Virus record (IMG/VR): IMGVR_UViG_3300037486_000582
Span: 44,578 to 108,577 of that record
Direction: 5' to 3' (one strand)
Length of the DNA stretch: 64,000 nucleotides
From: a virus
Below, piece by piece: positions 1 through 64,000 of this stretch; the stretch's first letter is position 1, and each line of letters begins with the position of its first letter. The notes under the pieces are model-generated. The model saw only the letters and a program-made list of their open reading frames with translations. It was not told the origin of the DNA and did not search any database. The position numbers were made by a program, and so were the translations under genes.

Positions 1-3000
1 GCCGTGGCAGGAAGTTACCCTTGGCGTCCACGCCCATGATCTCGCCGTCGAGGATGAAGTTGCCTCCGACCTTCCGCAAGTCTGCCGTGAGCCCAGGAAG
101 AACGGAGGAGAGGTCGCGCTTCCTGTCCTCCGTGAAGACAAGCACACCGCCGTCCTCCACGCCGGGAGCCACACCGGCGTCCCAGGACTCAGCAACGGCG
201 CGGAAGCCGTTGTACTTGGGCTCGACCTGGACTCCGTCACGGACGAGCTGGTCCGTGAAGACGGTCCGCGCCGCGAGGTCGGCGTCGGTGAACGTGGACG
301 TCTCGCGTTTCGCCGGCTTCATCGGCTGGAACAGGGCTGGCGGACGGAGCAACGTGCGGTCGCCGCCCTTGTCGTCGGTATCGTCGATGTCGGCCGGGTC
401 CCACACCTGTGTTCCATCTGACTGGACGCGGAATCGCTTCTCGGCCGGCTCCACCGGAGTGCTGCTCACGGTGCCGTTCGCGAGCGCGTGGACGTGCGTG
501 TTGCCGCGCAACGCCGGGCCGCCGGTGCGCCCAGCGTCGGCGAGGCCGTGGACGTGCGCCTGGCCGCCGCGTTCGGTTGTCGTAACCCCGCCGCCGGGCA
601 GCCGGTGGCTGTGACCTTGTGCCTCCGTCTGCTTCGGAATGGCGCGCCGCGGGTCGGACCCCGGGCTGAACTGGAACAGGTCTGAGTCGACCTCCTCAGC
701 GACGAGCGTGAACAATCCCTTGAGCCGCTGACCGCCGAGCCGGAACTTCAGGAACGCGCGCTGGGCGTCGAGGAGGTCGGCGCGACCGCTGTCGATCCGC
801 TGGATGCCGGACGCCGTGTTCTTCGTATCGTTCAGCGCCAGCCCGGCGACGCGCGTCCCTGGAGCCACGTCGCCTTCGAAGTTGAGCAGCGCGTTGCCGG
901 CCTCCTGTCTGACGCCGGCAATGACCTCCTCACCCGAGAGCGGATCGCGCTGGAGCTGGAAGTCCCACACCCCGGAGCCGTCCGGTTTCCCCAGGACCAG
1001 GTGCCACACCTGACGACTCGGCGCCGCACGGACGACGGTCTGTCCCTTCCACCACTGCCAGAGCAGCGCGAAGGGCACGCGCTCCTGTTTCGCGACGGGC
1101 TCCGTCTCTTCTTCCTCCGGGTCGTACCCCTCTCGGAGAACCTTCCGCTCGCTCCTGCGGTACTGGAACTCCCCATCGAGGACGACGTTCTCCTCCGTGA
1201 AGAAGCGGGCGTCCACGAGCGCGTCTCGGATGCGCCGCGCCTCGGCCTCACTGTCCGCGAGCCAGAACCTGTACTCCCGCGGCGTCGCCTGCATGAGCGT
1301 CGTAGGCATCCCGCTCTGCCCAAGCGGGGGCATCGTCTCGTTGTCGACGGAGTGCCGGCGCAACACGCCGGGGAGCAGCACCTTGTTGAACCCGCCCGTC
1401 CAGAAGGTTTCGCCCTCCTGCGCGACGCCTTCCTCCATTGGCTGGTCCCCGCCTTCCAGCATCCGGAAGGTCAGCGTCCCACTGAACTTCGGGTCACCCG
1501 TGAGGAAGTACTCGTGCGAGAACGGCTTCTGCAGTCCCCACTCCGCCTGCGGTGTCGCCACCTCGACGTAGACCCCGGGCTCGTTCCGCGTCGCCCCGAC
1601 CCCGCCCGGCTCCACGACGACGTCGCCGAGGTCAAGCCAGACAGTCGGCTGCCGGCTCTTGGCCGCCGCGAAGATCCGGTCCGGGAGCATCATCGGCTTG
1701 GTGTAGCGGCTGCCGGCCACGTCGAAGGCGTCGGCAATGACGCGCGCCTCGGCAACCGTGTTGACCTCGGGGACGGCCCCAGCCTTCTGGAGCGCCATGG
1801 TCCAGCCGACCAGGAAGTCCTTCACCTGCATTCGGAGGTCGGCGTGCAGCGTCTTCCCGCGGAAGTGGAACTGCATCACGGCCGGCCGCTTGCCGGGCGC
1901 GTCGGGCCAGTCTTGAAGCGGGTCGTCCTGCTTCGCTGTGAGTGCCATCTCCTTGACGGTTCGGTCCTCGTGCGGAACGAGGACCAGGTCGTACAAGGCG
2001 ACGTGGTTCGTGTACGGGCCGCCCTGCCCCTCCGTGTGGAACTGCACCCGCTGAGAGAGCCGCGGCCCGAGCGCGCGTCCGAGGCGAAACTTGATGACGT
2101 GCTCCGTGTCCGCGTCGAACGGGCCACGAATCAGAAGGTCGATGTCGTTCTCGCTCTTACCCGCGTTGCAGACCGAGCCGACCAGGTAGACGGCCGGCAT
2201 CCGCAACGCCATCGGCTTCGACAGGGCGCCGAGAACCTCGGTCAGCGCGACCGGGTCGTCGGCATGGACAGCGGCCCCTCCGGGATAGATGGGGGCGAAC
2301 TGCCCGTCTCCATCCACGTCGCCCTTCGACATGCCCCGCCGGAGCAACGCGGTCGTCTCCTCCGCGAGCGGGTCGACCTCGACGGTCTGCACGTTCCGGC
2401 GCTCGAGCTCGCGGAGCAGCATGATGTGGGCGTTGACCACGTCCTCCCGCGTGACGCCTTCCGCCCTGGTCGTGCGCGGAGGGAAGGCTCGGGCGAACAG
2501 CCTGTGAAGCTCCCTGTCCATGGAGATGAGCTGCCCGTCCGGCTCCGTCGCGAGCGCCTCCGGGCTCGGGTCGGCGACGAACTCCTGAATCGCCTTGAGC
2601 GTCCTGTCGCGAAGGGCATCGTCGATGGTCAACTGCCTGGACTTCTCGACGTCCCTGTCGAAGTCCACCGTGGCGCCGAACCGCCGGCCGCCGGGCGGCT
2701 GCTTCAGCCGAAGCGGTGGCTCGAACAGCACGACCAGGTTCAAGGGCAGGTACCAGATGCTCTGCTCGGTGGCGAACTCCCTGGCCGAGAACTCGTCGAC
2801 TCCGGCCCGCTGTTCCGCCGTGAGCTGCGCCATCGAGTCGATCTGCACCGGGTCGTCCTGAGCAACGACAGCCCAGACGTAAGCTCCGTCGAAGTCCGCT
2901 GGCGCGACCTCGTTGACGAGCGCCTGGGGCTGGCCGACGCGGGTCGTGCGCCGCCGCCTGGAGAGCAGCCCGGCCGTCTGCCCAGCCCGCAGCCTTGCGA

Positions 3001-4558
3001 TGAAGTGCTTCGGGTCCGGCACCTTGAGCGCCGGAAGCTCTCCGCGCGGCGGCTCGGCCTGCCACACCATGACCGGAACGAGCCCGCGCGACGTGATGAC
3101 CGCCGCTCCAAGTTCCTCGATGTCGCCGGACTGGGCAAGGGAACAGACCGCCGGGTCCAGGAACGCTGCCTTCCGCGCCTCGCGAACGACGTCCGCCGCG
3201 AGGTCGACGTGCGCGCCCTGGGCACGCCCCGCAGGGGCAGCCCGAAGCTGAAGCGGTGGGCTGAACGACCGGACGACTGTGGCCGGGATGTAGAAGAGGC
3301 TCTCCGCCTTGGCGAAGTACGCCTTCGTCTGCTCCGCGACGTGAGCAGCGCGGCCGCCGAGGGCTTCGACGGAAGCCACGCGCTCCGCGTCCCCAAGGGT
3401 AGCGACTGCCCAGACGAACGAGTCGGAGAAGCCCAGCGGCTCCAACTCGTTCACGAGCGCCTGCTGGACCCCGGTGCGCCCGCGCATCGCCGTCGAGGAG
3501 AGAACGCCGACAGGCAAGCCCTGGCGTGCACGCTCGAGCAGGAACCGCGGGTTGGGCACACGCAGCGTCGGGAAGGAGCCGGATTCCGCCATGAAGACCT
3601 GGACGTCTCGAACGACGACCTGTGGGCCAGTCGGAACGTTCGTCTCCAGGGGTTCCGGGAAGGCGGCGACAACCTTGACCGGCCAAGCGTACAGCGGAGC
3701 AGCACACCAAGACGGCTGCGCCCCGCACCATTCGGCGCGGATGGCCTGCGTGATCCTGTGCTCGTCTTCGCGGGCAGCGAACTGCTCATCCGAGAGCTCC
3801 GCGACGGTGCCAAGTTCAACGACGCCGAGCGCTCGCCTCCCGTTGAGCAGCACGTACCGCGCCTCTCCGATGTCGAGCGGGCGGCTCTTGACGAGCAACG
3901 TCTTCTCCCCGGACAGGATGGCCTCGGCCATGGCCATCGGAGAGACGGCAAGCCCAACGGTCGGAAGATCGTCGTCCTGCTTGCCGAGGCCGACGACGAC
4001 CCCGGGATGGACCGCTTCGGACAACGCGCGCAATGCGGAACGCGCAAGGCTCGTCAGGACGGTCGGGCCGAATCGCAGCGTGTGCGTGTGCTCGCCGTCC
4101 ATCACCGTTCGCGCGCCGGCGAGCGCGTGCGGGTGAAGCCCGGCCGTCTCGGTGATCAGTTCGACGCCGTCGCCGAGCGCCACGACGTGGCGGTGCCCGC
4201 TTCCAGCCGGAGCAGCCGCCCCGTCCACGATCTGGTGGGCGTGCGGTCCATCGCTGTTCGTCACGAGCATCGCCCCGGCCGGAAGCGTAACCCGTTCGCC
4301 GCCGGCCAGGCCGACGATGGTGGTCCCGCCGAGGTGGAAGACGTGCTGATGGAGCCCGCCCAGGCCGGTCTCCGTCGTGGACGATACGTCGTGGACGTGG
4401 GCGCCGGAGGCACACTCGAGATCGCCGAGCCTGTGCATCATGTCGATCTGCGTGCGCTCCGCGTCCTTCGCGCGTTCAGCGAGCAGCGCCTCGGCGTTCT
4501 TCAGCGCCACGTCCATACGACGCTCGAGCTCCTCTCGCGGTGTGCAGGCAGCCGTCAT
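1..4558 (-). CDS. Giant multidomain protein with C-terminal ATP-dependent DNA ligase domain (3' end beyond window)
   Basis: Open from an ATG at 4558 to the left edge with no stop, so at least 1,519 residues. Seen in order: an N-terminal coiled stretch; a His-x-His-rich region (about residues 43-158, with HVH, HQH, HAH, HRH, HPH, HTH); three related ASCH/PUA-like repeats (about 175-620; the first carries ILSGEKTLLVKSRP, the next two share QALVNE and VWAV); a minimal nucleotidyltransferase motif GSVCNAGKSENDIDLL near 791; FRGKTLHADLR with VGWT near 890-905, which resembles the LigD 3'-phosphoesterase (LHxDLR) signature; a second His-x-His cluster (GHSH, HVH); then KYNGFR near 1,448 (ligase motif I, usually KxDGxR, here Asn for Asp) and ILDGEIMG (motif III). 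It is last in the head operon and its ATG overlaps the stop of the preceding gene. Frame and motifs are seen; ligation activity, nick repair at packaging or a structural role are inference. The Asp-to-Asn change at motif I may weaken catalysis. Confidence 0.85.
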   Translation of the reverse strand, partial: MTAACTPREELERRMDVALKNAEALLAERAKDAERTQIDMMHRLGDLECASGAHVHDVSSTTETGLGGLHQHVFHLGGTTIVGLAGGERVTLPAGAMLVTNSDGPHAHQIVDGAAAPAGSGHRHVVALGDGVELITETAGLHPHALAGARTVMDGEHTHTLRFGPTVLTSLARSALRALSEAVHPGVVVGLGKQDDDLPTVGLAVSPMAMAEAILSGEKTLLVKSRPLDIGEARYVLLNGRRALGVVELGTVAELSDEQFAAREDEHRITQAIRAEWCGAQPSWCAAPLYAWPVKVVAAFPEPLETNVPTGPQVVVRDVQVFMAESGSFPTLRVPNPRFLLERARQGLPVGVLSSTAMRGRTGVQQALVNELEPLGFSDSFVWAVATLGDAERVASVEALGGRAAHVAEQTKAYFAKAESLFYIPATVVRSFSPPLQLRAAPAGRAQGAHVDLAADVVREARKAAFLDPAVCSLAQSGDIEELGAAVITSRGLVPVMVWQAEPPRGELPALKVPDPKHFIARLRAGQTAGLLSRRRRTTRVGQPQALVNEVAPADFDGAYVWAVVAQDDPVQIDSMAQLTAEQRAGVDEFSAREFATEQSIWYLPLNLVVLFEPPLRLKQPPGGRRFGATVDFDRDVEKSRQLTIDDALRDRTLKAIQEFVADPSPEALATEPDGQLISMDRELHRLFARAFPPRTTRAEGVTREDVVNAHIMLLRELERRNVQTVEVDPLAEETTALLRRGMSKGDVDGDGQFAPIYPGGAAVHADDPVALTEVLGALSKPMALRMPAVYLVGSVCNAGKSENDIDLLIRGPFDADTEHVIKFRLGRALGPRLSQRVQFHTEGQGGPYTNHVALYDLVLVPHEDRTVKEMALTAKQDDPLQDWPDAPGKRPAVMQFHFRGKTLHADLRMQVKDFLVGWTMALQKAGAVPEVNTVAEARVIADAFDVAGSRYTKPMMLPDRIFAAAKSRQPTVWLDLGDVVVEPGGVGATRNEPGVYVEVATPQAEWGLQKPFSHEYFLTGDPKFSGTLTFRMLEGGDQPMEEGVAQEGETFWTGGFNKVLLPGVLRRHSVDNETMPPLGQSGMPTTLMQATPREYRFWLADSEAEARRIRDALVDARFFTEENVVLDGEFQYRRSERKVLREGYDPEEEETEPVAKQERVPFALLWQWWKGQTVVRAAPSRQVWHLVLGKPDGSGVWDFQLQRDPLSGEEVIAGVRQEAGNALLNFEGDVAPGTRVAGLALNDTKNTASGIQRIDSGRADLLDAQRAFLKFRLGGQRLKGLFTLVAEEVDSDLFQFSPGSDPRRAIPKQTEAQGHSHRLPGGGVTTTERGGQAHVHGLADAGRTGGPALRGNTHVHALANGTVSSTPVEPAEKRFRVQSDGTQVWDPADIDDTDDKGGDRTLLRPPALFQPMKPAKRETSTFTDADLAARTVFTDQLVRDGVQVEPKYNGFRAVAESWDAGVAPGVEDGGVLVFTEDRKRDLSSVLPGLTADLRKVGGNFILDGEIMGVDAKGNFLPR

Positions 4559-4902
4559 GTCGTCACCTTCGGCCCCTCCGGTGGACCCCAAGCCCGCTCC
4601 GGAGCGGGCGGTTCCCACACGGTTCCGTCCAGCGTCGCACGCAGCGCCCGCGGAAGCGAGTCCAGCGCACGCTGGGTGCTGTAGTGGAGGTCCACGCGGA
4701 GCTTCGCGAACCAGTCGTAGCAGATGTTCGCCCTCCGCTTCACCTCGGCCTCCGTCGGAGCAACCGAGACGGTGACGATGAGGCTCGCCGCCCGGTCCTC
4801 CACGAAGCTGTTGCGAACGACCCGCCCGACCGCGGCAAAGACACGGCGCAGAGAGGCCTCGTCCTTCACTAGAGCGACCAGGAACTCGCGCTTCGTTGAC
4901 AT
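4555..4902 (-). CDS. Hypothetical head-operon protein (115 aa)
   Basis: I do not recognise a family. The protein begins MSTKREFLVALVKDEASL and is mixed alpha/beta with a helical middle. A GAGGGGAAGG ribosome site lies directly before the ATG at 4902. Its stop overlaps the start of the giant ligase fusion (ATGA), so the two are probably translated together. Placed between the MuF-type minor head protein and the fusion protein, it may be a small head completion or adaptor protein, but nothing in the sequence proves that. Confidence 0.75.
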   Translation of the reverse strand: MSTKREFLVALVKDEASLRRVFAAVGRVVRNSFVEDRAASLIVTVSVAPTEAEVKRRANICYDWFAKLRVDLHYSTQRALDSLPRALRATLDGTVWEPPAPERAWGPPEGPKVTT

Positions 4903-4913
4903 CCTTCCCCTCG

Positions 4914-6158
4914 TTACAGGACAGGGACCGTCGTGCACCGGCAGCTCGCGTGAGCGGGAGGCACCATCGCCCCGCCACCGCTCCCCGCCCCGCCACCGAC
5001 CGGCCTGTAGACGCCGACTCGGTCGACGACCCCGAACCCGCGCTGCTGAATCTGTGCGACGGGCGGACCGAGCGGACCGCCGCGCGGAGAGACATGAATT
5101 TGGTCCCCGACGACCCTGTACCACGCCGACATGTTGACCGCGGCTTCAGGGTCGGGGCTCCGCAGGGCGGCTTCGGTGCGCGTCAGCGACGACTCGACGG
5201 GGAACTGCTGGCCGTGTAGCCAACGGCACGTCTCACACGTCCGCTCGTCGAGGACAGCCTCCCACGTGTAGGAGTCGATCTCGGCCACGCCGTAACCAAC
5301 CATCTGTCCGTAGGACCGGGCCTGGGCGACGGCCGCACTCGCGACGGCGCGGTAGTAGTTCTCGTCCCGTCCAAGAGCAGCACCGCGCATAGCCACGGCG
5401 AGGTCTTGTGCGATTTGCCTGTAGCCGAGCCCCTCGGCGGCACCCTCGCCAACGATGCGCCGAGCAGCCCGGGAGAACCGCTCACTTCGGCGAGCGAACT
5501 CGTCGGAGATGAAGACGGACCCGTTCCGTCCGATTCTCCGGGCGAGCTCCCGTTCGACCGGACTGAACGTGAAGGCCAACCCGCGAGCAGCCGTCGCCCC
5601 CAACGCTGACCTCTGGGCGACGGACGCCGCAACCTGCTGAAGCTGGCCGAGCGCACCTTCTCGGAAGTCCCGGCTCCCCGGGATGTCCCGTACTGCAGTC
5701 GCCAGCATGGCGATGGCGTTGTCGACCTGAGCCGCGGTCATGGTTGGCCACGGTCGGCGGAGCTGGTCCAGCGCACGACGAAGGGTCCTCCGTGCTGACG
5801 CACGGCTGGTGGCCCGGAGAGCGCGTTCCAAGCGTTCGATGGCCAACGCAAACGCACGACGAGACAGCGGGAGGTCCGCCTTCTCGACGGTCACCGTGTC
5901 CTGCTGGAACGGCCAGAGCCAGAGGCCACTCTGCGTCTGGATGGCGCCACGGTAGACGAGGACATCGCGCTCGGTCGCCTCGGCCAACGCCTTCGCAGCC
6001 GGCCCGACCTCCCGGGCATCGGCGATGCGATGCAGCAGGCCGATCTCTGGAATCGCAATTGCGACCGCACCGCAGGCCGTCAGGGCAGGCGGGTCCGCGA
6101 ACAGGACGCCCCGTGGGTCGCCCACCTCGGTCCAGGGCGGTCCGAGCAACGCGGTCAT
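4914..6158 (-). CDS. Phage Mu gpF-like minor head protein / head morphogenesis protein
   Basis: 414 residues. The C-terminal third carries the MuF (phage Mu gp30/SPP1 gp7-like) signature: DERTCETCRWLHGQ near residue 300 and the terminal PAHASCRCTTVPV, which together give the Cys/His set typical of the family. The N-terminal two thirds are helical and Arg-rich, as expected for a protein that sits on the portal and inside the capsid. The gene follows the portal and a small protein, the usual portal-MuF order. Proteins of this family act in capsid assembly and DNA ejection. The start ATG lies 4 bases after the upstream stop. Confidence 0.9.
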   Translation of the reverse strand: MTALLGPPWTEVGDPRGVLFADPPALTACGAVAIAIPEIGLLHRIADAREVGPAAKALAEATERDVLVYRGAIQTQSGLWLWPFQQDTVTVEKADLPLSRRAFALAIERLERALRATSRASARRTLRRALDQLRRPWPTMTAAQVDNAIAMLATAVRDIPGSRDFREGALGQLQQVAASVAQRSALGATAARGLAFTFSPVERELARRIGRNGSVFISDEFARRSERFSRAARRIVGEGAAEGLGYRQIAQDLAVAMRGAALGRDENYYRAVASAAVAQARSYGQMVGYGVAEIDSYTWEAVLDERTCETCRWLHGQQFPVESSLTRTEAALRSPDPEAAVNMSAWYRVVGDQIHVSPRGGPLGPPVAQIQQRGFGVVDRVGVYRPVGGGAGSGGGAMVPPAHASCRCTTVPVL

Positions 6159-6161
6159 CGC

Positions 6162-6617
6162 TCAGACGGCGTCCCTGGGCATCGGAGCTCCGCCGGTCGC
6201 GCAGAGCACAACGTCCGTCGCCCCGGCCGCCACGTAGGCCGTGATACGGAACGCGACCAGGTGTCCGTCCACCGGAACCTGCGCGCTGGCGGCCAGCCCG
6301 GTCAAGCCACCGACCGACGTGAGCGTCTTCCAGCGCCGTCCGAGCGGAGCAGCGGCGTCCGGCGTCGCGACCATTGGCAGGACGTCGACGGACCCGCCGT
6401 CCACTGGTGCCCCGGTCGGGCCACGGAAGTCGGCGATCAGCCTGACGCTCAGCCACTCTCGAGCATCGAGGATGACGACGTCGGGGCCGAGCTCACCCGC
6501 GTTCCTGTTGTCCGGTGTCCAGAGACCCGACACCGGAGCGTCCGGCGCGTTCCGCGGAGCCCGGACGTCTGTCTTCGCACTCGGACTGTAGAGCCTACGC
6601 TTCGTGGGAGCTGTCAT
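6162..6617 (-). CDS. Hypothetical structural-operon protein (151 aa)
   Basis: Not recognised. A basic N-terminus (MTAPTKRRLYSPSAKTD) leads into an Ala/Val/Gly-rich, mostly beta-strand body that resembles a small jelly-roll or decoration protein in composition only. It starts 23 bases inside the 3' end of the portal gene and is followed closely by the MuF gene, so it is surely part of the head operon. A head decoration or connector role is a guess from position. Confidence 0.75.
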   Translation of the reverse strand: MTAPTKRRLYSPSAKTDVRAPRNAPDAPVSGLWTPDNRNAGELGPDVVILDAREWLSVRLIADFRGPTGAPVDGGSVDVLPMVATPDAAAPLGRRWKTLTSVGGLTGLAASAQVPVDGHLVAFRITAYVAAGATDVVLCATGGAPMPRDAV

Positions 6618-8481
6618 CTGCGTCCTCCTCGTGCCCGAGCGGGTTCGAAGCCGCCCGAGCAGCCGCGGCGTCCAGTGCGGCCAGCGCGCTGTCGCCTTCC
6701 GTGTGCGTCCTGCGTCGGCCGAGGGCGAGCCCTTGGTGCGACAAGTTCACGAGGTCTTGCGCCTCGGCGACGTCGAGCCCGGCGACCGCCGGTGGCATGT
6801 CCTCCGGTGCGCCCTCCACCGGAGGGGCGAAGCCGGCGAGCGTGAGCTGGATCGGCTGCTTCGCCCACGGCAGGTCCAGCGGGTCGAGCTCGTGGCCGAG
6901 GATGTCGCTCGAAAGGTAGCGTGCTTCGTTCGGGGTGATTGCCCCGACCTTCGCCAGATCGAGGATGACAGCCGCCACCCGTTCCGGGTCGCGGGTCTGC
7001 GGCCCGAGCGAGCGGAAGGTCCACATTCGGATGTCGAGCATCGGAAGGATGACCCTGTTCAGCCAGGAGTCGAACTCCTTCCGCTCGGGCTCGAACACCT
7101 GCTCGTCGGCAAAGCGCAAACTCGCGTCGGCCGTGGACTTGTTGAAGTCGCGCACGTCACCGCGGAGCAGCCGGGGCAGGCGGAAGGAGCTGCCGATCTT
7201 GTCCACGTTCCGCTCGTCGTACTTCTGGAACATGGCGTCGCCCTTCTGCACGTCGCCGAGGCGTTCGAACGTGAGCCGCGGGTGCTCGTGCGGCGACATC
7301 GGGTCGCCTTCGTCGTCGGCCTCGATGACCATGATCTTGTGGAAGTTCTCGCGCCCCTTGATGTGGTCGCGGATGAACGTCTCGATCCTGGTCACGCTCT
7401 CCGAGCTGAGCCGCCCGCCGGACACGAGCAGCGCCAGCGGCGGAATGGCCTTGTTGTCGAAGTAGGCGAAGTTGACCTCGTCCGACGCCCGGCTGCCGAG
7501 GACCGCGAGCAGGTTCCCGATCCAGCGCGGGACACCGTAGGGCTCGCCAGTCCTGTGAATGCGGAAGTGGACCATCTCGGTCGCCTGGTGCTCGCGACCG
7601 CGGGTCTGCTCCGCGAAGACCGCCAGGTTCGCATAGATGCGCCCAGTCTCTCTGGAGACGACCCGCGGGTCGCCAAACTGCTTGAACCAGATGATCTTTG
7701 AACCGACCGCCTGGACGTAGCGGCGGAAGAACTTCGGCTGGTAGATGACCTCCCAGCCAAGCCCGAGGTGGACGCGGTCGGGTACCATGACAGGAATCTC
7801 GTCCAGCGCGGTGCAGCGGACGTGTGTCGGCGGCACCCCAACGAAGCGACTCACCTCCCCGACGCGGTTCCGAAGGATCTCCCAGAAGCCGTTGCCGACG
7901 ATCTCAAGGTCCTGTCTCGTGTGGCGGCGAAGCGTCTCGAAACTCCCGTCTGGGTAGACGCCTTCGAAGAACGAGTCGAGCCGCGCCTTCTCGAACCGCG
8001 CTCGGATGCGGAGTGCCTCGACGGTCTTCGCGACCACCTCGTCCGTCGGAAGGTACTGCTCTGGGTCCTTGACCCGGCTCGCCTGTGCCAGCACGTCCGC
8101 GTCGTCCGCCGCGTCTCGGAGGTCGTCGCTCGCTGCCGTCGATGCCTCCGCCGCGCGCACGCGCTCGACCCACATGGCGTCGCGGACCTTCTCCTCCGCC
8201 TCCTCGCCGAACAGGTCGAACCGAGCAGCGAAGCGGTAGCCGAGGCCGTCGATGTTGGTGACGTACGCCTGGACGTTCTGCGGAAGGGCGCTGCTGTTTT
8301 CCCACATCCGCAGAAGGTCGATCGGATTGTACGGCGGTTCGAGGACACCGGCCTCGCGGAAGATGGACTGAAGCTGGTCCGTGTCCTCGCGAATGGAGAC
8401 CGGAGCGTGGACGGCTTGTCCGAGCAGCCGCGCCTTCAGCGTCGCGCGTGGTTCCTTCGGTTCTTCCTGTGCGTCGGCCAT
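6595..8481 (-). CDS. Phage portal protein
   Basis: 628 residues, long for a portal. The body matches the PBSX/HK97-like portal type: after an Arg/Asp-rich N-terminus come a helical clip and stem region and the segment around PPLALLVSGGRLSSESV, then IRDHIKGRENFHKIMVIEAD and the RFADEQVFEPERKEFDSWLN stretch common to portal proteins. Portals form the dodecameric ring through which DNA is pumped and to which the tail attaches. The gene is two small genes downstream of the large terminase and upstream of MuF. A GGAGGGAC-like site precedes no obvious start, and ATG 8481 is the first in frame after the upstream gene. Confidence 0.88.
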   Translation of the reverse strand: MADAQEEPKEPRATLKARLLGQAVHAPVSIREDTDQLQSIFREAGVLEPPYNPIDLLRMWENSSALPQNVQAYVTNIDGLGYRFAARFDLFGEEAEEKVRDAMWVERVRAAEASTAASDDLRDAADDADVLAQASRVKDPEQYLPTDEVVAKTVEALRIRARFEKARLDSFFEGVYPDGSFETLRRHTRQDLEIVGNGFWEILRNRVGEVSRFVGVPPTHVRCTALDEIPVMVPDRVHLGLGWEVIYQPKFFRRYVQAVGSKIIWFKQFGDPRVVSRETGRIYANLAVFAEQTRGREHQATEMVHFRIHRTGEPYGVPRWIGNLLAVLGSRASDEVNFAYFDNKAIPPLALLVSGGRLSSESVTRIETFIRDHIKGRENFHKIMVIEADDEGDPMSPHEHPRLTFERLGDVQKGDAMFQKYDERNVDKIGSSFRLPRLLRGDVRDFNKSTADASLRFADEQVFEPERKEFDSWLNRVILPMLDIRMWTFRSLGPQTRDPERVAAVILDLAKVGAITPNEARYLSSDILGHELDPLDLPWAKQPIQLTLAGFAPPVEGAPEDMPPAVAGLDVAEAQDLVNLSHQGLALGRRRTHTEGDSALAALDAAAARAASNPLGHEEDADDSSHEA

Positions 8482-8519
8482 GGAGGGACGTTACCACGCC
8501 ACGGCCCGCGCTCCCAGGT

Positions 8520-8900
8520 TCACGTTGGCTGTTCGTCGGCGCCCGGTGGCACCGCTGCGCTCTCGGCCGGTGCCACCGCTGGTCCCTGGGCGGGCTCGGC
8601 GACGAGCTTCGCCCCGAACGCCTTGAGCTCCTCCTGGAGCTGGGCGATGCGCTCCTCCTGAAGCTGCTTCGCCCGCGCGACGCCGTTCATGAGTGCTTCG
8701 GCCAAGTTCGCTGCCGTCTCGGCGGACATCGACACGTCCGCGGTCGTCGAGCTGAACTGCATCTTGACCTGGCCTGCCGCGACCCCGACACGGATGTCGA
8801 TCGCCGGCCGCTTGCCGGAGCCGTTTCCCGCCGGACGTTGCCTGCCCGGTACGCGCCGCTTCCCGTTGTGCTTGTGGTTGCTCTTGCTCGACATCGTCAT
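8520..8900 (-). CDS. Small Ala/Gln-rich protein with coiled coil (126 aa)
   Basis: Not recognised. A basic, low-complexity head (SSKSNHKHNGKRRVPGRQR) is followed by a beta segment (IDIRVGVAAGQVKMQF), a coiled coil (AKQLQEERIAQLQEELKAF) and an Ala/Pro tail. The stop of the upstream gene overlaps an ATG at 8900 (ATGA), which I take as the start; a second ATG at 8894 also has a well-placed GGGAAGG. It sits between terminase and portal and could be a scaffold-like or chaperone protein, which is inference only. Confidence 0.7.
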   Translation of the reverse strand: MTMSSKSNHKHNGKRRVPGRQRPAGNGSGKRPAIDIRVGVAAGQVKMQFSSTTADVSMSAETAANLAEALMNGVARAKQLQEERIAQLQEELKAFGAKLVAEPAQGPAVAPAESAAVPPGADEQPT

Positions 8901-9163
8901 CCTTCCCCGGGCTCCGTGTCGTCGTCGCGGCCGCTCGCGCCAGACACGCTCACTTCCGAGCAGCCAGCACGCTGCAGCATCAGGTCGGCGGCGCACTCGG
9001 CCGAGCAGACGTGGAAGTCTCCAGCCCACCCTGGGAGACAGGTGGCGGTCCACGGCGACGGGAGCTGCTCGCCGTGCGCGATACCGTCGAACTGGGCCGC
9101 CCGCCCGCAGGCGTCGCAGACGACCAGACAGTGACCTTGGAAGCCCACGCCAGGAGCATACAC
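8897..9163 (-). CDS. Small putative zinc-binding protein (88 aa)
   Basis: Two CxxC-type pairs are visible, CDAC near residues 16-19 and CSAEC near 53-57, spaced as in a treble-clef or zinc-ribbon fold. The C-terminus is acidic (GRDDDTEPGEG). It is the first gene after the large terminase and after a strong hairpin, and overlaps its downstream neighbour by four bases. No function can be assigned. Confidence 0.68.
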   Translation of the reverse strand: MYAPGVGFQGHCLVVCDACGRAAQFDGIAHGEQLPSPWTATCLPGWAGDFHVCSAECAADLMLQRAGCSEVSVSGASGRDDDTEPGEG

Positions 9164-9210
9164 GGACCTTGACGCCGGCGCAGCAGGAACGACACAATGA
9201 GAGCTCCTCC

Positions 9211-9252
9211 GGGGTCCACGGTGCCCTTCCCCCCCAGGGCACCGTGGACCCC
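9211..9252. terminator. Perfect 17-bp inverted repeat after the large terminase gene
   Basis: GGGGTCCACGGTGCCCT at 9211-9227 pairs perfectly with 9236-9252 across an 8-base C-rich loop, starting 9 bases past the terminase stop. No T-run follows on either strand, as is common for terminators in high-GC organisms. It could end or attenuate transcription between terminase and portal, or stabilise mRNA ends. Confidence 0.6.
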
Positions 9253-9260
9253 GGTTTCGC

Positions 9261-10859
9261 TCATCCGATGGCGCGAACTCCAGACGACGACGATGAAGAC
9301 GCCCGCCGGCCGGTGTCGCGACGGAGTTTCCGCTCGTACATGCGCGCCGCTTCCCGCGCGATCCAGGAGGCCATGAGCCGGTCGCCGGTGTGACCTTGCG
9401 GGTCGTAGGCCAGCATGTCGTCGATCCAGTCGGCGACGCCCCTGGCGACGCGCCGGGAACCGACTTCGCAGGGGATGAGCCACCGGGAAGCCGCCATCTC
9501 CGCGGCGAGGCTCTCGACGCCGTACTCCGGGGACAGCTTGTTGCGGCCCGTGGTGAAAGCGCGGACGCGCATCCCAGGAGCGCGTTCCCTGACCCACTGG
9601 ACGAGGAAGTCCTGAGCAGCGTTGTTCTCCACGACGACCGTCGAGCGGAAGCGTTCGTTCACCGAGACGACCCGGTCGATGATCTCCGGGCCGCTCCACC
9701 GCCCCGCCTGAACCTCCAGCACTTGGCGCATCCCATTTGGCCAGAGCAGCAGCGTGAACAAGGCGCTCTTGCCGGACCCCGGCCGTGCGCTGATCGCGAG
9801 GTCGACGCCGGTGATGGTCATGAAGCCGGCCGGCATCCCGCCCATCTCGAGCAACTCCTCCGTCAGACTCATCTCGGCGGCGAACTCGGGGTCGCGCTCC
9901 GCGATGTCTTGCAGACTGCTGTACGTCGCGAACCCTTCGCCGAGCGCCAGGCACTGCTCGATCCACGACCGCTGGAACCGCGCGGTGCTCTCGTCGCGCG
10001 GCTGGCAGAGCATCTGACGAGAGAACTCGATCGGCCCGAGCACCTGGGTTCGGACGTGCTCGATCCGGTCCAGCGGCCACCGCTCCGGCCAGGCCAGCTT
10101 GCCGTCCTGGTCCAAGACGGGAAACCGCATCGAGTGCCACCCCTGGCGCTCCAAGTTGTGGGCCATGTCCTTCGGGTGCCAAGCGTTCGTCAGGAGGCAG
10201 ACCCACGCACCCTTCGCGAGCCGCGGGAAGGCGGAAGCGCGAATCCACTCCTCGATCTTGTCCCGCTGGTAGTTGGTGCGTGTGTTGTTCTCGGTCAGGA
10301 CGTCGTCGATGATGAGCCCGTCGAGCCGCGCGCCCTGGATGGTTCCTCCCTCCGGCGAGTAGGCTTGCAGGGACGGGTCCTTGATGCCGCCCGGACGCTC
10401 CACTTCCAACGAAACGTCGGTCCAGAGCGTGCCGCGACGAAGGTCTGGGAAGACCTGGTGGAGTATCTGGTTCTCGATGATGTGCTGCTGCGCGGTGCGG
10501 ATGATCTTCTTTGCCTGGCTCTGCGTCGCGGACAGAACTGCGTACCGCCGACGCTGGTCCTTCCCGAGCAGCCAGAGGACGCGGGCGATGGCGAGCTGCT
10601 GTGTCTTTCCGCTCTCGGGGAACGCCCAGATGACCACGTTGCGGTAGCGCTCGATGGCGTAGTGCCAGGCTGCCTGGAAGGGCTTCACCTGGATGTGGTT
10701 CCCCGTCTCCTCGTCCCGGAGGACCATCTCGCAGAACGCGGGACAGTCCCGCCGCGCCAGACGGAGCATCGCCGCCCACGCAAGCTGCGCCTGCTCACCG
10801 ATACCATCCGTCGGCGCGTCGCGCGCCACGCCCGTTCCAATGCCCATCGGCCCAAGCAT
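9261..10859 (-). CDS. terL: Terminase large subunit
   Basis: 532 residues from ATG 10859 (a second ATG at 10847 is possible; neither has a strong ribosome site). The ATPase half has a deviant Walker A, AFPESGKT, near residues 80-87, and a Walker B LDGLIIDDV near 179-187. The nuclease half has ITGVDLAIS near 340, the first Asp of the RNase H-like site, with further acidic residues (VVVENNA; ADWIDDM). This protein cuts concatemeric phage DNA and pumps it through the portal. It opens the leftward packaging and head operon and is transcribed away from promoter cassette A. The tail is Ser/Arg-rich low complexity. Confidence 0.93.
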   Translation of the reverse strand: MLGPMGIGTGVARDAPTDGIGEQAQLAWAAMLRLARRDCPAFCEMVLRDEETGNHIQVKPFQAAWHYAIERYRNVVIWAFPESGKTQQLAIARVLWLLGKDQRRRYAVLSATQSQAKKIIRTAQQHIIENQILHQVFPDLRRGTLWTDVSLEVERPGGIKDPSLQAYSPEGGTIQGARLDGLIIDDVLTENNTRTNYQRDKIEEWIRASAFPRLAKGAWVCLLTNAWHPKDMAHNLERQGWHSMRFPVLDQDGKLAWPERWPLDRIEHVRTQVLGPIEFSRQMLCQPRDESTARFQRSWIEQCLALGEGFATYSSLQDIAERDPEFAAEMSLTEELLEMGGMPAGFMTITGVDLAISARPGSGKSALFTLLLWPNGMRQVLEVQAGRWSGPEIIDRVVSVNERFRSTVVVENNAAQDFLVQWVRERAPGMRVRAFTTGRNKLSPEYGVESLAAEMAASRWLIPCEVGSRRVARGVADWIDDMLAYDPQGHTGDRLMASWIAREAARMYERKLRRDTGRRASSSSSSGVRAIG

Positions 10860-10920
10860 ACCGCACTGTGACGCGCGCCGCGACCGCAACGGAAGCGGCG
10901 GACGAGCAACGTCCTACAGC

Positions 10921-11059
10921 CTCCGATAAATCGTCCGGGGGATCACACACTATAATCCACTGGCATTATTGGAGAAACACGGACGTCCTCCAGTAATCGT
11001 CCTGGGATGTCTTGCAGGATACCGCCGGGTTTCCTATAAAGGGTGGTGGAGGCGACGCG
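10921..11059 (+). promoter_or_regulatory. Promoter cassette A (one of four near-identical copies)
   Basis: A -35 TTGCAG and -10 TATAAA are separated by exactly 17 bases; the spacer with flanks (11017-11034, GGATACCGCCGGGTTTCC) is a degenerate copy of the palindrome seen perfectly in copies B and D. Two boxes, TCGTCC followed by GGGG or TGGG, lie upstream at 10931 and 10997, 66 bp apart. After the -10 comes GGGTGGTGGAGG, the ribosome site of the gene at 11060, so the leader would be only about 20 nt. The layout suggests a repressor or activator acting at the palindrome and a second factor at the upstream boxes. Confidence 0.75.
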
Positions 11060-11461
11060 ATGGGAAAGAAAGACGGGACGCGGGTAGCGAGAGTGGTCGA
11101 CGCGGGGCACCCGTTGCACGGCCAGCGGTTCGTGGTCCAGCAGTGGAACAACGGTGCCTGGTACTGCTGGGGCCAGGTAACGTCGTTCAAGAACGGCCAC
11201 CGCCGCCACGAGGGGTCCTGGCGTTTCCAGGAGGCGCAGGTCGAAGTCGTCGAGGTCGCGGACTCGGGCGTGGCGCTCTCGATGTCCCTGTTCGAGCAGT
11301 GCCGCCAAGACCTCCGCCGCCGCGGCGCGATGATCTACCGGAACACGATCGTGAAGCCGCCGCACAGCGAGCGGTTTGTGAAGATGGCGCGGGAGCTTGG
11401 AATGGCTCTCGAGTCCCTGACGACCGATGACGAGCGAACCATAAACGAGATGCTGGAGTAG
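11060..11461 (+). CDS. Hypothetical protein under promoter cassette A (133 aa)
   Basis: Not recognised. An N-terminal SH3-like beta segment (RVARVVDAGHPLHGQRFVVQQWNNG) leads into VTSFKNGHRRHEGSWRFQEAQVEVVEV, then a helical C-terminus. The start was chosen at ATG 11060 because GGTGGAGG precedes it; an upstream in-frame ATG would fall inside the promoter. It is one of the few rightward genes, first in a two-gene operon with the winged-helix-like protein that follows. Confidence 0.75.
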   Translation: MGKKDGTRVARVVDAGHPLHGQRFVVQQWNNGAWYCWGQVTSFKNGHRRHEGSWRFQEAQVEVVEVADSGVALSMSLFEQCRQDLRRRGAMIYRNTIVKPPHSERFVKMARELGMALESLTTDDERTINEMLE

Positions 11462-11470
11462 GAGACGAAC

Positions 11471-12349
11471 ATGACGAAGGCGAACGAGAACACGAAGGCG
11501 ATCAAGGTCACGGCGAAGGAGCTCGCGATCCTTCAGGGCATCGTGAGGAGCGAGTTCCAAGACTTCGGGGCCGGCGGCCCCGTCGGCCAGTACGTCTGGT
11601 CATGGAGTGCGACGTCGAACGCGGGCGATGCGATCAAGAGCCAGCGCAGCGCGGGCGGTGTTGTGGCATCCCTGGTCAAGAAGGGTCTCGCGACCCAGAT
11701 GGACGAAGGTCGGGACGCGTGCCTCGCGGTGACCGCGCTCGGCTTTGCCGCCTACCAGGCCAACCTCGCGGTGACCGAGCCCGCCCCGGTTGCCGAGCCC
11801 GCCCCGGTTGCCGAGCCCGCCCCGGTTGCCGAGCCCACCGCCGAGGAGCTGGACGTGATCCGCCGCGCCGTCGAGGACCTCGCCCTGGATGAGCCCGGCA
11901 CGAGCCCCGTCGACGTCCCGCTGTATGCGACGATGACCAGCGCGCTCGCGGCGTCCCTGGCCACGAAGGGCTTGGCCGTCGTGACCGAGGTGCGCGCCCG
12001 GGACGCCTTCATGGCGATTACCCAGCGCGGGTACGACGCCGTCGCGGCGACGGTGCGCGTTGCCGCCGCGGTCCCCGCCGAGGAGCCGGCCCCGGTCGAG
12101 GTCAAGAGCTATGCCGAGCGCCTGGCCGCGATCCTCGGGGCCGGCTGCGCCGTGAACACGAACGGTACCCTTCGCGTCGGCGACGCCGCGCTCGCCAAGC
12201 TCGAGGAGCTTCTGCCCGGTCACGACTACGCGACCAACTTCCCAGAGAGCGGGCTCCTGGAGACCGGGATCAAGATCAACAAGAACAGCATCACCGTCTA
12301 CCCGATCCGGATCGGAACCTTCCTCGTCGCGCTCGGGGACCTCTGCTGA
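11471..12349 (+). CDS. Repeat-containing protein with two winged-helix-like domains and an AVNTNGTLRVG domain (292 aa)
   Basis: Two related helical segments (KELAILQGIVRSEF...LVKKGLA and AEELDVIRRAVED...LATKGLA) look like tandem winged-helix units ending in conserved ALGF / TQRGY elements. They are joined by three exact EPAPVA repeats, encoded by three perfect 18-bp tandem units at 11777-11830. The C-terminal about 80 residues, with AVNTNGTLRVGDAALAKLEEL, closely match the N-terminus of the protein at 18517-19110, which is also driven by a cassette. A DNA-binding regulatory role is inferred from the fold pattern. The cassette-linked duplication points to a shared partner or signal. Confidence 0.78.
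   Translation: MTKANENTKAIKVTAKELAILQGIVRSEFQDFGAGGPVGQYVWSWSATSNAGDAIKSQRSAGGVVASLVKKGLATQMDEGRDACLAVTALGFAAYQANLAVTEPAPVAEPAPVAEPAPVAEPTAEELDVIRRAVEDLALDEPGTSPVDVPLYATMTSALAASLATKGLAVVTEVRARDAFMAITQRGYDAVAATVRVAAAVPAEEPAPVEVKSYAERLAAILGAGCAVNTNGTLRVGDAALAKLEELLPGHDYATNFPESGLLETGIKINKNSITVYPIRIGTFLVALGDLC
11777..11830 (+). repeat. Three perfect 18-bp tandem repeats inside a coding region
   Basis: GAGCCCGCCCCGGTTGCC occurs three times head to tail and encodes EPAPVA each time, followed by a partial fourth unit. Copy number could change by slippage without breaking the frame, altering the linker between the two winged-helix-like units. Confidence 0.85.
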
Positions 12350-12631
12350 CCGGCCGCGGCGCTCCTCCCTTTCGCCTCCCAGACCACACCCAGACGCCCC
12401 GCCGCCCGACCCGGGCCGGCGTCCGTCACGCCGACCGAGATGAGCACGGCTGCCGCCCCCAGCGCCGAGCACGACCAACCAGGTCTAGTCGGGGTCGTCC
12501 GCCCCCAGCCTCGGAGCGACATGGCCGCACCAGGCGACCTTGGCGCTGGGGGCCACCGCCCTAGCTCGAGCCGGCCAGTATCGCTTGGCGTGGCCAAGCT
12601 GCTCCGGTGCGGACGAGTCGCGTCGGCGGCC
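12350..12631. other. Convergent intergenic region without a supported gene
   Basis: Lies between the ends of the rightward operon and the leftward glycosyltransferase gene. Only short, compositionally poor reading frames are present; the longest minus-strand candidate from 12523 lacks a ribosome site. It probably holds the terminators of both operons, though no single stem stands out. Confidence 0.5.
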
Positions 12632-13651
12632 CTACTGCCACCCGAGGGCTTGGACCAGAAGGGGTGCCACGACCGCCGGCGAGTGCGCAGCCAGCGTGCG
12701 CCCCGCCCCGTCGGCGAGCACGGCCGTGTCGGAGGCAGAAGGCGGCGAGGACAGGAGCCGGGCGAGCGCCTCCGACGACCCGACCGAAAGGCAGTTGACG
12801 CCCGGGGCAAGCTCGCCACCCGGGCGCAGCCAGCCGTCGTGTACGACCAGAGCCGCGCCCGCGTCCCAGGCCTCAAAGAACGTGTACTGCGTCCCTCCGC
12901 CGTCGTCTCGGATGGTGCTCATGTCGACGACGTACTCGGCCTGCCCCGCGATGAGAAGGGGAGCGTCGGCCGTCTTCGGAAACCGCCCGCGGTAGTACCG
13001 CGCCTCCCAGCCCGGGCAAGCCTTCTCGAGCTTGTGGAAGGCGTACAGCCTGTTGACTGCGCCGTAGATGTGGCAGCGGCCGCGGTCGCCCGGCGGCAGC
13101 GCGTCGAAGGCTGGGACGACAAGGTGCGTCCCCTTGTCGAAGTCGACCCTGGACAGGGTAACCGCCCGCTCGGACCGCGGGTGCTGGCTGCTCACCGCCC
13201 GGCGGACGTAGGGGTGTGGAACGAAGGTAACCCGACTGACACCTCGGCGCCGGACGTTCTCCACGTTCGTCGGCCGGATGACCACGACGCGGCGGCGGTG
13301 CCGCTCGATGCACTCCATGAGCGGCGGGGTCATCTCGGTCGGGTCGTGGAGGATGATGTCGGCCCCGGCACGGAGCAGCGCCTCCGTTGCCTCGGCGTGC
13401 GTCCGCCAGTACGAACAGGTGATGAGTCCCTGTCCCGCCGCCTTCAGGTCGCGGAGCATCGTGTCGAGCGACGTGGAGAAGGCACGGACGCCGTGACTCC
13501 ACGGCTTGTCGCCTCGCGCGTCCCGCTTGGCGAGTCGGTAGAGCATGGGGCAGTGGCCGGTGCGCTCGAGCGCAAGGGCAAGGTGGGCCGTGTAGGACAC
13601 GAAGCCGCCGAACGCCACGTCGGTCAGGTAGAACAGGGGCGCGACCGTCAC
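12632..13651 (-). CDS. Glycosyltransferase-like protein (GT-B, group 1 type)
   Basis: 339 residues from GTG 13651, preceded by AGGGGAGGG. The N-terminal half shows a Rossmann-type start, FYLTDVAFGGFVSYTAHLALAL, with the Gly-rich loop typical of GT-B enzymes. The C-terminal half has VTLSRVDFDKGTHLVVPAF, VYVVD-like strands and FFEAWDAGAALVVHDG, matching the E-x7-E nucleotide-sugar site pattern (FEAWDAGAAL). Such enzymes move sugars from nucleotide donors to acceptors, in phages often modified bases or virion or host glycans. It sits directly after a radical SAM gene and a ParB-like gene, an arrangement that could be a DNA or protein modification cassette. Confidence 0.75.
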   Translation of the reverse strand: MTVAPLFYLTDVAFGGFVSYTAHLALALERTGHCPMLYRLAKRDARGDKPWSHGVRAFSTSLDTMLRDLKAAGQGLITCSYWRTHAEATEALLRAGADIILHDPTEMTPPLMECIERHRRRVVVIRPTNVENVRRRGVSRVTFVPHPYVRRAVSSQHPRSERAVTLSRVDFDKGTHLVVPAFDALPPGDRGRCHIYGAVNRLYAFHKLEKACPGWEARYYRGRFPKTADAPLLIAGQAEYVVDMSTIRDDGGGTQYTFFEAWDAGAALVVHDGWLRPGGELAPGVNCLSVGSSEALARLLSSPPSASDTAVLADGAGRTLAAHSPAVVAPLLVQALGWQ

Positions 13652-13662
13652 GGAACCCTCCC

Positions 13663-14934
13663 CTACGCCCGCTCGGCGTTCCAGTAGTAGATCAAGTCGC
13701 CGTTCTCGTCCTTGCCCTCCGGCCGGATGACGCCTTCGAAGTAGCGGTATGGGGAGCGCCCGCGGTTCGGATTGTTCCAGAGCCAGTGCAGGAGGTCGTA
13801 CATGGACTGGTGCCAGATCTTCGACGCGCCTTCCACCGTGCCCCAGTTGAGGACGCGGGCGCGGATGTTCTTGAGCAGCCTCAAGTCCTTCTCGAAGTCG
13901 CTCCAACGGACTGAGCCGTTTCTGCGAGCCAGGACGAGCGCCTCGGTGAACTGGCCTCGGCTGTAGTTCCAGGTCGGGGGCAACCCGCAGCAGGAGCCGT
14001 TCGCGCAGCGCTCCTTGAAGTGGGCGTCCGAGACGTAGAAGCGCAAGCCGACCTCCTTGCACAGCTCCTCCATCCGGTCGATGACGGGCCGCTTCACGTT
14101 CCGGTTGAGCCGCATGTAACCGCGCATCGCCGAGTACCGCTTGTAGAAGGCGTACAGGTCGAAGCCGGCGAGCTTCGACATCTCGTGGAAGTGGAGCCGC
14201 CCGCCCGGGCTGCGCTCCTCCATGCAGAAGTACTCGGTGCTGAGCGCCGTCGCCCCGGCACTGGCCGCGTCACGGATGAGTTGCTCGTAGGTCGCGTCGC
14301 TGATCCCAGGGATGAAGGGGCGTAGCCGAAGGGTCACGCCACCCTTGTTCAGCTTGGCGTACTTCTCCATCGCCCGGAGGCGCTCCATTGGGCTCGGCAC
14401 ACCCTTCTCGACCTTCCGGGCGAGTTCCTGGTCGCCCGTGACGATCGAGATCTTCATGTTCCAGTTGTCCTGACCTCGGAAGATGTCCGTGTACCGCTCG
14501 TCGTCGAGCCACCAGGTCCCCTTCGTGCTGAAGCAGATGGGGTAGTCGAGGTCGCGCCAGAACCGGAGCAGCTCCAACCCAACGCCGTACCGCTTCTCGA
14601 ACGGGCAGAACGGGTCGGACAACCCGCCCCACTGAAGGACCTTCCGCGCCCGGATGAAGTCGGTGAAGCGATGGTCCGTGGTCGGGTCGAGCCACAGCCG
14701 CATGACCCGGTCGACGTTGACGGGGACGGCCTCGTGGCTCCAATACTTGTCCTTGCACTTCCCGACCCCGCGGGAGAACTGCGAGAAGCAGTACAGGCAG
14801 AAGTACCCGCACACGCTGTACTGGTCGAAGGTGACCGGCATCGAGCAGTCGGCGACCTCCGCGGAGCAGCGCGGCGAATCGTAGAACCGCTGAAGCCGTG
14901 CCTTCGGCCGGCCGTCACTCGTTTCCGCTGCCAT
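13663..14934 (-). CDS. Radical SAM enzyme, spore-photoproduct-lyase-like type
   Basis: 423 residues. The CxxxCxxC cluster motif is at Cys42, Cys46 and Cys49 (VCGYFCLYCF). LQWGGLSDPFCPFEKRYG resembles the SPL-like subgroup signature (GxxSDPxxPxE). STKG, ISIVTG and LRLRPFIPGI follow as TIM-barrel strands. Several extra Cys (FCMEE, KERCANGSCCG) in the second half could bind an auxiliary cluster. The start overlaps the ParB-like gene by 20 bases. Substrate unknown: DNA lesion, modified base or peptide are all possible. It is one of three radical SAM genes in this window. Confidence 0.85.
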   Translation of the reverse strand: MAAETSDGRPKARLQRFYDSPRCSAEVADCSMPVTFDQYSVCGYFCLYCFSQFSRGVGKCKDKYWSHEAVPVNVDRVMRLWLDPTTDHRFTDFIRARKVLQWGGLSDPFCPFEKRYGVGLELLRFWRDLDYPICFSTKGTWWLDDERYTDIFRGQDNWNMKISIVTGDQELARKVEKGVPSPMERLRAMEKYAKLNKGGVTLRLRPFIPGISDATYEQLIRDAASAGATALSTEYFCMEERSPGGRLHFHEMSKLAGFDLYAFYKRYSAMRGYMRLNRNVKRPVIDRMEELCKEVGLRFYVSDAHFKERCANGSCCGLPPTWNYSRGQFTEALVLARRNGSVRWSDFEKDLRLLKNIRARVLNWGTVEGASKIWHQSMYDLLHWLWNNPNRGRSPYRYFEGVIRPEGKDENGDLIYYWNAERA

Positions 14935-15676
14935 GCTGCGTCCCAGCGCCACGCCCGGCGACCTCGTCGGCCATCCGCTGAAGCTCCTGCACAGGGTAGA
15001 TGATGCGGTTCGTGCGGAAGGGCACGCCGAAGCACCTCTCCAGCCACGTCCGCTCCGCCTCGCCCTTGAAGACGATGATGAGCCGTTCGCTCTGGAGTGA
15101 GTCGTCCTCGGCATCGAGCGGCGGAAGCGGGTCCGGGCGGAGCCCGGAGTCCTGCGTCCGAGACAGCCGACCATAGTCGATGCCTCCGGGCGCGTTGGGC
15201 TGGTCGGGCACCTGGAAGGTGACCGGGGCGAGCAACTCGTCGATGTTCAGGTCCGGGATGCGGGTGCTCTCGATGATCGCCTGGACCTCGTCCTCGCTCA
15301 TCCCCATCCCGCTGAAGAACGTGGTCTCGGGGTTCCAGTCGGCATAGCGGCTGTTGAGCTGGAGCAGCTTCGCGGCTGCGTCTTGACGGTCCTTCGCCCG
15401 GACCTCGACGTAGACGATGGGCGGGATGGTCCAGCCTTCCTGCTCCAGCGACCGCAGCGCGGCACACGTCTGGTGTCCGTCGAGGATCAGCGGCGAGCCC
15501 TCCTCGTCGCGCCACACGAACTTCGGCACGAACTGGCCGTAGCTCGTGAGACTGGACTTCAGCTTGGCGAGCGCCTCCTCGTCCAGCGGCTTCTTCAGGT
15601 CGCCCTGGAAGTCGCGGAGTTCCGTGTACGGAATGGTCGGTAGGCTGTGTGGGTTGTCGATCTGCAGCGTAGGCAT
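14915..15676 (-). CDS. ParB/Srx-like nuclease-domain protein
   Basis: 253 residues. The N-terminal domain matches the ParB-like fold: a Leu/Pro-rich start, LDEEALAKLKSSLTSYGQFVPKFVW, then LILDGHQTCAALRSL, the DGH (R/Q) motif. The C-terminal part has a second strand-helix unit (SERLIIVFKGEAERTWLERCFGV) as in phage DUF4417/ParB-linked proteins. The ATG at 15676 has GGGGAAGGA upstream. Phage ParB-like proteins can cut DNA or bind CTP; here it heads an operon with a radical SAM enzyme and a glycosyltransferase. Confidence 0.82.
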   Translation of the reverse strand: MPTLQIDNPHSLPTIPYTELRDFQGDLKKPLDEEALAKLKSSLTSYGQFVPKFVWRDEEGSPLILDGHQTCAALRSLEQEGWTIPPIVYVEVRAKDRQDAAAKLLQLNSRYADWNPETTFFSGMGMSEDEVQAIIESTRIPDLNIDELLAPVTFQVPDQPNAPGGIDYGRLSRTQDSGLRPDPLPPLDAEDDSLQSERLIIVFKGEAERTWLERCFGVPFRTNRIIYPVQELQRMADEVAGRGAGTQHGSGNE

Positions 15677-15698
15677 GGGCTCTGTTCCTTCCCCTTAT

Positions 15699-15714
15699 CC
15701 GCCCTCGCGGGCGG
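15699..15714. terminator. Short GC hairpin between ParB-like gene and zinc protein gene
   Basis: CCGCCC at 15699-15704 pairs with GGGCGG at 15709-15714 over a TCGC loop. It lies in the 79-base gap upstream of the ParB-like gene and may end the preceding small operon. Confidence 0.4.
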
Positions 15715-15755
15715 GAACGGGGTTCATCATAGAACAGGAAGCGCGGGCGGGGAAG

Positions 15756-16019
15756 CTAGGCGGTGAAGGTCTGGAAGGAGCAGGCGGGGCGGCTGGAGTC
15801 GACGCGGAAGCCTTCCGCGCCGTACTGCGCGCACTGCCACCACCCGGTCAGTGCCGAGTTGCGGCGAAGCGAAGCGCCGCACTGAGGGCAGCACCCAGTC
15901 GCCACGACCGTCTGAGCCTCGGCCTGGAGCCGGGCGATGTACGCGGCGTGGCACTTGTTGCAGCGAGTCGCGTACCGGCTCATCACACGTCCACAGGCAC
16001 AACGATTCCTGGTTGCCAT
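15756..16019 (-). CDS. Small double zinc-ribbon protein (87 aa)
   Basis: Cysteine pairs CACG, CNKC, CPQC and the later C/C residues (WWQCAQYG, PACSFQ) give two probable zinc ribbons. It is the second gene of the operon driven by cassette B; its ATG follows the upstream stop by one base. No catalytic motif is visible. Confidence 0.7.
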   Translation of the reverse strand: MATRNRCACGRVMSRYATRCNKCHAAYIARLQAEAQTVVATGCCPQCGASLRRNSALTGWWQCAQYGAEGFRVDSSRPACSFQTFTA

Positions 16020-16020
16020 C

Positions 16021-16431
16021 TCAGACCTCCTCGTCCATTCCCTGTTCGCGCTTCTGCTCGTCGGTCATCGCCGCCGCGCCGCAGGCGCAGCAGACCTCGC
16101 CGTCCCACCAGCGTTCGCAGTGCGTATCGCCCGGCCGGGCAGGGCACCGCTCCTCGGGCTCCCACGCGCTGTCCGGGTCGTCGTCCGCGGCCGCCGCCGC
16201 GTCAGCCTCGGCGGCGGTCTTCTGGGCGTGCGGCCCGTCGGCCTCGAGCGGCAGGCAGTCGGTGAAGAGGGCGAGCAGATCGCCGCTGACGACCAGGTGG
16301 CCGTCGGCGTCCACGCTCGCGTCGCGGTCCAACTCGGCAATGTCGGCGGGAGCGTCGGTGTCGCATCCGACGATCTCTGCCACGCATGCGATCTCCCTCG
16401 GGTCCGTCACGGTCAGCTCGTTTCGCGTCAT
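16021..16431 (-). CDS. Acidic hypothetical protein under promoter cassette B (136 aa)
   Basis: Starts MTRNELTVTDPREIAC at ATG 16431, preceded by GGTGGTGGAGG. The middle is strongly acidic and Ala-rich. The C-terminal part has CxARPGDTHCERWW and CCAC, which could form a small zinc site. Its role is unknown; it is first in a short operon after cassette B. Confidence 0.72.
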   Translation of the reverse strand: MTRNELTVTDPREIACVAEIVGCDTDAPADIAELDRDASVDADGHLVVSGDLLALFTDCLPLEADGPHAQKTAAEADAAAAADDDPDSAWEPEERCPARPGDTHCERWWDGEVCCACGAAAMTDEQKREQGMDEEV

Positions 16432-16570
16432 CTTCAGCCTCCACCACCCTTTATAGGAAACCCGCGGGTTTCCCACAACACATCCCGGGACGATTATCTG
16501 GAGGCTTGCCAGTTCGCCCTGTGTTTCCGCAGGATTATTAGGAGTGATCCCCCGGACGATTTCTGGATGC
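16432..16570 (-). promoter_or_regulatory. Promoter cassette B
   Basis: -35 TTGTGG and -10 TATAAA at 17-bp spacing; perfect 18-bp palindrome GGAAACCCGCGGGTTTCC at 16456-16473; TCGTCC boxes with 5' ends at 16559 and 16493 (66 bp apart); GGTGGTGGAGG ribosome site before ATG 16431. Nearly identical to cassette D in the promoter core. Confidence 0.8.
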
Positions 16571-16598
16571 GCACCGGAGCCGCGCGACGTGGAGGAAG

Positions 16599-17951
16599 TC
16601 AGACGGTGGGGAGCGGGGTCACGGCCACGTCCTCGACGATGACCGCCTGAAGCTCGCGGCGCGATCCCGCCGTGAAGCACCGCCCGTCAGACAGCGTGGC
16701 GGAGAAGGCGCCGTCGTTCAGCGCCCAGGAGCCGATGACCGCCTTCGTGGCGTCGTCGGTGACGTCTCCGTCGCGGGACAGGATGGCCCAGAACCCAGCC
16801 GGCTTCGACGACGTGCCGCGGGTCAGCTTCTCACCGTCCCGGACGTTGAGCCCGAGCAGCCGCGCCAGCGCAGCCAGCGCCGGACCGGTCACGTTCACGC
16901 TGACGACACCGGCCGTCGCGCCGGTGCCGAGCGCCCCGGCGACCGCGGCGAGCAACGCGGCGGTGTCGACCAGGCCACCCATCGGGTTCAGGATGACGAC
17001 GGCGCCGTCGCGCGCCAGCTCGCCGGAGGCGTTCATGGCGGCGACGATCTGCTCGAACCCAGCCCGCTGGACCTTGGAAGCCACACCAACGAGCCGCGCG
17101 AGCTCCGAGCCCGGCCGGCCCCGGCCGTCCGCGAGAACGAGAGCCATCCTGTCGCAGACGCCTGCGCTGCGGAGGGCTGCCGCTGCAGCCGAGGCCTCGG
17201 CCGGAGCGACGCCGTTCGTCGCGGGCTCCGGCGCCTTCTTCGGCTTGGCCGCGGGCGCGGCGACGGGTTCGGCCTTCGGGGTCCGCGCCTTCCCGGTCCG
17301 GCGCTTCGCGACCGTGGCGCCCAGGGTGGCCTGGACGGCGGGCGGCTCGTCCGCCTCGAGCGCGATGGGCTGGCCGGCCTCCTCGCGCATGAACGAGAGC
17401 GCCTCGGGCGAAGGGGCGTCCGCCGCGGGCTTGCCGCACCGGATGCAGAAGCCGTCCGCGTCCCGGTTGTGGCTCTGGTCGTCGCAGAAGGCGCAGAGGT
17501 CGATGGCGGGCGGCTCGGTGGCGACGGGCACCAGCACGCCGGCGTGCTCGGCCTTCTGTGCGGCGGTCGTGACCACGAGCGCCCAGCTCACGCGAGGGAC
17601 GCGCGTCGCGCGGGCGACGAGCCCTTCGGCCTCCATCTGCTCGAGCGCGTAGCGGATGCGATGCCCGGGAACAGCTGCCATGAGCGACTCCCCGGCGGTG
17701 TGGGCCACGGTCGCGGTCGGCATCGGGGCTTCGGCCCGGCTCAGCACGACGGCGATGGCGTTGCGGATCGCGGTGGTGTCGATCTTCTGGGTTCCCTGCG
17801 TCATGGTCCTAGCCTCCCTCTCGCAACCGCCCGTGGCGGCCAGCTCGGCGGCGGTCCCGTCGCCGCCAGTTGCCTCATTGAGCGAAGCCGCGACCATCGC
17901 AGCCTCGTTGCTCTCGAACTCGGTCCCTGTCCCGAAGCGGCTCACGGTCAC
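16599..17951 (-). CDS. Winged-helix and zinc-ribbon containing protein (450 aa)
   Basis: A helical winged-helix-like region (AIRNAIAVVLSRAE...LEQMEAEGLVARATRVPRVSW) is followed by a zinc ribbon CAFCDDQSHNRDADGFCIRC, an Ala/Lys/Pro linker and a helical C-terminal domain. GTG 17951 overlaps the upstream stop (GTGA) and is used here; ATG 17804 (401 aa) has a better ribosome site (GAGAGGGAGG) and may be the real or a second start. It is the last gene of the operon driven by cassette C. A regulatory or nucleic-acid-binding role is inferred. Confidence 0.7.
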   Translation of the reverse strand: MTVSRFGTGTEFESNEAAMVAASLNEATGGDGTAAELAATGGCEREARTMTQGTQKIDTTAIRNAIAVVLSRAEAPMPTATVAHTAGESLMAAVPGHRIRYALEQMEAEGLVARATRVPRVSWALVVTTAAQKAEHAGVLVPVATEPPAIDLCAFCDDQSHNRDADGFCIRCGKPAADAPSPEALSFMREEAGQPIALEADEPPAVQATLGATVAKRRTGKARTPKAEPVAAPAAKPKKAPEPATNGVAPAEASAAAAALRSAGVCDRMALVLADGRGRPGSELARLVGVASKVQRAGFEQIVAAMNASGELARDGAVVILNPMGGLVDTAALLAAVAGALGTGATAGVVSVNVTGPALAALARLLGLNVRDGEKLTRGTSSKPAGFWAILSRDGDVTDDATKAVIGSWALNDGAFSATLSDGRCFTAGSRRELQAVIVEDVAVTPLPTV

Positions 17952-18487
17952 TTCCCCGCCCCGACGATGGCGCGGATCGCCGCGAGAATCGCGGTCGCCT
18001 GCCACTCCTCCACGTCCATGTCGACCAGGACGGCGAGCTGGCCGGTGCCCTTCCGCGCGACCGCCCGGGCTGTCGAGGTCGCGGACGCCGTCTCGTTGAT
18101 CCGCGCCGCGACCTGGAGCCCCGCCGCCTCGCGGCCGTCGCGCTCGGCCCGCCTCCGCGCCGCGGCCAGCTCGGCCCGGGCGTAGGCGCCGATCGCTTCG
18201 ACGATCTTCGCGACGTTGAGCCCGGTCTTGCCCTCGGGGAACTGCCGGACGTCCCCGTGAGCGCCCAGCTTCGCGCGGACCTTGCCGTTGGGGCTGGAGT
18301 AGAGCGCCCCGCCCGAGTACTCCAGGCCGACCTCGAACGGGACGCGCTGGCCGTTCACGACCAGGTACAGTCCCTTGTCCTCGACGCTCGCCTCCGCCGC
18401 CGTGAGCGCCGCGACGATCTCGGCCCGTGCCGCCGCCGCCTTCGCCAGCCCCGCCTCGGTCCTCTGCTGCCTCGTGATGGTGTTCAT
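17948..18487 (-). CDS. Hypothetical helical protein (179 aa)
   Basis: ATG 18487 follows AGGAGGACACC. Two long helical segments (EAGLAKAAAARAEIVAALTAAEASV; YARAELAAARRRAERDGREAAG) flank a beta region, LYLVVNGQRVPFEVGLEYSG. The C-terminus is again helical. No family recognised. It lies between the AVNTNGTLRVG protein and the winged-helix/zinc protein in the cassette C operon. Confidence 0.72.
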   Translation of the reverse strand: MNTITRQQRTEAGLAKAAAARAEIVAALTAAEASVEDKGLYLVVNGQRVPFEVGLEYSGGALYSSPNGKVRAKLGAHGDVRQFPEGKTGLNVAKIVEAIGAYARAELAAARRRAERDGREAAGLQVAARINETASATSTARAVARKGTGQLAVLVDMDVEEWQATAILAAIRAIVGAGK

Positions 18488-18516
18488 GGTGTCCTCCTGT
18501 TCCTCTCTTGCCTTGC

Positions 18517-19110
18517 CTACCAGCACTCCTCGGGGTCCAGCTCCGTCGTCGACTCGCCCGTGGAGCGCGGCCCGATGTAGTCGCCGTAGAAGTGATCGCC
18601 GTTGGCCGGCTTCACGGTGATGACCGTCCGGCGGTTCCAGTACTCGCGGCGGTCCTCGATCGACACGATGATGCCGTCCTGCTCGATGTCGCTCTTGAAC
18701 CCGACCAGGTCGCCGACGCCCACGACGCGCGCCCCGCGGTCGATGATGACGGTCGGACCGGTCGAGGCGGCGGGCGTCGCCTTCGCGCCCGGGAACGCCT
18801 TCGCGGTCGTCTTCGGCGCCTTCGGAACGGAGAAGCCCGGGGCGGGCGTCTCGGAGCGGATCACGACCGGGGCGTCCTTCATGGCGAGCGCGGCGACGTA
18901 GGGGAACGAGGTCGGGTCGATGGTGACGCTGTTGGTGTTCACGCGCACGCCGACGTAGTCGGCATAGCCCGGGGCGAGCTCGGCCAGGCGCGCGAGCGCC
19001 GCGTTGCCGACCCGGAGGGTGCCGTTCGTGTTCACGGCTGTCCCGCTCGCTCCCAGGAGTTCAGCCAGAACCGCCGCCGCCTTCGCCGTCTTCTCGTTTC
19101 GCTTCGCCAT
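18517..19110 (-). CDS. AVNTNGTLRVG-domain protein under promoter cassette C (197 aa)
   Basis: Residues about 10-75 (AAAVLAELLGASGTAVNTNGTLRVGNAALARLAEL and NSVTIDPT) match the C-terminal domain of the protein at 11471-12349. The C-terminal half has an SH3/KOW-like beta region, GARVVGVGDLVGFKSDIEQDG and RRTVITVKPANGDHFYG. The start ATG 19110 follows GGTGGTGGAGG of cassette C. Function unknown. Confidence 0.75.
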   Translation of the reverse strand: MAKRNEKTAKAAAVLAELLGASGTAVNTNGTLRVGNAALARLAELAPGYADYVGVRVNTNSVTIDPTSFPYVAALAMKDAPVVIRSETPAPGFSVPKAPKTTAKAFPGAKATPAASTGPTVIIDRGARVVGVGDLVGFKSDIEQDGIIVSIEDRREYWNRRTVITVKPANGDHFYGDYIGPRSTGESTTELDPEECW

Positions 19111-19243
19111 TCTCAGCCTCCACCACCATTTATAGGAAACCCGCCGGTTTCCCGCAAGACATCCGGGGCCGATTGTTGGAACCGCCCTGGTTTCGCAAAT
19201 GCTTTCGGCAACTTGTGTGGGTGATCCCCAGGACGATTTATCG
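19111..19243 (-). promoter_or_regulatory. Promoter cassette C
   Basis: -35 TTGCGG and -10 TATAAA at 17 bp; near-perfect palindrome GGAAACCGGCGGGTTTCC at 19135-19152; boxes at 19236 (TCGTCC) and 19172 (TCGGCC, one change), 64 bp apart, two bases fewer than the other copies. GGTGGTGGAGG precedes ATG 19110. Confidence 0.75.
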
Positions 19244-19257
19244 GAGTGGAATGACGG

Positions 19258-19959
19258 TCAGCGCGTCCGCTGGACACGGCGCGTGCCGCGGGCGGGTGCC
19301 GGTGCGACGGACCGCCGAGCGATGTCCCCGGCCTCCGCGGACGCGGTACTGACGTCGGCGCCACGCCTCCGTGCCGCGGACAGTCCGGCCCGAACCGCAG
19401 CCAGAACGACCCGAGCAACACCAGGCTCCAGGCGCGCCAGGAGCCCGACGAGCCCCGTGACGGCCCGTTCAACCTCACGGGCGAACGCGTCCTGCTCCTT
19501 CGCTCGGCAGTTCTCGGCAAATGCGGCACGCGTCGCGTCGTTCCACGGAACGACCGGGATGCGCGGGTCGGAAGCCATCCGCTGCAAGTTCCTGGACCAC
19601 GCGCGTTCCATCGCCGCCGCCGGCCCCGGCCGAGCAGCAGACTCCACGCGGACCATGACAGCCCACGTCGGGAGCGCTCGCGGGACGCCCCGAACGACCG
19701 CGGTCAGCGCCTTCCCCGCGGCAAAGGCGGCGACGAGCGCGTCTACGAGCTCCCCAGCGGTGCCTGGAACGGAGACGAACCGCCGCGTCGTGGCGCCGCG
19801 CGCCTCCACGTAGGAGCCACCCGCGGCGCGGACGCGCCGACCCCATCCGTTTGCTGTGAATTTCGGGTCCGGCGGAAGATGTAACTCCCAGACTGGCGGA
19901 GGAGCCGACAGAATGATGACCGCCCCGTCATCGTGGAAGGCGTAGTCGACCCGGCTCAC
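19258..19959 (-). CDS. Hypothetical protein (233 aa)
   Basis: GTG 19959 overlaps the upstream stop (GTGA). The N-terminal half is beta-rich (AVIILSAPPPVWELHLPPDP, TTRRFVSVPGTAGELVDALVAAF); the rest is helical with an Arg-rich tail. I do not recognise it. It is the last gene of a short operon that ends just upstream of cassette C. Confidence 0.68.
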   Translation of the reverse strand: MSRVDYAFHDDGAVIILSAPPPVWELHLPPDPKFTANGWGRRVRAAGGSYVEARGATTRRFVSVPGTAGELVDALVAAFAAGKALTAVVRGVPRALPTWAVMVRVESAARPGPAAAMERAWSRNLQRMASDPRIPVVPWNDATRAAFAENCRAKEQDAFAREVERAVTGLVGLLARLEPGVARVVLAAVRAGLSAARRRGADVSTASAEAGDIARRSVAPAPARGTRRVQRTR

Positions 19960-20258
19960 GAGTGCCCCGGCGCGACGACCTCATCGACCAGGTCGTCGTA
20001 CAGCGCACGGTACTTCGCCCGCATGCCGGCCGCTTCGGCGCGAAGGTCGTTGTCGCCTTCCAGGAAGACGCGGAGCGCGAAGGCCTGCCCGTCGGCCAGG
20101 GACAGGCCAGCCCGCGCCTGCTTGATGGCCGTGCTGAGCTGCTCGCGGTTCGTGTCGAAGGAATCGTCGGCCGCCGCGGCCGCGCGAAGTGTCTTCTGCA
20201 CCTCTGGCGCGAGCTGCGCCCAGGCGTCGCACAGAGCAAACAACGTCGCCAGCGTCAT
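19956..20258 (-). CDS. Small all-helical protein (100 aa)
   Basis: Begins MTLATLFALCDAW at ATG 20258, preceded by CGGAGGTGA. Almost entirely helical with heptad-like spacing (EVQKTLRAAAAADDSFDTN; KYRALYDDLVDEVV). A junction motif copy (20278-20289) precedes the ribosome site. Function unknown. Confidence 0.65.
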   Translation of the reverse strand: MTLATLFALCDAWAQLAPEVQKTLRAAAAADDSFDTNREQLSTAIKQARAGLSLADGQAFALRVFLEGDNDLRAEAAGMRAKYRALYDDLVDEVVAPGHS

Positions 20259-20277
20259 GCTCACCTCCGTTCGGCCT

Positions 20278-20289
20278 GGTTATTGAGCG
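20278..20289 (-). promoter_or_regulatory. Junction motif GCKCAATRACC, copy 1 of 17
   Basis: On the minus strand this reads CGCTCAATAACC, 20 nt before ATG 20258. The other copies are at 22700, 24961, 27288, 28067, 31357, 33351, 35703, 36822, 37205, 37554, 44338, 45927, 48794, 51127, 54501 and 56707 (left ends, each 12 bp). The consensus is G-C-(G/T)-C-A-A-T-(G/A)-A-C-C; 37205 and 44338 are variants. Thirteen copies lie 16-23 nt before a start codon. It resembles in position the start-associated sequences of cluster K mycobacteriophages. Whether it acts as DNA or RNA cannot be told here. Confidence 0.8.
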
Positions 20290-20299
20290 GCGGGCTCGC

Positions 20300-20491
20300 C
20301 TAGTCGTTGAGGCCGGACGGCCCCTCGGCGGCAGCAGCGACGGAGGTGATGCAGTCGGGGCACCGGCCGCAGGGCTCCAGCGTCTCGAGCGCCTTGCCGT
20401 GGTCCGGGCCACTGAACTCGCCGGCGTCGAAGCCGGCGTCCATCTCCGCCCCGATCACTTCGCGCCAGTACGCACAGCGTTCCATGGTCAT
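20300..20491 (-). CDS. Small zinc-finger-like protein (63 aa)
   Basis: Starts MTMERCAYWREVIG at ATG 20491 after AAAGGAGAGC. CGRCPDC near residues 42-48 and the early Cys6 are the visible metal ligands. Followed by a junction motif and the next small gene. No function assigned. Confidence 0.62.
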   Translation of the reverse strand: MTMERCAYWREVIGAEMDAGFDAGEFSGPDHGKALETLEPCGRCPDCITSVAAAAEGPSGLND

Positions 20492-20513
20492 CGTGCTCTC
20501 CTTTCCCTGTGTT

Positions 20514-21212
20514 TCAGTCCGCATCGAAGGTCGACGTGAAGGCTTCGCGCACGCCGAGCGCCTTGGCCACCGCCGGGTTCCTCGTCCAGCCGCGGATGAG
20601 CCGCGCGGAGATCTGCATCCCGGTGCCGAAGCCGTGCGGGTAGATGCTGTGGACGGAGCCCGAGGCCAGGGTCGCCTGCACGCGCGGAAGGTCGTCCTGG
20701 TGCAGCCGAGAAGGCGCACCCGGGACGGTGATCCACTTACCCACGTTGGCGAGCGCCTTGGCGCGCCCCGCCTCCGCCCGTTCGAGCTGCTTCGCGAGGA
20801 GCTCGCTGGCCGGCTTGGGCGGGTTGCTGCGGTTCGAGAAGTCGGTCCCGTAGAAGGAATCCTCGATTCCACGCCGCGAATAGGAGCACCACTGGCCCTC
20901 GGCGTTCGTGAACAGGGTGTGTCCGTAGACGTCGACACCCTGCTCGTCACAGGAGACGTTGAACACGACCCGGGCCGCCGCGCCGACCAGGACGGTCGCC
21001 CACGTCTCGTTCCCCGTACCGAACCCGCGGCCGTCCCGCCGGTAGGCACACGTCCCGTCGTTGGAGCCCTCGCCCGTTGCGACGGTCGCGCCGGCCGGGG
21101 CGGCCGCCCGGATCGAGTCGACGTACTCGGCCACGGCCAACGCCTGTTGTGCCACGGTCAGCTTGCGCGGCTTCCTGCTCGTCCTGCTCGTCTTGCTCGC
21201 CTTGCCCGTCAT
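20514..21212 (-). CDS. Hypothetical protein (232 aa)
   Basis: A Lys/Arg/Ser-rich head (MTGKASKTSRTSRKPRKL) precedes a helix and a beta-rich core with WATVLVGAAARVVFNVSCDEQGVDVYGHTLF, then a helical segment and SIYPHGFGTGMQISARLI near the end. AAGGAGG lies 6 nt before ATG 21212. The basic head suggests nucleic acid contact. No family recognised. Confidence 0.7.
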   Translation of the reverse strand: MTGKASKTSRTSRKPRKLTVAQQALAVAEYVDSIRAAAPAGATVATGEGSNDGTCAYRRDGRGFGTGNETWATVLVGAAARVVFNVSCDEQGVDVYGHTLFTNAEGQWCSYSRRGIEDSFYGTDFSNRSNPPKPASELLAKQLERAEAGRAKALANVGKWITVPGAPSRLHQDDLPRVQATLASGSVHSIYPHGFGTGMQISARLIRGWTRNPAVAKALGVREAFTSTFDAD

Positions 21213-21232
21213 GGTCTGCCTCCTTGCCTGTC

Positions 21233-21514
21233 TCACACGTTCACAGCGACCGGCAGCCCCGCCGCCTGCGGCGCGTTCAACCTGACCTTCGACACGCCAC
21301 GGGTCACGAACACGAGCCCGCCGTCGTCGCTCTGGGCGACCTTCCAGGTGCGCCCCGTCTCCTCCAAGAACGAGCTGGCGACACCGCGGTCGCGGGCGTC
21401 GGCCAACGCGCGGAAGGCCTCGGGGTGGACGATGACCGTCACCGCGTGCCCCGCCTCGATGACCAGAAGCGTTCCCCAGGAGTACTGCTGGACGTTGATC
21501 CTTGAAGCCTTCAT
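21233..21514 (-). CDS. Hypothetical beta-rich protein (93 aa)
   Basis: Starts MKASRINVQQYSWGTLLVIEAG at ATG 21514; GAGGAGG sits 5 nt upstream. Alternating strands (TVIVHPEAFRALADAR, RTWKVAQSDDGGLVFVTRG) suggest a small compact fold. It follows the HNH gene by ten bases and is in the operon of cassette D. Confidence 0.68.
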   Translation of the reverse strand: MKASRINVQQYSWGTLLVIEAGHAVTVIVHPEAFRALADARDRGVASSFLEETGRTWKVAQSDDGGLVFVTRGVSKVRLNAPQAAGLPVAVNV

Positions 21515-21524
21515 CACATCCTCC

Positions 21525-21923
21525 TCAAGCCACCAGGGCGACAGCCGCCCGGGTCGTGTTCCACATCGCCAGCCCGGCCGCGGCGCTCGGCATCCGGCGG
21601 CGGCCCGCGTTCCTTACGCTCTTCTTCACGCCCTCCGCGTTGACACCGCGGGCGGTCAGGTGCGCGACGAACTCGCTGGTGGTCCGGTCCTGCTTCGCGC
21701 TGTTGCAGGACAAACAGGCGGTGACCAGGTTCGACGGGTCGTTGGTACCGCCGAGCTCGACGGGGACGATGTGATCCAGGGTGGCGTTGCCGCCCGCGCC
21801 CGGGGTCACATGGCCGCTGCAGTACTGGCAGCAGTAGGCATCGCGAGCGTAGATGCGCGACCGGGTCGAACGCCTGATCCACTTGGAGCCCTGTCCCGCC
21901 TTCCTCGTCCCGCCTCTCGTCAT
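21525..21923 (-). CDS. HNH endonuclease under promoter cassette D (132 aa)
   Basis: Clear HNH fold: CQYC at 32-35, the catalytic DHIVPVELGG from residue 50, NDPSNLVTACLSCNSAK with the second zinc pair. A basic N-terminus (MTRGGTRKAGQGSKWIRR) could bind DNA. ATG 21923 follows GGTGGTGGAGG. In phages such free-standing HNH proteins act in packaging, as homing nucleases or in host DNA breakdown; it is not next to the terminase here, so a packaging role is less likely. Regulated by cassette D. Confidence 0.88.
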   Translation of the reverse strand: MTRGGTRKAGQGSKWIRRSTRSRIYARDAYCCQYCSGHVTPGAGGNATLDHIVPVELGGTNDPSNLVTACLSCNSAKQDRTTSEFVAHLTARGVNAEGVKKSVRNAGRRRMPSAAAGLAMWNTTRAAVALVA

Positions 21924-22064
21924 CCCGTCACCTCCACCACCCTTTATAGGAAACCCGCGGGTTTCCCACAACACATCCCGGGACGATTATCAGAGCGCCC
22001 GCCCAATTCGGCTTGAGTCACGAAGGACTACGCGGGGAGATCCCCCGGACGATTTCCGGAGGCC
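21924..22064 (-). promoter_or_regulatory. Promoter cassette D
   Basis: -35 TTGTGG and -10 TATAAA at 17 bp, perfect palindrome GGAAACCCGCGGGTTTCC at 21949-21966, TCGTCC boxes with 5' ends at 22052 and 21986 (66 bp apart). The interval between the boxes differs from the other copies, while boxes and promoter core are kept. Confidence 0.8.
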
Positions 22065-22091
22065 GTGCGGAGTGAGGAAGCGTCTACCGCG

Positions 22092-22301
22092 TCACGGACG
22101 CCAGCGGCGAAGCCACGCCGGAACAGGTTCCACCTGGCGACGCGCAGCAAGGGCAGGGCGAACCCGCGGAGCCCGGTGGCGCTGGTCGTTCCGCAGCAAC
22201 TCGCAGCGGCCACAGACCGGGTCGCTCCCGAACAGGGACGGAGACAGAGCCGTCTCTTGGTCCGACGTTCCGCAGTCCGAGCAGTAGCGAACCGTGTCCA
22301 T
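22092..22301 (-). CDS. Small zinc-finger protein (69 aa)
   Basis: Starts MDTVRYCSDCGTSDQ after GGGAGGTCAGG. CSDC and CGRC form a probable zinc site of DksA-like spacing. The C-terminal half is Arg/Pro-rich. It closes the operon that ends just upstream of cassette D. Confidence 0.62.
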   Translation of the reverse strand: MDTVRYCSDCGTSDQETALSPSLFGSDPVCGRCELLRNDQRHRAPRVRPALAARRQVEPVPAWLRRWRP

Positions 22302-22315
22302 CCTGACCTCCCTGG

Positions 22316-22570
22316 TCACGCCGACCCACAATCGGCAAGCGCCTTGACGACGTCGGCGTGGAGCCAGTTCAGCATCCTGGTCGTCTCGGCAAGCCGGTCA
22401 CGAGCAGCGGTGAGCGCGCCCAGCCCGCAAGCCGGGCGGTTCCCGTGGCGCCCGCCGACCTCGACGGTGTCGAGCGCAGCGCGCTTCGTCCCTTCCAGCA
22501 GCCCAACGCAGATGAGCGCCCGAGTCACGAAGGCGTCCCACTCCAGCGGCGCGTCGTCAGGTGCGCTCAC
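22316..22570 (-). CDS. Small helical protein (84 aa)
   Basis: GTG 22570 overlaps the stop of the small membrane protein upstream (GTGA). Mostly helical (EWDAFVTRALICVGLLEGTKRAAL; ALTAARDRLAETTRMLNWLHADVV). Not recognised. Confidence 0.6.
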   Translation of the reverse strand: MSAPDDAPLEWDAFVTRALICVGLLEGTKRAALDTVEVGGRHGNRPACGLGALTAARDRLAETTRMLNWLHADVVKALADCGSA

Positions 22571-22683
22571 GGCAGCCACCCCAGGCAACCGAAGACGGTA
22601 GAGGCGATTGACACGCCGACCAACGCGCCGATCAACGGGGCGACCACGTCCAGCATGAGGTCGAAGGGTCGGGGTGTCAGCAT
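22567..22683 (-). CDS. Small single-pass membrane protein (38 aa)
   Basis: Begins MLTPRPFDLMLDVVAPLIGA and continues through a hydrophobic segment rich in Val, Ile, Leu and Gly to GWLP and stop. Supported by CGGAGG before ATG 22683, a junction motif at 22700-22711, and a GTGA overlap with the next gene. Could take part in lysis or membrane targeting, which is speculation. Confidence 0.6.
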   Translation of the reverse strand: MLTPRPFDLMLDVVAPLIGALVGVSIASTVFGCLGWLP

Positions 22684-22701
22684 CGAGGTCCTCCGCCCCG
22701 G

Positions 22702-23391
22702 TCATTGCGCCGGCGCGTCCTGTGTCCTGTCGTACAGGTCACGGAGCAACCGCGCGTCAGCGTCCCGGAACCGCCCGGGCGCGAGCCCGCCCTGGAACGC
22801 CATGTCCGGGGCGAGCGGATACATCACCGACCCGCTGTCGTCGGGGTCGTGGGCAAGCCCAAGTACATGCCCGAGCTCGTGGACCAGAACCCGGTGTGCC
22901 GTCCCGTCGTCGGGGACGTTCCGCATCCGGACAGTGGCCCTGGCCACGAAGCCGCTTCCGACCTCGCGGGTGTGGAAGCAGCCGGCGTCGGCGTCCGCCG
23001 CCTCCGCAGGAACACCGAAGACCAGGGCAACGCGCGGTTCGGCGCTGACCGGACAGAAGGCCAGGGCGTCGAAGCCGAGCTGCATGTTGACCTCGCGGAC
23101 CGCATACTCGGCACGACGCATGTCCGCCGACGTCAGCTCCGCGCTCTCGTTGCGGACCCCAAGGCACAGCGGGAAGGCGCTCCTGCCCCAACGGACCTCT
23201 TCCGGCGACGCACAGACGCCGACGGCGCCCGAGCCTTCAACCTGGTCGGCGTACTGCGCGACCGTTCCGCTCCAGCACACACGAAGCAGGAGCGGCTCGG
23301 TGTGCCGCGGAACGAACCACACGAGCAGCACGACGGCGGTCACGGCGATGGCCGCGAAGGCGGCGACGGATACGATCCACTTCCAGCGCAT
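22702..23391 (-). CDS. Membrane-anchored matrixin-like zinc metalloprotease
   Basis: 229 residues. Residues 5-27 form an N-terminal membrane anchor or signal (IVSVAAFAAIAVTAVVLLVWF). The zinc site HELGHVLGLAHD is at 171-182, the extended metzincin HExxHxxGxxHD form, followed at 189-191 by VMY, the Met-turn. Cysteines at 39, 60, 76, 113 and 138 may form disulfides outside the cytoplasm. Length fits an archaemetzincin/matrixin catalytic domain without extra modules. The protein ends in AQ-stop within a junction motif. A role in host surface alteration, lysis or superinfection control is inferred; phage metzincins of this kind are not common knowledge to me. Confidence 0.82.
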   Translation of the reverse strand: MRWKWIVSVAAFAAIAVTAVVLLVWFVPRHTEPLLLRVCWSGTVAQYADQVEGSGAVGVCASPEEVRWGRSAFPLCLGVRNESAELTSADMRRAEYAVREVNMQLGFDALAFCPVSAEPRVALVFGVPAEAADADAGCFHTREVGSGFVARATVRMRNVPDDGTAHRVLVHELGHVLGLAHDPDDSGSVMYPLAPDMAFQGGLAPGRFRDADARLLRDLYDRTQDAPAQ

Positions 23392-23409
23392 GGCGTACCT
23401 CCGAGGGTT

Positions 23410-24507
23410 CTAGTCTACGCCACCGCCGGGCGGGTCGCGCCAGTAGGCGGGCGGGTGGCAGAGTCGCGGCCAGGCTGCTCCGACCGGCCCGCCGGCCGTT
23501 GCGCGCACCGCGACTTCTGCGTCGTCCGGGTAAGGCTTCGGCATCTTCGGAAGGAGGAAGGCGCGCGTGCCGGCGTCCTTGTCGCACCAACCACACGGCG
23601 CGAACCGACGATCCTTCGACGCGAGCAGGCGCCGAGCAGCCATGAACCGCCAGCCCCACCAGATATCCGTCAGCGTTTCGTCCCGATCAGCCACGCCGCA
23701 GACGTAATCGCCGCGCCAGTCGATGCAGCAGAGCCGCACCTCGCCGTTCCAGGTGACGGCGAGCTCGCGGAAGGGGTTCGAGCAGTTCTTCCGGAGCGGA
23801 GCTTCTGGAACGGGGCGAGCCGGGCTCGCCCCGGCGTGGTTGAGCACCTTGCGGCTGGCCCGCTCCCGGTCGCGAAGTCCCAGGTCGTCCATGAGCACGA
23901 CGAGCCGGCGGGCGAAGCGCCTGTGGTTCCCCCACGGCGACCACCCGCTGGGGGCGAGGTCAGCGTAGAAGTCGCGTACGGTGATGCCGACGCCAAGCGT
24001 TGCTGCTTCGGCGCGGAGGTCGTCCCTGTCCTCACGGTAGGTGTCGATGATGACGTAGTCGAGTCCGGCGTCGAACAGCCCGACGATCTTCTCTCGCATC
24101 CGGCCCCGGAGAAGCTGGCCGTTCGTGGTCATCTGGAGCTGCGCCTTCGGGAGCAGCGCCCTGAAGGTCGCCACCACCTCGACCGCCTGTCGGTTGGCAA
24201 GTGGTTCACCGTGCATCGCGAACTCGTACCGCGCCCACGGGGCAAGGGCGGCTGCCTGTTCAGCCACGAGCAGCGCCGTGTCGAGCGTCATCGGCTTGAA
24301 GCCGCCAGGCTTCGTGCGGATTGCGTTCAGTCCGCAGAAGGAACAGAGCCGGGTACACCCTTCGGTCAGCTCGATCTGGACGGACCAGGGACGCTGGACC
24401 AGAGCAGCCGCCGGGTCAGCAGCGATGGCGTCTGCAGGCGCGTGTGGCGGCGGCGGCTGCCGCCACTTGTCGCGAACGTACCTCCGCTTCACCCGGGGCT
24501 CGGTCAT
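23410..24507 (-). CDS. Radical SAM/SPASM-type enzyme
   Basis: 365 residues. [12 protein letters not shown] places the CxxxCxxC cluster at Cys51, 55 and 58. [12 protein letters not shown] and [10 protein letters not shown] are typical radical SAM barrel motifs. The C-terminal Cys-rich part ([30 protein letters not shown]) is a SPASM/twitch-like auxiliary cluster domain. Such enzymes often modify peptides or proteins. It lies next to the five MGGRG genes, one small zinc protein away, which makes those proteins candidate substrates, though nothing proves it. The stop overlaps nothing; the start overlaps the upstream stop (ATGA). Confidence 0.87.
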
Positions 24508-24941
24508 TGGTCTTCCAATTCCAGCGGGTCGGTCGGCCGGTCGGCATCCGCCTCCATCTCGCCGGCCACCGAACAGAACGCTTCGACGTGGTCAGCGCGA
24601 TCGAGCATCTGTCCTGCCAGGGACCGAATCTGCTTGGCGCACTCACGGAGTGCTGTGCGGAGCCAGGCATTTGCCTCGTGTTCGGCGAGCCAGGCCTCGT
24701 AGGAGACGTCCAAGCACCCACACGAGAGGAGCTGGCCTCCACACCGCGGGCACCGCTCCATGTCGCAGCCAGGATGGTGCCGACCGCCGGGGCGCACCCC
24801 GCAGTCATGACAGCAGTGACGCCCGGCCGGGCGGTAGGGCACCGTCGGAAGGGACTCCCCGTCCGGGAACACGACGGACACGTTCTTGACGCAGGTGTCC
24901 ACCTTGCCCATCTCTCCAGAGCACGCCAAGCAGGCTCCCAT
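24504..24941 (-). CDS. Cysteine-rich zinc-binding protein (145 aa)
   Basis: Cys pairs [19 protein letters not shown] and CGC fill the first half, suggesting two or three zinc sites; the second half is helical ([25 protein letters not shown]) and ends acidic. A junction motif at 24961-24972 and GGGAG precede ATG 24941. It joins the MGGRG genes to the SPASM radical SAM gene. Unknown function. Confidence 0.68.
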
Positions 24942-24974
24942 GTTTCGTTACTCCCGCCCCGGTCATTGAGCCGG

Positions 24975-25460
24975 TCAGCGGCCGGCACGAGCGAGACGCG
25001 CACGCTCCCGGGCAAGGCGCTCGCCGTGGAATCGGGTGCGAGCAGCGACGTGGGCCTGCGCGTCGGCCACGGCGGTCGGGCCACTGAACGCGCGTGGCGC
25101 GGGTATGGTAGACAGCCCGCCTGGGCGAGAGTACGTCCCGTCCTGGTTACGGAATGCTGGCACTCCTTCCGTGACCGTGACCTCGTCGGTGTTCGACCGC
25201 CGCGTCTGGACCATCGCCATGTAGGGTGAGCGCACGCGCTCGTTCCCCACGAACACGGCACCGCCGTTATTGTAGAAGTCCTCGGCGCGCGTCCCGGTCG
25301 GTGGCGCTGCCGAAACCCGCTCGATCACGTCCTCGGCGATCATGCGTCCGGTCAGCGGAGTCACCTCTGTCGGGAGCCCGCCGGCCGCTTCGCCACCGCC
25401 ACCGGCCGCTGCTCCGCCGGCTGCCCCGCCACCGCCGCCACCGCCTCCACGTCCGCCCAT
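24975..25460 (-). CDS. MGGRG-leader protein 5 (161 aa)
   Basis: Begins MGGRGGGGGGGGAAGG and has a Gly/Ala head of about 28 residues, then a unique body with AEDVIERVSAAPPTG, EDFYNNGGAVFVGNERVRS and EGVPAFRNQDGTYSRPGG, ending in a basic helix (RERARLARAGR). AGGAGG-type site before ATG 25460. Last of five tandem genes with the same leader. Confidence 0.78.
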   Translation of the reverse strand: MGGRGGGGGGGGAAGGAAAGGGGEAAGGLPTEVTPLTGRMIAEDVIERVSAAPPTGTRAEDFYNNGGAVFVGNERVRSPYMAMVQTRRSNTDEVTVTEGVPAFRNQDGTYSRPGGLSTIPAPRAFSGPTAVADAQAHVAARTRFHGERLARERARLARAGR

Positions 25461-25463
25461 GAC

Positions 25464-25967
25464 CTACCTCCGTCCACCTGGCCGTGTGCCAGTAGTCGGC
25501 AACGATGGCCGACGCTGCCGCCGCTCCTCGGAGAGCCGCCGAGCGGACTCAGCCGCAGACCGCGTTGCCTCCCGTTGAGCAGCCTCCAGGGTCGCGTGCT
25601 GGCTCCGCTGTGTCGTCGCTGCCGTCCGGTTCGGCGCCCCAAATTCCCTGGCGCCTTGTCCCCAGCGCGAGGACGTCGCGACATCGAAGACGGGCTCGCC
25701 GCGGATGTTCTGCCCGCGGTCGATTGTCACCTGGCGGACGACGATGTCGTTGGTCTGCCCGACGCTGATGACGTTGCCTGCGGCTGCGACGTCGTTGCGG
25801 TTCAAGTTGTCCGGGTACCGCCCGGCCGGGAGCCCGCCCGAGACGACCGTTTCCGTTGCCGCCGTTGCCGCCGTCTCCGTCGCGGCACCGCCGCCGGCTG
25901 CCCCGCCACCACCCGCGGCACCACCACCGCCGCCGCCTCCACCACCACCACCACCACGTCCTCCCAT
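25464..25967 (-). CDS. MGGRG-leader protein 4 (167 aa)
   Basis: Leader MGGRGGGGGGGGGGGG followed by Ala/Gly and Thr/Ala segments; body with beta-rich NVISVGQTNDIVVRQVTIDRG, then a helical, Arg-rich C-terminus. Ribosome site AGGAGG. The body shows no clear similarity to its four neighbours, so only the head is shared. Confidence 0.78.
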   Translation of the reverse strand: MGGRGGGGGGGGGGGGAAGGGGAAGGGAATETAATAATETVVSGGLPAGRYPDNLNRNDVAAAGNVISVGQTNDIVVRQVTIDRGQNIRGEPVFDVATSSRWGQGAREFGAPNRTAATTQRSQHATLEAAQREATRSAAESARRLSEERRQRRPSLPTTGTRPGGRR

Positions 25968-25976
25968 CTTGACCTC

Positions 25977-26486
25977 CTACCGCGCGACTGTTCTGCTCGT
26001 GTCGGGCAGGTAGACCCGCGCCAGTTGCGTTTCACCTCGACGCTGTCGATTTGGCCGCGGACGGGTGACCGGATCGACTGTCGCTCCGGACATGCCCTGT
26101 CGGGTCAGCATCTCTCCGATGGCCTGTTGCTCTCGGTCGGTGAGCGGACGCGTCCTGCTCCCTCGGCCGACCGAATTGAGCTCGATCCGCCCGGTGTTCA
26201 CGTCGCGGTTCACCTGGAGCCCTTGGTCGCGCAGCCCGGGGACGACGCTGATGGCGTCGACCAGAGCCCGCTCGGCTCGGCGCTGGCGCTGTTGCGGCGT
26301 CTCCGCATTCGCAGCCGCGACATTCCGCTGCACGTCCGCGAGCCGTGGAGCCCCGCCGGGGATGAGCCCGGAGGCCTCGACCACCGTCGCCGTCTCGGCC
26401 GCGGCTGCTCCGCCGCCACCGCCGGCCGCGGCACCGCCAGCTCCACCACCGCCGCGACCGCCGCCTCCTCCGCCTCGACCGCCCAT
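25977..26486 (-). CDS. MGGRG-leader protein 3 (169 aa)
   Basis: Leader MGGRGGGGGGRGGGGAGG. Body helical first (RNVAAANAETPQQRQRRAER), then GLQVNRDVNTGRIELNSVGRG and LTDREQQAIGEMLTRQGM, ending in a basic beta segment (ETQLARVYLPDTSRTVAR). AGGAGG before ATG 26486. Confidence 0.78.
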   Translation of the reverse strand: MGGRGGGGGGRGGGGAGGAAAGGGGGAAAAETATVVEASGLIPGGAPRLADVQRNVAAANAETPQQRQRRAERALVDAISVVPGLRDQGLQVNRDVNTGRIELNSVGRGSRTRPLTDREQQAIGEMLTRQGMSGATVDPVTRPRPNRQRRGETQLARVYLPDTSRTVAR

Positions 26487-26507
26487 GACTTACCTCCTGC
26501 TCGCCCG

Positions 26508-26909
26508 CTACGGGGTCCGCTCACCGGGGCGCAACCCGGCCTGCCTGATCCGCTCCTCGCTCGGTCTGACGCCGGACGGGAGCTGGCGCAGCTCGTTCAC
26601 CGTGAGCCCCGACGGGAGCGTCCCTCGGCGGTTCATCGCGTCGGTCGCGTTCATCCCGACGCCCTGCCACGTAGCCGAACGCCAGTCGCCCCAGACACCC
26701 CGCGTGCTGATGCCCTCACCGAGCGCGCGCAGCTCCGGGTCCGAGAGCGTCTGCAGCCGGGCTGGCGAGAAGTCCCCAGCCGGGTCCGTTGACGCCGCTG
26801 CCTCGGCGAGCACCGCGGCTGCTCCGCCGCCGCCACCGCCGCCTCCTGCAGCAGCCCCACCGCCGCCTCCGCCTCCCCGGCCACCGCCGCCACCGCCGCG
26901 TCCGCCCAT
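26508..26909 (-). CDS. MGGRG-leader protein 2 (133 aa)
   Basis: Leader MGGRGGGGGGRGGGGGGG, Ala/Gly spacer, then LQTLSDPELRALGEGISTRG and LTVNELRQLPSGVRPSEERI, short helical repeats around SDPEL and TVNEL. AGGAGG before ATG 26909. No known domain. Confidence 0.78.
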   Translation of the reverse strand: MGGRGGGGGGRGGGGGGGAAAGGGGGGGGAAAVLAEAAASTDPAGDFSPARLQTLSDPELRALGEGISTRGVWGDWRSATWQGVGMNATDAMNRRGTLPSGLTVNELRQLPSGVRPSEERIRQAGLRPGERTP

Positions 26910-26918
26910 CGTCGCCTC

Positions 26919-27269
26919 CTAGTAGCTCCGCAGCGCGTCGCGGAGCTGCGGGTCCAAGTCACGGTTGTTGTGCCGAACTCCGTACATGAAGTTCCGGGCG
27001 TGGGCGGCCAACTCGGGCGGCGGGTTCGCGTCGAGGTACGTCCTGGTCGCACGGATCAGGTCGCGCCTGGCTTCGCCGTGGTCGCCCTTGTACCACCCGT
27101 TGAACGGCGTCATCCGGTCCATCCGGTCCATCGCGGTGATGGACTGCTGCAAGGATCGCCCGGCCGACGCGACGGCGGGCGGTACTGCAGCGGCTCCACC
27201 GCCGCCACCCGCGGCAGCCCCGCCACCGCCACCGCCACCGCCACCGCCTCCGCCACCACGTCCGCCCAT
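26919..27269 (-). CDS. MGGRG-leader protein 1 (116 aa)
   Basis: First of the tandem set. Leader MGGRGGGGGGGGGGGGG, Ala/Gly spacer, then a helical body with DRMDRMTPFNGWYKGDHGEA and a tail LDPQLRDALRSY. A junction motif (27288-27299) and AGGAGG precede ATG 27269, so this gene likely sets expression of all five. The Gly codons are mostly GGC/GGT/GGA in irregular order, so the tract is not a simple trinucleotide repeat. Confidence 0.78.
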   Translation of the reverse strand: MGGRGGGGGGGGGGGGGAAAGGGGGAAAVPPAVASAGRSLQQSITAMDRMDRMTPFNGWYKGDHGEARRDLIRATRTYLDANPPPELAAHARNFMYGVRHNNRDLDPQLRDALRSY

Positions 27270-27271
27270 GT

Positions 27272-28045
27272 TCAGCCTCCTGTCCCCGTTATTGCGTCGA
27301 CCGGCTCCGCGTCTGCCTCGTCATCGAACAGGCCGTCCAAGAGGCTCAACTGCCGCGTGTCCACGGGACCACGTTCCAGCCGCGAACGCATCTCGAGTAT
27401 ACCCTTGGGCGAGAAGCGAGCGAATGACGAAAGGTCTGCCACGCCGAGGTCATCCCAGAGCTCCCCGTACACGAGGACCATGGATGGCTGAATCGTGTCG
27501 ACCATCGCCCGGTACCCCTCGCAGAACCGACGTCGCACATCCTCCCCGACCCTGATACCTACCGTCGAAACGCAGACCGTCGAACGTCGCGCGATCCCGG
27601 CAAAGCAGAAGTCGAACGTACGCCAGTCGCCCCAGTTGACCGTGGGCACCACGACCGCCCCGCGAGCAGCCCAATAGGCGCCGAGCCACCGCGAGCGGTA
27701 GGTGTTCCAGAGCTGAAGCGCGGGCGGCCACTCGACGTACATGCTGAAGTCCGGCGTCAGCACGCCCTGCGCGCCAAGGACGTAGCGGTCGTACCTCCCG
27801 GGATTGTTCCAGACCGACTCGAATCGGTAGTCGTCGAAGAAGAAGTGCCAACAGCCGCCAGCCACTTCGTCGTCGTCGAGCTTGTTCCGGTTCACCCACG
27901 GAAGCAGCACGTCCGGCACCCAATCGACCGGGCCGGCGACATCTGGGAGGCCGAACCTGTTCGCGCTCCGATACAAGGACGTCGCGTGGAGCGGGTCCCA
28001 GTTGCCGGGGAGGCACTTCCAGTCCTTGACGTTCGGAATGCCCAT
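27272..28045 (-). CDS. DUF4417-family protein
   Basis: 257 residues. The pattern of the family is visible: VDWVPDVLLPWVNR, CWHFFFDDYRFESVWNNP, VLTPDFSMYVEWPPALQLWNTYRSRWLGAYWA, VVVPTVNWGDWRTFDFCFAGI and VLVYGE-like strands. DUF4417 proteins are known from phages and plasmids, without an agreed function. The start ATG 28045 lies 22 nt after a junction motif. Its 3' end contains the junction motif of the MGGRG set. Confidence 0.85.
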   Translation of the reverse strand: MGIPNVKDWKCLPGNWDPLHATSLYRSANRFGLPDVAGPVDWVPDVLLPWVNRNKLDDDEVAGGCWHFFFDDYRFESVWNNPGRYDRYVLGAQGVLTPDFSMYVEWPPALQLWNTYRSRWLGAYWAARGAVVVPTVNWGDWRTFDFCFAGIARRSTVCVSTVGIRVGEDVRRRFCEGYRAMVDTIQPSMVLVYGELWDDLGVADLSSFARFSPKGILEMRSRLERGPVDTRQLSLLDGLFDDEADAEPVDAITGTGG

Positions 28046-28526
28046 GGCCTTCGTTTCTACCACGCCGGTCATTGAGCGTCTGCTCAATGACGTGGCCGTG
28101 ACGTTGCTACCGCTGCTGGACGACAAGCTCCCGGTGCTCCGCCGGCCGCATGAGCGCCTGGCCTCGGCGGACTTCATCGCCCTGTTCAGCGATGAAGATG
28201 CCGCTGCCATCCGGCTCGGAGAACGTGGGCGCATTCGCGTTCACGGCGTCGGGCACACATCCTGTCGGATCACGGTGATGCTGCGCGGACAGCGCCGTAT
28301 CGCGCTCCGCGCCGAGGTCGTGCGCGTTGCGCTCGTTGTCGGACTGGTCGAGATCGCCACGTCCTTCGGTTGGGACGTGGCGTACTCCGGTGGAATCGAG
28401 TCGGTGACGCGGATAAACGGGCTCGGGATGATCAAGCACCGTCCGGCGGTGGCCCTTGGGGATCTTGAGGTACGGAACCCCGGCGCTCCAGCACCGCGGA
28501 GACGAAGGCCCACGGCGGGCAGTTGA
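28044..28526 (+). CDS. Rightward small protein of the RLG-motif family (160 aa)
   Basis: On the plus strand an open frame from ATG 28044 (or 28038) encodes a protein with SDEDAAAIRLGERGRIRVHG, the same motif as more than a dozen minus-strand proteins in this window (for example ATGAAIRLGERACAVVTV at 41195-41686). Minus-strand frames here look like shadows. Its start codon shares the CATG of the divergent DUF4417 start, so one of the two starts may be wrong. Its last 95 bases overlap the end of the convergent gene at 28432. No clear ribosome site. Confidence 0.6.
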   Translation: MAFVSTTPVIERLLNDVAVTLLPLLDDKLPVLRRPHERLASADFIALFSDEDAAAIRLGERGRIRVHGVGHTSCRITVMLRGQRRIALRAEVVRVALVVGLVEIATSFGWDVAYSGGIESVTRINGLGMIKHRPAVALGDLEVRNPGAPAPRRRRPTAGS

Positions 28527-29601
28527 CGGCCTCGCTCCAGCCCACCGCCCGGGCAAGCCTGTCCCACTCGCGGTGCTCGTTGACCAGGGATGCCTCCTCG
28601 GTCCAGTCGTGGCCCCAGCCGACCGTCCCGTCCATCGCATGAGACGGCCCGTCGACCCACAGGGCGCTTGCCGCAGCCAGCTCGGCCGGCCGGTCGACAA
28701 GCGTCACGTCCCAGTACGGGTCGCACCAGGCATCGCACCAGCGCGTTACGTCCTCGTCCAGCGTGGGCTCGACGCGCACGCGGACGGGCGGGTCCAGATG
28801 GAACTCGCGGAAGTCGTCGCCGACGTATCCATAGACGGTGCGCGCAACCAGGATCTTCCCGACGTGGGCAGCGAACTCCGCGCGACAGAGCGCCTCGGCG
28901 CGCAGCCGCCCCGCCGCCTCCGGACCGGGCGGACTGACGCGCTCCGCCGCAACGGGCTCCCCGAGCGGAGCAGCGCCGGCGACAGCCGCCTTGATGGCGA
29001 TGGTGGCCTCGTCCGGTGTGTTCCAGCCGTCGGGGACAGCCGCCACGATTGCGTCGATCCAGCGACGGCGCGACCGTGCGAAGGCGGCGACCCGCTCGCG
29101 CAGCTCCAGAATGGTCGCGTTGGCGTCGGTCAGTGCATCTGGAAGTTCGGGGTGCTCGACGCGCGGTAGGCGCCCCATGATGCTCTGCGAGAGCCCGGAC
29201 AACTCATCAGCGACCTGGTAGCAGGCCAGCGCGCGTTCCTCCGCCAACATGTCCACGACACGCGGAGCGCCTTCCTTGCGGAGCCGCTTCGCCTCAGCCT
29301 CGTGTCGGTCGCCGGCTGCGAGCACGAGATCGACGACGCCTGGCGGCGGCCCGGCGAGCGCCGGGTTGGCGACGTCGGACTGGTCGGTTTCGCCCAGGTC
29401 GAGCTCGGCCTGGCGTTCGGCTTCCAAGTCCTCGCTGTTGTGCAGCGCCCCCAGGTCCGCACGCTCCCGCAGCAGCAGCACGGCTTCGTCGGCAAGCCCG
29501 ACACCGAGCGCCGCTGCTCGTGGGGGCTCGGCCATCGACGAGTACCTGTTGAAGCTGTCTCCGAAGACGGCTGCCCAGACCTGACGTTCCAGCAAGTTCA
29601 T
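28432..29601 (-). CDS. Hypothetical protein (389 aa)
   Basis: ATG 29601 overlaps the upstream stop (ATGA). The N-terminal two thirds are helical (LLERQVWAAVFGDSFNRYS; DEAVLLLRERADLGALHN); the C-terminal third has CDAWCDPYWDVTLVD and HAMDGTVGWGHDWTEEASLVNEHREWDRL, rich in Trp and acidic residues. Not recognised. Probably co-expressed with the YkgJ-like gene. Confidence 0.7.
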   Translation of the reverse strand: MNLLERQVWAAVFGDSFNRYSSMAEPPRAAALGVGLADEAVLLLRERADLGALHNSEDLEAERQAELDLGETDQSDVANPALAGPPPGVVDLVLAAGDRHEAEAKRLRKEGAPRVVDMLAEERALACYQVADELSGLSQSIMGRLPRVEHPELPDALTDANATILELRERVAAFARSRRRWIDAIVAAVPDGWNTPDEATIAIKAAVAGAAPLGEPVAAERVSPPGPEAAGRLRAEALCRAEFAAHVGKILVARTVYGYVGDDFREFHLDPPVRVRVEPTLDEDVTRWCDAWCDPYWDVTLVDRPAELAAASALWVDGPSHAMDGTVGWGHDWTEEASLVNEHREWDRLARAVGWSEAVNCPPWAFVSAVLERRGSVPQDPQGPPPDGA

Positions 29602-30374
29602 GGTGCCTCCACGCTCTCGGCGAACTGTCGGATGATGTCCAAGATGCCACGCGAATCGAACCCGATCACGGAGCCCGCTTGGTTCGCTGCGATCTTGGCC
29701 AGGCTGACGTGGTCGATGGCAGACTGACGACGGATCGTCTCCCAGAAGTCGTCCGCCGGGCCAACGTCGGCATCCAGCCACGCGGCAACCTGAAGTGGGA
29801 GCCCGCGGACGTAGATGTCGCGCGGCCACCCGAGCCCCGCGGCGGCGGTCATCGCCACCTGGATCGAGGTCGCCACCGGAGCCCCGTTGTCGACCACGGC
29901 GACCATCGGCCGCTCCCCGTCTTCGCGCTCCGCGTAGGGACGGCAGGCGTCCCGCCCATCGAAGACGATGTACGTCCTGCAGCTGGTCGGCCTGACGGCG
30001 TACACGGTGCAGCGGTTCTGTCGGTCGAGCAACGGGCACCGGCTCATGCGCTCGCTCTCCCGACCGACGAGCAGCGTACGCTCCTGCTTCTCGCCAGCTC
30101 GGCGCAGTGCGCGGCGAAAGGAACGCGTCGCCCGACCGGCCGCGGTCAAGGCGCGAGCGACGGCCAGCGCCTCGACGAACGTCGTCAGGACTGGCTGGTA
30201 GCAGCAGTGCCCAAGCCCGCAGCCCGGACAAGCCGCCCGGCGCCCATCCACAAGCAGTCGCACTCCGGCCGCCTCGGACCAGCGGTCCGACGACCGCTTC
30301 ACCATGGCGTCCACGTCGGACAGCCGTTGTCCGAAGAAGACGGCCTCGGCCGCAGCGTCGAGCGCCCTACCCAT
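29598..30374 (-). CDS. YkgJ-family cysteine cluster protein
   Basis: 258 residues. CPGCGLGHCC near residues 49-58 and CPLLDRQNRCTVYAVRPTSCRTY form the CxxCxxxCC...C...C-x-VY-x-RPxxCR pattern of the YkgJ-like (zinc/iron-chelating, UPF0153) family. The function of the family is unsettled; binding of Fe-S or zinc is assumed. ATG 30374 overlaps the upstream stop. Confidence 0.82.
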   Translation of the reverse strand: MGRALDAAAEAVFFGQRLSDVDAMVKRSSDRWSEAAGVRLLVDGRRAACPGCGLGHCCYQPVLTTFVEALAVARALTAAGRATRSFRRALRRAGEKQERTLLVGRESERMSRCPLLDRQNRCTVYAVRPTSCRTYIVFDGRDACRPYAEREDGERPMVAVVDNGAPVATSIQVAMTAAAGLGWPRDIYVRGLPLQVAAWLDADVGPADDFWETIRRQSAIDHVSLAKIAANQAGSVIGFDSRGILDIIRQFAESVEAP

Positions 30375-30570
30375 GCAACCTCCGCCGCCCCTCCAGCCAA
30401 CGCCCGATGGCGCCGTACAGCTCGCGGACGTGGTCTTCGTGGAGCACGAGGCACGCTGCTCCCTCCGGCAGCACGACCTCGAACATCAGCCCGTCCGCGG
30501 CGTCCGGCCGGACGATGAGCCGCGACTCGTAGTGGAGGCCGGACCCGACCCCTTCCTTGGAGGTCAGCAC
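30367..30570 (-). CDS. Small hypothetical protein (67 aa)
   Basis: GTG 30570 lies within the end of the upstream gene. Beta-rich (YESRLIVRPDAADGLMFEVVLPEG, ACLVLHEDHV) with a basic helical tail. Unknown. Confidence 0.58.
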   Translation of the reverse strand: MLTSKEGVGSGLHYESRLIVRPDAADGLMFEVVLPEGAACLVLHEDHVRELYGAIGRWLEGRRRLHG

Positions 30571-30869
30571 GGCCGGCCCCGCTCCGCGTACAGCGACATG
30601 AGCAGCGCGATGCCCGAATCGCGGGACACCGTCATCCGGGCAGTCCACGGTGACAACCCCTGGGCCGGTCGAACCTCCCAGTGGTGCGGCCCCTCCAACA
30701 ACCACCCGAGCCGTGTCGCCAGCGAACTGCCTGGAGCGACCCGCCTGGTCACCTCGTACTCGCCGCGAACGCGCTGACGGACGATGACCCTGGCGTCCTT
30801 CGCTGGGCAGCCGCCTTCCCAGTGGCCGAGCGCGTCCACGAAGGCGACCTTCTCCGCCGCGTAGTCCAT
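30564..30869 (-). CDS. RLG-motif-like small protein (101 aa)
   Basis: Starts MDYAAEKVAFVDALGHWEGG at ATG 30869, which overlaps the upstream stop by one base (TGATG). GSSLATRLGWLLEG resembles the RLG motif weakly; beta strands on both sides (ARVIVRQRVRGEYEVTRRV; PHHWEVRPAQG). Unknown function. Confidence 0.6.
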   Translation of the reverse strand: MDYAAEKVAFVDALGHWEGGCPAKDARVIVRQRVRGEYEVTRRVAPGSSLATRLGWLLEGPHHWEVRPAQGLSPWTARMTVSRDSGIALLMSLYAERGRPC

Positions 30870-31138
30870 CAGCGCCCCGTCTCGTGCCAGTAGGCGCAGC
30901 AGTTCTTCAGCTCGTCGACGGCGTCCATCGTGGTACGAGACGGCCGCAGCACGAGCGTCCGTCCCCAGGCGGACAGGAGCCACGTCGAGAGCGGGCGCGC
31001 GACCTCGATGCCCCAGCAGGACGGCAGCCAGTACCAGACGCGGTTTCGGCGCACCGAGAGGCGCGGCAGCGCCCGCGTCACCTCCCGACAGAACCGAACG
31101 ACCCCTATCCGCCCCATGTAGCGTTCCTGCGTGGGCAT
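30869..31138 (-). CDS. Small basic hypothetical protein (89 aa)
   Basis: Trp- and Arg-rich (RLSVRRNRVWYWLPSCWGIEV; STWLLSAWGRTLVLRPSR), ending LKNCCAYWHETGR. Start and stop each share one base with the neighbouring genes (TGATG), so it is part of a tightly coupled string. Confidence 0.6.
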   Translation of the reverse strand: MPTQERYMGRIGVVRFCREVTRALPRLSVRRNRVWYWLPSCWGIEVARPLSTWLLSAWGRTLVLRPSRTTMDAVDELKNCCAYWHETGR

Positions 31139-31341
31139 CAGGCCACCCCCGTCGGGTGAGCAGCCCGTCCCCGCGCCTGCTGCGCCAGGAGCCGCATGGA
31201 CTTCGCCTGCTCGCGGAGCGCCCGCGCGTTGCTCTCCAGGCGGTCAGCCTCGGCCTCGACGCCCGCTGCCTGGCGTTCCCAGGCTTCCGCGTCGCAGATC
31301 TCGTACCGCTGTCGCGCGTCGGCCATCACCGATCCGTTCAT
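31138..31341 (-). CDS. Small coiled-coil protein (67 aa)
   Basis: Begins MNGSVMADARQRYEICDAEA after CGGAGG; one continuous helix follows with heptads (GVEAEADRLESNARALREQAKSM, at most a few breaks). A junction motif is at 31357-31368. First of a coupled run reaching to 29598. Confidence 0.65.
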   Translation of the reverse strand: MNGSVMADARQRYEICDAEAWERQAAGVEAEADRLESNARALREQAKSMRLLAQQARGRAAHPTGVA

Positions 31342-31448
31342 CGCGTCCTCCGTTCTGGTCATTGAGCGCCTGACGGGACCAGGCCTCCTGCAGTCGCGCT
31401 GTCCAAATTGGCTGGAATGGCAGCCGCGGTCAACGGCTGCTCGCACCG

Positions 31449-31649
31449 TCAGGCCAAGCCGGCGGTGGCGCGACCGGCCACGATCTTGATGACCAGACGC
31501 TCCAGCGCCTCCTTCAGCGACGCGTGCTGGCTCTCGAAATTGGCGTTCTTGCTGTAGGCGCGAACGGTCCACAGGCCGATCTTCCTGTGGGCGAACATCT
31601 CCGTGATCTCCAGCTCCCCGAACGTCTCGTCCAAGCCATCCAAGTGCAT
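31449..31649 (-). CDS. Small hypothetical protein (66 aa)
   Basis: MHLDGLDETFGELEITEMFAH with KIGLWTVRAYSKNANFESQ and a helical tail. It follows the DUF3850 gene by four bases. Not recognised. Confidence 0.6.
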   Translation of the reverse strand: MHLDGLDETFGELEITEMFAHRKIGLWTVRAYSKNANFESQHASLKEALERLVIKIVAGRATAGLA

Positions 31650-31653
31650 CCCG

Positions 31654-31947
31654 CTACCCTACCCTCTCCCACCGCGCCCACGCGGTGCCGTCGAACGTCT
31701 CGAGGAACTGGAGCCCCATCACCACGAATCCCTCCGGAACCCCGAACTCGGGGCCGGCCGTGATCCAGGTCACGCCCGCCCGGAGGGCCATCCCGGACAT
31801 GCGGCTGTACTTCGGGATGAACTCCCACAGCTCGAGCAAGTCCCCGACGTGGAAACCGCGATCGTCCTTCCGCCACTCGTACGTCTTCAGCCCGTCCTTG
31901 ATCGCCATGAACTCCCGAGGCCAGCACTTCAGGGTGTGGACCTTCAT
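31654..31947 (-). CDS. DUF3850 (ASCH/PUA-like) protein (97 aa)
   Basis: MKVHTLKCWPREFMAIKDG and KTYEWRKDDRGFHVGDLLELWEF match the start of DUF3850 proteins (H-x-LK-xWP...G-KxxExRxxDRxFxVGD). ASCH-like folds bind nucleic acid or modified nucleosides. A single base is shared with the tiny upstream frame. Interesting beside the ASCH-like repeats of the giant ligase fusion. Confidence 0.85.
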   Translation of the reverse strand: MKVHTLKCWPREFMAIKDGLKTYEWRKDDRGFHVGDLLELWEFIPKYSRMSGMALRAGVTWITAGPEFGVPEGFVVMGLQFLETFDGTAWARWERVG

Positions 31948-32030
31948 CAGAAGTCGACCTCCGCGTTCTCCACAATCGCCCGAAGGTCCGCGCCCGGCGG
32001 AACGGTAGCCTTAGCTCGCGTCATCTTCAT
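31947..32030 (-). CDS. Possible 27-aa peptide gene
   Basis: MKMTRAKATVPPGADLRAIV then ENAEVDF and stop. The ATG lies inside the end of the upstream gene and the stop overlaps the DUF3850 start (TGATG), fitting the coupled pattern of this string. Too short for a firm call. Confidence 0.4.
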   Translation of the reverse strand: MKMTRAKATVPPGADLRAIVENAEVDF

Positions 32031-32244
32031 CCACAGCCTCCAAATCCCGGGCCGCAAACCAGAAGGCGATCGCGCCCACCTTGACGGAGTAGCGGATCGG
32101 CGCATAGCTGCGCTCGCCCATTGCCGGACTGTTCTGCTCCGGGCTGCAAACCTCCGCGACCTCCGCGACGACTTCAGATCCGCGCAGACGCACCCGCTCC
32201 CCGACCTTGAACGGGTTGCCCTTCGACCCGCGCCTACCCGGCAT
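32011..32244 (-). CDS. Small SH3-like protein (77 aa)
   Basis: GNPFKVGERVRLRGSEVVAEV is a typical KOW/SH3-like opening, followed by RYSVKVGAIAFWFAARDLEAV, as in phage proteins with an SH3-type barrel. Basic head, acidic tail. ATG 32244. Confidence 0.65.
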   Translation of the reverse strand: MPGRRGSKGNPFKVGERVRLRGSEVVAEVAEVCSPEQNSPAMGERSYAPIRYSVKVGAIAFWFAARDLEAVDEDDAS

Positions 32245-32476
32245 CGTCCCCTCCGTCGATCTCCGGCGCGAGCCACGCCTCCACCATGTCCAGTGCTTCA
32301 CGCACCGTGTGCGCCGCAGCCGTTTGGGGCAAGGGCTGGTCGCCTTCGACACAACCACGGAGCCACCACCCGCGCTTGCCGCCGACCGCGCAGTATTCGA
32401 TTCGTAGTTGCTCCGTCGTCGTCAACTTGAGCGCGCGGGCGAGTCGTTCTTCGCGGGCTATCACCGAGAGGTTCAT
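32234..32476 (-). CDS. Small hypothetical protein (80 aa)
   Basis: MNLSVIAREERLARALKL, then beta strands LRIEYCAVGGKRGWWLRGCVEG and a helix TVREALDMVEAWL. ATG 32476 overlaps the upstream stop. Reminiscent of dsRBD-like or HicB-like alpha/beta units in pattern only. Confidence 0.6.
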   Translation of the reverse strand: MNLSVIAREERLARALKLTTTEQLRIEYCAVGGKRGWWLRGCVEGDQPLPQTAAAHTVREALDMVEAWLAPEIDGGDDAG

Positions 32477-32718
32477 TCGTCCGCCTCCGCAACGAGCAGC
32501 TCCGCGTACTCGTCGCCGTAGCACTCGCGCACCGACTCGACGACTACGTCACGAAGGCAATCAGCCGGGGTGTCGCCCGCGTCGAAGCTCTCGCGCAGCG
32601 CCATGTCCTCCAAGTCGAACAGCTCCAGCGGAACGCGCGCCCGCACGAGCACGTCGACATCTTCCAGCCACTCGGCGAACGCCCGGTCGCCGTCGGCGTA
32701 CTCCGTCGCCCGGCTCAT
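32473..32718 (-). CDS. Small acidic protein (81 aa)
   Basis: Strongly acidic, helical (DRAFAEWLEDVDVLVRARVP; DYAELLVAEADE-like end). Such acidic proteins in phages can mimic DNA, but nothing beyond composition supports that. ATGA-type overlaps on both sides. Confidence 0.6.
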   Translation of the reverse strand: MSRATEYADGDRAFAEWLEDVDVLVRARVPLELFDLEDMALRESFDAGDTPADCLRDVVVESVRECYGDEYAELLVAEADE

Positions 32719-32972
32719 GTGCCGACCCGCTCGAGCGCCCCCGGGTGAACATAGAGCGCCCCGGCGTCGTCACGGACAACGGCGTAGCCGTGTGGTTTGG
32801 AGAAGCGGTCGAGGACGAACCGCCGCCCGAGCACCGCCCGCGCCACCGCATCGACCGCGTAACGCACGATGACCTCGTCACCGGGCTTCAGCTTCCGCCA
32901 CTTCTCGTCGCCCCTGTCCCGGGCGACCGCAGCCGACAACGGCGTCCGCGTGAGTTCTGCGCCCTGTGCCAT
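32715..32972 (-). CDS. Small protein with MAQ-leader and SH3-like core (85 aa)
   Basis: Begins MAQGAELTRTPLSAAVARD after GGAGGG; core KLKPGDEVIVRYAVDAVARA and RRFVLDRFSKPHGYAVVRDD. The head resembles that of the 39-aa frame at 33214-33333 (MAQEAEMTKTSLSRAATPD), suggesting a local duplication. Confidence 0.62.
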   Translation of the reverse strand: MAQGAELTRTPLSAAVARDRGDEKWRKLKPGDEVIVRYAVDAVARAVLGRRFVLDRFSKPHGYAVVRDDAGALYVHPGALERVGT

Positions 32973-32983
32973 CGAACCCTCCT

Positions 32984-33217
32984 TCACCCAAGCATCCGTT
33001 CCAGCCGAGCAGCGAGCACTTGCGCCCCTCCCAGCAGGCGCAGCTCCTCCCCAGCGTACTCCGTTCCAACGCGCTCCCCGCGGACCACAATCACGGCTAT
33101 GCCGTGGATCGGCTTGTCGCTCGCCCGGACGCGTTCCGCCGCCGCCAACAGCAGCTCCGCCCACCCGTCGATGTCGGCTGGGCTGTCGCGAAGGACGTGG
33201 ATGTTCGCCCCGCTCAT
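32984..33217 (-). CDS. Small hypothetical protein (77 aa)
   Basis: MSGANIHVLRDSPADIDGWA, helix ELLLAAAERVRASD, strand HGIAVIVVRGERVG, helix AQVLAARLERMLG: an alternating alpha/beta pattern. ATG 33217 overlaps the upstream stop (ATGA). Confidence 0.6.
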   Translation of the reverse strand: MSGANIHVLRDSPADIDGWAELLLAAAERVRASDKPIHGIAVIVVRGERVGTEYAGEELRLLGGAQVLAARLERMLG

Positions 33218-33333
33218 TGCCCGGCCCGGCCCGGTGCCTGTCCAGCGAGGTTCCATCGCGTCTGCGCCTCGGGCGCGTCCGGAGTGGCCGCCCTGGACAG
33301 CGAGGTCTTCGTCATCTCCGCTTCCTGTGCCAT
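33214..33333 (-). CDS. Possible 39-aa protein, truncated relative of the 32715 gene head
   Basis: MAQEAEMTKTSLSRAATPDA, then Gln/Arg/Trp-containing tail ending in GQ and stop. A junction motif (33351-33362) and CGGAGG lie upstream, and its stop overlaps the next start, so translation is likely. Similar head to the gene at 32715. Confidence 0.5.
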   Translation of the reverse strand: MAQEAEMTKTSLSRAATPDAPEAQTRWNLAGQAPGRAGQ

Positions 33334-33408
33334 GTTGCCTCCGCGCCCCGGGTCATTGCGCGCCCGGTGGGCGCGCGCAAGGAAGAAAGAAACCGTCGGC
33401 GACTCCTG

Positions 33409-33747
33409 TCACGGACGGAGCGTCAGCCGGATCACGCCCCACTCGCTCCGCTCCACATCGTTCAGCACCCACGCGGCATCGTTGAACCGTACCGGGAGCC
33501 CGATGTACGCCTGGAGGGCAGCCGTCGCCCAGAGCGTAACCTCGCTCGTGCGGCCCCCACGCCAGAGCAACAGAACGACCAGGAGGCCGGGAGCTTCGTC
33601 CGCGATCCGCATGAAGAGGACCGGAACCAGGTCGGCTCCGAGCCGCACCTCCGCCTCGGCAGCCACGGCGTCCGCTTGGGTTCTGGCACAGACGAGCAAC
33701 GCACCGCCCTCGTCCACCACGATGAGCGGTTTCGCCGGCGACCCCAT
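33409..33747 (-). CDS. RLG-motif protein (112 aa)
   Basis: MGSPAKPLIVVDEGGALLVC, then VAAEAEVRLGADLVPVLFMR (motif), GLLVVLLLWRGG and a beta-rich end. One-base overlap with the upstream gene (TGATG). Structure pattern: strand, helix with motif, strands. Confidence 0.68.
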   Translation of the reverse strand: MGSPAKPLIVVDEGGALLVCARTQADAVAAEAEVRLGADLVPVLFMRIADEAPGLLVVLLLWRGGRTSEVTLWATAALQAYIGLPVRFNDAAWVLNDVERSEWGVIRLTLRP

Positions 33748-34181
33748 CAGTTTGCTCCGAGCATCCAAACGAGCTCGAGCTCCAAAGTTCGATTCGCCTC
33801 CGTGGCGCCAAGCAGGAAGAGCCAACGGGAATCGGCGAGCACGGGATAGTGCATGAAGGCGCGGAGCGACAACGCGAGCCAACGCTCCGACACGTCACCA
33901 TAGACCGACCGACATGTGCCGTCGCGGTCGCGGAAGGGGCGCGGAAGGCGGACGCCACGGATGGACGCCACGACGTCACCCCGTCCCCGCTCCTTCACGA
34001 CGCGCCGGTAGGCTCCGACGGCCATCGTGTCGACCTCGTACCGCAGCCCACCGAGCCGCGCCTCGGCTTCGGCCAACGTCGCTGCTCGGCGTGTGGCGGC
34101 AAGCGTGACGGCGCAGCCCCGCGTGTCGATGAAGACCACAGGGTCTAGACCCGCAACGGTATCGTTCACGGCAACGCCCAT
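33747..34181 (-). CDS. RLG-motif protein (144 aa)
   Basis: PVVFIDTRGCAVTLAATRRA, then TLAEAEARLGGLRYEVDTMA. The N-terminal FIDTRG / FIDRTG element recurs in the protein at 37207-37548, where the motif follows at the same distance, so these two are likely direct paralogues. Coupled by TGATG to the zinc gene upstream. Confidence 0.68.
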   Translation of the reverse strand: MGVAVNDTVAGLDPVVFIDTRGCAVTLAATRRAATLAEAEARLGGLRYEVDTMAVGAYRRVVKERGRGDVVASIRGVRLPRPFRDRDGTCRSVYGDVSERWLALSLRAFMHYPVLADSRWLFLLGATEANRTLELELVWMLGAN

Positions 34182-34480
34182 CAGCGCGGTCCCCTTCGCC
34201 CGGCGCGGTCACCCGGCGAACTGACCGCCGTGGCCTCGCGCTGGGCGGCGTCCGACGTCCTGTTCTGGTCAACCGGAGGGAATGGTAGCTCGGCGAGCAG
34301 CCTGTCGTAGTTACAGCCGCCGGACGAGCAGTAGACCGAGACGGCCTCCGGTCGGTAGAACCGAACACCGTCAATCTCAACGGAGCCGCTCGTCATCATC
34401 GCACCGACGACCTGGCCTCCGCACACCGGACAGACCGGGTAAGGCGGACGCCGCATCCTGTCTGGCGTGCCCACGGTCAC
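34181..34480 (-). CDS. Small zinc-ribbon protein (99 aa)
   Basis: CPVCGG near residues 17-22 and SVYCSSGGC near 49-57 provide zinc ligands. GTG 34480 overlaps the upstream stop (GTGA). Tail low-complexity. Unknown role. Confidence 0.65.
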   Translation of the reverse strand: MTVGTPDRMRRPPYPVCPVCGGQVVGAMMTSGSVEIDGVRFYRPEAVSVYCSSGGCNYDRLLAELPFPPVDQNRTSDAAQREATAVSSPGDRAGRRGPR

Positions 34481-35205
34481 TCCTCCTCGGGCTCGTCGGC
34501 CAGGGCGGCGTCAACTACGTCACGCACCGAGCGTCTGTAGCACCCGCCGGCATACCGCAGCGGTCTGATCTCAGAGCCCGTATCGCGCAGCCCGATCCAG
34601 CAGTCCTGAGTCTCTAGCCAGTCAACGCGGCGCGTGTCGGCCATGGTGGCAACGTCGGAGCTATCGAGCGCGGCGTCGATCAGTGCGACCACGTCGGCCA
34701 CGTCACCGTCGTTCTTGAAGAGCCTCAAGCACGCGGCCCACGACGCGGAGCGCGCCTTCCACTGCACTACAGCAGCCTCGGCCTTCTCGGCGCGGGCGAC
34801 GGCGGCGTCGCGCTCCGCGATCAGTTCGCGTGCGTGCCGCTCTATCGCCGTCGCAGGATCGGCGGGGTCGTCCCCGAGCATGCATTGGTTGTCGAGCGCC
34901 TCCAGCAGCGGCTCGTCGGCTCGGGGCGGCTTCACCGGCGACATCGCAGCTGCGATGTTCAACTCCGAGGGCAAACCAGACCCAGCGCCGCGCGGACAGC
35001 CCGGCGCGATGTGCCAGTCGTGCTCGCCACACAGCTCGGGCGGGCACGGGCACTTCATGCCGAGCATGCAGTCGACGGACGGGTCGCAGCACGGAAACAG
35101 GTCGCGCGCCTCGCAGGCGCACTCTCCGTCCTCGTTGAATAGCCCGTCCCAGCCTTCAGCCTCGACGGCCCGGACGACGAGGTCGCGGATCGACGCGGGC
35201 ATCAT
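34477..35205 (-). CDS. Cys-rich and coiled-coil protein (242 aa)
   Basis: A Cys-rich front (CACEARDLFPCCDPSVDC, CPCPPELC) is followed by a coiled coil (ATAIERHARELIAERDAAVA, ARAEKAEAAV) and a C-terminal domain with DWLETQDCWIGLRDTG and GGCYRRSVRDVVDAALAD. The C-terminal DWLE...R-x2-V-R-x2-VDAAL pattern is common in small phage accessory proteins. ATGA overlap at the start. Confidence 0.65.
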   Translation of the reverse strand: MMPASIRDLVVRAVEAEGWDGLFNEDGECACEARDLFPCCDPSVDCMLGMKCPCPPELCGEHDWHIAPGCPRGAGSGLPSELNIAAAMSPVKPPRADEPLLEALDNQCMLGDDPADPATAIERHARELIAERDAAVARAEKAEAAVVQWKARSASWAACLRLFKNDGDVADVVALIDAALDSSDVATMADTRRVDWLETQDCWIGLRDTGSEIRPLRYAGGCYRRSVRDVVDAALADEPEEE

Positions 35206-35564
35206 CGCACCACCCCGAGAATGCGCTCCAGATCGGCCAGCGGAGGCCTGTCCTCGGTCGTGATTTCGCCCTGGTGCCCGAGCGGCCCGCCTTCGACGGC
35301 GACGGCAGCTACCCGCCCGGCCCGGTTGATCGCCGCGACGCAGTCGGTCGTCGCCGTCGGAGCGATGAACTCGGCGACGGCGACGCGGTAGTGCTCCAGC
35401 ACCGCCCACAGCACGCGGCAGCGATCGCGCCGTTCCTCGGCCAGCCGCTTCTGCCAGGCCAGGTCGCCGCCCAGAGCAGCCTCCAGCGCGTCCTGGGCAG
35501 CCTCGGCCCGGCGGACCGCCGCGTCGCGTTCCCGCTGCATCCTCTTGACGTAGGACTCGCTCAT
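35202..35564 (-). CDS. Coiled-coil protein (120 aa)
   Basis: MSESYVKRMQRERDAAVRRA and onward form a long coiled coil (about 1-65), then VLEHYRVAVAEFIAPTATTD and a short alpha/beta end. The ERDAAVRRAEAAQ segment resembles that of the previous protein, so the coiled parts may pair. Start overlaps the small membrane protein stop. Confidence 0.65.
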   Translation of the reverse strand: MSESYVKRMQRERDAAVRRAEAAQDALEAALGGDLAWQKRLAEERRDRCRVLWAVLEHYRVAVAEFIAPTATTDCVAAINRAGRVAAVAVEGGPLGHQGEITTEDRPPLADLERILGVVR

Positions 35565-35686
35565 GACTCGAACCCCGGGAATCGCCGCAACCAACGGGCG
35601 GCGCCGGCGGCCGCCGCGACGGCGCCGTCGATGACCCACGCGAGGCACACCAGCCAGCGCGGGAACACGGTCGGGTGGTGGAACAT
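35561..35686 (-). CDS. Small membrane protein (41 aa)
   Basis: MFHHPTVFPRWLVCLAWVID followed by an Ala-rich hydrophobic stretch and an Arg-containing end. Preceded by GGAGG and a junction motif variant (35703-35714, CAATGATC). One likely membrane helix. Confidence 0.55.
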   Translation of the reverse strand: MFHHPTVFPRWLVCLAWVIDGAVAAAAGAARWLRRFPGFES

Positions 35687-35704
35687 GGTCGGCCTCCGGC
35701 CTGA

Positions 35705-36343
35705 TCATTGCGCGGACCGGAGCCACAGCTCGGCGCCCGGGTCGCCATAGGCGGGCAGCCGCAGCGCGACTGCTGCTCCGACCACACGGGCCACGGTACT
35801 CGGGCGGGTCGCCCGGCCGACGCGGAACACACCGACCCCGTAGACAGCCACGTCCACGACCACGAGCCGCCCGGCCGCCGACCACTCCGGGACGTGGTCC
35901 GGCGTCCACTCCGGGGTCGTCACAAACCAGCCTTCCCGCGACAGCAACGGGTTGAGGCAGACGACCTTCTGTCGACTGACCGCCCGGCCGAGCCGACGCA
36001 CGCCCGTCGGCAGAAAGCCCTCGGCCCGGGCCGCCCGCTCCTCCAGCCAGACCGTGAGCCGGCCGCACCCCAGCCGCCACTCCGCGACGACCGTGTCCGG
36101 CAGCCGGTCGAGCAGCGCCCGCCGCAGAGCGTCGCCGTCGAGCTCGTCGAACGTCGAGACCGGAACCCGTCGGGCGCCCTCCGACGGCCCGCGCCCCGGC
36201 CAGAAGGGTCCGGCACCTGTCGTGTAGTCGATGCTGACGCTGTACCTGACCGACTTCTGCGTCGCCCACCAGCGGTAGGGCAGCCCCGCGCCTTCCCGTA
36301 GCCGAACCCGCCGCCGCCTGTTGTACCCGGTGCCCCGGCTCAC
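35705..36343 (-). CDS. RLG-motif protein (212 aa)
   Basis: GTG 36343 overlaps the upstream stop. FDELDGDALRRALLDRLPDT precedes LPDTVVAEWRLGCGRLTVWL, one of the clearest motif copies, then strands VVCLNPLLSREGWFVTTPEW and RLVVVDVAVYGVGVFRVG. The longest family member. It ends in AQ-stop within a junction motif. Confidence 0.7.
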   Translation of the reverse strand: MSRGTGYNRRRRVRLREGAGLPYRWWATQKSVRYSVSIDYTTGAGPFWPGRGPSEGARRVPVSTFDELDGDALRRALLDRLPDTVVAEWRLGCGRLTVWLEERAARAEGFLPTGVRRLGRAVSRQKVVCLNPLLSREGWFVTTPEWTPDHVPEWSAAGRLVVVDVAVYGVGVFRVGRATRPSTVARVVGAAVALRLPAYGDPGAELWLRSAQ

Positions 36344-36816
36344 GGCTTCGCCTGCTGCCCGAGGCGCCATGCGGCTTCGTCCGCGTCGCCCAACAGCCCG
36401 GGTGCGCGGATCAGCGCCATGCACCGCACCGCGGCGAAGGTTCCGCCGATGAAGACCTCGGCCATCTTCTGCAACGCGGCGTGGTGCTTCCGGGCGGCGG
36501 TCACCATCAGGATGCTGTAGTCGCCCTGCACGTCGCGGGCGGAGATGACCCGCACGCCCCTGACCCCGTGGAGCCGCTTGATCGCCTTGACCACCGACGC
36601 CACCCCGCCGAGCCACTCGCCGCCGCGGTAGATGAACGCCTCCCTGTCGCCGTTGGCTCGGGCCAGGATGAGGACGTGCCCCTCCTTCGGGTTGAAGCCG
36701 AACGTGGGGAGCAGCTGCCCCGGCTCCCAGAAGTAGTCGCCGTGGCCGTCGGGCGCGTCATCATCGCCGAGGAGGAGCAGACCGTTCAGAAAGACGTCGG
36801 GCTTCCGCTTCGCCAC
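36340..36816 (-). CDS. Small protein with C-terminal RLG motif (158 aa)
   Basis: GTG 36816 lies six bases after a junction motif, with no ribosome site between. The body is alpha/beta (VLILARANGDREAFIYRGG; VRVISARDVQGDYSILMVTA). The motif DADEAAWRLGQQAKP is at the very end rather than in the middle. Confidence 0.66.
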   Translation of the reverse strand: MAKRKPDVFLNGLLLLGDDDAPDGHGDYFWEPGQLLPTFGFNPKEGHVLILARANGDREAFIYRGGEWLGGVASVVKAIKRLHGVRGVRVISARDVQGDYSILMVTAARKHHAALQKMAEVFIGGTFAAVRCMALIRAPGLLGDADEAAWRLGQQAKP

Positions 36817-36823
36817 GGCCCGG

Positions 36824-37210
36824 TCATTGCGCCCGCCGGGCGTAGTGACCGGCCAGCGCCGCGTCCCACAGCAGGAGCGGAATCCGCTGGCCGAAGCCGC
36901 CCGCCGCCGCCACGACCAGGCTCGAGTACCAGGACCAGCCCACGTCGTACAGACCGAGGCCGGCGACCTCGACCGCCATCCGGTGCGGGTTGAGCTCGCG
37001 CCCCACCGCGATGTACACGACGGGGCGCACCACCGAGAGCCGCACCTCCGCCTCGGCCTCGGGCGGCAGCCGCGAGAGCAGCATGTCCCACCCGTGCGCC
37101 CCCACGTCGAGGAGGCCGTGCCGGTTCAGGTCAGCCTCCGTCGGCTCGTCTGGCGACGGGGACAGGAACCGCAGCGCGAACACGCGCAAGCCCTTCATCG
37201 ACGCGGTCAT
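36824..37210 (-). CDS. RLG-motif protein (128 aa)
   Basis: ATG 37210 is inside a junction motif variant and overlaps the upstream stop; ATG 37198 is an alternative. LLSRLPPEAEAEVRLSVVRP (motif), VVYIAVGRELNPHRMAVEVA, then a helical end. The DNA of the motif (37037-37057) is identical over 21 bp to that in the gene at 33409. Ends in AQ-stop. Confidence 0.68.
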   Translation of the reverse strand: MTASMKGLRVFALRFLSPSPDEPTEADLNRHGLLDVGAHGWDMLLSRLPPEAEAEVRLSVVRPVVYIAVGRELNPHRMAVEVAGLGLYDVGWSWYSSLVVAAAGGFGQRIPLLLWDAALAGHYARRAQ

Positions 37211-37548
37211 TGGGCGACCAGGCGGAGCTGTACCGCGCTGGCGAACAGGGACTTCACGCCGAACAGGCGGTAGGTCCGTCCCAGGCACAGCGCGACGTAG
37301 CCGGCGTCGCGGGCGGCCCGCAGGTTGGGGACGAAGAACGGAGCCGTGTCCACCTCGCGCTCGAACTTCAGGTCGAGCAGCAGGTCCGGCGGCAAGACCC
37401 GACGCTGTAGCGGGTCGCTTCGCGGCACCATCATCACGAGCTGGTGGGCCACTGGCCCGTAGAGCCGCGCCTCGGCCGACTCCACGGCAGCAGCCTCCAC
37501 GGTGGGGGCGGTGGTCAGCAGCGCCCCGGTTCTGTCGATGAAGGTCAC
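37207..37548 (-). CDS. RLG-motif protein (113 aa)
   Basis: GTG 37548 lies six bases after a junction motif. VTFIDRTGALLTTAPTVEAA leads to AVESAEARLYGPVAHQLVMM, then VLPPDLLLDLKFEREVDTAP and YVALCLGRTYRLFGVKSLFA. The CLGRTYRL element recurs as VLGRTYRL in the protein at 41195 and as LDGRTYRV at 42469, a second shared signature of this family. Ends in AQ-stop. Confidence 0.7.
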   Translation of the reverse strand: MTFIDRTGALLTTAPTVEAAAVESAEARLYGPVAHQLVMMVPRSDPLQRRVLPPDLLLDLKFEREVDTAPFFVPNLRAARDAGYVALCLGRTYRLFGVKSLFASAVQLRLVAQ

Positions 37549-37565
37549 GGCCGGGTCATTGAGCC

Positions 37566-38368
37566 GGCCCGCGGCGCAGCACGAAGCAAAGCCGTCGAAA
37601 GGGTGCCGGGTCAAAGCCAGAGTCGGTGCGGAGCCCGTTGTGCGGCCAAGGACGGTGGCTCAAGTCCGCGCAGAAGGGCGGCTGCTCGGGGCGGTGGCGC
37701 ATTGGCGGCAGCGCGCCGACCCCCACCCGAGCAGCGCCGTCGGGCCGGAGCCGCGCCGTCTTCGCAGAATCGGCGCGGACTGCGTGCGGGGCGCAAGGGG
37801 TGAGTTCAGGGTGCGGATGGAGGAGCACGTTAGCACCCACCGCCCCGGCCACGGCCGGCGGCCCCCCCGGGGGGGCGGTTTCGTCAATGATATGGAGGGT
37901 TTAGCTCCGGCAGCGGAGCCCGGCCTGGAGGGGCAACCCCTCCAAATCGTTAGGGTGACTCCGGCCGGATGCGGGTCTGGCGCCAGGCCGGCGGCTGGCC
38001 GCCGCCGGAGTGCTGCTGGAACGGCCAGCCGGCCTGGCGCCTCGGTGGGCGCGGCACGGGGTCGGGGAGGCCACAGGACGGCGTTCTCTACTCGCGCGCC
38101 CGCGCGCATCCCGTCGCGGCCGGCCCCGACAGGCCGGCTCACCGCGGAATCGGTGTACAGTCTGTGAGGTCGTGGCTCCGCGCGGATGGACCTACAACCG
38201 CGCCAAGTGTTCGGAGTCTGTACGGAAGCGCCCCGGTCTGCATGTTCTACAGGCGGTCTGCATGTTCTACAGGCGGTCTGCATGGTCTGTAGCCGGTCTG
38301 CATGTTCTACAGCGTGGTGAACATGGTGAGCATGGTGAACCGCGGCAGGCAGCCTCGTCCGCCCGCGC
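37566..38368. other. Long noncoding region with repeats and hairpins
   Basis: About 800 bp in which the available open frames on both strands look random in composition. Visible elements: an uninterrupted C7G7 palindrome at 37861-37876, a 7-bp hairpin (GGAGGGG-CAA-CCCCTCC) around 37931-37947, and a tandem array at 38235-38314. It lies between the RLG gene cluster and a helix-turn-helix protein. Candidate replication origin, packaging or partition site; none can be proven by reading. Confidence 0.55.
38235..38314 (+). repeat. Four 20-bp tandem repeats (array 1)
   Basis: Units GGTCTGCATGTTCTACAGGC at 38235, 38255, 38275 (diverged) and 38295, followed by shorter TGGTGAACATGG-like repeats to about 38340. 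Direct head-to-tail repeats of helical-turn length suggest iterons bound by a protein, perhaps the adjacent 38369 product. Confidence 0.8.
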
Positions 38369-39184
38369 TCACGGCTTGCGCGGCTCGCCCTTGGGCGGCG
38401 GGTCCACGACGTAAGCCTCGACCCGCACGAGGCCTTCCTGGGCTCGGACGCGCTCGAGCGCCCGGGAGGCCATGTCGATGACGCGCTCGGCGTCGTCCAT
38501 GGACATGCGGTCGGCCTGGATGCCGAGTATCTCGGTCGGCGCGCCGAGGAGGAGGCGCTCCATTCGCATGGTGGTCTCCGCGGCTTCGGCCGCGGTCTTC
38601 GCCAAGTACCCGCAGCTCGAGACGAACTGCAACGTCTGCGCGGGCGTCAGCAGCACATCGCCAGCGTCCAGCGACTTCTGCAGCGCCTGCGCACGGGCCA
38701 CGCCCGCTCGGAGCAGGTGGCTTGTCGTGCCCATCAGGGCAATGGTGTTGCCGCGGGACAGCTGGACCATCTGTCCTTCCTGAGCTCGTGCCCGGGCTGC
38801 GTCGAGCGCGGCCGCTTCCGCGTCCAAGGCCAGCTTCCGTGCGGCTTCGGGATGGAGCCCCTGCGGGGAGGCCTGGAGTGCTGCCATAGAACCCGGCGTC
38901 TGCACGGAAGCTGTATCGCCGCCGGGCGTCTGCACGCCCCCACCATCGGCCTGAAATCGGATCGCCCTGGCCAGCCGTTGCTCCTGCTCCAACACGTCCC
39001 GAATCGGCGGCCACCGGCGGGCCGGCCAGCCCCTAAGTAGTGCTAATCGTGCCGTTTTACGCGCGACCCCCGCCGCCTTCGCAGCAGCACTGACGTTTCC
39101 GGGTACGGCACGAAACGCAGCGAGCAGCGCGTCATAGACCTCCCGCTCGATTGGCTTGCACAGGGGTTCTGACTTCTCGCTCAC
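38369..39184 (-). CDS. Helix-turn-helix protein, possible terminase small subunit or origin-binding protein (271 aa)
   Basis: GTG 39184. The N-terminal DALLAAFRAVPGNVSAAAKAAGVARKTARLALLRGW contains a helix-turn-helix (SAAAKAAGVARKTARL), as in terminase small subunits and phage regulators. The middle has two QTP-containing repeats (VQTPGGD, VQTPGSM) and then a long helical region with alpha-helical oligomer features. It is far from terL, so a terminase role is uncertain; the flanking iteron-like arrays suggest a DNA-binding role at a nearby site. Confidence 0.65.
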   Translation of the reverse strand: MSEKSEPLCKPIEREVYDALLAAFRAVPGNVSAAAKAAGVARKTARLALLRGWPARRWPPIRDVLEQEQRLARAIRFQADGGGVQTPGGDTASVQTPGSMAALQASPQGLHPEAARKLALDAEAAALDAARARAQEGQMVQLSRGNTIALMGTTSHLLRAGVARAQALQKSLDAGDVLLTPAQTLQFVSSCGYLAKTAAEAAETTMRMERLLLGAPTEILGIQADRMSMDDAERVIDMASRALERVRAQEGLVRVEAYVVDPPPKGEPRKP

Positions 39185-39444
39185 GGGGACCGCCTCCGTT
39201 GTCCACACGACTGTACTCGACCTGGGGCCGGTCATCCAGCCTGACAACGGGGTGCGCCCGCTTCTGCACCCGGCGCCGTCACCGCGGCCGGGTACACCGG
39301 GCAACCACCCAAGCCGGCCGCGCTGCTCCGTCCGTCCTACTTCCCCGTCCTGTTGCTCACGGGCCGCCGAGGGCTTGGCCACTGGATACGCTGGCCACCA
39401 CCCGGTAGAGTTCGGGGCGTGGGCTGGGAAGGAGCCACGCGACG
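39185..39444. promoter_or_regulatory. Divergent intergenic region between helix-turn-helix gene and radical SAM gene
   Basis: 260 bases between divergent start codons, so it should hold both promoters. I see no convincing -35/-10 pair, no cassette and no junction motif here. The plus-strand gene has GGGAAGGAG 11 nt before its ATG. Confidence 0.45.
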
Positions 39445-40584
39445 ATGGCACGACTGACGGAAGCGGAGATGCTCGGAGCGCTGGACGCCGGGCGGGTGGT
39501 ATTCCTGCTCGAGCCGCCGCATCGGCGGAAGCACATCCCGATGGGACTCGCGCGGATCGCGGGTTATCTACGGCTGGCTGGGAAGGCGCCGCGGTACGGG
39601 CGGTGGCTGAACCGTGGCGACGCGGACGTGGACCTGGTCTGCGTGGGGTCGTTGTGGACGCAGGACTTGACCATCCTCATCCAGTCCATCGACCGGGCGA
39701 GGCGAGTCGCGCCGCGAGCTCGCATCGTGGTTGGCGGGGTACTGGCGTCGCTCATGCCCGACCTTGTGGCCGGGGCGACCGGGGCCGACGTCTTCTGCGG
39801 CACCTCCCCGGTACTGGACGCGGTCCGTCCCGACTACTCGCTCGCCTGGCGGCCCGACCCCAAGTTCGAGACGGCCGCCTTCGTCTACACGACCCGCGGC
39901 TGCCCAAACTCCTGCCCATACTGCGTGGTCGGACGCATCGAGCGGCCCCGCTACGTCGTCGAGGGGTGGCGTGAGCAGATGGTCGTCCGCGGCAAGGACA
40001 CGGTCCTCGTCAGCGACAACAACCTGCTCGCGTGGCCCGACGCCCACTGGACCGCCGTGCTGGACGCCGTGGAAGCGTCGGGACTCAAGGCGTGCTTCGA
40101 CAACGGCTTCGACTGCCACCGGGTCGACGACGACGTGGCCGCACGGCTGGCCCGGCTTCGGTACGGGCTGTCGGGGCTCCGCATGAGCTTCGACCGGGTC
40201 GGCGACGACGGCGTGTTCCAGTCGGCGGCCCGCCGGCTCATCAAGGCGGGGTGCCACGTCGAGGACATGATGGCGTTCGTGCTCTACAACTTCCACGACA
40301 CGCCGGCGGAGGCGCACTACAAGCTGATGGAGGTCCTCCGGCTCGGCATCCGCCCGTACCCGCAGCAGTACGTCCCGCTGGACAAGATCGAACGGGCCGG
40401 CAAGCACGTGGGCCGTTACTGGACGGACCGCGCGCTCGGCGCCTTCCGCTTCTACTGGCTGATGCGGGGCATCCACAACAAGGAGACGCTCCCCGCCTGG
40501 CTCCGGCGGGCAGGGGCGCGCCAGTGCCGGCTCGGGCCTCGCGACCTGGACATCCTCATGCCGCTCACCGACTGGGTCCGATAG
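39445..40584 (+). CDS. B12-binding-type radical SAM protein
   Basis: 379 residues on the plus strand. The N-terminal part looks like a degenerate cobalamin-binding Rossmann domain (DVDLVCVGSLWTQDLTILIQ, IVVGGVLASLMPD). CPNSCPYC gives the cluster Cys at 153, 157 and 160, with TTRGCPNSC typical of the B12-radical SAM group. SDNNLL, SFDRVGDDGVF and a helical end follow. The family includes methyltransferases and ring-forming enzymes. It stands alone as a rightward gene between two related repeat arrays, which suggests an insertion (moron-like) or a special regulatory context. Confidence 0.86.
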   Translation: MARLTEAEMLGALDAGRVVFLLEPPHRRKHIPMGLARIAGYLRLAGKAPRYGRWLNRGDADVDLVCVGSLWTQDLTILIQSIDRARRVAPRARIVVGGVLASLMPDLVAGATGADVFCGTSPVLDAVRPDYSLAWRPDPKFETAAFVYTTRGCPNSCPYCVVGRIERPRYVVEGWREQMVVRGKDTVLVSDNNLLAWPDAHWTAVLDAVEASGLKACFDNGFDCHRVDDDVAARLARLRYGLSGLRMSFDRVGDDGVFQSAARRLIKAGCHVEDMMAFVLYNFHDTPAEAHYKLMEVLRLGIRPYPQQYVPLDKIERAGKHVGRYWTDRALGAFRFYWLMRGIHNKETLPAWLRRAGARQCRLGPRDLDILMPLTDWVR

Positions 40585-40594
40585 GTGGGAGCGG

Positions 40595-40654
40595 GGTCTG
40601 CATCGTCTGCACCTGGTCAGCATCGTCTGCACCGGTCAGCATCGTCTGCACGGC
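40595..40654 (+). repeat. Three 19-20-bp tandem repeats (array 2)
   Basis: Units GGTCTGCATCGTCTGCACCT, GGTCAGCATCGTCTGCACC and GGTCAGCATCGTCTGCACGG start at 40595, 40615 and 40634. They share GGTCTGCAT.GTCT with array 1 at 38235. The array lies just after the stop of the plus-strand radical SAM gene. Confidence 0.78.
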
Positions 40655-40703
40655 GTCTGCAAGCTGGCGAGCGGTCACCGCTTCGGCGGACGCGGAAGGT
40701 CGT

Positions 40704-41198
40704 CTACCACGACCAGGTCGGCCCGCCGACGCCCCGAGGACGCTGGAGCAGGGCGACCCGGCGCTTGAGCGTCCGATGGTGCCACCAGCACCGCGCCATG
40801 TACGGGGTCGTCGGGTCGCGCCGTCTGCACGAGGAGCACGCGCTTTCGGCTGCGTAGGCGCCGGGGTCCACAGCCCAGCCGTACTCCATGGCCGCCTGCG
40901 TGATGGTCGTCGCGTCCTGACCCGACTTGTCGAAACCGGGCAGGAAGCCCAGGTAGGCCGAACACCCGTCGCGTTTCCCCACGGCGCGGACGCAGACGTG
41001 GAGCCGGCCGCTTCCCCTCGGGCCGTCCGAGTACTTCGCCAGGAAGCGCCAGCCGATCGCCAACGGGAACGTCTGGCCAAGCCGGAGCAGCGCCGCCTTG
41101 TCCGGCGGCAGCACGTCGCACACCCGCTGGAGAAGCGCGCTCGCGACCACCGCGAGCGTCACCGGAGGCGCGATGACGAGTGGTCCGGGCCGGCTCAC
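40704..41198 (-). CDS. RLG-motif protein (164 aa)
   Basis: GTG 41198 overlaps the upstream stop (GTGA). VLPPDKAALLRLGQTFPLAI is a clear motif copy; RLHVCVRAVGKRDGCSAYLG and a Cys-containing C-terminal part (CSSCRRRDPTTPY) follow. The SSC...W-x-HH element at the end may bind metal. Confidence 0.68.
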   Translation of the reverse strand: MSRPGPLVIAPPVTLAVVASALLQRVCDVLPPDKAALLRLGQTFPLAIGWRFLAKYSDGPRGSGRLHVCVRAVGKRDGCSAYLGFLPGFDKSGQDATTITQAAMEYGWAVDPGAYAAESACSSCRRRDPTTPYMARCWWHHRTLKRRVALLQRPRGVGGPTWSW

Positions 41199-41686
41199 TT
41201 CAGCACGTTCCCGTCCCAGCACACCGACACGCAACACCCGAGCAACGCCTCCCTCAACAGCTCCCTGGCCCGCTTGCGTCGGACGGAGCCGAGCCGATAC
41301 GTCCGTCCCAGCACCCTCACCAGCGCGTGCAGATTGAGCTGCCGAACAACGACGTGCCCTCCCGGCTTCCGTCGCCGGTGCTCCCTGGTCTCAACCGTCA
41401 CCACCGCGCACGCCCGCTCGCCGAGACGGATCGCTGCTCCGGTCGCGTCGGGCAGACGGCGAAGCACCACGCCGGTCAGGATGGCTTGCTTCGCCAGGTT
41501 CCAATCGGTCATCCGACGGGCATTCGTGTACCCCCATCTGTCCACGAGCGCCCCGCCGTCGAAGGTCATGTAAGCCCGGAACAAATCGCCTTCCAAACTC
41601 GTTCGGAGCACGATACCATCTTCGCCTTGCTGCTCGCATAGTTGCGTGGTTTGTTGCCCCGTTTGTTGCCCCGTTTGTTGCCCCAT
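41195..41686 (-). CDS. RLG-motif protein with GQQT repeats (163 aa)
   Basis: Begins MGQQTGQQTGQQTTQ, encoded by three 12-bp repeats at 41651-41686. Middle AYMTFDGGALVDRWGYTNAR, motif RLPDATGAAIRLGERACAVV, then HALVRVLGRTYRLGSVRRKR. The Gln-rich head has a near-counterpart (GRQT)n in the protein at 56709-58130. Confidence 0.68.
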   Translation of the reverse strand: MGQQTGQQTGQQTTQLCEQQGEDGIVLRTSLEGDLFRAYMTFDGGALVDRWGYTNARRMTDWNLAKQAILTGVVLRRLPDATGAAIRLGERACAVVTVETREHRRRKPGGHVVVRQLNLHALVRVLGRTYRLGSVRRKRARELLREALLGCCVSVCWDGNVLK

Positions 41687-41696
41687 CAGTACGCCC

Positions 41697-42113
41697 TCAC
41701 GACAGCCACCCACGGTCGTAGTTGAACAGGGCGCCTTTCGGGGTCTCCGCGGCCCCGTCCTCGTACCCAAGGCCGAGCGTCTGCGCGCAACTGGCTACCG
41801 CTGTCGGCGTGCCCCACCCGTGGCACCCACCAAGCGAGTAGCACTCGTTGTCGACGACCAGGACGACGTGCCAGACGAACGGGTGGCGGAGCTCGAGCTG
41901 GCCGCACAGGAACTCGGTCAAGACGCAGAGCGTCCCCTGTGTACCGAGCCGAAGGGCTGCCTGGACGGCTTCCGGAAGCAGCGCCCGCAGCCGCCCGGCC
42001 GACACCTCCAAGTCCTTCACGTCGTCCCCGGTGCCGGGAAACAAGACGTCGCAGAGGTTCCGCCCGCTCCTGTCCTCGCCCACGAACTCCCGCCGACGGA
42101 ACGGCATCCTCAC
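41697..42113 (-). CDS. RLG-motif protein (138 aa)
   Basis: GTG 42113 overlaps the upstream stop; ATG 42107 is possible. LLPEAVQAALRLGTQGTLCV is the motif, followed by FVWHVVLVVDNECYSLGGCH, which parallels the strand after the motif in other members. Unknown function. Confidence 0.68.
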   Translation of the reverse strand: MRMPFRRREFVGEDRSGRNLCDVLFPGTGDDVKDLEVSAGRLRALLPEAVQAALRLGTQGTLCVLTEFLCGQLELRHPFVWHVVLVVDNECYSLGGCHGWGTPTAVASCAQTLGLGYEDGAAETPKGALFNYDRGWLS

Positions 42114-42472
42114 GCCTCGTCTTCCGGCATTGGCTGGTCCGGCTGCTCGTCGCTCATGCTCCGCGTCCGGAACTCCACGGACCAGCCAACGGCCCGCGCC
42201 GCGGTCAGGTACTTGCGCGCAGTCTTGGCCATCAACAGCGTCGACACCCGCGTCCAACGCTCGTTGGAACTCAAGGTCCGTGCCCAGACAACGTAGTTGA
42301 TCCGCGCGTACGGCTTGCCGCGCACGGTCACCGTCTCGATCATAAGCGCCACGAGCTCGCCGAGCCGAGCGGCCGCCTGACCCACCATTGGCAACTTCCG
42401 CACGATCCGCCTGTGGATGCGCAGCCCCTCAGCCTTGGAAATAGAGACCTGACGATCCAGCCAGTGCGTCAC
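42110..42472 (-). CDS. RLG-motif protein (120 aa)
   Basis: GTG 42472 (GTGA overlap). KLPMVGQAAARLGELVALMI is the motif; VRGKPYARINYVVWARTLSS and a helical segment KTARKYLTAARAVGWSVEF follow. The C-terminal helix-strand is shared in outline with 42469 (FRRLVAAAFECHIQL). Confidence 0.66.
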   Translation of the reverse strand: MTHWLDRQVSISKAEGLRIHRRIVRKLPMVGQAAARLGELVALMIETVTVRGKPYARINYVVWARTLSSNERWTRVSTLLMAKTARKYLTAARAVGWSVEFRTRSMSDEQPDQPMPEDEA

Positions 42473-42834
42473 GGCCGCCTCGTCCCCCTCCAGAGCGCCC
42501 GCGCCTCTTGACGTGGCACCCGGAGCTGAATGTGGCACTCGAACGCAGCAGCCACAAGGCGCCGGAAACCCTCGGTGTCGGCGCGGTCCAAGCACCCGAC
42601 CCGATACGTCCTCCCATCGAGCGACGCGTAGGCGAACGACAGGCTGTTCCTGTGCTCGAACCACATGTTGACGCGCGCCCCGCCGCCTAGCCTCACCTCG
42701 GCCGCTATCTCCGGTGGCAGAAACCCGAGCAGCGCGCCGACCAGCCCGGGCGTGTCGTTTCCGGCCGCCTCCACGAAGGCGTCGTGCATGCGCTCGAACG
42801 GGTTCCCCGGGAGTCGGTGCCGCTGCTTGGGCAT
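42469..42834 (-). CDS. RLG-motif protein (121 aa)
   Basis: MPKQRHRLPGNPFERMHDAF, then GFLPPEIAAEVRLGGGARVN (one of the best motif copies), SLSFAYASLDGRTYRVGCLD and a final helix-strand. TGATG overlap with the gene upstream. Useful as the family prototype: helix, motif, two strands, GRTYR turn, helix, strand. Confidence 0.7.
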   Translation of the reverse strand: MPKQRHRLPGNPFERMHDAFVEAAGNDTPGLVGALLGFLPPEIAAEVRLGGGARVNMWFEHRNSLSFAYASLDGRTYRVGCLDRADTEGFRRLVAAAFECHIQLRVPRQEARALWRGTRRP

Positions 42835-43274
42835 CACCACCACTCCACATCCCCGTGCCCACGGTCAACCCCAATGCACCAGCGACGCCGGATGGCGTCG
42901 AACGCCAGCGACAGCCGCGCCCCGGGCCGGACCGCACCCTCCAGCCCGTCCGCCTGCACGGGGTCGATGTTCAGGAGCTGGACCTCCGTCGTGCTGATGT
43001 CCGTGTCCGCCGCCTCCCCGCTGGTCGGCCGCATGACCTGGGTCAACGCGACGAAGCCACGGCCCGCCCACCATCGCTTCCCGGCCAAAGGTGGCCCGCC
43101 GTCGTCGCAGAGGAGGAGCAGGAGCGCCGGGTGGTGCGAGAGCCCCGTCTCGAGTGCCGACAGGACCACGAAGCCGGTCGCCGGGCCGCCGCTCAGTCGG
43201 TAGGCGGCGACCGCCTCTGGCGGAGCGTGGTGATCGAGCAGCGCGGCCAACTTCTGGCGCACGTCAGCCCCCAT
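42834..43274 (-). CDS. RLG-motif protein (146 aa)
   Basis: LDHHAPPEAVAAYRLSGGPA (motif) near the N-terminus, HPALLLLLCDDGG, WWAGRGFVALTQVMRPTSGE and a beta-rich end. Starts 11 bases inside the upstream gene. Confidence 0.67.
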   Translation of the reverse strand: MGADVRQKLAALLDHHAPPEAVAAYRLSGGPATGFVVLSALETGLSHHPALLLLLCDDGGPPLAGKRWWAGRGFVALTQVMRPTSGEAADTDISTTEVQLLNIDPVQADGLEGAVRPGARLSLAFDAIRRRWCIGVDRGHGDVEWW

Positions 43275-44319
43275 CCCCTCCGGCCGCCGGGAGGGCCAAG
43301 TCGAGCGCCACGACGTCCTCGACTGGAATGGCGTACACGAGATTCCGGAAGTTCATCCACGCGTCGGACCCGATGACCGGGCGCCGAACTCCGGATCGGA
43401 CGTCGACCGCAATCGCTCGGTCCGCCGATATGGCGAGCGCCGCCTCTCGGTTCCTGTACAGCCCGCACTTTCGGCACCCGACGACCTGGATGTAATCGCT
43501 TGGGAGGATGCTCGTTGCGAACCCGCGCACCGTCCTGTAACCCGGGCAATCCGGCGAGCACGAGAGCCGGCGAGCCCGTCGTTGCAGGTCCGGTGTCGCT
43601 GTACTCGCCGCTGGATCGCCTCCGGGCGCATCGCCGGAGCCGCCGCACCGATCACAGGGCCAGCTGTGGTAGCCGACGTAGTCCGTGTGGCTCACGACAC
43701 CGCCGCCGCTGCAGGCTGGGCACGGTTCCACACCCAGCCGCCGGGTCGCTGCCCGCGCCACTGCTGCGCCAAGCCGGTCCAAGAGCACCGCCTCCTCGAT
43801 TCGCGCCGGCTCTAGGAGTCCCCGGATCAACGTCGCCTCGTCCGCCGTCAGCGTCAGCGTGATCGCCCGTCCGTGCGGCGGCCCGCTCGCGACCAGCCCG
43901 GTCATCAGGAGCACCGACCGCACGTCCGGCATCTCTTCCGCCCTGATGTAGACGGTCGGGGTGCCGTCGTACAGGACACCGAGCGCGCGGCACACGTCCT
44001 CGGCCGCCGCGTTTCTGCCGGCGTCCGTGACGTGTTGCTCGCGAACAGTCTCCGACGCCAGACGGTACGAGGAGCCGCCCCGCCCACGGAGCCTCTCGAG
44101 CCACCCGATGTCGACGAGGTAGCCGAGCAGCACACGCACCTCCTGGTACGAGCCTTGGACACGCATCCGCACGTCGGGGTCGTCCTTCCCGGAGTTCGAC
44201 GGTGGAAGCCCGCACCGCCGGCCGACGTTGGTCGCTGTCAGCCCGTCCTTGCGCTTCGACCGCCGCACCGCGGCCATCACGCGAGCGGTCAACTCCGGGT
44301 TCTGTTCGTGAAGCTGCAT
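43264..44319 (-). CDS. Winged-helix and DnaJ-type zinc-finger protein (351 aa)
   Basis: N-terminal winged-helix features (RVMAAVRRSKRKDGLTATNV; GYLVDIGWLERLRGRGGSSY). A central CPACSGGG...CDRCGGSG pair is the CxxCxGxG pattern of DnaJ-like zinc domains. The end has CSPDC, CRKCGLYRN and a helical-beta domain. ATG 44319 with a GGGGAACGGGA site and a junction motif variant (44338-44349) upstream. Possibly a regulator or RNA-binding factor; function not assigned. Confidence 0.7.
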   Translation of the reverse strand: MQLHEQNPELTARVMAAVRRSKRKDGLTATNVGRRCGLPPSNSGKDDPDVRMRVQGSYQEVRVLLGYLVDIGWLERLRGRGGSSYRLASETVREQHVTDAGRNAAAEDVCRALGVLYDGTPTVYIRAEEMPDVRSVLLMTGLVASGPPHGRAITLTLTADEATLIRGLLEPARIEEAVLLDRLGAAVARAATRRLGVEPCPACSGGGVVSHTDYVGYHSWPCDRCGGSGDAPGGDPAASTATPDLQRRARRLSCSPDCPGYRTVRGFATSILPSDYIQVVGCRKCGLYRNREAALAISADRAIAVDVRSGVRRPVIGSDAWMNFRNLVYAIPVEDVVALDLALPAAGGDGG

Positions 44320-44339
44320 GGTCCCGTTCCCCACCGCGC

Positions 44340-44861
44340 TCATTGAGCGCCCGCGCACCGAGCGCGGCCCGCCCAGTCCTCGAACACGACCACGACCGAG
44401 TAGAACCGTGCCTTGTCGAGCGGCACCCCATCCGGCCGCACGTACCGCAGCTTGTTGGGCAGGAACTCCAAGTGGAACGCGGGGTACACGAGGACGAGCC
44501 CACCGGCCGGAGGCTGATCCTGAGCGACGATGAACCTTCGCCACCAGACCTTCCCCGTCTTCGCAGGCAGAAGGGCGACAACGCGGCGAGCCCGCCCGGT
44601 CAGCACCTCCGCCCGCGCCTTCGTCACCCATCGCTGCTCGGCCGTTCCGTAGGGGCAGTTCATGTAGCAGACGCCGGCCCACGGCTGCGTCAGCCCGTCG
44701 TCGCGGGCGGTGAAGTAGGTCGGACAGACGTGGAGCGCGTCGCTGGCGGCCACGTCCAGGTCGAACGCGCCGCCAGCCCACCGAACAGCCAGCGACTTCG
44801 CCAGCGCGGGCGGCGTGCCGAACTCCGGGTCGGTCAGCGCCCAGCCGGCCGGCCGCCTCAT
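44340..44861 (-). CDS. Phage DNA N-6-adenine methyltransferase (Dam family)
   Basis: 173 residues, the usual length of the phage Dam-type family. TDPEFGTPPALAKSLAVRW, FDLDVAASDALHVCPTYFTA and DGLTQPWAGVCYMNCPYG follow the family order (W-x-TPxxlf-x-LdaEFgF-x-lDvaA). The catalytic (D/N)PPY is NCPYG at 69-73, Cys for the first Pro, a mild deviation. Adenine methylation would protect phage DNA from host restriction or mark replicated DNA. It ends in AQ-stop. Confidence 0.86.
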   Translation of the reverse strand: MRRPAGWALTDPEFGTPPALAKSLAVRWAGGAFDLDVAASDALHVCPTYFTARDDGLTQPWAGVCYMNCPYGTAEQRWVTKARAEVLTGRARRVVALLPAKTGKVWWRRFIVAQDQPPAGGLVLVYPAFHLEFLPNKLRYVRPDGVPLDKARFYSVVVVFEDWAGRARCAGAQ

Positions 44862-44898
44862 CGACCCGCCCCGCCGCCGGCCGCTGGCAATCCGATGC

Positions 44899-45207
44899 TC
44901 ACAGGCCCAGCCCGCCCAAGCGCCACTCCGCGTCCATGATGGACCAGGCACGGCCGACTGCAGCGCGCATCTCCCTGAAGGCTGCGCTCGCCGGCATCCC
45001 GAGGGTGATGGAGTCCACGACGCTCATCGACCGCCTGAAGCCGTCCCTGGTCTGCTTGCGAATGGGGGCGGAACAGTCCATTCCGCGGAGCCGCCGCACC
45101 TCGCTTGACAAGTACCAGCTCGAGCACCCCATTTGAATCGCTTCGCCGCAGAGCGCAAGCATGAGGTCGCGCAGCTCGTCGGCGGACGTGCGGTCGGTAA
45201 CGGTCAC
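44899..45207 (-). CDS. Small helical protein with C-terminal DAEWRLGG tail (102 aa)
   Basis: GTG 45207 overlaps the upstream stop. Helical throughout (ADELRDLMLALCGEAIQMGC), ending AWSIMDAEWRLGGLGL. The upstream gene ends NIMEAEWRLGGGL, so two adjacent proteins share this tail, the RLG motif in terminal position. Confidence 0.65.
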   Translation of the reverse strand: MTVTDRTSADELRDLMLALCGEAIQMGCSSWYLSSEVRRLRGMDCSAPIRKQTRDGFRRSMSVVDSITLGMPASAAFREMRAAVGRAWSIMDAEWRLGGLGL

Positions 45208-45647
45208 AGCCCGCCTCCCAGGCGCCACTCCGCCTCCATGATGTTCGCCGCCAGCAGCAACCGCTCCAGAGCAGCGGCCACTTCGTCGGGGTGCGGCCGG
45301 GCCGCCACGGCGAGCTGGCAAACGTACCGAGCGTGCGTGATCAGCTCCCTGTCCTTCGGAGGCCACAACACACGGCCAGCCGGCCCGCGCGGGCCACGGG
45401 CTTTCAGGTACGCCACGTCCGTCCAGAAGTTGTTGACCCGGACGAGCGTGTCGGACGGCTTCCAGGCCTGCCGGTGCTCGGGGTCGTCTTCCGTCGGCTC
45501 GTTCGCCAGGCGCGCGGCCACGCGGGACAGGGCGGCGACCTGGTCCGGCCAGAGGTCGGAGCCTCTTGGCGCCGAGCGGTTCCATCCGAGCAGCCAGTCC
45601 ACAAGCCCGGGCAACTCGGCACAGACGGTGACCCGCGCGGTCGGCAC
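45204..45647 (-). CDS. Hypothetical protein with C-terminal EAEWRLGG tail (147 aa)
   Basis: GTG 45647 overlaps the upstream TAG by one base. LPGLVDWLLGWNRSAPRGSD, LSRVAARLANEPTEDDPEHR, then FWTDVAYLKARGPRGPAGRV and a helical end with the tail EAEWRLGGGL. Unknown function; linked to 44899 by its tail. Confidence 0.66.
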   Translation of the reverse strand: MPTARVTVCAELPGLVDWLLGWNRSAPRGSDLWPDQVAALSRVAARLANEPTEDDPEHRQAWKPSDTLVRVNNFWTDVAYLKARGPRGPAGRVLWPPKDRELITHARYVCQLAVAARPHPDEVAAALERLLLAANIMEAEWRLGGGL

Positions 45648-45904
45648 TACCTCCTCCGCCCGCCCTGCGCCTTCGTCGGCCCGCCGAGCGCCTTCGCGTC
45701 CCGCATGAGCGCCGCGTGCTCGACCCGCTGCGCTCCGGCCGCCGCGGTCAGTTGCTCGGCCAGTTGACCGCACCCCGCCGCGTAGTCCAGCGTCACACGC
45801 ATCCACGTCTGAAGCGGCATCCCGTTCGCCGCCGCCGCCTGTCGCCAAGACAGCTCCTCCGCCTCGGACATCTTGAGGCTGGTCTGCCTGTCGTAGAGCC
45901 CCAT
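45647..45904 (-). CDS. Possible ribbon-helix-helix or mobilisation-like small protein (85 aa)
   Basis: TSLKMSEAEELSWRQAAAANG followed by PLQTWMRVTLDYAAGC fits a strand-helix-helix with the A-x2-x-G-x2-(L)-x-W pattern of CopG/MobC-like DNA binders. Junction motif at 45927-45938 and GTGGAGG before ATG 45904. Could be a repressor of the small-gene island; inferred. Confidence 0.62.
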   Translation of the reverse strand: MGLYDRQTSLKMSEAEELSWRQAAAANGMPLQTWMRVTLDYAAGCGQLAEQLTAAAGAQRVEHAALMRDAKALGGPTKAQGGRRR

Positions 45905-45965
45905 CGCGCTACCTCCACTCCCCTTCCGTTATTGAGCGTCTGTGGGTTTCCTGCAAGGCAGGACG

Positions 45966-47585
45966 TCAGGAAGCAACGCCGTTCGCGAACACGAACCGCT
46001 GGGCGGCGTCCAGCTCGGAGGCAACGTCGTCGGAGTGGGTGATGACCACCACGCAGCGGTCCTCGGCGATCTCGGAAAGGGCTTCGGAGACGCCGGCGAT
46101 GCCAGCCGGGTCCAGCGTATCGAAGACCTCGTCGAACCACATCGTCCCTTGGCCTGTCCCGGCGGCGGCTGCGTGGACCTCGGCAAGCGCGAGCACCATG
46201 GCAACGTCCACACGACGGCGCTCCCCGCCCGAGCATCCCTTGTAGCCGTGGTCGTGGCCGAGCCCGTGGATGTCCAGGGCGATCCGCTCGACCGTCCCGC
46301 CCCGGGCCGTCTCGCTGTCCGACCGCAACGAGATCGCTCCGCCGGGCATCAGGCGGTCGAGCCAGGCATTCGCTACGGCCTCCAGCCCACCGAGCGCCCC
46401 GGCGATGACGTGACTCCTGACACCGCGCAGGCCAAGCACGCGCTCCACGGCTTGAAGCTCGGCCAACCGAGCGTCCGCCGCCGACGCCGCGTCCTCCAAA
46501 TCGAGCAACTCGCCCTCCGCCTCGCGGACCGCCCGCTGCACCTCCGCCGCCTTCTCGCGGTGGTAGCGGTCGCGCTCCTCCCATTCGCGACGGGCGACGA
46601 CCGCGGCCCGGGCCGTTCCGACACGCTCGGCCAGCGCCTGTTGCTCGTCAGCCAGCTCGGCGGCTTCATCGGCCGACGCCCGTGCGCTCTCCTCCGCGGC
46701 GGGCGCGCCAGCCTCCGCTGCTCGCACCGTCTCGGCAGCACCAGCGCCGAGCCGGGCGCGGACCGCGTCGTCCACAGGCTGCGCACACGTCGGACAGTGG
46801 GTCATGGCCTGCGCCCGCTCCACAACCCGCCGCGCATCGGCCGCCTTCTGGCGAAGCGCAGTTGCCTCTGCAGCTGCCGTTGCGCTCGCCCTGGAGGCAA
46901 CGGTTCCGTCCCGCCTGGCTTCCGCCAGCGCGGCTTCCAGCTTCCGCACCTCGGAAGGGGCGGTATGCGGCGGCTCGGCGCCCGGCCCGCCGCCTGCGTC
47001 CACGAGCCGCTTCCGTTCGCCTTCCAACCTTGCCTGCATGGTGCGCACGGCAGACGCGGCGTTCGCTGCTCCCTGACGCGCCTCAGCGATGTCCTTGCGG
47101 CAGGCGTCCAGGCCGATGTCGAAGACGTGGAGGCCGAGCATCCCCTCGACCAGTCGCTTCCGCTCCGCGTCTGTGGCGAGGCTGAAGGACAGGACGTCCT
47201 GCGACGAGAACACGCTCGTCCGGCGCCACGTCTCGAGGTCGCCGACGAGGCTGTCGAGCTCGGCTTGCGCCTTCGTCGCCGTTTCGAACTCCCGCCGGCT
47301 GCCCCCGGGCGGGGCGAAGCGGACCACGTTCGTCTTGTGGTCGCGCACCCGTTCCACCACCGCCATCTCCGTGTCGAGCAGCACGTAGCTTCGGACGCCC
47401 TCAACATGCCACGGCGAGCCACGAAGCGTCTTTCCCCAGAGCGCGGCAGCGACCGCCTCGATGCACGTCGACTTCCCCGCCCCGTTGTCGCCGGTGATGA
47501 CCACGACCCCGGTGTCAGGTAGGTCCAGGGTCACGGCGTCGTGGCCGAGGACGTGGTCCGTCTGGATGCGCCGAACGTGGATCAT
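45966..47585 (-). CDS. sbcC-like: SbcC/Rad50-like (gp46) recombination ATPase
   Basis: 539 residues. Walker A TGDNGAGKSTCIEAV at 31-45; long coiled coils interrupted by the zinc hook HCPTCAQPV; ABC signature GCSGGERRRVDVAMVLAL and Walker B MWFDEVFDTLD near the end. Short like T4 gp46. With SbcD-like gp47 it forms a nuclease complex that resects DNA ends for recombination-dependent replication. ATGA overlap with the SbcD gene. Confidence 0.92.
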   Translation of the reverse strand: MIHVRRIQTDHVLGHDAVTLDLPDTGVVVITGDNGAGKSTCIEAVAAALWGKTLRGSPWHVEGVRSYVLLDTEMAVVERVRDHKTNVVRFAPPGGSRREFETATKAQAELDSLVGDLETWRRTSVFSSQDVLSFSLATDAERKRLVEGMLGLHVFDIGLDACRKDIAEARQGAANAASAVRTMQARLEGERKRLVDAGGGPGAEPPHTAPSEVRKLEAALAEARRDGTVASRASATAAAEATALRQKAADARRVVERAQAMTHCPTCAQPVDDAVRARLGAGAAETVRAAEAGAPAAEESARASADEAAELADEQQALAERVGTARAAVVARREWEERDRYHREKAAEVQRAVREAEGELLDLEDAASAADARLAELQAVERVLGLRGVRSHVIAGALGGLEAVANAWLDRLMPGGAISLRSDSETARGGTVERIALDIHGLGHDHGYKGCSGGERRRVDVAMVLALAEVHAAAAGTGQGTMWFDEVFDTLDPAGIAGVSEALSEIAEDRCVVVITHSDDVASELDAAQRFVFANGVAS

Positions 47586-48772
47586 TCGCTACCTCCGGCC
47601 CCGACGTAGCGCCGAGCCTCGGACAGCACCCGCTTGCGGTCGACTCCCGCTGGCAAGTCCATCTCCGCGACGTAGGCGGCGAGCGCCTCGGTCAGCGTCG
47701 CCGCGCTCCTCGCCGCCACGGCCGCTCGGTGGGCACGCCCGGCCGCCTCCTCGACGCTCACGACCACGGTTCCCCGGGCAACGTCTCCTCGCGCCTCGGC
47801 CGACCGCAGCTCCTGCCTTGCGAAGTCCGTCTCACCGGGTGCGGCGTGCCACTCCACGAACAATCGCGAGCCGGCGGCTGCGTGTTCTCGCTGTTCCAGT
47901 GCGTCGGGCAGACCGTCCGGTCCGGACACGCGCACAAACCGCGGCCCAGGCACCTCGACCGCCGAGATGTGCGGCCGGCCGCTGCTGACGAGCAGCATTC
48001 GCCCTCGGTTCACGGTGCCCTGGTCCGACCAGCCCGTCGGAACGAGAGCCCCGATCTGCACGACCGTCGCCCCGCACGGCAGCGCCGCGTCGTAGGCCTC
48101 GTGCCAGTGGCCGGCGAGCACCGCCCGGAAGCCGTGTTCGACGCACAGCGCGTCGAGCAGCGCGACGTCCACGGCGCTCGGGTCGGAGCGCAGGTGCCCC
48201 GGCGTCCCCTGATGTGTGATGCCGAGATGCAGAACGAGCACCCGGAACGGGGCGAGGGAGGCTGTTGACGGGACCCCATCGGTTACCCACTCCGGATGCT
48301 CGTTCCGCACCCCGGCAATCGCCCCCGGTAGCCAGCCGGAGGCCGGCCCGGAGCGGTGCGGCACCATCACGACCTGGATGCCCGTCGACTTGCCCCTGTG
48401 CTCTGGGACAGACAGACTGGGCCGGTCCACCACGAAGCACACCGGACCGAGCGGCCCGAGCGCGTGGTCGCCACGCTCTGTGCTTACGGCGTCGTGGTTC
48501 CCGGGCATGACGTAGACCGGCACGCCGAGGACCCGGCTCTCGTCCAGCACGGTCTGGACCGGGGAGACGACCCTCGGACCTGGGTTCACGCTGTCGAACA
48601 GGTCGCCGGCCACGTACAGCGCGTCGCATCCCTGTTCGCGGGCCTGGCCGCATGCTGCTCTCAGGGTGTCTATGGCCAGGCGGCACCGCTCGTTGAGCCC
48701 GGCCGTCATCGGGCCGCCGAGTCGGCGTGGGTTGCCGACGTGGACGTCGGCGAGGACGGCGATTCGACCCAT
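47582..48772 (-). CDS. sbcD-like: SbcD/Mre11-like (gp47) nuclease
   Basis: 396 residues. Metallophosphoesterase motifs: VLADVHVGN at the start (D-x-H), ALYVAGDLFDSVNPG, YVMPGNHDAV (GNHD), VLHLGITH and VLAGHWHEAY (GHxH). C-terminal domain helical, as needed for SbcC binding. Junction motif (48794-48805) and GGAAGGGGA before ATG 48772. Confidence 0.92.
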   Translation of the reverse strand: MGRIAVLADVHVGNPRRLGGPMTAGLNERCRLAIDTLRAACGQAREQGCDALYVAGDLFDSVNPGPRVVSPVQTVLDESRVLGVPVYVMPGNHDAVSTERGDHALGPLGPVCFVVDRPSLSVPEHRGKSTGIQVVMVPHRSGPASGWLPGAIAGVRNEHPEWVTDGVPSTASLAPFRVLVLHLGITHQGTPGHLRSDPSAVDVALLDALCVEHGFRAVLAGHWHEAYDAALPCGATVVQIGALVPTGWSDQGTVNRGRMLLVSSGRPHISAVEVPGPRFVRVSGPDGLPDALEQREHAAAGSRLFVEWHAAPGETDFARQELRSAEARGDVARGTVVVSVEEAAGRAHRAAVAARSAATLTEALAAYVAEMDLPAGVDRKRVLSEARRYVGAGGSE

Positions 48773-48795
48773 GGTGTGTTCCCCTTCCGCTCTGG

Positions 48796-49767
48796 TTATT
48801 GAGCGGTCGGACCGGTGCGTAGGGCGACCAGGTACTCGCGGACGGCGGCGAGGTTCTCTGTGCTGCGGTGCGCCCCGTCTGGAAGGACGCCGAGGTCTTT
48901 GCCCAGGTCCATCAGGGACCAGGCACTGTCCCAGCCATCCTCGAACAGCAAGCGGAGCTTGGCCTTGCGGAACGGGCGGGCCACCTTGTTCTTGACTGCC
49001 TTCACCGTGGACTGGATGCCGATGGCCTCGGCGCCTTCCTTCACGGCTGCTCCGCGCCAGAGCTGAAGCCGCCACGTCATGTGGTGCTTGGTGGCGTTCC
49101 CGCCCTGCGTCGTCGTCGGGTCGCCGAACACGACCCCGATCTTCTCCCGCACTTGGTTGATAATGACGATGGCTGCCCGGCGGTCGCGGGCGATGCGCCC
49201 GAGGACCGGAAGCGCCTGGCTCATCAACCTGGCCTTCTTCCCAACGAAGCCCTGCCCGCCCTTGTCCTTGTCGAACACCGCGCCGTCCTGTCCACGCAAC
49301 TCCGTCGCCGCGAGGCTGTCCCAGACCAAGACGTTTGGTCCGGCCCCGGCTGGAATCACGTCCAGCGTGGCATGGAGCGCGTCGAGCGTCTGCTCCATCG
49401 TCTTCGGCTCCATCAGGATCAGGTCTTCGACCACGACCCCGAACACCGCTGCTCGCTCTACCTGTAGCGTCTTCTCCGTCTCGAGCAACACGCCAACCCC
49501 GCCGGCCCGTTGCGCCGCCGCCAAGAACGTGAAGCCGAGGCTGGTCTTCCCCGCGCCTTCGTCAGCGAAGACTTCTCCCATCCTCCCGATGGGAAGCCCA
49601 CCGCACCCGAGGACGTGCAGGTCGAGCACTTCGATGCCGGTCTGGATGACCTCCCGCACTTCGCTCTGCGACCCGTCGGCGGCGGACCGCGCGAGCTTGG
49701 GGAGCGCCTTCTTGATCGCGGCGCACACGTCCGCGGCGTGCGCTTGCGCCTTGATGGTCTTTGCCAT
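48796..49767 (-). CDS. recA-like: RecA-type recombinase
   Basis: 323 residues. Walker A ADEGAGKTSLG at 68-78, Walker B VLVWDSLAA, and the L2 signature NQVREKIGVVFGDPTTTQGG, close to the bacterial RecA consensus. Carries out homologous strand exchange; together with gp32-like SSB and SbcCD it forms a T4-like recombination set. The C-terminus ends in AQ-stop. No acidic C-tail as in cellular RecA. Confidence 0.93.
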   Translation of the reverse strand: MAKTIKAQAHAADVCAAIKKALPKLARSAADGSQSEVREVIQTGIEVLDLHVLGCGGLPIGRMGEVFADEGAGKTSLGFTFLAAAQRAGGVGVLLETEKTLQVERAAVFGVVVEDLILMEPKTMEQTLDALHATLDVIPAGAGPNVLVWDSLAATELRGQDGAVFDKDKGGQGFVGKKARLMSQALPVLGRIARDRRAAIVIINQVREKIGVVFGDPTTTQGGNATKHHMTWRLQLWRGAAVKEGAEAIGIQSTVKAVKNKVARPFRKAKLRLLFEDGWDSAWSLMDLGKDLGVLPDGAHRSTENLAAVREYLVALRTGPTAQ

Positions 49768-49778
49768 GTGCGTGTCGC

Positions 49779-50564
49779 CTAGAAGGGCGGCTCGCGGCCG
49801 CCGGCCGGTGTGCCGTCCGCGTCGCCGACCACGTCGCGGGCGACGTCGTCCTGTGCCGTGCGGCCGCCACCGTCGCTGTCCTCTCCGTCGTCGCTTCCGC
49901 CCTTCACCATGCCAACGATCTCCTCCCAGGAGGGAACCCCAGCAAGGGCACGCAGGTTGGGCTGAGCGGTGATCCACTCGTGCTTGCCGAGCGGGCTGCT
50001 CTTACGGGCCGGCATCACTTTGTAGCGGGTGTCCATCTTCCCCGTGCCCACACGTTCGACGATGATGTCGAAGCCGTGAGCGGGGTCGGTGAAGTCGCCG
50101 CCCGCGTCCTCGTCCCGCCGGATGGCGACGAGCGCCTCGTGGACGGTCTTGCCAAACCCAAGCACCTTCGGTCCGGCGTCCTGGTCGGCGCGGTCGATGA
50201 CCGCGCAGAAGACCCGGCGGCTCGCCCAGAAGTCCCGCGCCGCGTCCTGGTCCATCGAGTTCGCGCTGGACCGCAGCTTGTCCGCCTTCATGCAGGCGGG
50301 GCACTGCCGCCGCTCCATCATGCGCGGGCAGTTGAACACGATCGGCTCGCGCCCGGGCAGGTTGATGAAGTGCTGGTAGGTGGTCACGAACGGCGTGTTC
50401 CGCCCGGGCGGCGGCGGGAGGATGCGGATGACGTTGCGTCCGACCTCCAGCTTCATGAACTGGCCGCCGCTCGCCTTCCCGAGCGCGTCGTGCTCCTCTT
50501 CGGCCGCCTCCGGGGTGTACGCCCCGTACTCCACGATGTTCCCGTCTTCCTTCTTTGCTGGCAT
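49779..50564 (-). CDS. gp32-like single-stranded DNA binding protein
   Basis: 261 residues. FMKLEVGRNVIRILPPPPGR and PFVTTYQHFINLPG open an OB-fold of the phage T4 gp32 type. FNCPRMMERRQCPACMKADK provides the zinc ligands inside the fold. The C-terminus is acidic (SDDGEDSDGGG), as in SSB proteins that recruit partners. Placed between RecA and a small helical protein. Coats ssDNA at forks and recombination intermediates. Confidence 0.85.
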   Translation of the reverse strand: MPAKKEDGNIVEYGAYTPEAAEEEHDALGKASGGQFMKLEVGRNVIRILPPPPGRNTPFVTTYQHFINLPGREPIVFNCPRMMERRQCPACMKADKLRSSANSMDQDAARDFWASRRVFCAVIDRADQDAGPKVLGFGKTVHEALVAIRRDEDAGGDFTDPAHGFDIIVERVGTGKMDTRYKVMPARKSSPLGKHEWITAQPNLRALAGVPSWEEIVGMVKGGSDDGEDSDGGGRTAQDDVARDVVGDADGTPAGGREPPF

Positions 50565-50628
50565 GTCCTTCTCCTTGTCCCTGCCTGGCGTACTTGCCTG
50601 GCTTGTCTCGCTTGCTGCTCCGGGCGTT

Positions 50629-51111
50629 CTACTCGTGGTTGCCCCGATGTCCGAACTCCATGGCCGTTGCCGCCGCCATCTGGTCTCGCAGAACGGGGTC
50701 CGCCCACATCTCAGCGCGGAGCTTCGCACCGAGGCTCTGGATCATGTCTCGCTTCGCGAGCAGCGCGTCCACGACACCGCGCACCCGCAGCCGAGCCGCC
50801 TCCGCCTCGATCCACACCATCTGCGCGTCCTGCACCTCGGTGTCGAGCAACACCTTGGCGTCGACCTCGCCGACCGTCATCTTGCCCTTGTCGAGCCGGT
50901 CCGCCTCCCGAATGGCAAGCGTGGCCCGGGCGCGGTCGGCTTCGTGGTCGGCCTTGGCCAGCATCGCCTTGTGGGTCAGGTCGGCGAGCTGTCCGTTCCA
51001 GTAGGCGAGTTGCCCGGGCAACTCGCAGTACGCCCGGTTCAGGTCCATCGGGTCGATCCGAATCGAATCCTCGTTGAACGTGTCCAGGTCGTTCCGTTCC
51101 TGCTTCTCCAT
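50629..51111 (-). CDS. Helical hypothetical protein, possible recombination mediator (160 aa)
   Basis: Almost wholly helical: MDLNRAYCELPGQLAYWNGQ, LTHKAMLAKADHEADRARAT, then VLDTEVQ-like helices. Positioned between the DNA polymerase and the SSB gene, where T4-like phages keep the mediator UvsY, and similar in size and helicity. No sequence signature proves this. Junction motif (51127-51138) and CGGAGG before ATG 51111. Confidence 0.65.
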   Translation of the reverse strand: MEKQERNDLDTFNEDSIRIDPMDLNRAYCELPGQLAYWNGQLADLTHKAMLAKADHEADRARATLAIREADRLDKGKMTVGEVDAKVLLDTEVQDAQMVWIEAEAARLRVRGVVDALLAKRDMIQSLGAKLRAEMWADPVLRDQMAAATAMEFGHRGNHE

Positions 51112-51128
51112 GGTGTCCTCCGCGCTGG

Positions 51129-53693
51129 TTATTGCGCCGCTGCTCCCGGCTGTTGCCACTCGTCCATGTCGCCGAGCGTCTGCCCGACCTCGACGTCCAC
51201 GCGCAGCGGCACGGCCAGGCTGTTGTGCGCGAGCATGATGTCGAGCGCCCCCACGGCAAGGTCATCCACGGCGTCTGCCCGCACCTCGAACACGACGCTG
51301 TCGTGAACGGTGAGCACAACTTTGGCGGGTAGCCCATCCCGGAGCACCCACTCGACCAGGGAGCAGATGGACGAGAGCATGAAGTCGCTCGCGGTCCCCT
51401 GGACCGGGGTGTTGATGGCGCTGTTCTCCGCGTTGCTGCGCTGGAGATTGTCCGTCGACCGGATGCCGAAGAGCGGCCGCCGACGCGCGTCGGCGCCGTC
51501 CCACCAGGTCCGAGCATAGCCCGTCTTCCTGGTCGACGTGATGCGCTCGTGCATCCAGACGGCGAGGCGCTTCCACTTCCCCATGATCGCGGCGCGCAGG
51601 CGGCTGGCATCCGCGACCGAGCAGCCGAGCCGCTTCGCGAGCCCGCGGTCGGTCATGCCGTACAGAAGCCCGAAGTTGAAGCTCTTGGCCTGTGTCCTGT
51701 GTTTGTCCTCGACGGCCGACGCCTTGATTCCCCAGTACGCCTCGCAAATGAGCTTGGCCGTCGCCAGATGGAAGTCCTCCCCGCTCTGGAACATGGCGAT
51801 CATCACCGGGTCGCCAGACAGGAAGGCGGCGGTGCGCAGTTCGATCTGCGAGTAGTCGGCGTTGAGGATTAGGTACCCGGGCGGTGCCACGAAGCACCGC
51901 TTGATCATCTTGCCCTCGGCCGTGAAGGAGCGGGGTATCTGGTGCAGCGGAGGGTTGACGCACGACAGCCGCCCCGTCTCCGCACCGTCGATCTTCAGCT
52001 CGGGGTGGATGCGGCCGTCCATCCGAACGAACGCGGCCATCTTCAGTCCGTAGTTGGACCGGAGCTTCTCGAGCCGGCGGTACTCGATGATGTCGCCGAC
52101 CACCGGATGGTCGTAGCGCAGCCGCTTCAGCACCTCCTTGTCCGTGGACGGGCGGTCCCCGGAGCTGGTCATGGCCAGCGGCTTCAGCTTCAGCTCGTCA
52201 AAGAGCAACCGCGACACGTCGGCGGCGGAGGCCGGGTTGAACGTCCCATAGGTCGCGAGCCGCCGCGAGACCTGCTCGATCTCCATTCCGAGGTAGGCGT
52301 CGAACTGGCCCATCGCTGCTCGGTCGGCGGCGATGCCCCACCGCTCCATCTGCTCCACGGCGTCCGTCGCCCGGTGCACGATGGACGTCCACACCCGGCG
52401 GATCGGCGGGTCGGCGTCGAGCTGGCGCTCCTCCATGTCTCCGAGCCGGGCCGTCGCCACGGCGTCTCGAGCGCAGTAGCGGTCGCGAACTTCGGGCGGA
52501 ATGAGGGCGAAGGCGAACCGCTTCGGGTCTTCGTCCGGGGCCGCAACGGCGGCGAGCAACGCGGGGTCGTTCCCCTCGAACATCGCCGCTTGCCGGGACT
52601 TCCTGTCTCGGCGCATGTCACGGATGGCCGCCACCGCCTTCTCGAGCCAGGACTCGTTCTCCTCCTTGTGCCCACCCATCCCGACGAGCTCGGCGCACAC
52701 GTCGAGCTTGGCGTTGACGTCGGCACACAGGAGCCGCCGCCAGAGCCGGGTATCGCCGTAGGTCCCGCGTACCTGAACGCCCCACGCCGCGTACACCGAC
52801 TGGTTGTCGCTCTTGATGTTGTGGCCGACCTTCCCGACCGCCGGGTCGGCCAGCAGATCGAGCAGCGGCCGCCGCGTCGCCGGGTCATGGAGCGCGTTCC
52901 TGCTCCAGACGTAGGGCTCGTCTGTGCCAGAGGAGCACACCGCCGCGGTCACGACCTCGAAGAACCGCGTGAACGGTACGCCCGACCACTCCAGGTCGTA
53001 CGCGCACCAGGGAGCCTCGTCCCGGATGTCCGCGACCGCGGCGGCTGCATCGTCCGGCGTCTCGACCAGGTGGTAGCTCGCGGCCCAGGGCGGTCGGATA
53101 GGAACGGGCCGCCGCAGGGCGAAGGCAATGTCGTCCTCGATGAACCGCTGGAGCGTGGGATTCCGCTCCCCGGCCGCCGGGTGCGGAACGAAGAACACGG
53201 GCACGAGAGCCCCATCTGGCATCCGCGTCCAGGCGTAGCCGCTGCGGACGCTCATCACCGGAACCGACCGTCCGACCAGCCCGAGCGCAGCCTCGGCGCC
53301 AAGCGCGATGATGCGCTGCGGTCGAGCCTGTCGGAGTATGCGACGGAGGTACGGGCGGCACTCGGTGATGCTGTTCGCTGGCAGCGACCTCCCCTGTCCC
53401 GGGAAGCACCGAACGACGTTGTCGTAGACGGCTGGACCGGTCCAGTGTCTTCCAACGATCTCACGAAGCGTCTTTCCGCTCTGGCCTACATGCGCGCGGC
53501 CGGCCGTGTCCTCGACCTTTCCTGGGTGCTTGCCGATGAACACGACCCCGCCAGGGGTTCCGTCCGCTGGGAGACAGGGATGGCGCGCGAGTGCGCCGAG
53601 CTTGCACCGCGAGCAGCCACGGTCGATGTCCAGCTCGGCCCCTGTGCTGACGGGGCTGACCGGCTCCTCCGGGTATAGCGGGCGGCTGCGCAC
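51129..53693 (-). CDS. polA-like: DNA polymerase I (family A) fused to an N-terminal uracil-DNA glycosylase-like domain
   Basis: 854 residues from GTG 53693. N-terminal about 200 residues: GCSRCKLG, FIGKHPGKVEDTAG...VGQSGKTL, VYDNVVRCFPGQGRS and ECRPYL match a family 4/5 UDG with four Cys for an Fe-S cluster; the usual GEAPG is GKHPG. Next an exonuclease domain (CAYDLEWSG, VGHNIKSDN, YCARDAVATARL). The polymerase domain has motif A ADYSQIELRTAAFLSGD, motif B RTQAKSFNFGLLYG and motif C VHDSVVFEV. It should replicate phage DNA; the UDG part may scan for or bind uracil ahead of synthesis. Ends in AQ-stop. Confidence 0.93.
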   Translation of the reverse strand: MRSRPLYPEEPVSPVSTGAELDIDRGCSRCKLGALARHPCLPADGTPGGVVFIGKHPGKVEDTAGRAHVGQSGKTLREIVGRHWTGPAVYDNVVRCFPGQGRSLPANSITECRPYLRRILRQARPQRIIALGAEAALGLVGRSVPVMSVRSGYAWTRMPDGALVPVFFVPHPAAGERNPTLQRFIEDDIAFALRRPVPIRPPWAASYHLVETPDDAAAAVADIRDEAPWCAYDLEWSGVPFTRFFEVVTAAVCSSGTDEPYVWSRNALHDPATRRPLLDLLADPAVGKVGHNIKSDNQSVYAAWGVQVRGTYGDTRLWRRLLCADVNAKLDVCAELVGMGGHKEENESWLEKAVAAIRDMRRDRKSRQAAMFEGNDPALLAAVAAPDEDPKRFAFALIPPEVRDRYCARDAVATARLGDMEERQLDADPPIRRVWTSIVHRATDAVEQMERWGIAADRAAMGQFDAYLGMEIEQVSRRLATYGTFNPASAADVSRLLFDELKLKPLAMTSSGDRPSTDKEVLKRLRYDHPVVGDIIEYRRLEKLRSNYGLKMAAFVRMDGRIHPELKIDGAETGRLSCVNPPLHQIPRSFTAEGKMIKRCFVAPPGYLILNADYSQIELRTAAFLSGDPVMIAMFQSGEDFHLATAKLICEAYWGIKASAVEDKHRTQAKSFNFGLLYGMTDRGLAKRLGCSVADASRLRAAIMGKWKRLAVWMHERITSTRKTGYARTWWDGADARRRPLFGIRSTDNLQRSNAENSAINTPVQGTASDFMLSSICSLVEWVLRDGLPAKVVLTVHDSVVFEVRADAVDDLAVGALDIMLAHNSLAVPLRVDVEVGQTLGDMDEWQQPGAAAQ

Positions 53694-53700
53694 GGCTCCG

Positions 53701-54480
53701 CTACGCGTCCAGACCCATGACTGTGATGGCCCGCCGAACACGCTCGTCGGCGTTCCGGATGCGAGCCAGCACCTGGATGTCGTCCTTGACCTCCAGGCAC
53801 CGGCGGACGATCTCCTCCGGGTCGCGGATGCCGGAGTCGTAGAAGTAGGCAACCACGTCCCGTATCTTCTTCGCCTCGGTCAGCTCGCGCGGCACCCCTC
53901 CCGTGCTCGGCGCGGCGACAGGCACCGCCGGGGCCGGGGCCGGGGCCGGGGCCGGGGCCGGGTCCGAATGCACCGGCGGAGGCGCCGGCTGCTCGACCAC
54001 CGGCGAGGCGGACAGGGAGAAGTCGTCGGCCGGCTCGGGCTCGCTCTTAGCCATCGCTCCGACGTCGTCCTGCACCGTCGCTGCGGTGCCCGCCCCGCGC
54101 CTCCTTGCTGGCGGCTTCCGTGCCGACTTCACCTCGGCGGCGGACGGTTGCTCGGCCGGGGCCGGCGGCGTAGCGGAGGCTGGAACCGCGGCCGGAACGA
54201 CAACCGTCTCGACCTTCGGCTCGCCCGTGTGCAGCACGGCCATTGCTCGGGCCGCCGCCGCCGGAGCGGCCGCCGCCATCACCACCTCCTGCTCGCCCTG
54301 CGGCATCGCGCCCACGACGTGCCCCGGCGCACCGCCGAGAGCAGCGATGAGCACGACCGCCTCGTCCGCGTCCAGCGCATCGATCCAGAGACGGCGGATC
54401 GCGCCATCGTACCCGACGTTCTTCACGGTACCGCGGATCTCCGCGGTCGCCTGGAACCCCGTCACTCTCAGCATTGCCAT
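53701..54480 (-). CDS. Ala/Pro-rich hypothetical protein with PA repeat (259 aa)
   Basis: Beta-rich head (MLRVTGFQATAEIRGTVKNV, WIDALDADEAVVLIAALGG), a long Ala/Pro linker with (PA)n near residues 173-183 encoded by about five GGGGCC units (53929-53963), then a compact helical C-terminus (RDVVAYFYDSGIRDPEEIVR; ADERVRRAITVMG). The C-terminal unit could be a winged or three-helix DNA-binding domain. It lies between primase and polymerase, so a replication accessory role is likely. Junction motif at 54501-54512. Confidence 0.7.
   Translation of the reverse strand: MAMLRVTGFQATAEIRGTVKNVGYDGAIRRLWIDALDADEAVVLIAALGGAPGHVVGAMPQGEQEVVMAAAAPAAAARAMAVLHTGEPKVETVVVPAAVPASATPPAPAEQPSAAEVKSARKPPARRRGAGTAATVQDDVGAMAKSEPEPADDFSLSASPVVEQPAPPPVHSDPAPAPAPAPAPAVPVAAPSTGGVPRELTEAKKIRDVVAYFYDSGIRDPEEIVRRCLEVKDDIQVLARIRNADERVRRAITVMGLDA
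53929..53963 (+). repeat. GGGGCC hexanucleotide repeat
   Basis: About five uninterrupted GGGGCC units on the plus strand (non-template side of a minus-strand gene). The tract could form G-quadruplex structures and vary by slippage in steps of two residues. Confidence 0.75.
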
Positions 54481-54502
54481 CGGTCCATCCTCCTCTGTAC
54501 GG

Positions 54503-55399
54503 TCATTGCGCGCCAGCCGCTTCGTTCACCTTCTGCGTCAGCCAAGCCGGGTCCACCGAACCGGGGTCCTCCCCGGGCGGGAGCTTCACCCACGAGGCGG
54601 CTGCTCCGTCAAGCTGCAATCGCATCGCCAGCATCTCGCACTCCAGCCACGCGTCCCCATCGAGACAGCACACGACCGGGCGCGGTGCCCTCCTGAGCTT
54701 TGCTTCCTGTCCCGCGCTCGGCTTGCCCAGCAACGCCACGACGTCCGGCCAGTAGGGGAGCGCGTCGAACGTGCCTTCCACCACCATGACCGGGCGGTCT
54801 GTCTCGACCAGGAGAGCGGCTTCGTTGAAGACCGTGTTGAAACGATCCATCCCCCCGGCCGTGAGGTACTTCGGGATAGCTGGCGGGCACTGACCCCAGA
54901 ACCGCCCTTGCCAGCCAACCCACGTCCGCCTGTCCGCGGCGAGGACGGGAACGACGACACGCCCGCGCGCCCAGCCCCGTAGGCACGCGCCGATCTGCAC
55001 GTCCCGGATGGTCTGGCTGCTGACCCTCCGCCGACGGAGGTAGGCCCGAGCCGCCGCGAGCACCGACGCAGAGTCCCCTGGCGGCTCCCATAGGGGCGTC
55101 CAGTCTTCGGGCGGCCCGAGGTCGGGCGCACCCTCCTCCGGCTCCTCCGCGATACGCGCAGGCGCGTTCTTGTCGCCGGCGCGGAGGTAGCCCCACGCGG
55201 CGCACCGAAAGCAGTGGTACCGCCCGGTGTCGAAGTTGATGCCGAGCGAAGCACGCCGGTCCTGCGTCCCGACTCGCTGAACGCAGAGCGGACACGAGCA
55301 GCGCGCCCATCCCGTGCGCCCGGTGTGGTCCGCAAGCCGGACGGCCCGCCGCACAAGCTCCAGGTCAGCTCCCGGTTCAGAAGAGGTCTGGTAGGTCAT
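54503..55399 (-). CDS. DnaG-type primase (zinc ribbon plus Toprim)
   Basis: 298 residues. Zinc ribbon: CSCPLC at 34-39 and YHCFRC ending at 65. Toprim core: MVVEGTFDALPYWPDVVALL (E and the glycine loop), VVCCLDGDAWLE (DxD-like). Lacks a helicase or long RNA-polymerase domain, a compact phage primase. Overlaps the DnaB-type helicase gene by 23 bases; the pair would act as the phage primosome. Ends in AQ-stop. Confidence 0.87.
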   Translation of the reverse strand: MTYQTSSEPGADLELVRRAVRLADHTGRTGWARCSCPLCVQRVGTQDRRASLGINFDTGRYHCFRCAAWGYLRAGDKNAPARIAEEPEEGAPDLGPPEDWTPLWEPPGDSASVLAAARAYLRRRRVSSQTIRDVQIGACLRGWARGRVVVPVLAADRRTWVGWQGRFWGQCPPAIPKYLTAGGMDRFNTVFNEAALLVETDRPVMVVEGTFDALPYWPDVVALLGKPSAGQEAKLRRAPRPVVCCLDGDAWLECEMLAMRLQLDGAAASWVKLPPGEDPGSVDPAWLTQKVNEAAGAQ

Positions 55400-56696
55400 C
55401 GGACGTCAACTCCGCGATGGGAGCGATCCGCGCGCACTCCAACTCGGTCGGCAACGTGACCGAGCCACCGCGCTTCCCTCCCCGGTTCTTCGCCACGTAG
55501 TACTCGATCTCGGAGCCGTCTTCGCTCATTCGCAACACGATCCAGAGGTCGGACACCCTGATCTTGTGCTGGGAGTCAGCACCGTCATCGGCGCCCTGCT
55601 TCTCCTTGCCGCCCTTCGCCTTCCGCCGGCTCTGGCACGCCGTCCAGACCCACCCGTGGCGCTTCACGGCGAACTCTTCCCGGAGCCCGCTGTAGACCTC
55701 GCGCATCCCTTCGTAGTCGCGCATCTTGCTGTGCCCGAGGAGGTCGGCGTAGTCCACGACCAAGAGATCGGCCTTCCAGCCTTTCCGCTGCTCGACCTGG
55801 TCGACCCACTCCATGAGGTCGGCGACCCTGGTCACCTCCGGCGCCCAATGCCCGACCTCGCACCGGCCGAGCGGAAGGTCCCCGAGCCGGTGCGCACAGT
55901 CCCGCTCCATCGAGCCTTCGATGATGGTGTCGATGGGGATGCCGGTCAGGTTCGCCATGAGCCGCGCGAGCCACTGCCCGTCGTTCAGCTCCAGCGTCGC
56001 GACCAGCACGTTGAACCCGCCCATCAGCGCGGACCCCGCCATGTGGCAGAGCAACATCGACTTGCCGTCGCCGCTTCCACCCATCGCGACGGACAGCGAG
56101 CTGATCGGCGGCCCGCCGCCCAGCTCCGTGTCCAGCTCGAGAATCCCCGTGCGGAGCCGGTCCGTCTGACGCAGGTTGCGCACGACGGCGAGCGCGTCCG
56201 GCCCAAGCTCCACTCCGGTGACGGCCTGAGTAGTTCCGAGTCGACTGGTCGCCTGGAGATGCTCGATCACGTCCGTCAGGTCGTCCCGGGTGGCGACCCG
56301 CTTCATGGCCATGCGCACGGCCTCTCGGTTTCGCCGTTCCTGGAGAACTGGAACGAGCTCGTGGACGACGCCGTCCACGGGCGGTGGGTTCTCCCAGTCC
56401 TCGAGTTCATCGACCAGGTCCGAGACGGCCATCACCTGTTCGTGTGTGACCCGCCCTTCGTGCCGCCAGCGCGCAACCCGCTGGACAACAAGCGTTCCGC
56501 TTCCAGGTCCCCGGCCCGTCTCCGCCGCAATCGCCGCCACCGCCTTCGCGAGCAGCTTCGCCTCCTCCGAGCCCAGCGCGTCGGGCTCGATGCTCCCTCC
56601 GACCTGTCCCCACACCCGCGGTTCGAGAACCAGATGGCGAAGGACCGCCAGCTCGAACGCACGGGTGAACCCGTACTGCTCTGTTCCGTCTGTCAT
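55377..56696 (-). CDS. dnaB-like: DnaB-type replicative helicase
   Basis: 439 residues. Walker A GGSGDGKSMLL at 206-216, LELNDGQWLARLMANLTGIP (H1a-like), Walker B LLVVDYADLLG, and VWTACQSRR (sensor/motif). The N-terminal helical part (ELAVLRHLVLEPRVWGQVGG) is the DnaB N-domain. Unwinds DNA 5'-3' at the fork. Junction motif (56707-56718) 11 nt before ATG 56696, with no classic ribosome site. Confidence 0.9.
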   Translation of the reverse strand: MTDGTEQYGFTRAFELAVLRHLVLEPRVWGQVGGSIEPDALGSEEAKLLAKAVAAIAAETGRGPGSGTLVVQRVARWRHEGRVTHEQVMAVSDLVDELEDWENPPPVDGVVHELVPVLQERRNREAVRMAMKRVATRDDLTDVIEHLQATSRLGTTQAVTGVELGPDALAVVRNLRQTDRLRTGILELDTELGGGPPISSLSVAMGGSGDGKSMLLCHMAGSALMGGFNVLVATLELNDGQWLARLMANLTGIPIDTIIEGSMERDCAHRLGDLPLGRCEVGHWAPEVTRVADLMEWVDQVEQRKGWKADLLVVDYADLLGHSKMRDYEGMREVYSGLREEFAVKRHGWVWTACQSRRKAKGGKEKQGADDGADSQHKIRVSDLWIVLRMSEDGSEIEYYVAKNRGGKRGGSVTLPTELECARIAPIAELTSDDLPDLF

Positions 56697-56708
56697 GGTC
56701 GCCCCGGG

Positions 56709-58130
56709 TTATTGCGCTCCGTCGACCCAGATGAACGTCCCGCGTGCGGCGTCGTCGCGGAGCCCGCTCATCGCGGTGACGCAGCGTGAATGGACTTCCG
56801 CGAGCAGAGCCGCCGCGTGCTCCGCACCACGCGGGAAGAACTCGGAAACGACGGAACGTACCTGGTCGTCTCCGGCTGCTCCCGCCGTCCGCGCCACAAG
56901 GGCATCCAGCTTGCGCTCCATCGCACGGAAGCGGTACAGGAACGCCCGGCCGACCGGGTCGTAGGTGACGCGCCCGCCAAGGTGCCGCTGCCGGATACGG
57001 TACATTCGACGAACGCGCCCCTTCTGCACCTGGTCCCCGGACAGGACGAGCTTGATCGGCGGCTGCCCGCCCTTCTCACGCGACCACCACTCCAACGACC
57101 ACGCCACCCACTCAGCGGGCTCCACGCTATGCTCGGCGCAGGCAGCCCAGAAGTCCAGAGCAGCAACGCCGAGCTGCCCGTGACCCTTCGCCAGCGAGTG
57201 CGCCCGGACATCGTCCACGTTCTGGAGCGCCCGCCGAGCGGTCAGCCACAGCCGCCCGAGATGCCGACACACGTCGGGGCCGGCCGTCGTGGGCGTGGCC
57301 GGCGGCGGGTTCGGAGTACGAACGGCCAGCTCCGCGGAGCGCCCATCGGGCAGGCGCAGACTCGGCACGAACGGCAGCGCCAGCAGCTCCCGCACGCCCC
57401 GCCTTGGGGCTCCGTCCGGCGCGTCGGAAGGGCCTGCTGATGGGGCGACAACCCCCGCAACCCCGTCTCGATGTTCGACAAATTCCCCGCAAGGCGTGCC
57501 CTGCGTCCCGGACGCGGGGCACGTCTTACGAGCGAACGAAGTGAGCGAGTAAGACTCCATAGTTACCAACGTCATGTCCACGATGTCCTTCGCGGGCGCG
57601 CGGCTTCGCGCGAGCGCATGCACCGCCCCGGGCTGCACCTCCCCGTAGGGGAGGGCAGACTCCGCCCCGACTCCGTCTAGAACGCCGTCCTTTGGACTGG
57701 CCATCTTGCTTGCGGTGCCCAATCCTATTTCCAGAGTTGTTTCGCGCTGCTCCTCTGTTTGTCGCCCCGTTTGTCGCCCCGCTTGTCGCCCCGCTTGCCG
57801 CCCCGCCTGCGCGCCCACGTCCTTCCCGTTGCCGCGCCGCCCGCCTTCGGCCCGCCGCAAGGCAGCCTTCGGGACGACGTCGTCGGCACCGAGGACGGAG
57901 CCGCGCACCCGGCGCACGGACGACGAGCCTGACGCCGAGCTGAGCAACCCAGCGACCCGGAGGCGTTCCAGCGCGTGGCGCGTCTGCTTCGGGGTGAGCC
58001 CGGAGGCCGTCTCCATCTCGAACGCGCAGAGCGTCACGTAGCCTCCGTGGGCGGCGGCAACCAGCACCCGCCAGAGGCACGCAGCCGAGGTGCCCAGGTG
58101 TCGCTCTAGCTCGCCTTGGCCAAGTCGCAT
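56709..58130 (-). CDS. Winged-helix replication-linked protein with GRQT repeats (473 aa)
   Basis: N-terminal winged helix (HGGYVTLCAFEMETASGLTP, KQTRHALERLRVAGLLSS), a repeat linker AGRQAGRQAGRQTGRQTEEQ encoded by 12-bp units (about 57758-57810), a low-complexity middle, and a helical C-terminal domain. Resembles phage replication initiators or helicase loaders with an N-terminal winged helix and a helical tail, and sits right before dnaB-like. ATG 58130 lies within the end of the SF2 helicase gene. Ends in AQ-stop. Confidence 0.68.
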   Translation of the reverse strand: MRLGQGELERHLGTSAACLWRVLVAAAHGGYVTLCAFEMETASGLTPKQTRHALERLRVAGLLSSASGSSSVRRVRGSVLGADDVVPKAALRRAEGGRRGNGKDVGAQAGRQAGRQAGRQTGRQTEEQRETTLEIGLGTASKMASPKDGVLDGVGAESALPYGEVQPGAVHALARSRAPAKDIVDMTLVTMESYSLTSFARKTCPASGTQGTPCGEFVEHRDGVAGVVAPSAGPSDAPDGAPRRGVRELLALPFVPSLRLPDGRSAELAVRTPNPPPATPTTAGPDVCRHLGRLWLTARRALQNVDDVRAHSLAKGHGQLGVAALDFWAACAEHSVEPAEWVAWSLEWWSREKGGQPPIKLVLSGDQVQKGRVRRMYRIRQRHLGGRVTYDPVGRAFLYRFRAMERKLDALVARTAGAAGDDQVRSVVSEFFPRGAEHAAALLAEVHSRCVTAMSGLRDDAARGTFIWVDGAQ

Positions 58131-59533
58131 AGGGGTAACTGGGCCAGCGCGTGATCGCTCACGTCGAAGCCCTCCCGTTCGTAAGCCCGGCGCCGCGTCT
58201 TGGAGTGGCGCTCGAGCACAGGGGTGCCCACGTCGTTGATGTCCCACACGTCGAACCCGTCCTTCCCGTCGGGTCGGCGCATTCCACGACCGATTCTCTG
58301 GAGAGCAGCGATTGTGCTCTTGCCGCCCGCGCCGACGATGACGCTTGCGAGCGCCGGGATGTCGATGCCCTCCTGCCAGACGACCGAACAAATGACCACG
58401 TCCAGGTCGCCCCGTTCCAGGGACCGAATGGCGTTGCTCCGCGTCGCCTGCTGAGAGTTCCCCCACACGAACGCAACCCGAAGGCCTGCCTTCTCCATCA
58501 GCGTCCGGAGCGCCATTCCGTGCGCGGTCAGCTTGACGAAGACCAACGCGGGCTTCCGCGCGAACTTCGCGATGGCGACGAGTGCGTCGTTCCGTTCCTT
58601 CGACCGGACGACCGCCTCGCCGTAGACCCCGCGGTACGTTGGCCGGATGACGTACTGCTCGACTGGGACCATGCGCACCGTGGGAGCAGCCAGGACGCCA
58701 GCCTCGATGAGCGCCTCAGCACGGAGGCGGTAGACGACAGGACCGAGAGCGCCGACCGCCATCAGCGACCGCCTGTCCTCTCGGTCCAGCGGGGTGCCCG
58801 AGAGGCCGATCCTGTGCCGGGCGTGCACGAACTCCATGGCCACTCCGTAGAAGGTCCGCGCCGGAAGCGTGTGGGCCTCGTCCACGATGAGCCCGCGGGT
58901 TCCGGCGACCAGTGCCCGCCCTTCCGGCGCGGCGAGCTTGGCGTAGATGGTCTGGAACGTCCCGACGGTGAAGTCCCCAAGGTCGTGATGCCCGTCCCCG
59001 AACCGCGCGGCCGGGGCAAGGGCGAGCCCGTGCTCGGCCGTCCGCTTGTCGTACCGCTCGGCGACCTCGTACATGATGCTGGAGCGGTGAACCACGAACA
59101 GCCACTTCCCGGGCAACGCCCGGGTCAACCCGATTGCGACCTCCGTCTTTCCGCCTCCCGTTGCCAGCCAAAGCAACCCGCGCTCGCCCTTGATGGCCGC
59201 CTCCAGTGCGTCGCGCTGGTAGGGTCGCAGCCAAGCGAGGTCTGCGGCGGGGTCGCGCTGCAGCCCCGGCTGGCGGGCGTCCCGCCATTCCACGCTGAAC
59301 CCCTGCTCCTTCGCCCGGTCGTGTACCAAGCGGAGCAGCCCGCTCGGAAACGTGTCCGAGAGCGGATCGTATAGCCGGATGCGCGGAGGCTTGACCCGCT
59401 TCGCGCGCCCGCCCCGTTGCTGCCGGAAGGCGTTGCTCTCGTCCACGAAGGTCAGGTAGCCGATGAGCCACCTGGTCTCGTCGTCCGAAGCCGCAACCAC
59501 CCGCGTCGCGCAGTTGCCGATCTCGAGCTTCAT
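58106..59533 (-). CDS. Superfamily II helicase (UvsW/type III restriction-like)
   Basis: 475 residues. Motif I LWLATGGGKTEVAIGL, motif II IVDEAHTLP, motif III GLSGTPLDR, and IGRGMRRPDGKD (motif VI). RPYQRDALEAAIKGERG is the Q-tip. Similar in layout to T4 UvsW, which remodels stalled forks and recombination intermediates. The N-terminal about 70 residues may be a DNA-contacting beta domain. ATGA-type coupling with the HTH gene upstream. Confidence 0.9.
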   Translation of the reverse strand: MKLEIGNCATRVVAASDDETRWLIGYLTFVDESNAFRQQRGGRAKRVKPPRIRLYDPLSDTFPSGLLRLVHDRAKEQGFSVEWRDARQPGLQRDPAADLAWLRPYQRDALEAAIKGERGLLWLATGGGKTEVAIGLTRALPGKWLFVVHRSSIMYEVAERYDKRTAEHGLALAPAARFGDGHHDLGDFTVGTFQTIYAKLAAPEGRALVAGTRGLIVDEAHTLPARTFYGVAMEFVHARHRIGLSGTPLDREDRRSLMAVGALGPVVYRLRAEALIEAGVLAAPTVRMVPVEQYVIRPTYRGVYGEAVVRSKERNDALVAIAKFARKPALVFVKLTAHGMALRTLMEKAGLRVAFVWGNSQQATRSNAIRSLERGDLDVVICSVVWQEGIDIPALASVIVGAGGKSTIAALQRIGRGMRRPDGKDGFDVWDINDVGTPVLERHSKTRRRAYEREGFDVSDHALAQLPLCDLAKAS

Positions 59534-59760
59534 GCGGCCGCCTCGGACAAGATCATCGAGCGTACCGGCTCTGGGTAGTAGGCGCCGAGCTGGGCTGCAT
59601 GTACGAAGCGGAACCGCCCAATGCGGAGCCCTCCCACGGTGCCGCTGTCGATCAGTCTGTAGATCGTCGTCGCGTGGACGCCGGCCCGGCGAGCAGCCTC
59701 GTGGACGGTCATGTACCCGGCCCGCCGCATCTTATCCACCAACTTCCCTGGTCCTCCCAT
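59530..59760 (-). CDS. Helix-turn-helix (excisionase/MerR-like) protein (76 aa)
   Basis: YMTVHEAARRAGVHATTIYR followed by LIDSGTVGGLRIGRFRFVHA is the helix-turn-helix-wing of the DNA-binding excisionase type. GAGAGGTGA precedes ATG 59760. As MerR-type factors often bind a palindrome between -35 and -10, it is one candidate for the factor acting on promoter cassettes A-D; there is no direct evidence. Confidence 0.8.
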   Translation of the reverse strand: MGGPGKLVDKMRRAGYMTVHEAARRAGVHATTIYRLIDSGTVGGLRIGRFRFVHAAQLGAYYPEPVRSMILSEAAA

Positions 59761-59794
59761 GACTTCACCTCTCGCGGTCCGCTCCCGCGGCCGC

Positions 59795-60445
59795 CTACAC
59801 GGTGTCCGTGTAGTCCTCGCACCGAAGTTGCTCGCGGAGCGCCCGCTCCTCCTGACTCTTCGACTGCCACATCGGCGGGGTCACGAGGACGTGCCCCCAT
59901 GCGCCGGCGACCTCGTCCATCATGCGTGACCAGGGGTAGTGCGGCGCGCGGAGCCGCGCCTTCCGAATGTTCGCGATCGGGAGCTCAAGCCACGCCGTGC
60001 CGCGCTCCGCTATGAACGCGCGGGCCAGCCTGAAACGCTGGTCCTGCAACACCCGCAAGAGCAGCACGCGCCTCGGTCGCTGCATATACTGCGTCGCGCC
60101 GACAACCTTCGCGAACCACTTTGGCACGTACGGCCGGGACTCGGCCTTGGCGAGTTTGTAGCTTCCGTACGAGTACGCGAACCCGCCGATGTCTTGGACG
60201 ACGCGAACGCCTGCGTCCGCGGCAATGCCAAGCACCCCGGAATGGACGACCGTCATTCCCCGCCCCGCCCACCGGCGCTGCGCCTCAGCGACACGACACC
60301 AGTCGCTTTCGTGGTGCCCCATGCCGGCCACGTAGTTCTGCCCGCAGCGGTGGCACACAACGATGACCCGCGTCCGTCTGGGCTGAAGCCGCGCCTCCGC
60401 CTCGATGATCCTGGCCTCGTTGTCCGTCTCCGGATGGGCATACAT
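59795..60445 (-). CDS. Hypothetical protein with RIIEAEARL motif and zinc pair (216 aa)
   Basis: RIIEAEARLQPRRTRVIVVC (RLG-motif-like) at the N-terminus leads into CHRCGQNYVAGMGHHESDWC, a zinc-binding C2H2C-like site; further on RRVLLLRVLQDQRFRLARAF and a helical end. The CHRCG...HH..W segment hints at a nucleic-acid contact. Lies between the sigma-like factor and the HTH gene. Confidence 0.66.
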   Translation of the reverse strand: MYAHPETDNEARIIEAEARLQPRRTRVIVVCHRCGQNYVAGMGHHESDWCRVAEAQRRWAGRGMTVVHSGVLGIAADAGVRVVQDIGGFAYSYGSYKLAKAESRPYVPKWFAKVVGATQYMQRPRRVLLLRVLQDQRFRLARAFIAERGTAWLELPIANIRKARLRAPHYPWSRMMDEVAGAWGHVLVTPPMWQSKSQEERALREQLRCEDYTDTV

Positions 60446-60456
60446 GCCGCTCTCCT

Positions 60457-60987
60457 TCAGCGGAGCGCCAACGCCACCTCGCGCAGCGTCTCGTCTTCAC
60501 GGACTGCGGCGCACGTCGCCCTCGCGACGGCGCGAATGTCCTCGACGCGCACGCCCAGCCGCTTTGCCACAGCCGTCGCCGGCTCGTCGCCGAGCAGGTA
60601 GGTCAGGGCGAGTGCCCCATCCGGCCGTGCCTCGATGGCTTCCCGCAGCCGGCGGAAGGCGCGTGCCCGGTCCAGCAATCGGTCTGCCGACTCGGCCTCG
60701 CTGTGGAACTCCTCGAGCGGCACTGACCGCGTGTCGCAGAGCAGCGCGCCCAGCTTCCTGGTCCCGGCGTGGACCGGGCTCCACTGGTACACGACTTCGC
60801 GCCAGAGCGCGGTGTTGACCGCCCGCCAGACGTACGACGTGAGCAGCGCCCCGCCGTCCGCCTTCCAGGTGCGCTGGGCGCACGCAGCAGCTTCCCATGC
60901 CGTCTGGCCAAGGTCGTCGCGATCCGCGTGCGGATACCGTATCGCATACCGCTTGACCAGGGATTCAACGACCTTCTCGATTTCCAT
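60457..60987 (-). CDS. Sigma-70-like RNA polymerase factor
   Basis: 176 residues. DRDDLGQTAWEAAACAQRTW and ALLTSYVWRAVNTALWREVV look like region 2 (D-x2-DL-x-Q-x-(A/G)...F/Y-x2-R/W). The C-terminal DGALALTYLLGDEPATAVAK and RLGVRVEDIRAVARA resemble region 4 helix-turn-helix. The middle is short. A phage-encoded sigma factor could read the shared promoters of this genome, such as cassettes A-D. GGAGGCGACG before ATG 60987. Confidence 0.72.
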   Translation of the reverse strand: MEIEKVVESLVKRYAIRYPHADRDDLGQTAWEAAACAQRTWKADGGALLTSYVWRAVNTALWREVVYQWSPVHAGTRKLGALLCDTRSVPLEEFHSEAESADRLLDRARAFRRLREAIEARPDGALALTYLLGDEPATAVAKRLGVRVEDIRAVARATCAAVREDETLREVALALR

Positions 60988-61399
60988 CGTCGCCTCCAGC
61001 CGCCCGCGGAGGAACCCGCGGGACCCGTCTTACAAGGCAACCGAAGCTCCGCACGGTCGACTCCAACTCGCGGAGCCCCGGTTCGTCGTAGGCGTCCCAC
61101 TCCGAGTTCCATAGGGGCACGCCCGATTCCTCGACCAGCATCCGCACAGGGTAGAACAGCACGGCGCTGCCGGAGAGCCGCGCCATGGCCACGTCCAGGA
61201 TGACGATCCGTCGCCGCGTCGGCTGGAGCGGTGCCTCCCGTGGCCCACCGAGCCGCCGGGAGGCCTCCTCGACTTGGACATTCCGAGCGTGCGCGGGCGG
61301 TAGGTGGAAGGTCAGCCAGGCCACGGCTTCCGCGTAGGCGCGCGGAAGCCGTGGCTTGACGGATGTCGGCGGCACCCTCGGCTGCCCGACCGTCTTCAT
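60965..61399 (-). CDS. Hypothetical protein with LDVAMARLS segment (144 aa)
   Basis: Basic head, helix AYAEAVAWLTFHLPPAHARN, EEASRRLGG, then RRRIVILDVAMARLSGSAVL, FYPVRMLVEESGVPLWNSEW and a basic tail. The A-x2-R-L-S spacing fits the RLG motif, though the context is weaker. Overlaps the sigma-like gene by 23 bases. Confidence 0.62.
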   Translation of the reverse strand: MKTVGQPRVPPTSVKPRLPRAYAEAVAWLTFHLPPAHARNVQVEEASRRLGGPREAPLQPTRRRIVILDVAMARLSGSAVLFYPVRMLVEESGVPLWNSEWDAYDEPGLRELESTVRSFGCLVRRVPRVPPRAAGGDDGNREGR

Positions 61400-61400
61400 C

Positions 61401-62597
61401 TCAGACCGTCTCTCCGGGCTGGATGTCCGCCGCGTTCAGGAACGGCAGCAGGTTGACGAGCGCGTGTTGCTTCGCGGAGCAGCCGGTGGCCAGCCGCGTC
61501 GAGATGGCGGCCCGCGCCGCGGTCACGACCAGGTCGTACACCGACGCGTCTGTGACGATCCGGTCGATGATGCCCCACAGCGCCTCCACACGCGCTTCCC
61601 GCCGTTCGCAGCGGTCACTCCGCACGAGCGCCGCGCAGGCGGCCATCACGGCGTCCGTCCTGTCCAGGCGGTGCGGTTCGTGCGTCCAGGCGATGCGTCC
61701 GTCGAGCAGCATCTCCGGGTCCGGAAGGGCAACGTCGACGATGAAGGTCACGAGCTGGGCACAGGCACCCGCCCCAACGAACGCGGTTATCAGGTCGTCG
61801 CGCACGGCCTCGTCGGCGCGATGGACGAAGCACCCGGCGAGCGCCCTGGTCGCCATCTCCCAGGTGCGGGGCGACGGCCACGCCCGACCGCGCGCCTCGC
61901 TCCCCGCCTCGGGCTGGTCGTGGAGGTGTTGCTCGAACGACTTGATGAAGGCGCCGACGATGCCCTTGGCCTTCGCAAAGGCGGCGGGCCAAGCGTTCAG
62001 CACCCGGGCTTCCTCGACCGTGGGGTCGAGGACGTCGTCGTCTTCATGCTCTGAGGTGCCGTTGACGCCGATGAGCCAGTCGCACCACTCGCGGGCGTCG
62101 GGCTTGTCGAAGTCGAGGTGACCGAAGCGGTTCGCGAGCGGCCCGCCCAGGTCATACCCGCCCACCGCGTCCATGACGCTGTTCGCGGCCGCGGTGAAGC
62201 GGATCATCTTGCTCAGCTCGTGGTCGCCCAGGAAGCCGTCCAGCACCATCCTGAGCAACGCCTTCTGGGTCTGCGGCTCGACCGTGGTCAGCTCGTCGGT
62301 GAGCACCACGCCCCGGCCGCCGCCTTCGACCTCGACGTCCGCGGCCCACGCGGGCGGCGCGAACTCCATGTACGTCGACTTCCCCTTCAGCACGGGGATC
62401 GGGAAGCCGCCGAAGTCCTCGGGCCGTCGGATGGACCCGAGCATGGTATTGCAGACCAGCCCGCACCGACGGGCGGCTTCCTCGATGCGGCGCGTCTTGC
62501 CCACGCCAGGCGGTCCCCAGAACAGCAGCGGCAAGCCCCACCGCCCGTTCAGCCCCGGGGTGAACCACGCGACCTTCAGTACGGCATTGATGTCCAT
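61401..62597 (-). CDS. MoxR-type AAA ATPase
   Basis: 398 residues. Walker A FWGPPGVGKTRRI at 26-38, RPEDFGGFPIP, Walker B VVLTDELTTV with the following QTQKALLRMVLDG (as in MoxR: DE-x-(N/T)...Q..LL..M), sensor 1 RFTAAANSV. MoxR ATPases work with VWA proteins; here one lies just upstream. Could drive remodelling or assembly of a metal site or complex. GGAGG before ATG 62597. Confidence 0.88.
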   Translation of the reverse strand: MDINAVLKVAWFTPGLNGRWGLPLLFWGPPGVGKTRRIEEAARRCGLVCNTMLGSIRRPEDFGGFPIPVLKGKSTYMEFAPPAWAADVEVEGGGRGVVLTDELTTVEPQTQKALLRMVLDGFLGDHELSKMIRFTAAANSVMDAVGGYDLGGPLANRFGHLDFDKPDAREWCDWLIGVNGTSEHEDDDVLDPTVEEARVLNAWPAAFAKAKGIVGAFIKSFEQHLHDQPEAGSEARGRAWPSPRTWEMATRALAGCFVHRADEAVRDDLITAFVGAGACAQLVTFIVDVALPDPEMLLDGRIAWTHEPHRLDRTDAVMAACAALVRSDRCERREARVEALWGIIDRIVTDASVYDLVVTAARAAISTRLATGCSAKQHALVNLLPFLNAADIQPGETV

Positions 62598-62734
62598 GAC
62601 CAGCCTCCTTCGCTTCTTTCCCCGCGGCCCGTCATCCGCGGTACTCGACCAGACCTCAGCTTACCCCTGCGTTGCATTCGTAGCAAGCGAAACATTGGCG
62701 GCGGAGTGATCCCTCCTGTTGCTCCACCGTGTGC
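62598..62734. promoter_or_regulatory. Intergenic gap between the MoxR and VWA genes
   Basis: 137 bases, the longest gap in the right-hand operon. It is slightly richer in A/T (around TTGCATTCGTAGC and GCGAAACATTGG) than its surroundings and may hold a promoter for the MoxR-sigma-helicase block, but no clear -35/-10 pair or cassette is visible. Confidence 0.4.
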
Positions 62735-64000
62735 TCACGCGCTAGCCCCTTCCACGTCGTCGGATTTGATCTCCACGAACTCGCCCCACGGCTGCGTTCC
62801 TGTCGGGAACCACGGCTTCTGCGCCCCGCGGCCGACGAGCAGCCACACGGTCTTGACCCCGGCGGGCGGGCGAGCGGGAGCCGGCCCCTGCCCGTCCGTC
62901 GCGAAGACCACGACCTCCGGCCGCGGCCGGAGCTTCTCGACCGCCTCGAACACGGGGCGGAAGTCCGTTCCGCCACCGCCGACCAGGGCGGCCAGCACCT
63001 CTCGGCGCGTCCTGACCTCGCGGAGTGCTCCAACCGTGGCGTCGCAGGCGATGAAGGTTGCCGACGCGCCGATTGCCTTCAGGATGCCGTCCGCCTCGCA
63101 GACTGCGTCGGCAAGCTCGCGCGGCGACATGGAGCCGCTCGTGTCCACGGCAATCGCCACGCGCGGAACGGGCTGGACCATGTCCGGGAGGATTGGCCGG
63201 CCCGGTCCGAACCCGTAGACGGCTTGGCGACGGCACGGTCGGCTGTACGTGTACGTCGTCGCCCCGGCGCGGTACTTCACGGCGGTTCGGCAGACCTCGC
63301 CGAGCTTGGTGCGCCAGTCGACCTTCGGCGGCTTCAGGAACTCCTCGGCCCAGCGCACGAGCCCGCCCGGAACGTCACCCCGCCCCTTTGCGGCCGCGGC
63401 ACGCACCGCTTCCGCGACCTGACGCTGGATGGCTCGCTGCTCGGCCGGGGTGCGGCCGACCTTGTCGGTCTGCGGCGCGTACGTCTTCTCGATGGGGAGC
63501 GGCCGGCCGCCGCCCGACCCGTCCCAGCCACCGCCGGCCACGGGCTTCTGCGGTGCGTTCTTTCCACACGCCGGGCAGTTGCCGTTGCTTCGGCTACCGC
63601 TGGCCTCTGGGCCGCCGCCAGCGTCGTCCTTCCCGGGTTGCCCGCCCTCGCCCTTCCCCGTTCCAGACTTCCCGCTGCGCGCTGCCTGGCCCTTCGCCTT
63701 GCCCTTCCCAGCACCCTCGCCCTCGCCCTCGCCCTCGGCGTCTTGGTCCTGCTCGCCCGGGTCGCCCTCCTCCGTGCCCTTGCCATTCTGCTCGCCGGCG
63801 GCGTCGCCCTTGCCCTGCTTCCCCTTGCCCTCACGGCCGCACTGCTGACAGCTCTGCTGCTCCTTGAGGAGCGCCCGGAAGTACGCCTCCGCGGTCCAGC
63901 CACGTTCCAGGCCGAACTTCTCGGCAAGGATTCCACCATCGTCTGGCAACGCGACGCCGGCCGCGACGAGGTCGTCGTTGATCTCCATGTCCGTCGCGAT
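62735..64000 (-). CDS. VWA-domain / DUF2201-like putative metallopeptidase (5' end beyond window)
   Basis: At least 421 residues, open to the right edge; the first in-window ATG (63988) is probably internal because upstream codons continue the fold (ATDMEINDDL, the helix that follows the HExxH in DUF2201 proteins). A zinc pair (CQQCGR; CPACGK) and a long Glu/Gly/Lys low-complexity linker follow. The VWA domain has the MIDAS motif AVDTSGSMS, ATFIACDA and FATDGQG. DUF2201/VWA proteins pair with MoxR ATPases, as seen here. Role in the phage unknown. Confidence 0.85.
   Translation of the reverse strand: MATDMEINDDLVAAGVALPDDGGILAEKFGLERGWTAEAYFRALLKEQQSCQQCGREGKGKQGKGDAAGEQNGKGTEEGDPGEQDQDAEGEGEGEGAGKGKAKGQAARSGKSGTGKGEGGQPGKDDAGGGPEASGSRSNGNCPACGKNAPQKPVAGGGWDGSGGGRPLPIEKTYAPQTDKVGRTPAEQRAIQRQVAEAVRAAAAKGRGDVPGGLVRWAEEFLKPPKVDWRTKLGEVCRTAVKYRAGATTYTYSRPCRRQAVYGFGPGRPILPDMVQPVPRVAIAVDTSGSMSPRELADAVCEADGILKAIGASATFIACDATVGALREVRTRREVLAALVGGGGTDFRPVFEAVEKLRPRPEVVVFATDGQGPAPARPPAGVKTVWLLVGRGAQKPWFPTGTQPWGEFVEIKSDDVEGASA

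What the first reader, a model, noticed from the sequence alone, without database searches (positions are those of the whole stretch)
24975..27269. Five consecutive genes share an MGGRGGGGGG leader and otherwise unrelated bodies
Each protein has the same start (MGGRG plus a run of Gly, then Ala/Gly) followed by a different 90-140-residue body, each with its own AGGAGG site and all under one junction motif. A conserved leader on variable cargo is the layout of substrates for a common targeting, cleavage or modification step. A SPASM radical SAM gene lies two genes downstream.
Basis: partly seen in the sequence, partly recalled or inferred. Interest (0 to 1): 0.87.

Follow-up and report, generated by a model that had tools for sequence, protein, structure and literature searches.

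The report
Phage effectors sharing a GGRG tag
Five neighbouring genes of an uncultured tailed phage make unrelated proteins that all begin with the same short MGGRG tag; the tag turns out to mark many swappable, often toxin-like proteins encoded beside one constant partner gene (DUF4417) in phages and mobile elements of many bacterial phyla, a pairing I found described nowhere in the papers I could search.

Summary
The five genes (minus strand, 27269-24975) start with MGGRG plus Gly/Ala; their bodies are unrelated to each other and to anything found, except in one sister phage. Directly upstream lies a DUF4417 gene (PF14386, 6e-49). In independent DUF4417 loci from Firmicutes, Actinobacteria, Chloroflexi, Bacteroidales and Planctomycetes, 39 of 53 clusters have an MGGRG gene within 3 kb on the same strand. 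Starting from the tag, 45 of 59 MGGRG[SAGT] genes have DUF4417 nearby, against 0 of 24 controls. Arg4 uses AGR and CGN codons, so the motif is kept as protein. Tagged bodies form 65 unrelated groups, including ADP-ribosyltransferases, papain-fold deamidases and polymorphic toxin type 24. Some clostridial DUF4417 proteins instead carry barnase-like RNase tails in cis and lack the tagged neighbour. Best reading: DUF4417 is the constant partner of tagged, exchangeable effectors. Delivery with the DNA, in the manner of T4 capsid-targeted proteins, is likely but inferred. The radical SAM gene occurs only in the sister phage and is not part of the module. No paper found describes this pairing.

The parts
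27272..28072 (-). DUF4417 gene, constant partner of the tagged genes (start codon uncertain: 28072 or 28045)
   Evidence: PF14386 E=6e-49, PHROG_940 2.6e-62; AF2 model pLDDT 83
26919..27269 (-). tagged gene 1, MGGRG leader + body, 116 aa
   Evidence: leader chimeric relative to the sister phage
26508..26909 (-). tagged gene 2, MGGRG leader + body, 133 aa
25977..26486 (-). tagged gene 3, MGGRG leader + body, 169 aa
25464..25967 (-). tagged gene 4, MGGRG leader + body, 167 aa
24975..25460 (-). tagged gene 5, MGGRG leader + body, 161 aa
27175..27271 (-). leader stretch of gene 1 containing both breakpoints of a two-gene difference from the sister phage
   Evidence: blastn against L002: two matches overlap exactly here
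23410..24507 (-). radical SAM/SPASM gene; neighbour, judged NOT part of the module
   Evidence: PF04055 2.1e-10, PF13186 9.1e-9; homologue only in the sister phage

Best explanation
The five proteins are exchangeable phage effectors that carry a short protein-level client tag, MGGRG[S/A/G]. The tag marks cargo for DUF4417, the constant protein encoded next to it. SHOWN: tag and DUF4417 occur together across phyla; the tag is conserved as amino acids; the bodies are unrelated and often toxin-like; DUF4417 alternatively carries an RNase toxin fused to its own C-terminus. INFERRED: DUF4417 recognises the tag and chaperones, docks or processes the cargo; the cargo is loaded with the phage DNA (or passed through a conjugation channel) and delivered into the next cell, as T4 internal proteins are through their capsid targeting sequence. 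The repeated leaders also let cassettes be gained, lost and swapped by recombination.
For: Forward: 39 of 53 DUF4417 clusters (60% identity, DUF4417-selected loci) have an MGGRG ORF within 3 kb on the same strand; MGGxG with another residue is found in 0 clusters, except T in 1. Position: 21 of 140 ATG-ORF starts around the DUF4417 end are MGGRG[SAGT], against 3 of 1501 beyond 3 kb and 0 of 1604 on the opposite strand. Reverse: 45 of 59 tag genes have DUF4417 within 3 kb; MGGRG followed by another residue 0 of 13, MGGSG 0 of 11. Arg4 codons AGR 95, CGN 75. 65 unrelated body groups among 170 proteins, including PF15644 papain-fold deamidase, PF03496 ADP-ribosyltransferase, ART-PolyVal, Ntox24, PBECR2, MuF_C and Alt-like ART. 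Related mycobacterium and Gordonia phages carry ART, deamidase or DUF3626 bodies on the same leader. Thirteen DUF4417-KG[GM]G[STA]A-tail fusions all lack the tagged neighbour; six have tails of barnase/RNase type, five confirmed by Pfam. A plasmid tag gene is annotated polymorphic toxin type 24. Terminase and portal genes are the commonest recognised neighbours; a T4SS coupling protein gene is beside DUF4417 in two Chloroflexi loci.
Against: No evidence of physical contact between tag and DUF4417, and none of virion localisation. The five window bodies match no known toxin. One large body family (24 of 170), mostly in Actinobacteria-like loci, looks by eye like winged-helix proteins rather than toxins. 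About eight DUF4417 clusters have neither tagged neighbour nor fusion. Three loci carry the tag internally behind a 65-75 aa domain, so a free N-terminus is not required. DUF4417 resembles a TIM-barrel enzyme, which an adaptor need not be.
Confidence: 0.55

Rival explanations
1. DUF4417 is a shared inhibitor or antitoxin that binds the common tag and keeps the diverse effectors inert in the producing cell.
For: One constant protein is encoded next to many toxin-like bodies; a common tag would allow a common inhibitor.
Against: DUF4417 is fused in cis to barnase-like RNases, which suits a carrier better than an inhibitor; known phage polymorphic toxins are thought to use toxin-specific immunity genes downstream (PMC5576092).
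Confidence: 0.15
2. The leader is mainly a DNA recombination handle for shuffling cassettes, with no role in the protein.
For: Window and sister phage differ by two genes with both breakpoints inside the leader; tandem arrays of 2-7 tagged genes are common.
Against: Codons 2-5 vary freely and Arg4 uses both AGR and CGN; the motif is shared by AT-rich and GC-rich genomes of several phyla; Ser at position 4 never goes with DUF4417.
Confidence: 0.07
3. DUF4417 acts on nucleic acid (its fold is closest to tRNA-guanine transglycosylase-like TIM barrels) and the GGRG leader is an RGG-type nucleic-acid tether that keeps effectors on the phage DNA.
For: Foldseek: phage queuine tRNA-ribosyltransferases prob 0.94-0.99 among the best hits and solved TGTs prob up to 0.89; ParB-DUF4417 fusions are known in phages (PMC12704722; L010); the window leaders contain GGRGG repeats.
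Against: No profile-profile similarity to TGT; best PDB E-value only 0.025; most leaders have a single Arg and then Ser/Gly; barnase tails fused to DUF4417 point to effector traffic.
Confidence: 0.12
4. The radical SAM/SPASM enzyme two genes downstream modifies the leader, RiPP-like.
For: It lies on the same strand, two genes downstream.
Against: Homologues were found only in the sister phage among about 290 loci.
Confidence: 0.03
5. DUF4417 and the downstream cargo are sometimes made as one protein by ribosomal frameshifting, so the gene pair is a split polymorphic toxin.
For: The tagged gene overlaps the DUF4417 stop in many loci (d=-7 to -174) and true fusions exist.
Against: In the window there is a 2-nt gap and a strong ribosome-binding site; tandem arrays cannot all be fused this way; slippery sequences were not examined.
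Confidence: 0.05

Closest known systems
T4 capsid targeting sequence (CTS) of the internal proteins IPI-III
   Same: About 10 N-terminal residues shared by otherwise divergent phage proteins, enough to send foreign proteins into the head and on into the host; the T4 head also carries an ADP-ribosyltransferase, Alt (PMC9026906).
   Different: Different sequence; here paired with a dedicated DUF4417 gene and found far outside T4-like phages; packaging not shown.
MuF polymorphic toxins of temperate phages
   Same: Constant phage part plus exchangeable toxin domains next to packaging genes (PMC5576092).
   Different: The constant part is a 5-6 residue tag plus a separate DUF4417 protein, not a MuF domain; the window phage has its own MuF-type head gene elsewhere (4917-6158).
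Polyvalent proteins of phages and conjugative elements
   Same: Effectors thought to travel with the DNA in both phages and conjugative elements; ART and PBECR domains recur (PMC5512222).
   Different: Those are large multidomain chains; here mostly small separate proteins with a common tag.
DUF4417 / ParB-DUF4417 proteins (PF14386)
   Same: The partner gene belongs to this family.
   Different: No function or tagged-cargo link was given in the papers found.

Membership tests
DUF4417 (PF14386) family, partner gene | Pfam profile above curated cut-off | tested here: met
   166.4 bits against 28.9
DUF4417-tag module (defined here) | MGGRG[SAGT] gene next to DUF4417, same strand | tested here: met
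T4-type CTS proteins | CTS sequence and prohead-protease cleavage site | not tested
   The tag sequence is MGGRG; no protease motif scan was made
T4-type CTS proteins | Presence in the virion head | not testable with these tools
   Needs proteomics
MuF toxins | N-terminal MuF domain | tested here: not met
   No Pfam/PHROG family on the five proteins; one of 147 tagged proteins hits MuF_C only
Polymorphic toxin systems | Constant N-terminal element with exchangeable toxin domains | tested here: met
   Met in relatives: ART, papain-fold deamidase and others on one leader
Polymorphic toxin systems | Recognised toxin domain in the window proteins | tested here: inconclusive
   No domain found in the five bodies
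rSAM-modified RiPP-like precursors | Conserved linkage with a radical SAM enzyme | tested here: not met
   Homologue only in the sister phage
TGT/DpdA superfamily (DUF4417) | Sequence-profile similarity to TGT | tested here: not met
   hhalign probability 0.1
TGT/DpdA superfamily (DUF4417) | Shared fold | tested here: inconclusive
   Foldseek E 0.0019 (BFVD) and 0.05 (PDB TGT), TM 0.4-0.46

The most novel reading that the evidence does not exclude
A five- to six-residue tag, read by the dedicated adaptor DUF4417, is a general address label by which phages and conjugative elements of many bacterial phyla load exchangeable effector proteins for delivery together with their DNA: a modular effector delivery system outside the known MuF and CTS types.
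Probability: 0.35. Interest if true: 0.92.

Novelty: new variant of a known kind. Interest (0 to 1): 0.82.

Why it matters
It gives a first functional handle on DUF4417 and on hundreds of unannotated phage genes: any MGGRG[SAG] gene beside DUF4417 becomes a candidate host-acting effector. It makes a direct question testable in cultured mycobacterium and streptococcus phages: does a short shared tag send unrelated effectors to one partner and into the particle? If so, the tag would also be a general way to find new phage effectors.

Tried and rejected
Radical SAM link: rejected, homologues only in the sister phage. DNA-level element: rejected as the main explanation by codon use. TGT membership of DUF4417 by profile comparison: nothing; solved structures by sequence: only a chance-level hit. 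Relatives of window bodies: two searched in IMG/VR give only the sister, and the phage records give none except one hit at E=0.2. Structure of a common Firmicutes body family (A5): leader disordered, body folded, but no convincing PDB match. Large Chloroflexi tagged proteins (780-1090 aa): no families. Literature searches for MGGRG, MGGRGS and GGRG motifs: nothing relevant. A first gene call of the rest of the record failed and was replaced by ORF lists.

Full report
WHAT IS THERE. The five minus-strand genes at 27269-24975 all begin MGGRG followed by Gly/Ala-rich tracts. They are the only MGGRG starts in the 108,577-bp IMG/VR virus record that holds the window. The record is a tailed phage: terminase large subunit (10829-9264), portal (8481-6598) and a MuF-type head gene (6158-4917) lie in the window, and by reading the ORFs the rest of the record has sheath-, baseplate- and tape-measure-like genes (not scanned with profiles). 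The bodies have no Pfam or PHROG family and are unrelated to each other. A sister virus contig (L002) has seven tagged genes. It differs from the window by two extra genes, and both breakpoints fall inside the leader (window 27271-27175), so window gene 1 joins the leader side of one sister gene to the body of another.

THE CONSTANT PARTNER. The gene just upstream is DUF4417. Cultured phages showed the same pairing: Faith1 gp115 is DUF4417 and gp116 begins MGGRGGGGGG; in Trixie the tagged start lies upstream of the annotated gp2 start and overlaps gp1; streptococcus phages phiNJ2 and A25 have MGGRGASSGMS. I then fetched 80 viral and 80 genome loci by a DUF4417 alignment. Clustered at 60% identity, 39 of 53 clusters have MGGRG within 3 kb on the same strand, and two more have MGSRG or MGTRG. 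MGGxG with any of the other residues tried gave one cluster in all. The tag is concentrated at the DUF4417 stop codon: 21 of 140 ORF starts there, 3 of 1501 beyond 3 kb, 0 of 1604 on the other strand.

REVERSE TEST. MGGRG[SAGT] ORFs of 50 aa or more had DUF4417 within 3 kb in 45 of 59 cases; MGGRG followed by another residue in 0 of 13; MGGSG, matched by the same pattern, in 0 of 11.

THE TAG IS A PROTEIN FEATURE. In 170 tagged proteins (70% dereplicated) residues 1-5 are MGGRG or a close variant (the variants were limited by the search pattern), followed mostly by [SGA][SGA][SG]G. Glycine codons vary, and Arg4 is AGR in 95 and CGN in 75. In one body family with 22-52% identity to its first member the leader is invariant, and the AF2 model leaves residues 1-10 disordered.

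THE CARGO. The 170 bodies form 65 unrelated groups. Recognised domains are ADP-ribosyltransferases, papain-fold glutamine deamidases, Ntox24, PBECR2, ATLF and MuF_C, and Alt-like ARTs. Related actinobacterial phages carry ART, deamidase or DUF3626 bodies behind the same leader. A Ligilactobacillus plasmid has DUF4417 followed by MGDRGAASG, annotated polymorphic toxin type 24. Not all cargo is clearly toxic: 24 of 170 belong to a family that looks, by eye only, like winged-helix proteins.

CIS FORMS. Thirteen clostridial DUF4417 proteins have a KG[GM]G[STA]A linker and a variable tail, and none of these loci has the tagged neighbour. Five tails of barnase/RNase N1 type were confirmed by Pfam, one of them also against solved barnase structures; a sixth looks the same in sequence. 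A third form puts the tag behind a 65-75 aa domain (L010, L077, L308), so a free N-terminus is not essential.

CONTEXT. The families most often recognised among neighbours are terminase, portal and prohead protease. Two Chloroflexi loci have a T4SS coupling protein next to DUF4417. Phage ARTs near packaging genes are thought to be packaged (PMC9503650), and T4 uses a short N-terminal CTS to bring divergent proteins into its head (PMC9026906). This is why delivery with the DNA is favoured, but it is not shown here.

WHAT DUF4417 MAY BE. The AF2 model (pLDDT 83) is closest to TGT-like TIM barrels by fold only; sequence profiles do not support TGT membership. Conserved H67, D71/D72, D99 and S101 sit near strand ends, as in an enzyme pocket (inference).

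CAVEATS. Locus searches return only the best 80, the reverse scan was truncated, and clusters still share ancestry. Contact, modification and packaging are untested. The radical SAM neighbour is not conserved.

Noticed in passing
L003:1178-2122: Mycobacterium phage Trixie gp2 (ADP-ribosyltransferase) is annotated with its start about 190 bases too late; the MGGRG start overlaps gp1. The same may hold for other cluster A phages.
   Followed up: partly
L010, L077, L308: A gene after DUF4417 begins with a shared 65-75 aa domain and then carries the GGRG tag internally.
   Followed up: partly
L016, L032, L036, L044, L054, L081: Three tandem tagged genes after DUF4417, several with paralogous winged-helix-like bodies.
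   Followed up: no
L095, L136: Chloroflexi loci with a T4SS coupling protein gene just upstream of DUF4417 and large (about 780 aa) tagged proteins of no known family.
   Followed up: partly
window 22705-23391 (-): Matrixin-like metalloprotease gene (PF00413, 3.6e-6) next to the radical SAM gene; found elsewhere only in the sister phage.
   Followed up: partly
L004:1136-4811: In Faith1 the DUF4417 and tagged gene pair sits inside a dense cluster of tRNA genes.
   Followed up: no
L306:3755: On a Rubrobacter marinus plasmid a 79-aa MGGRGKGGSGGGGG gene lies directly upstream, not downstream, of DUF4417.
   Followed up: no
L044:7734-9362: A TROVE/Ro60-vWA protein gene lies close to a DUF4417 and tagged array.
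   Followed up: no
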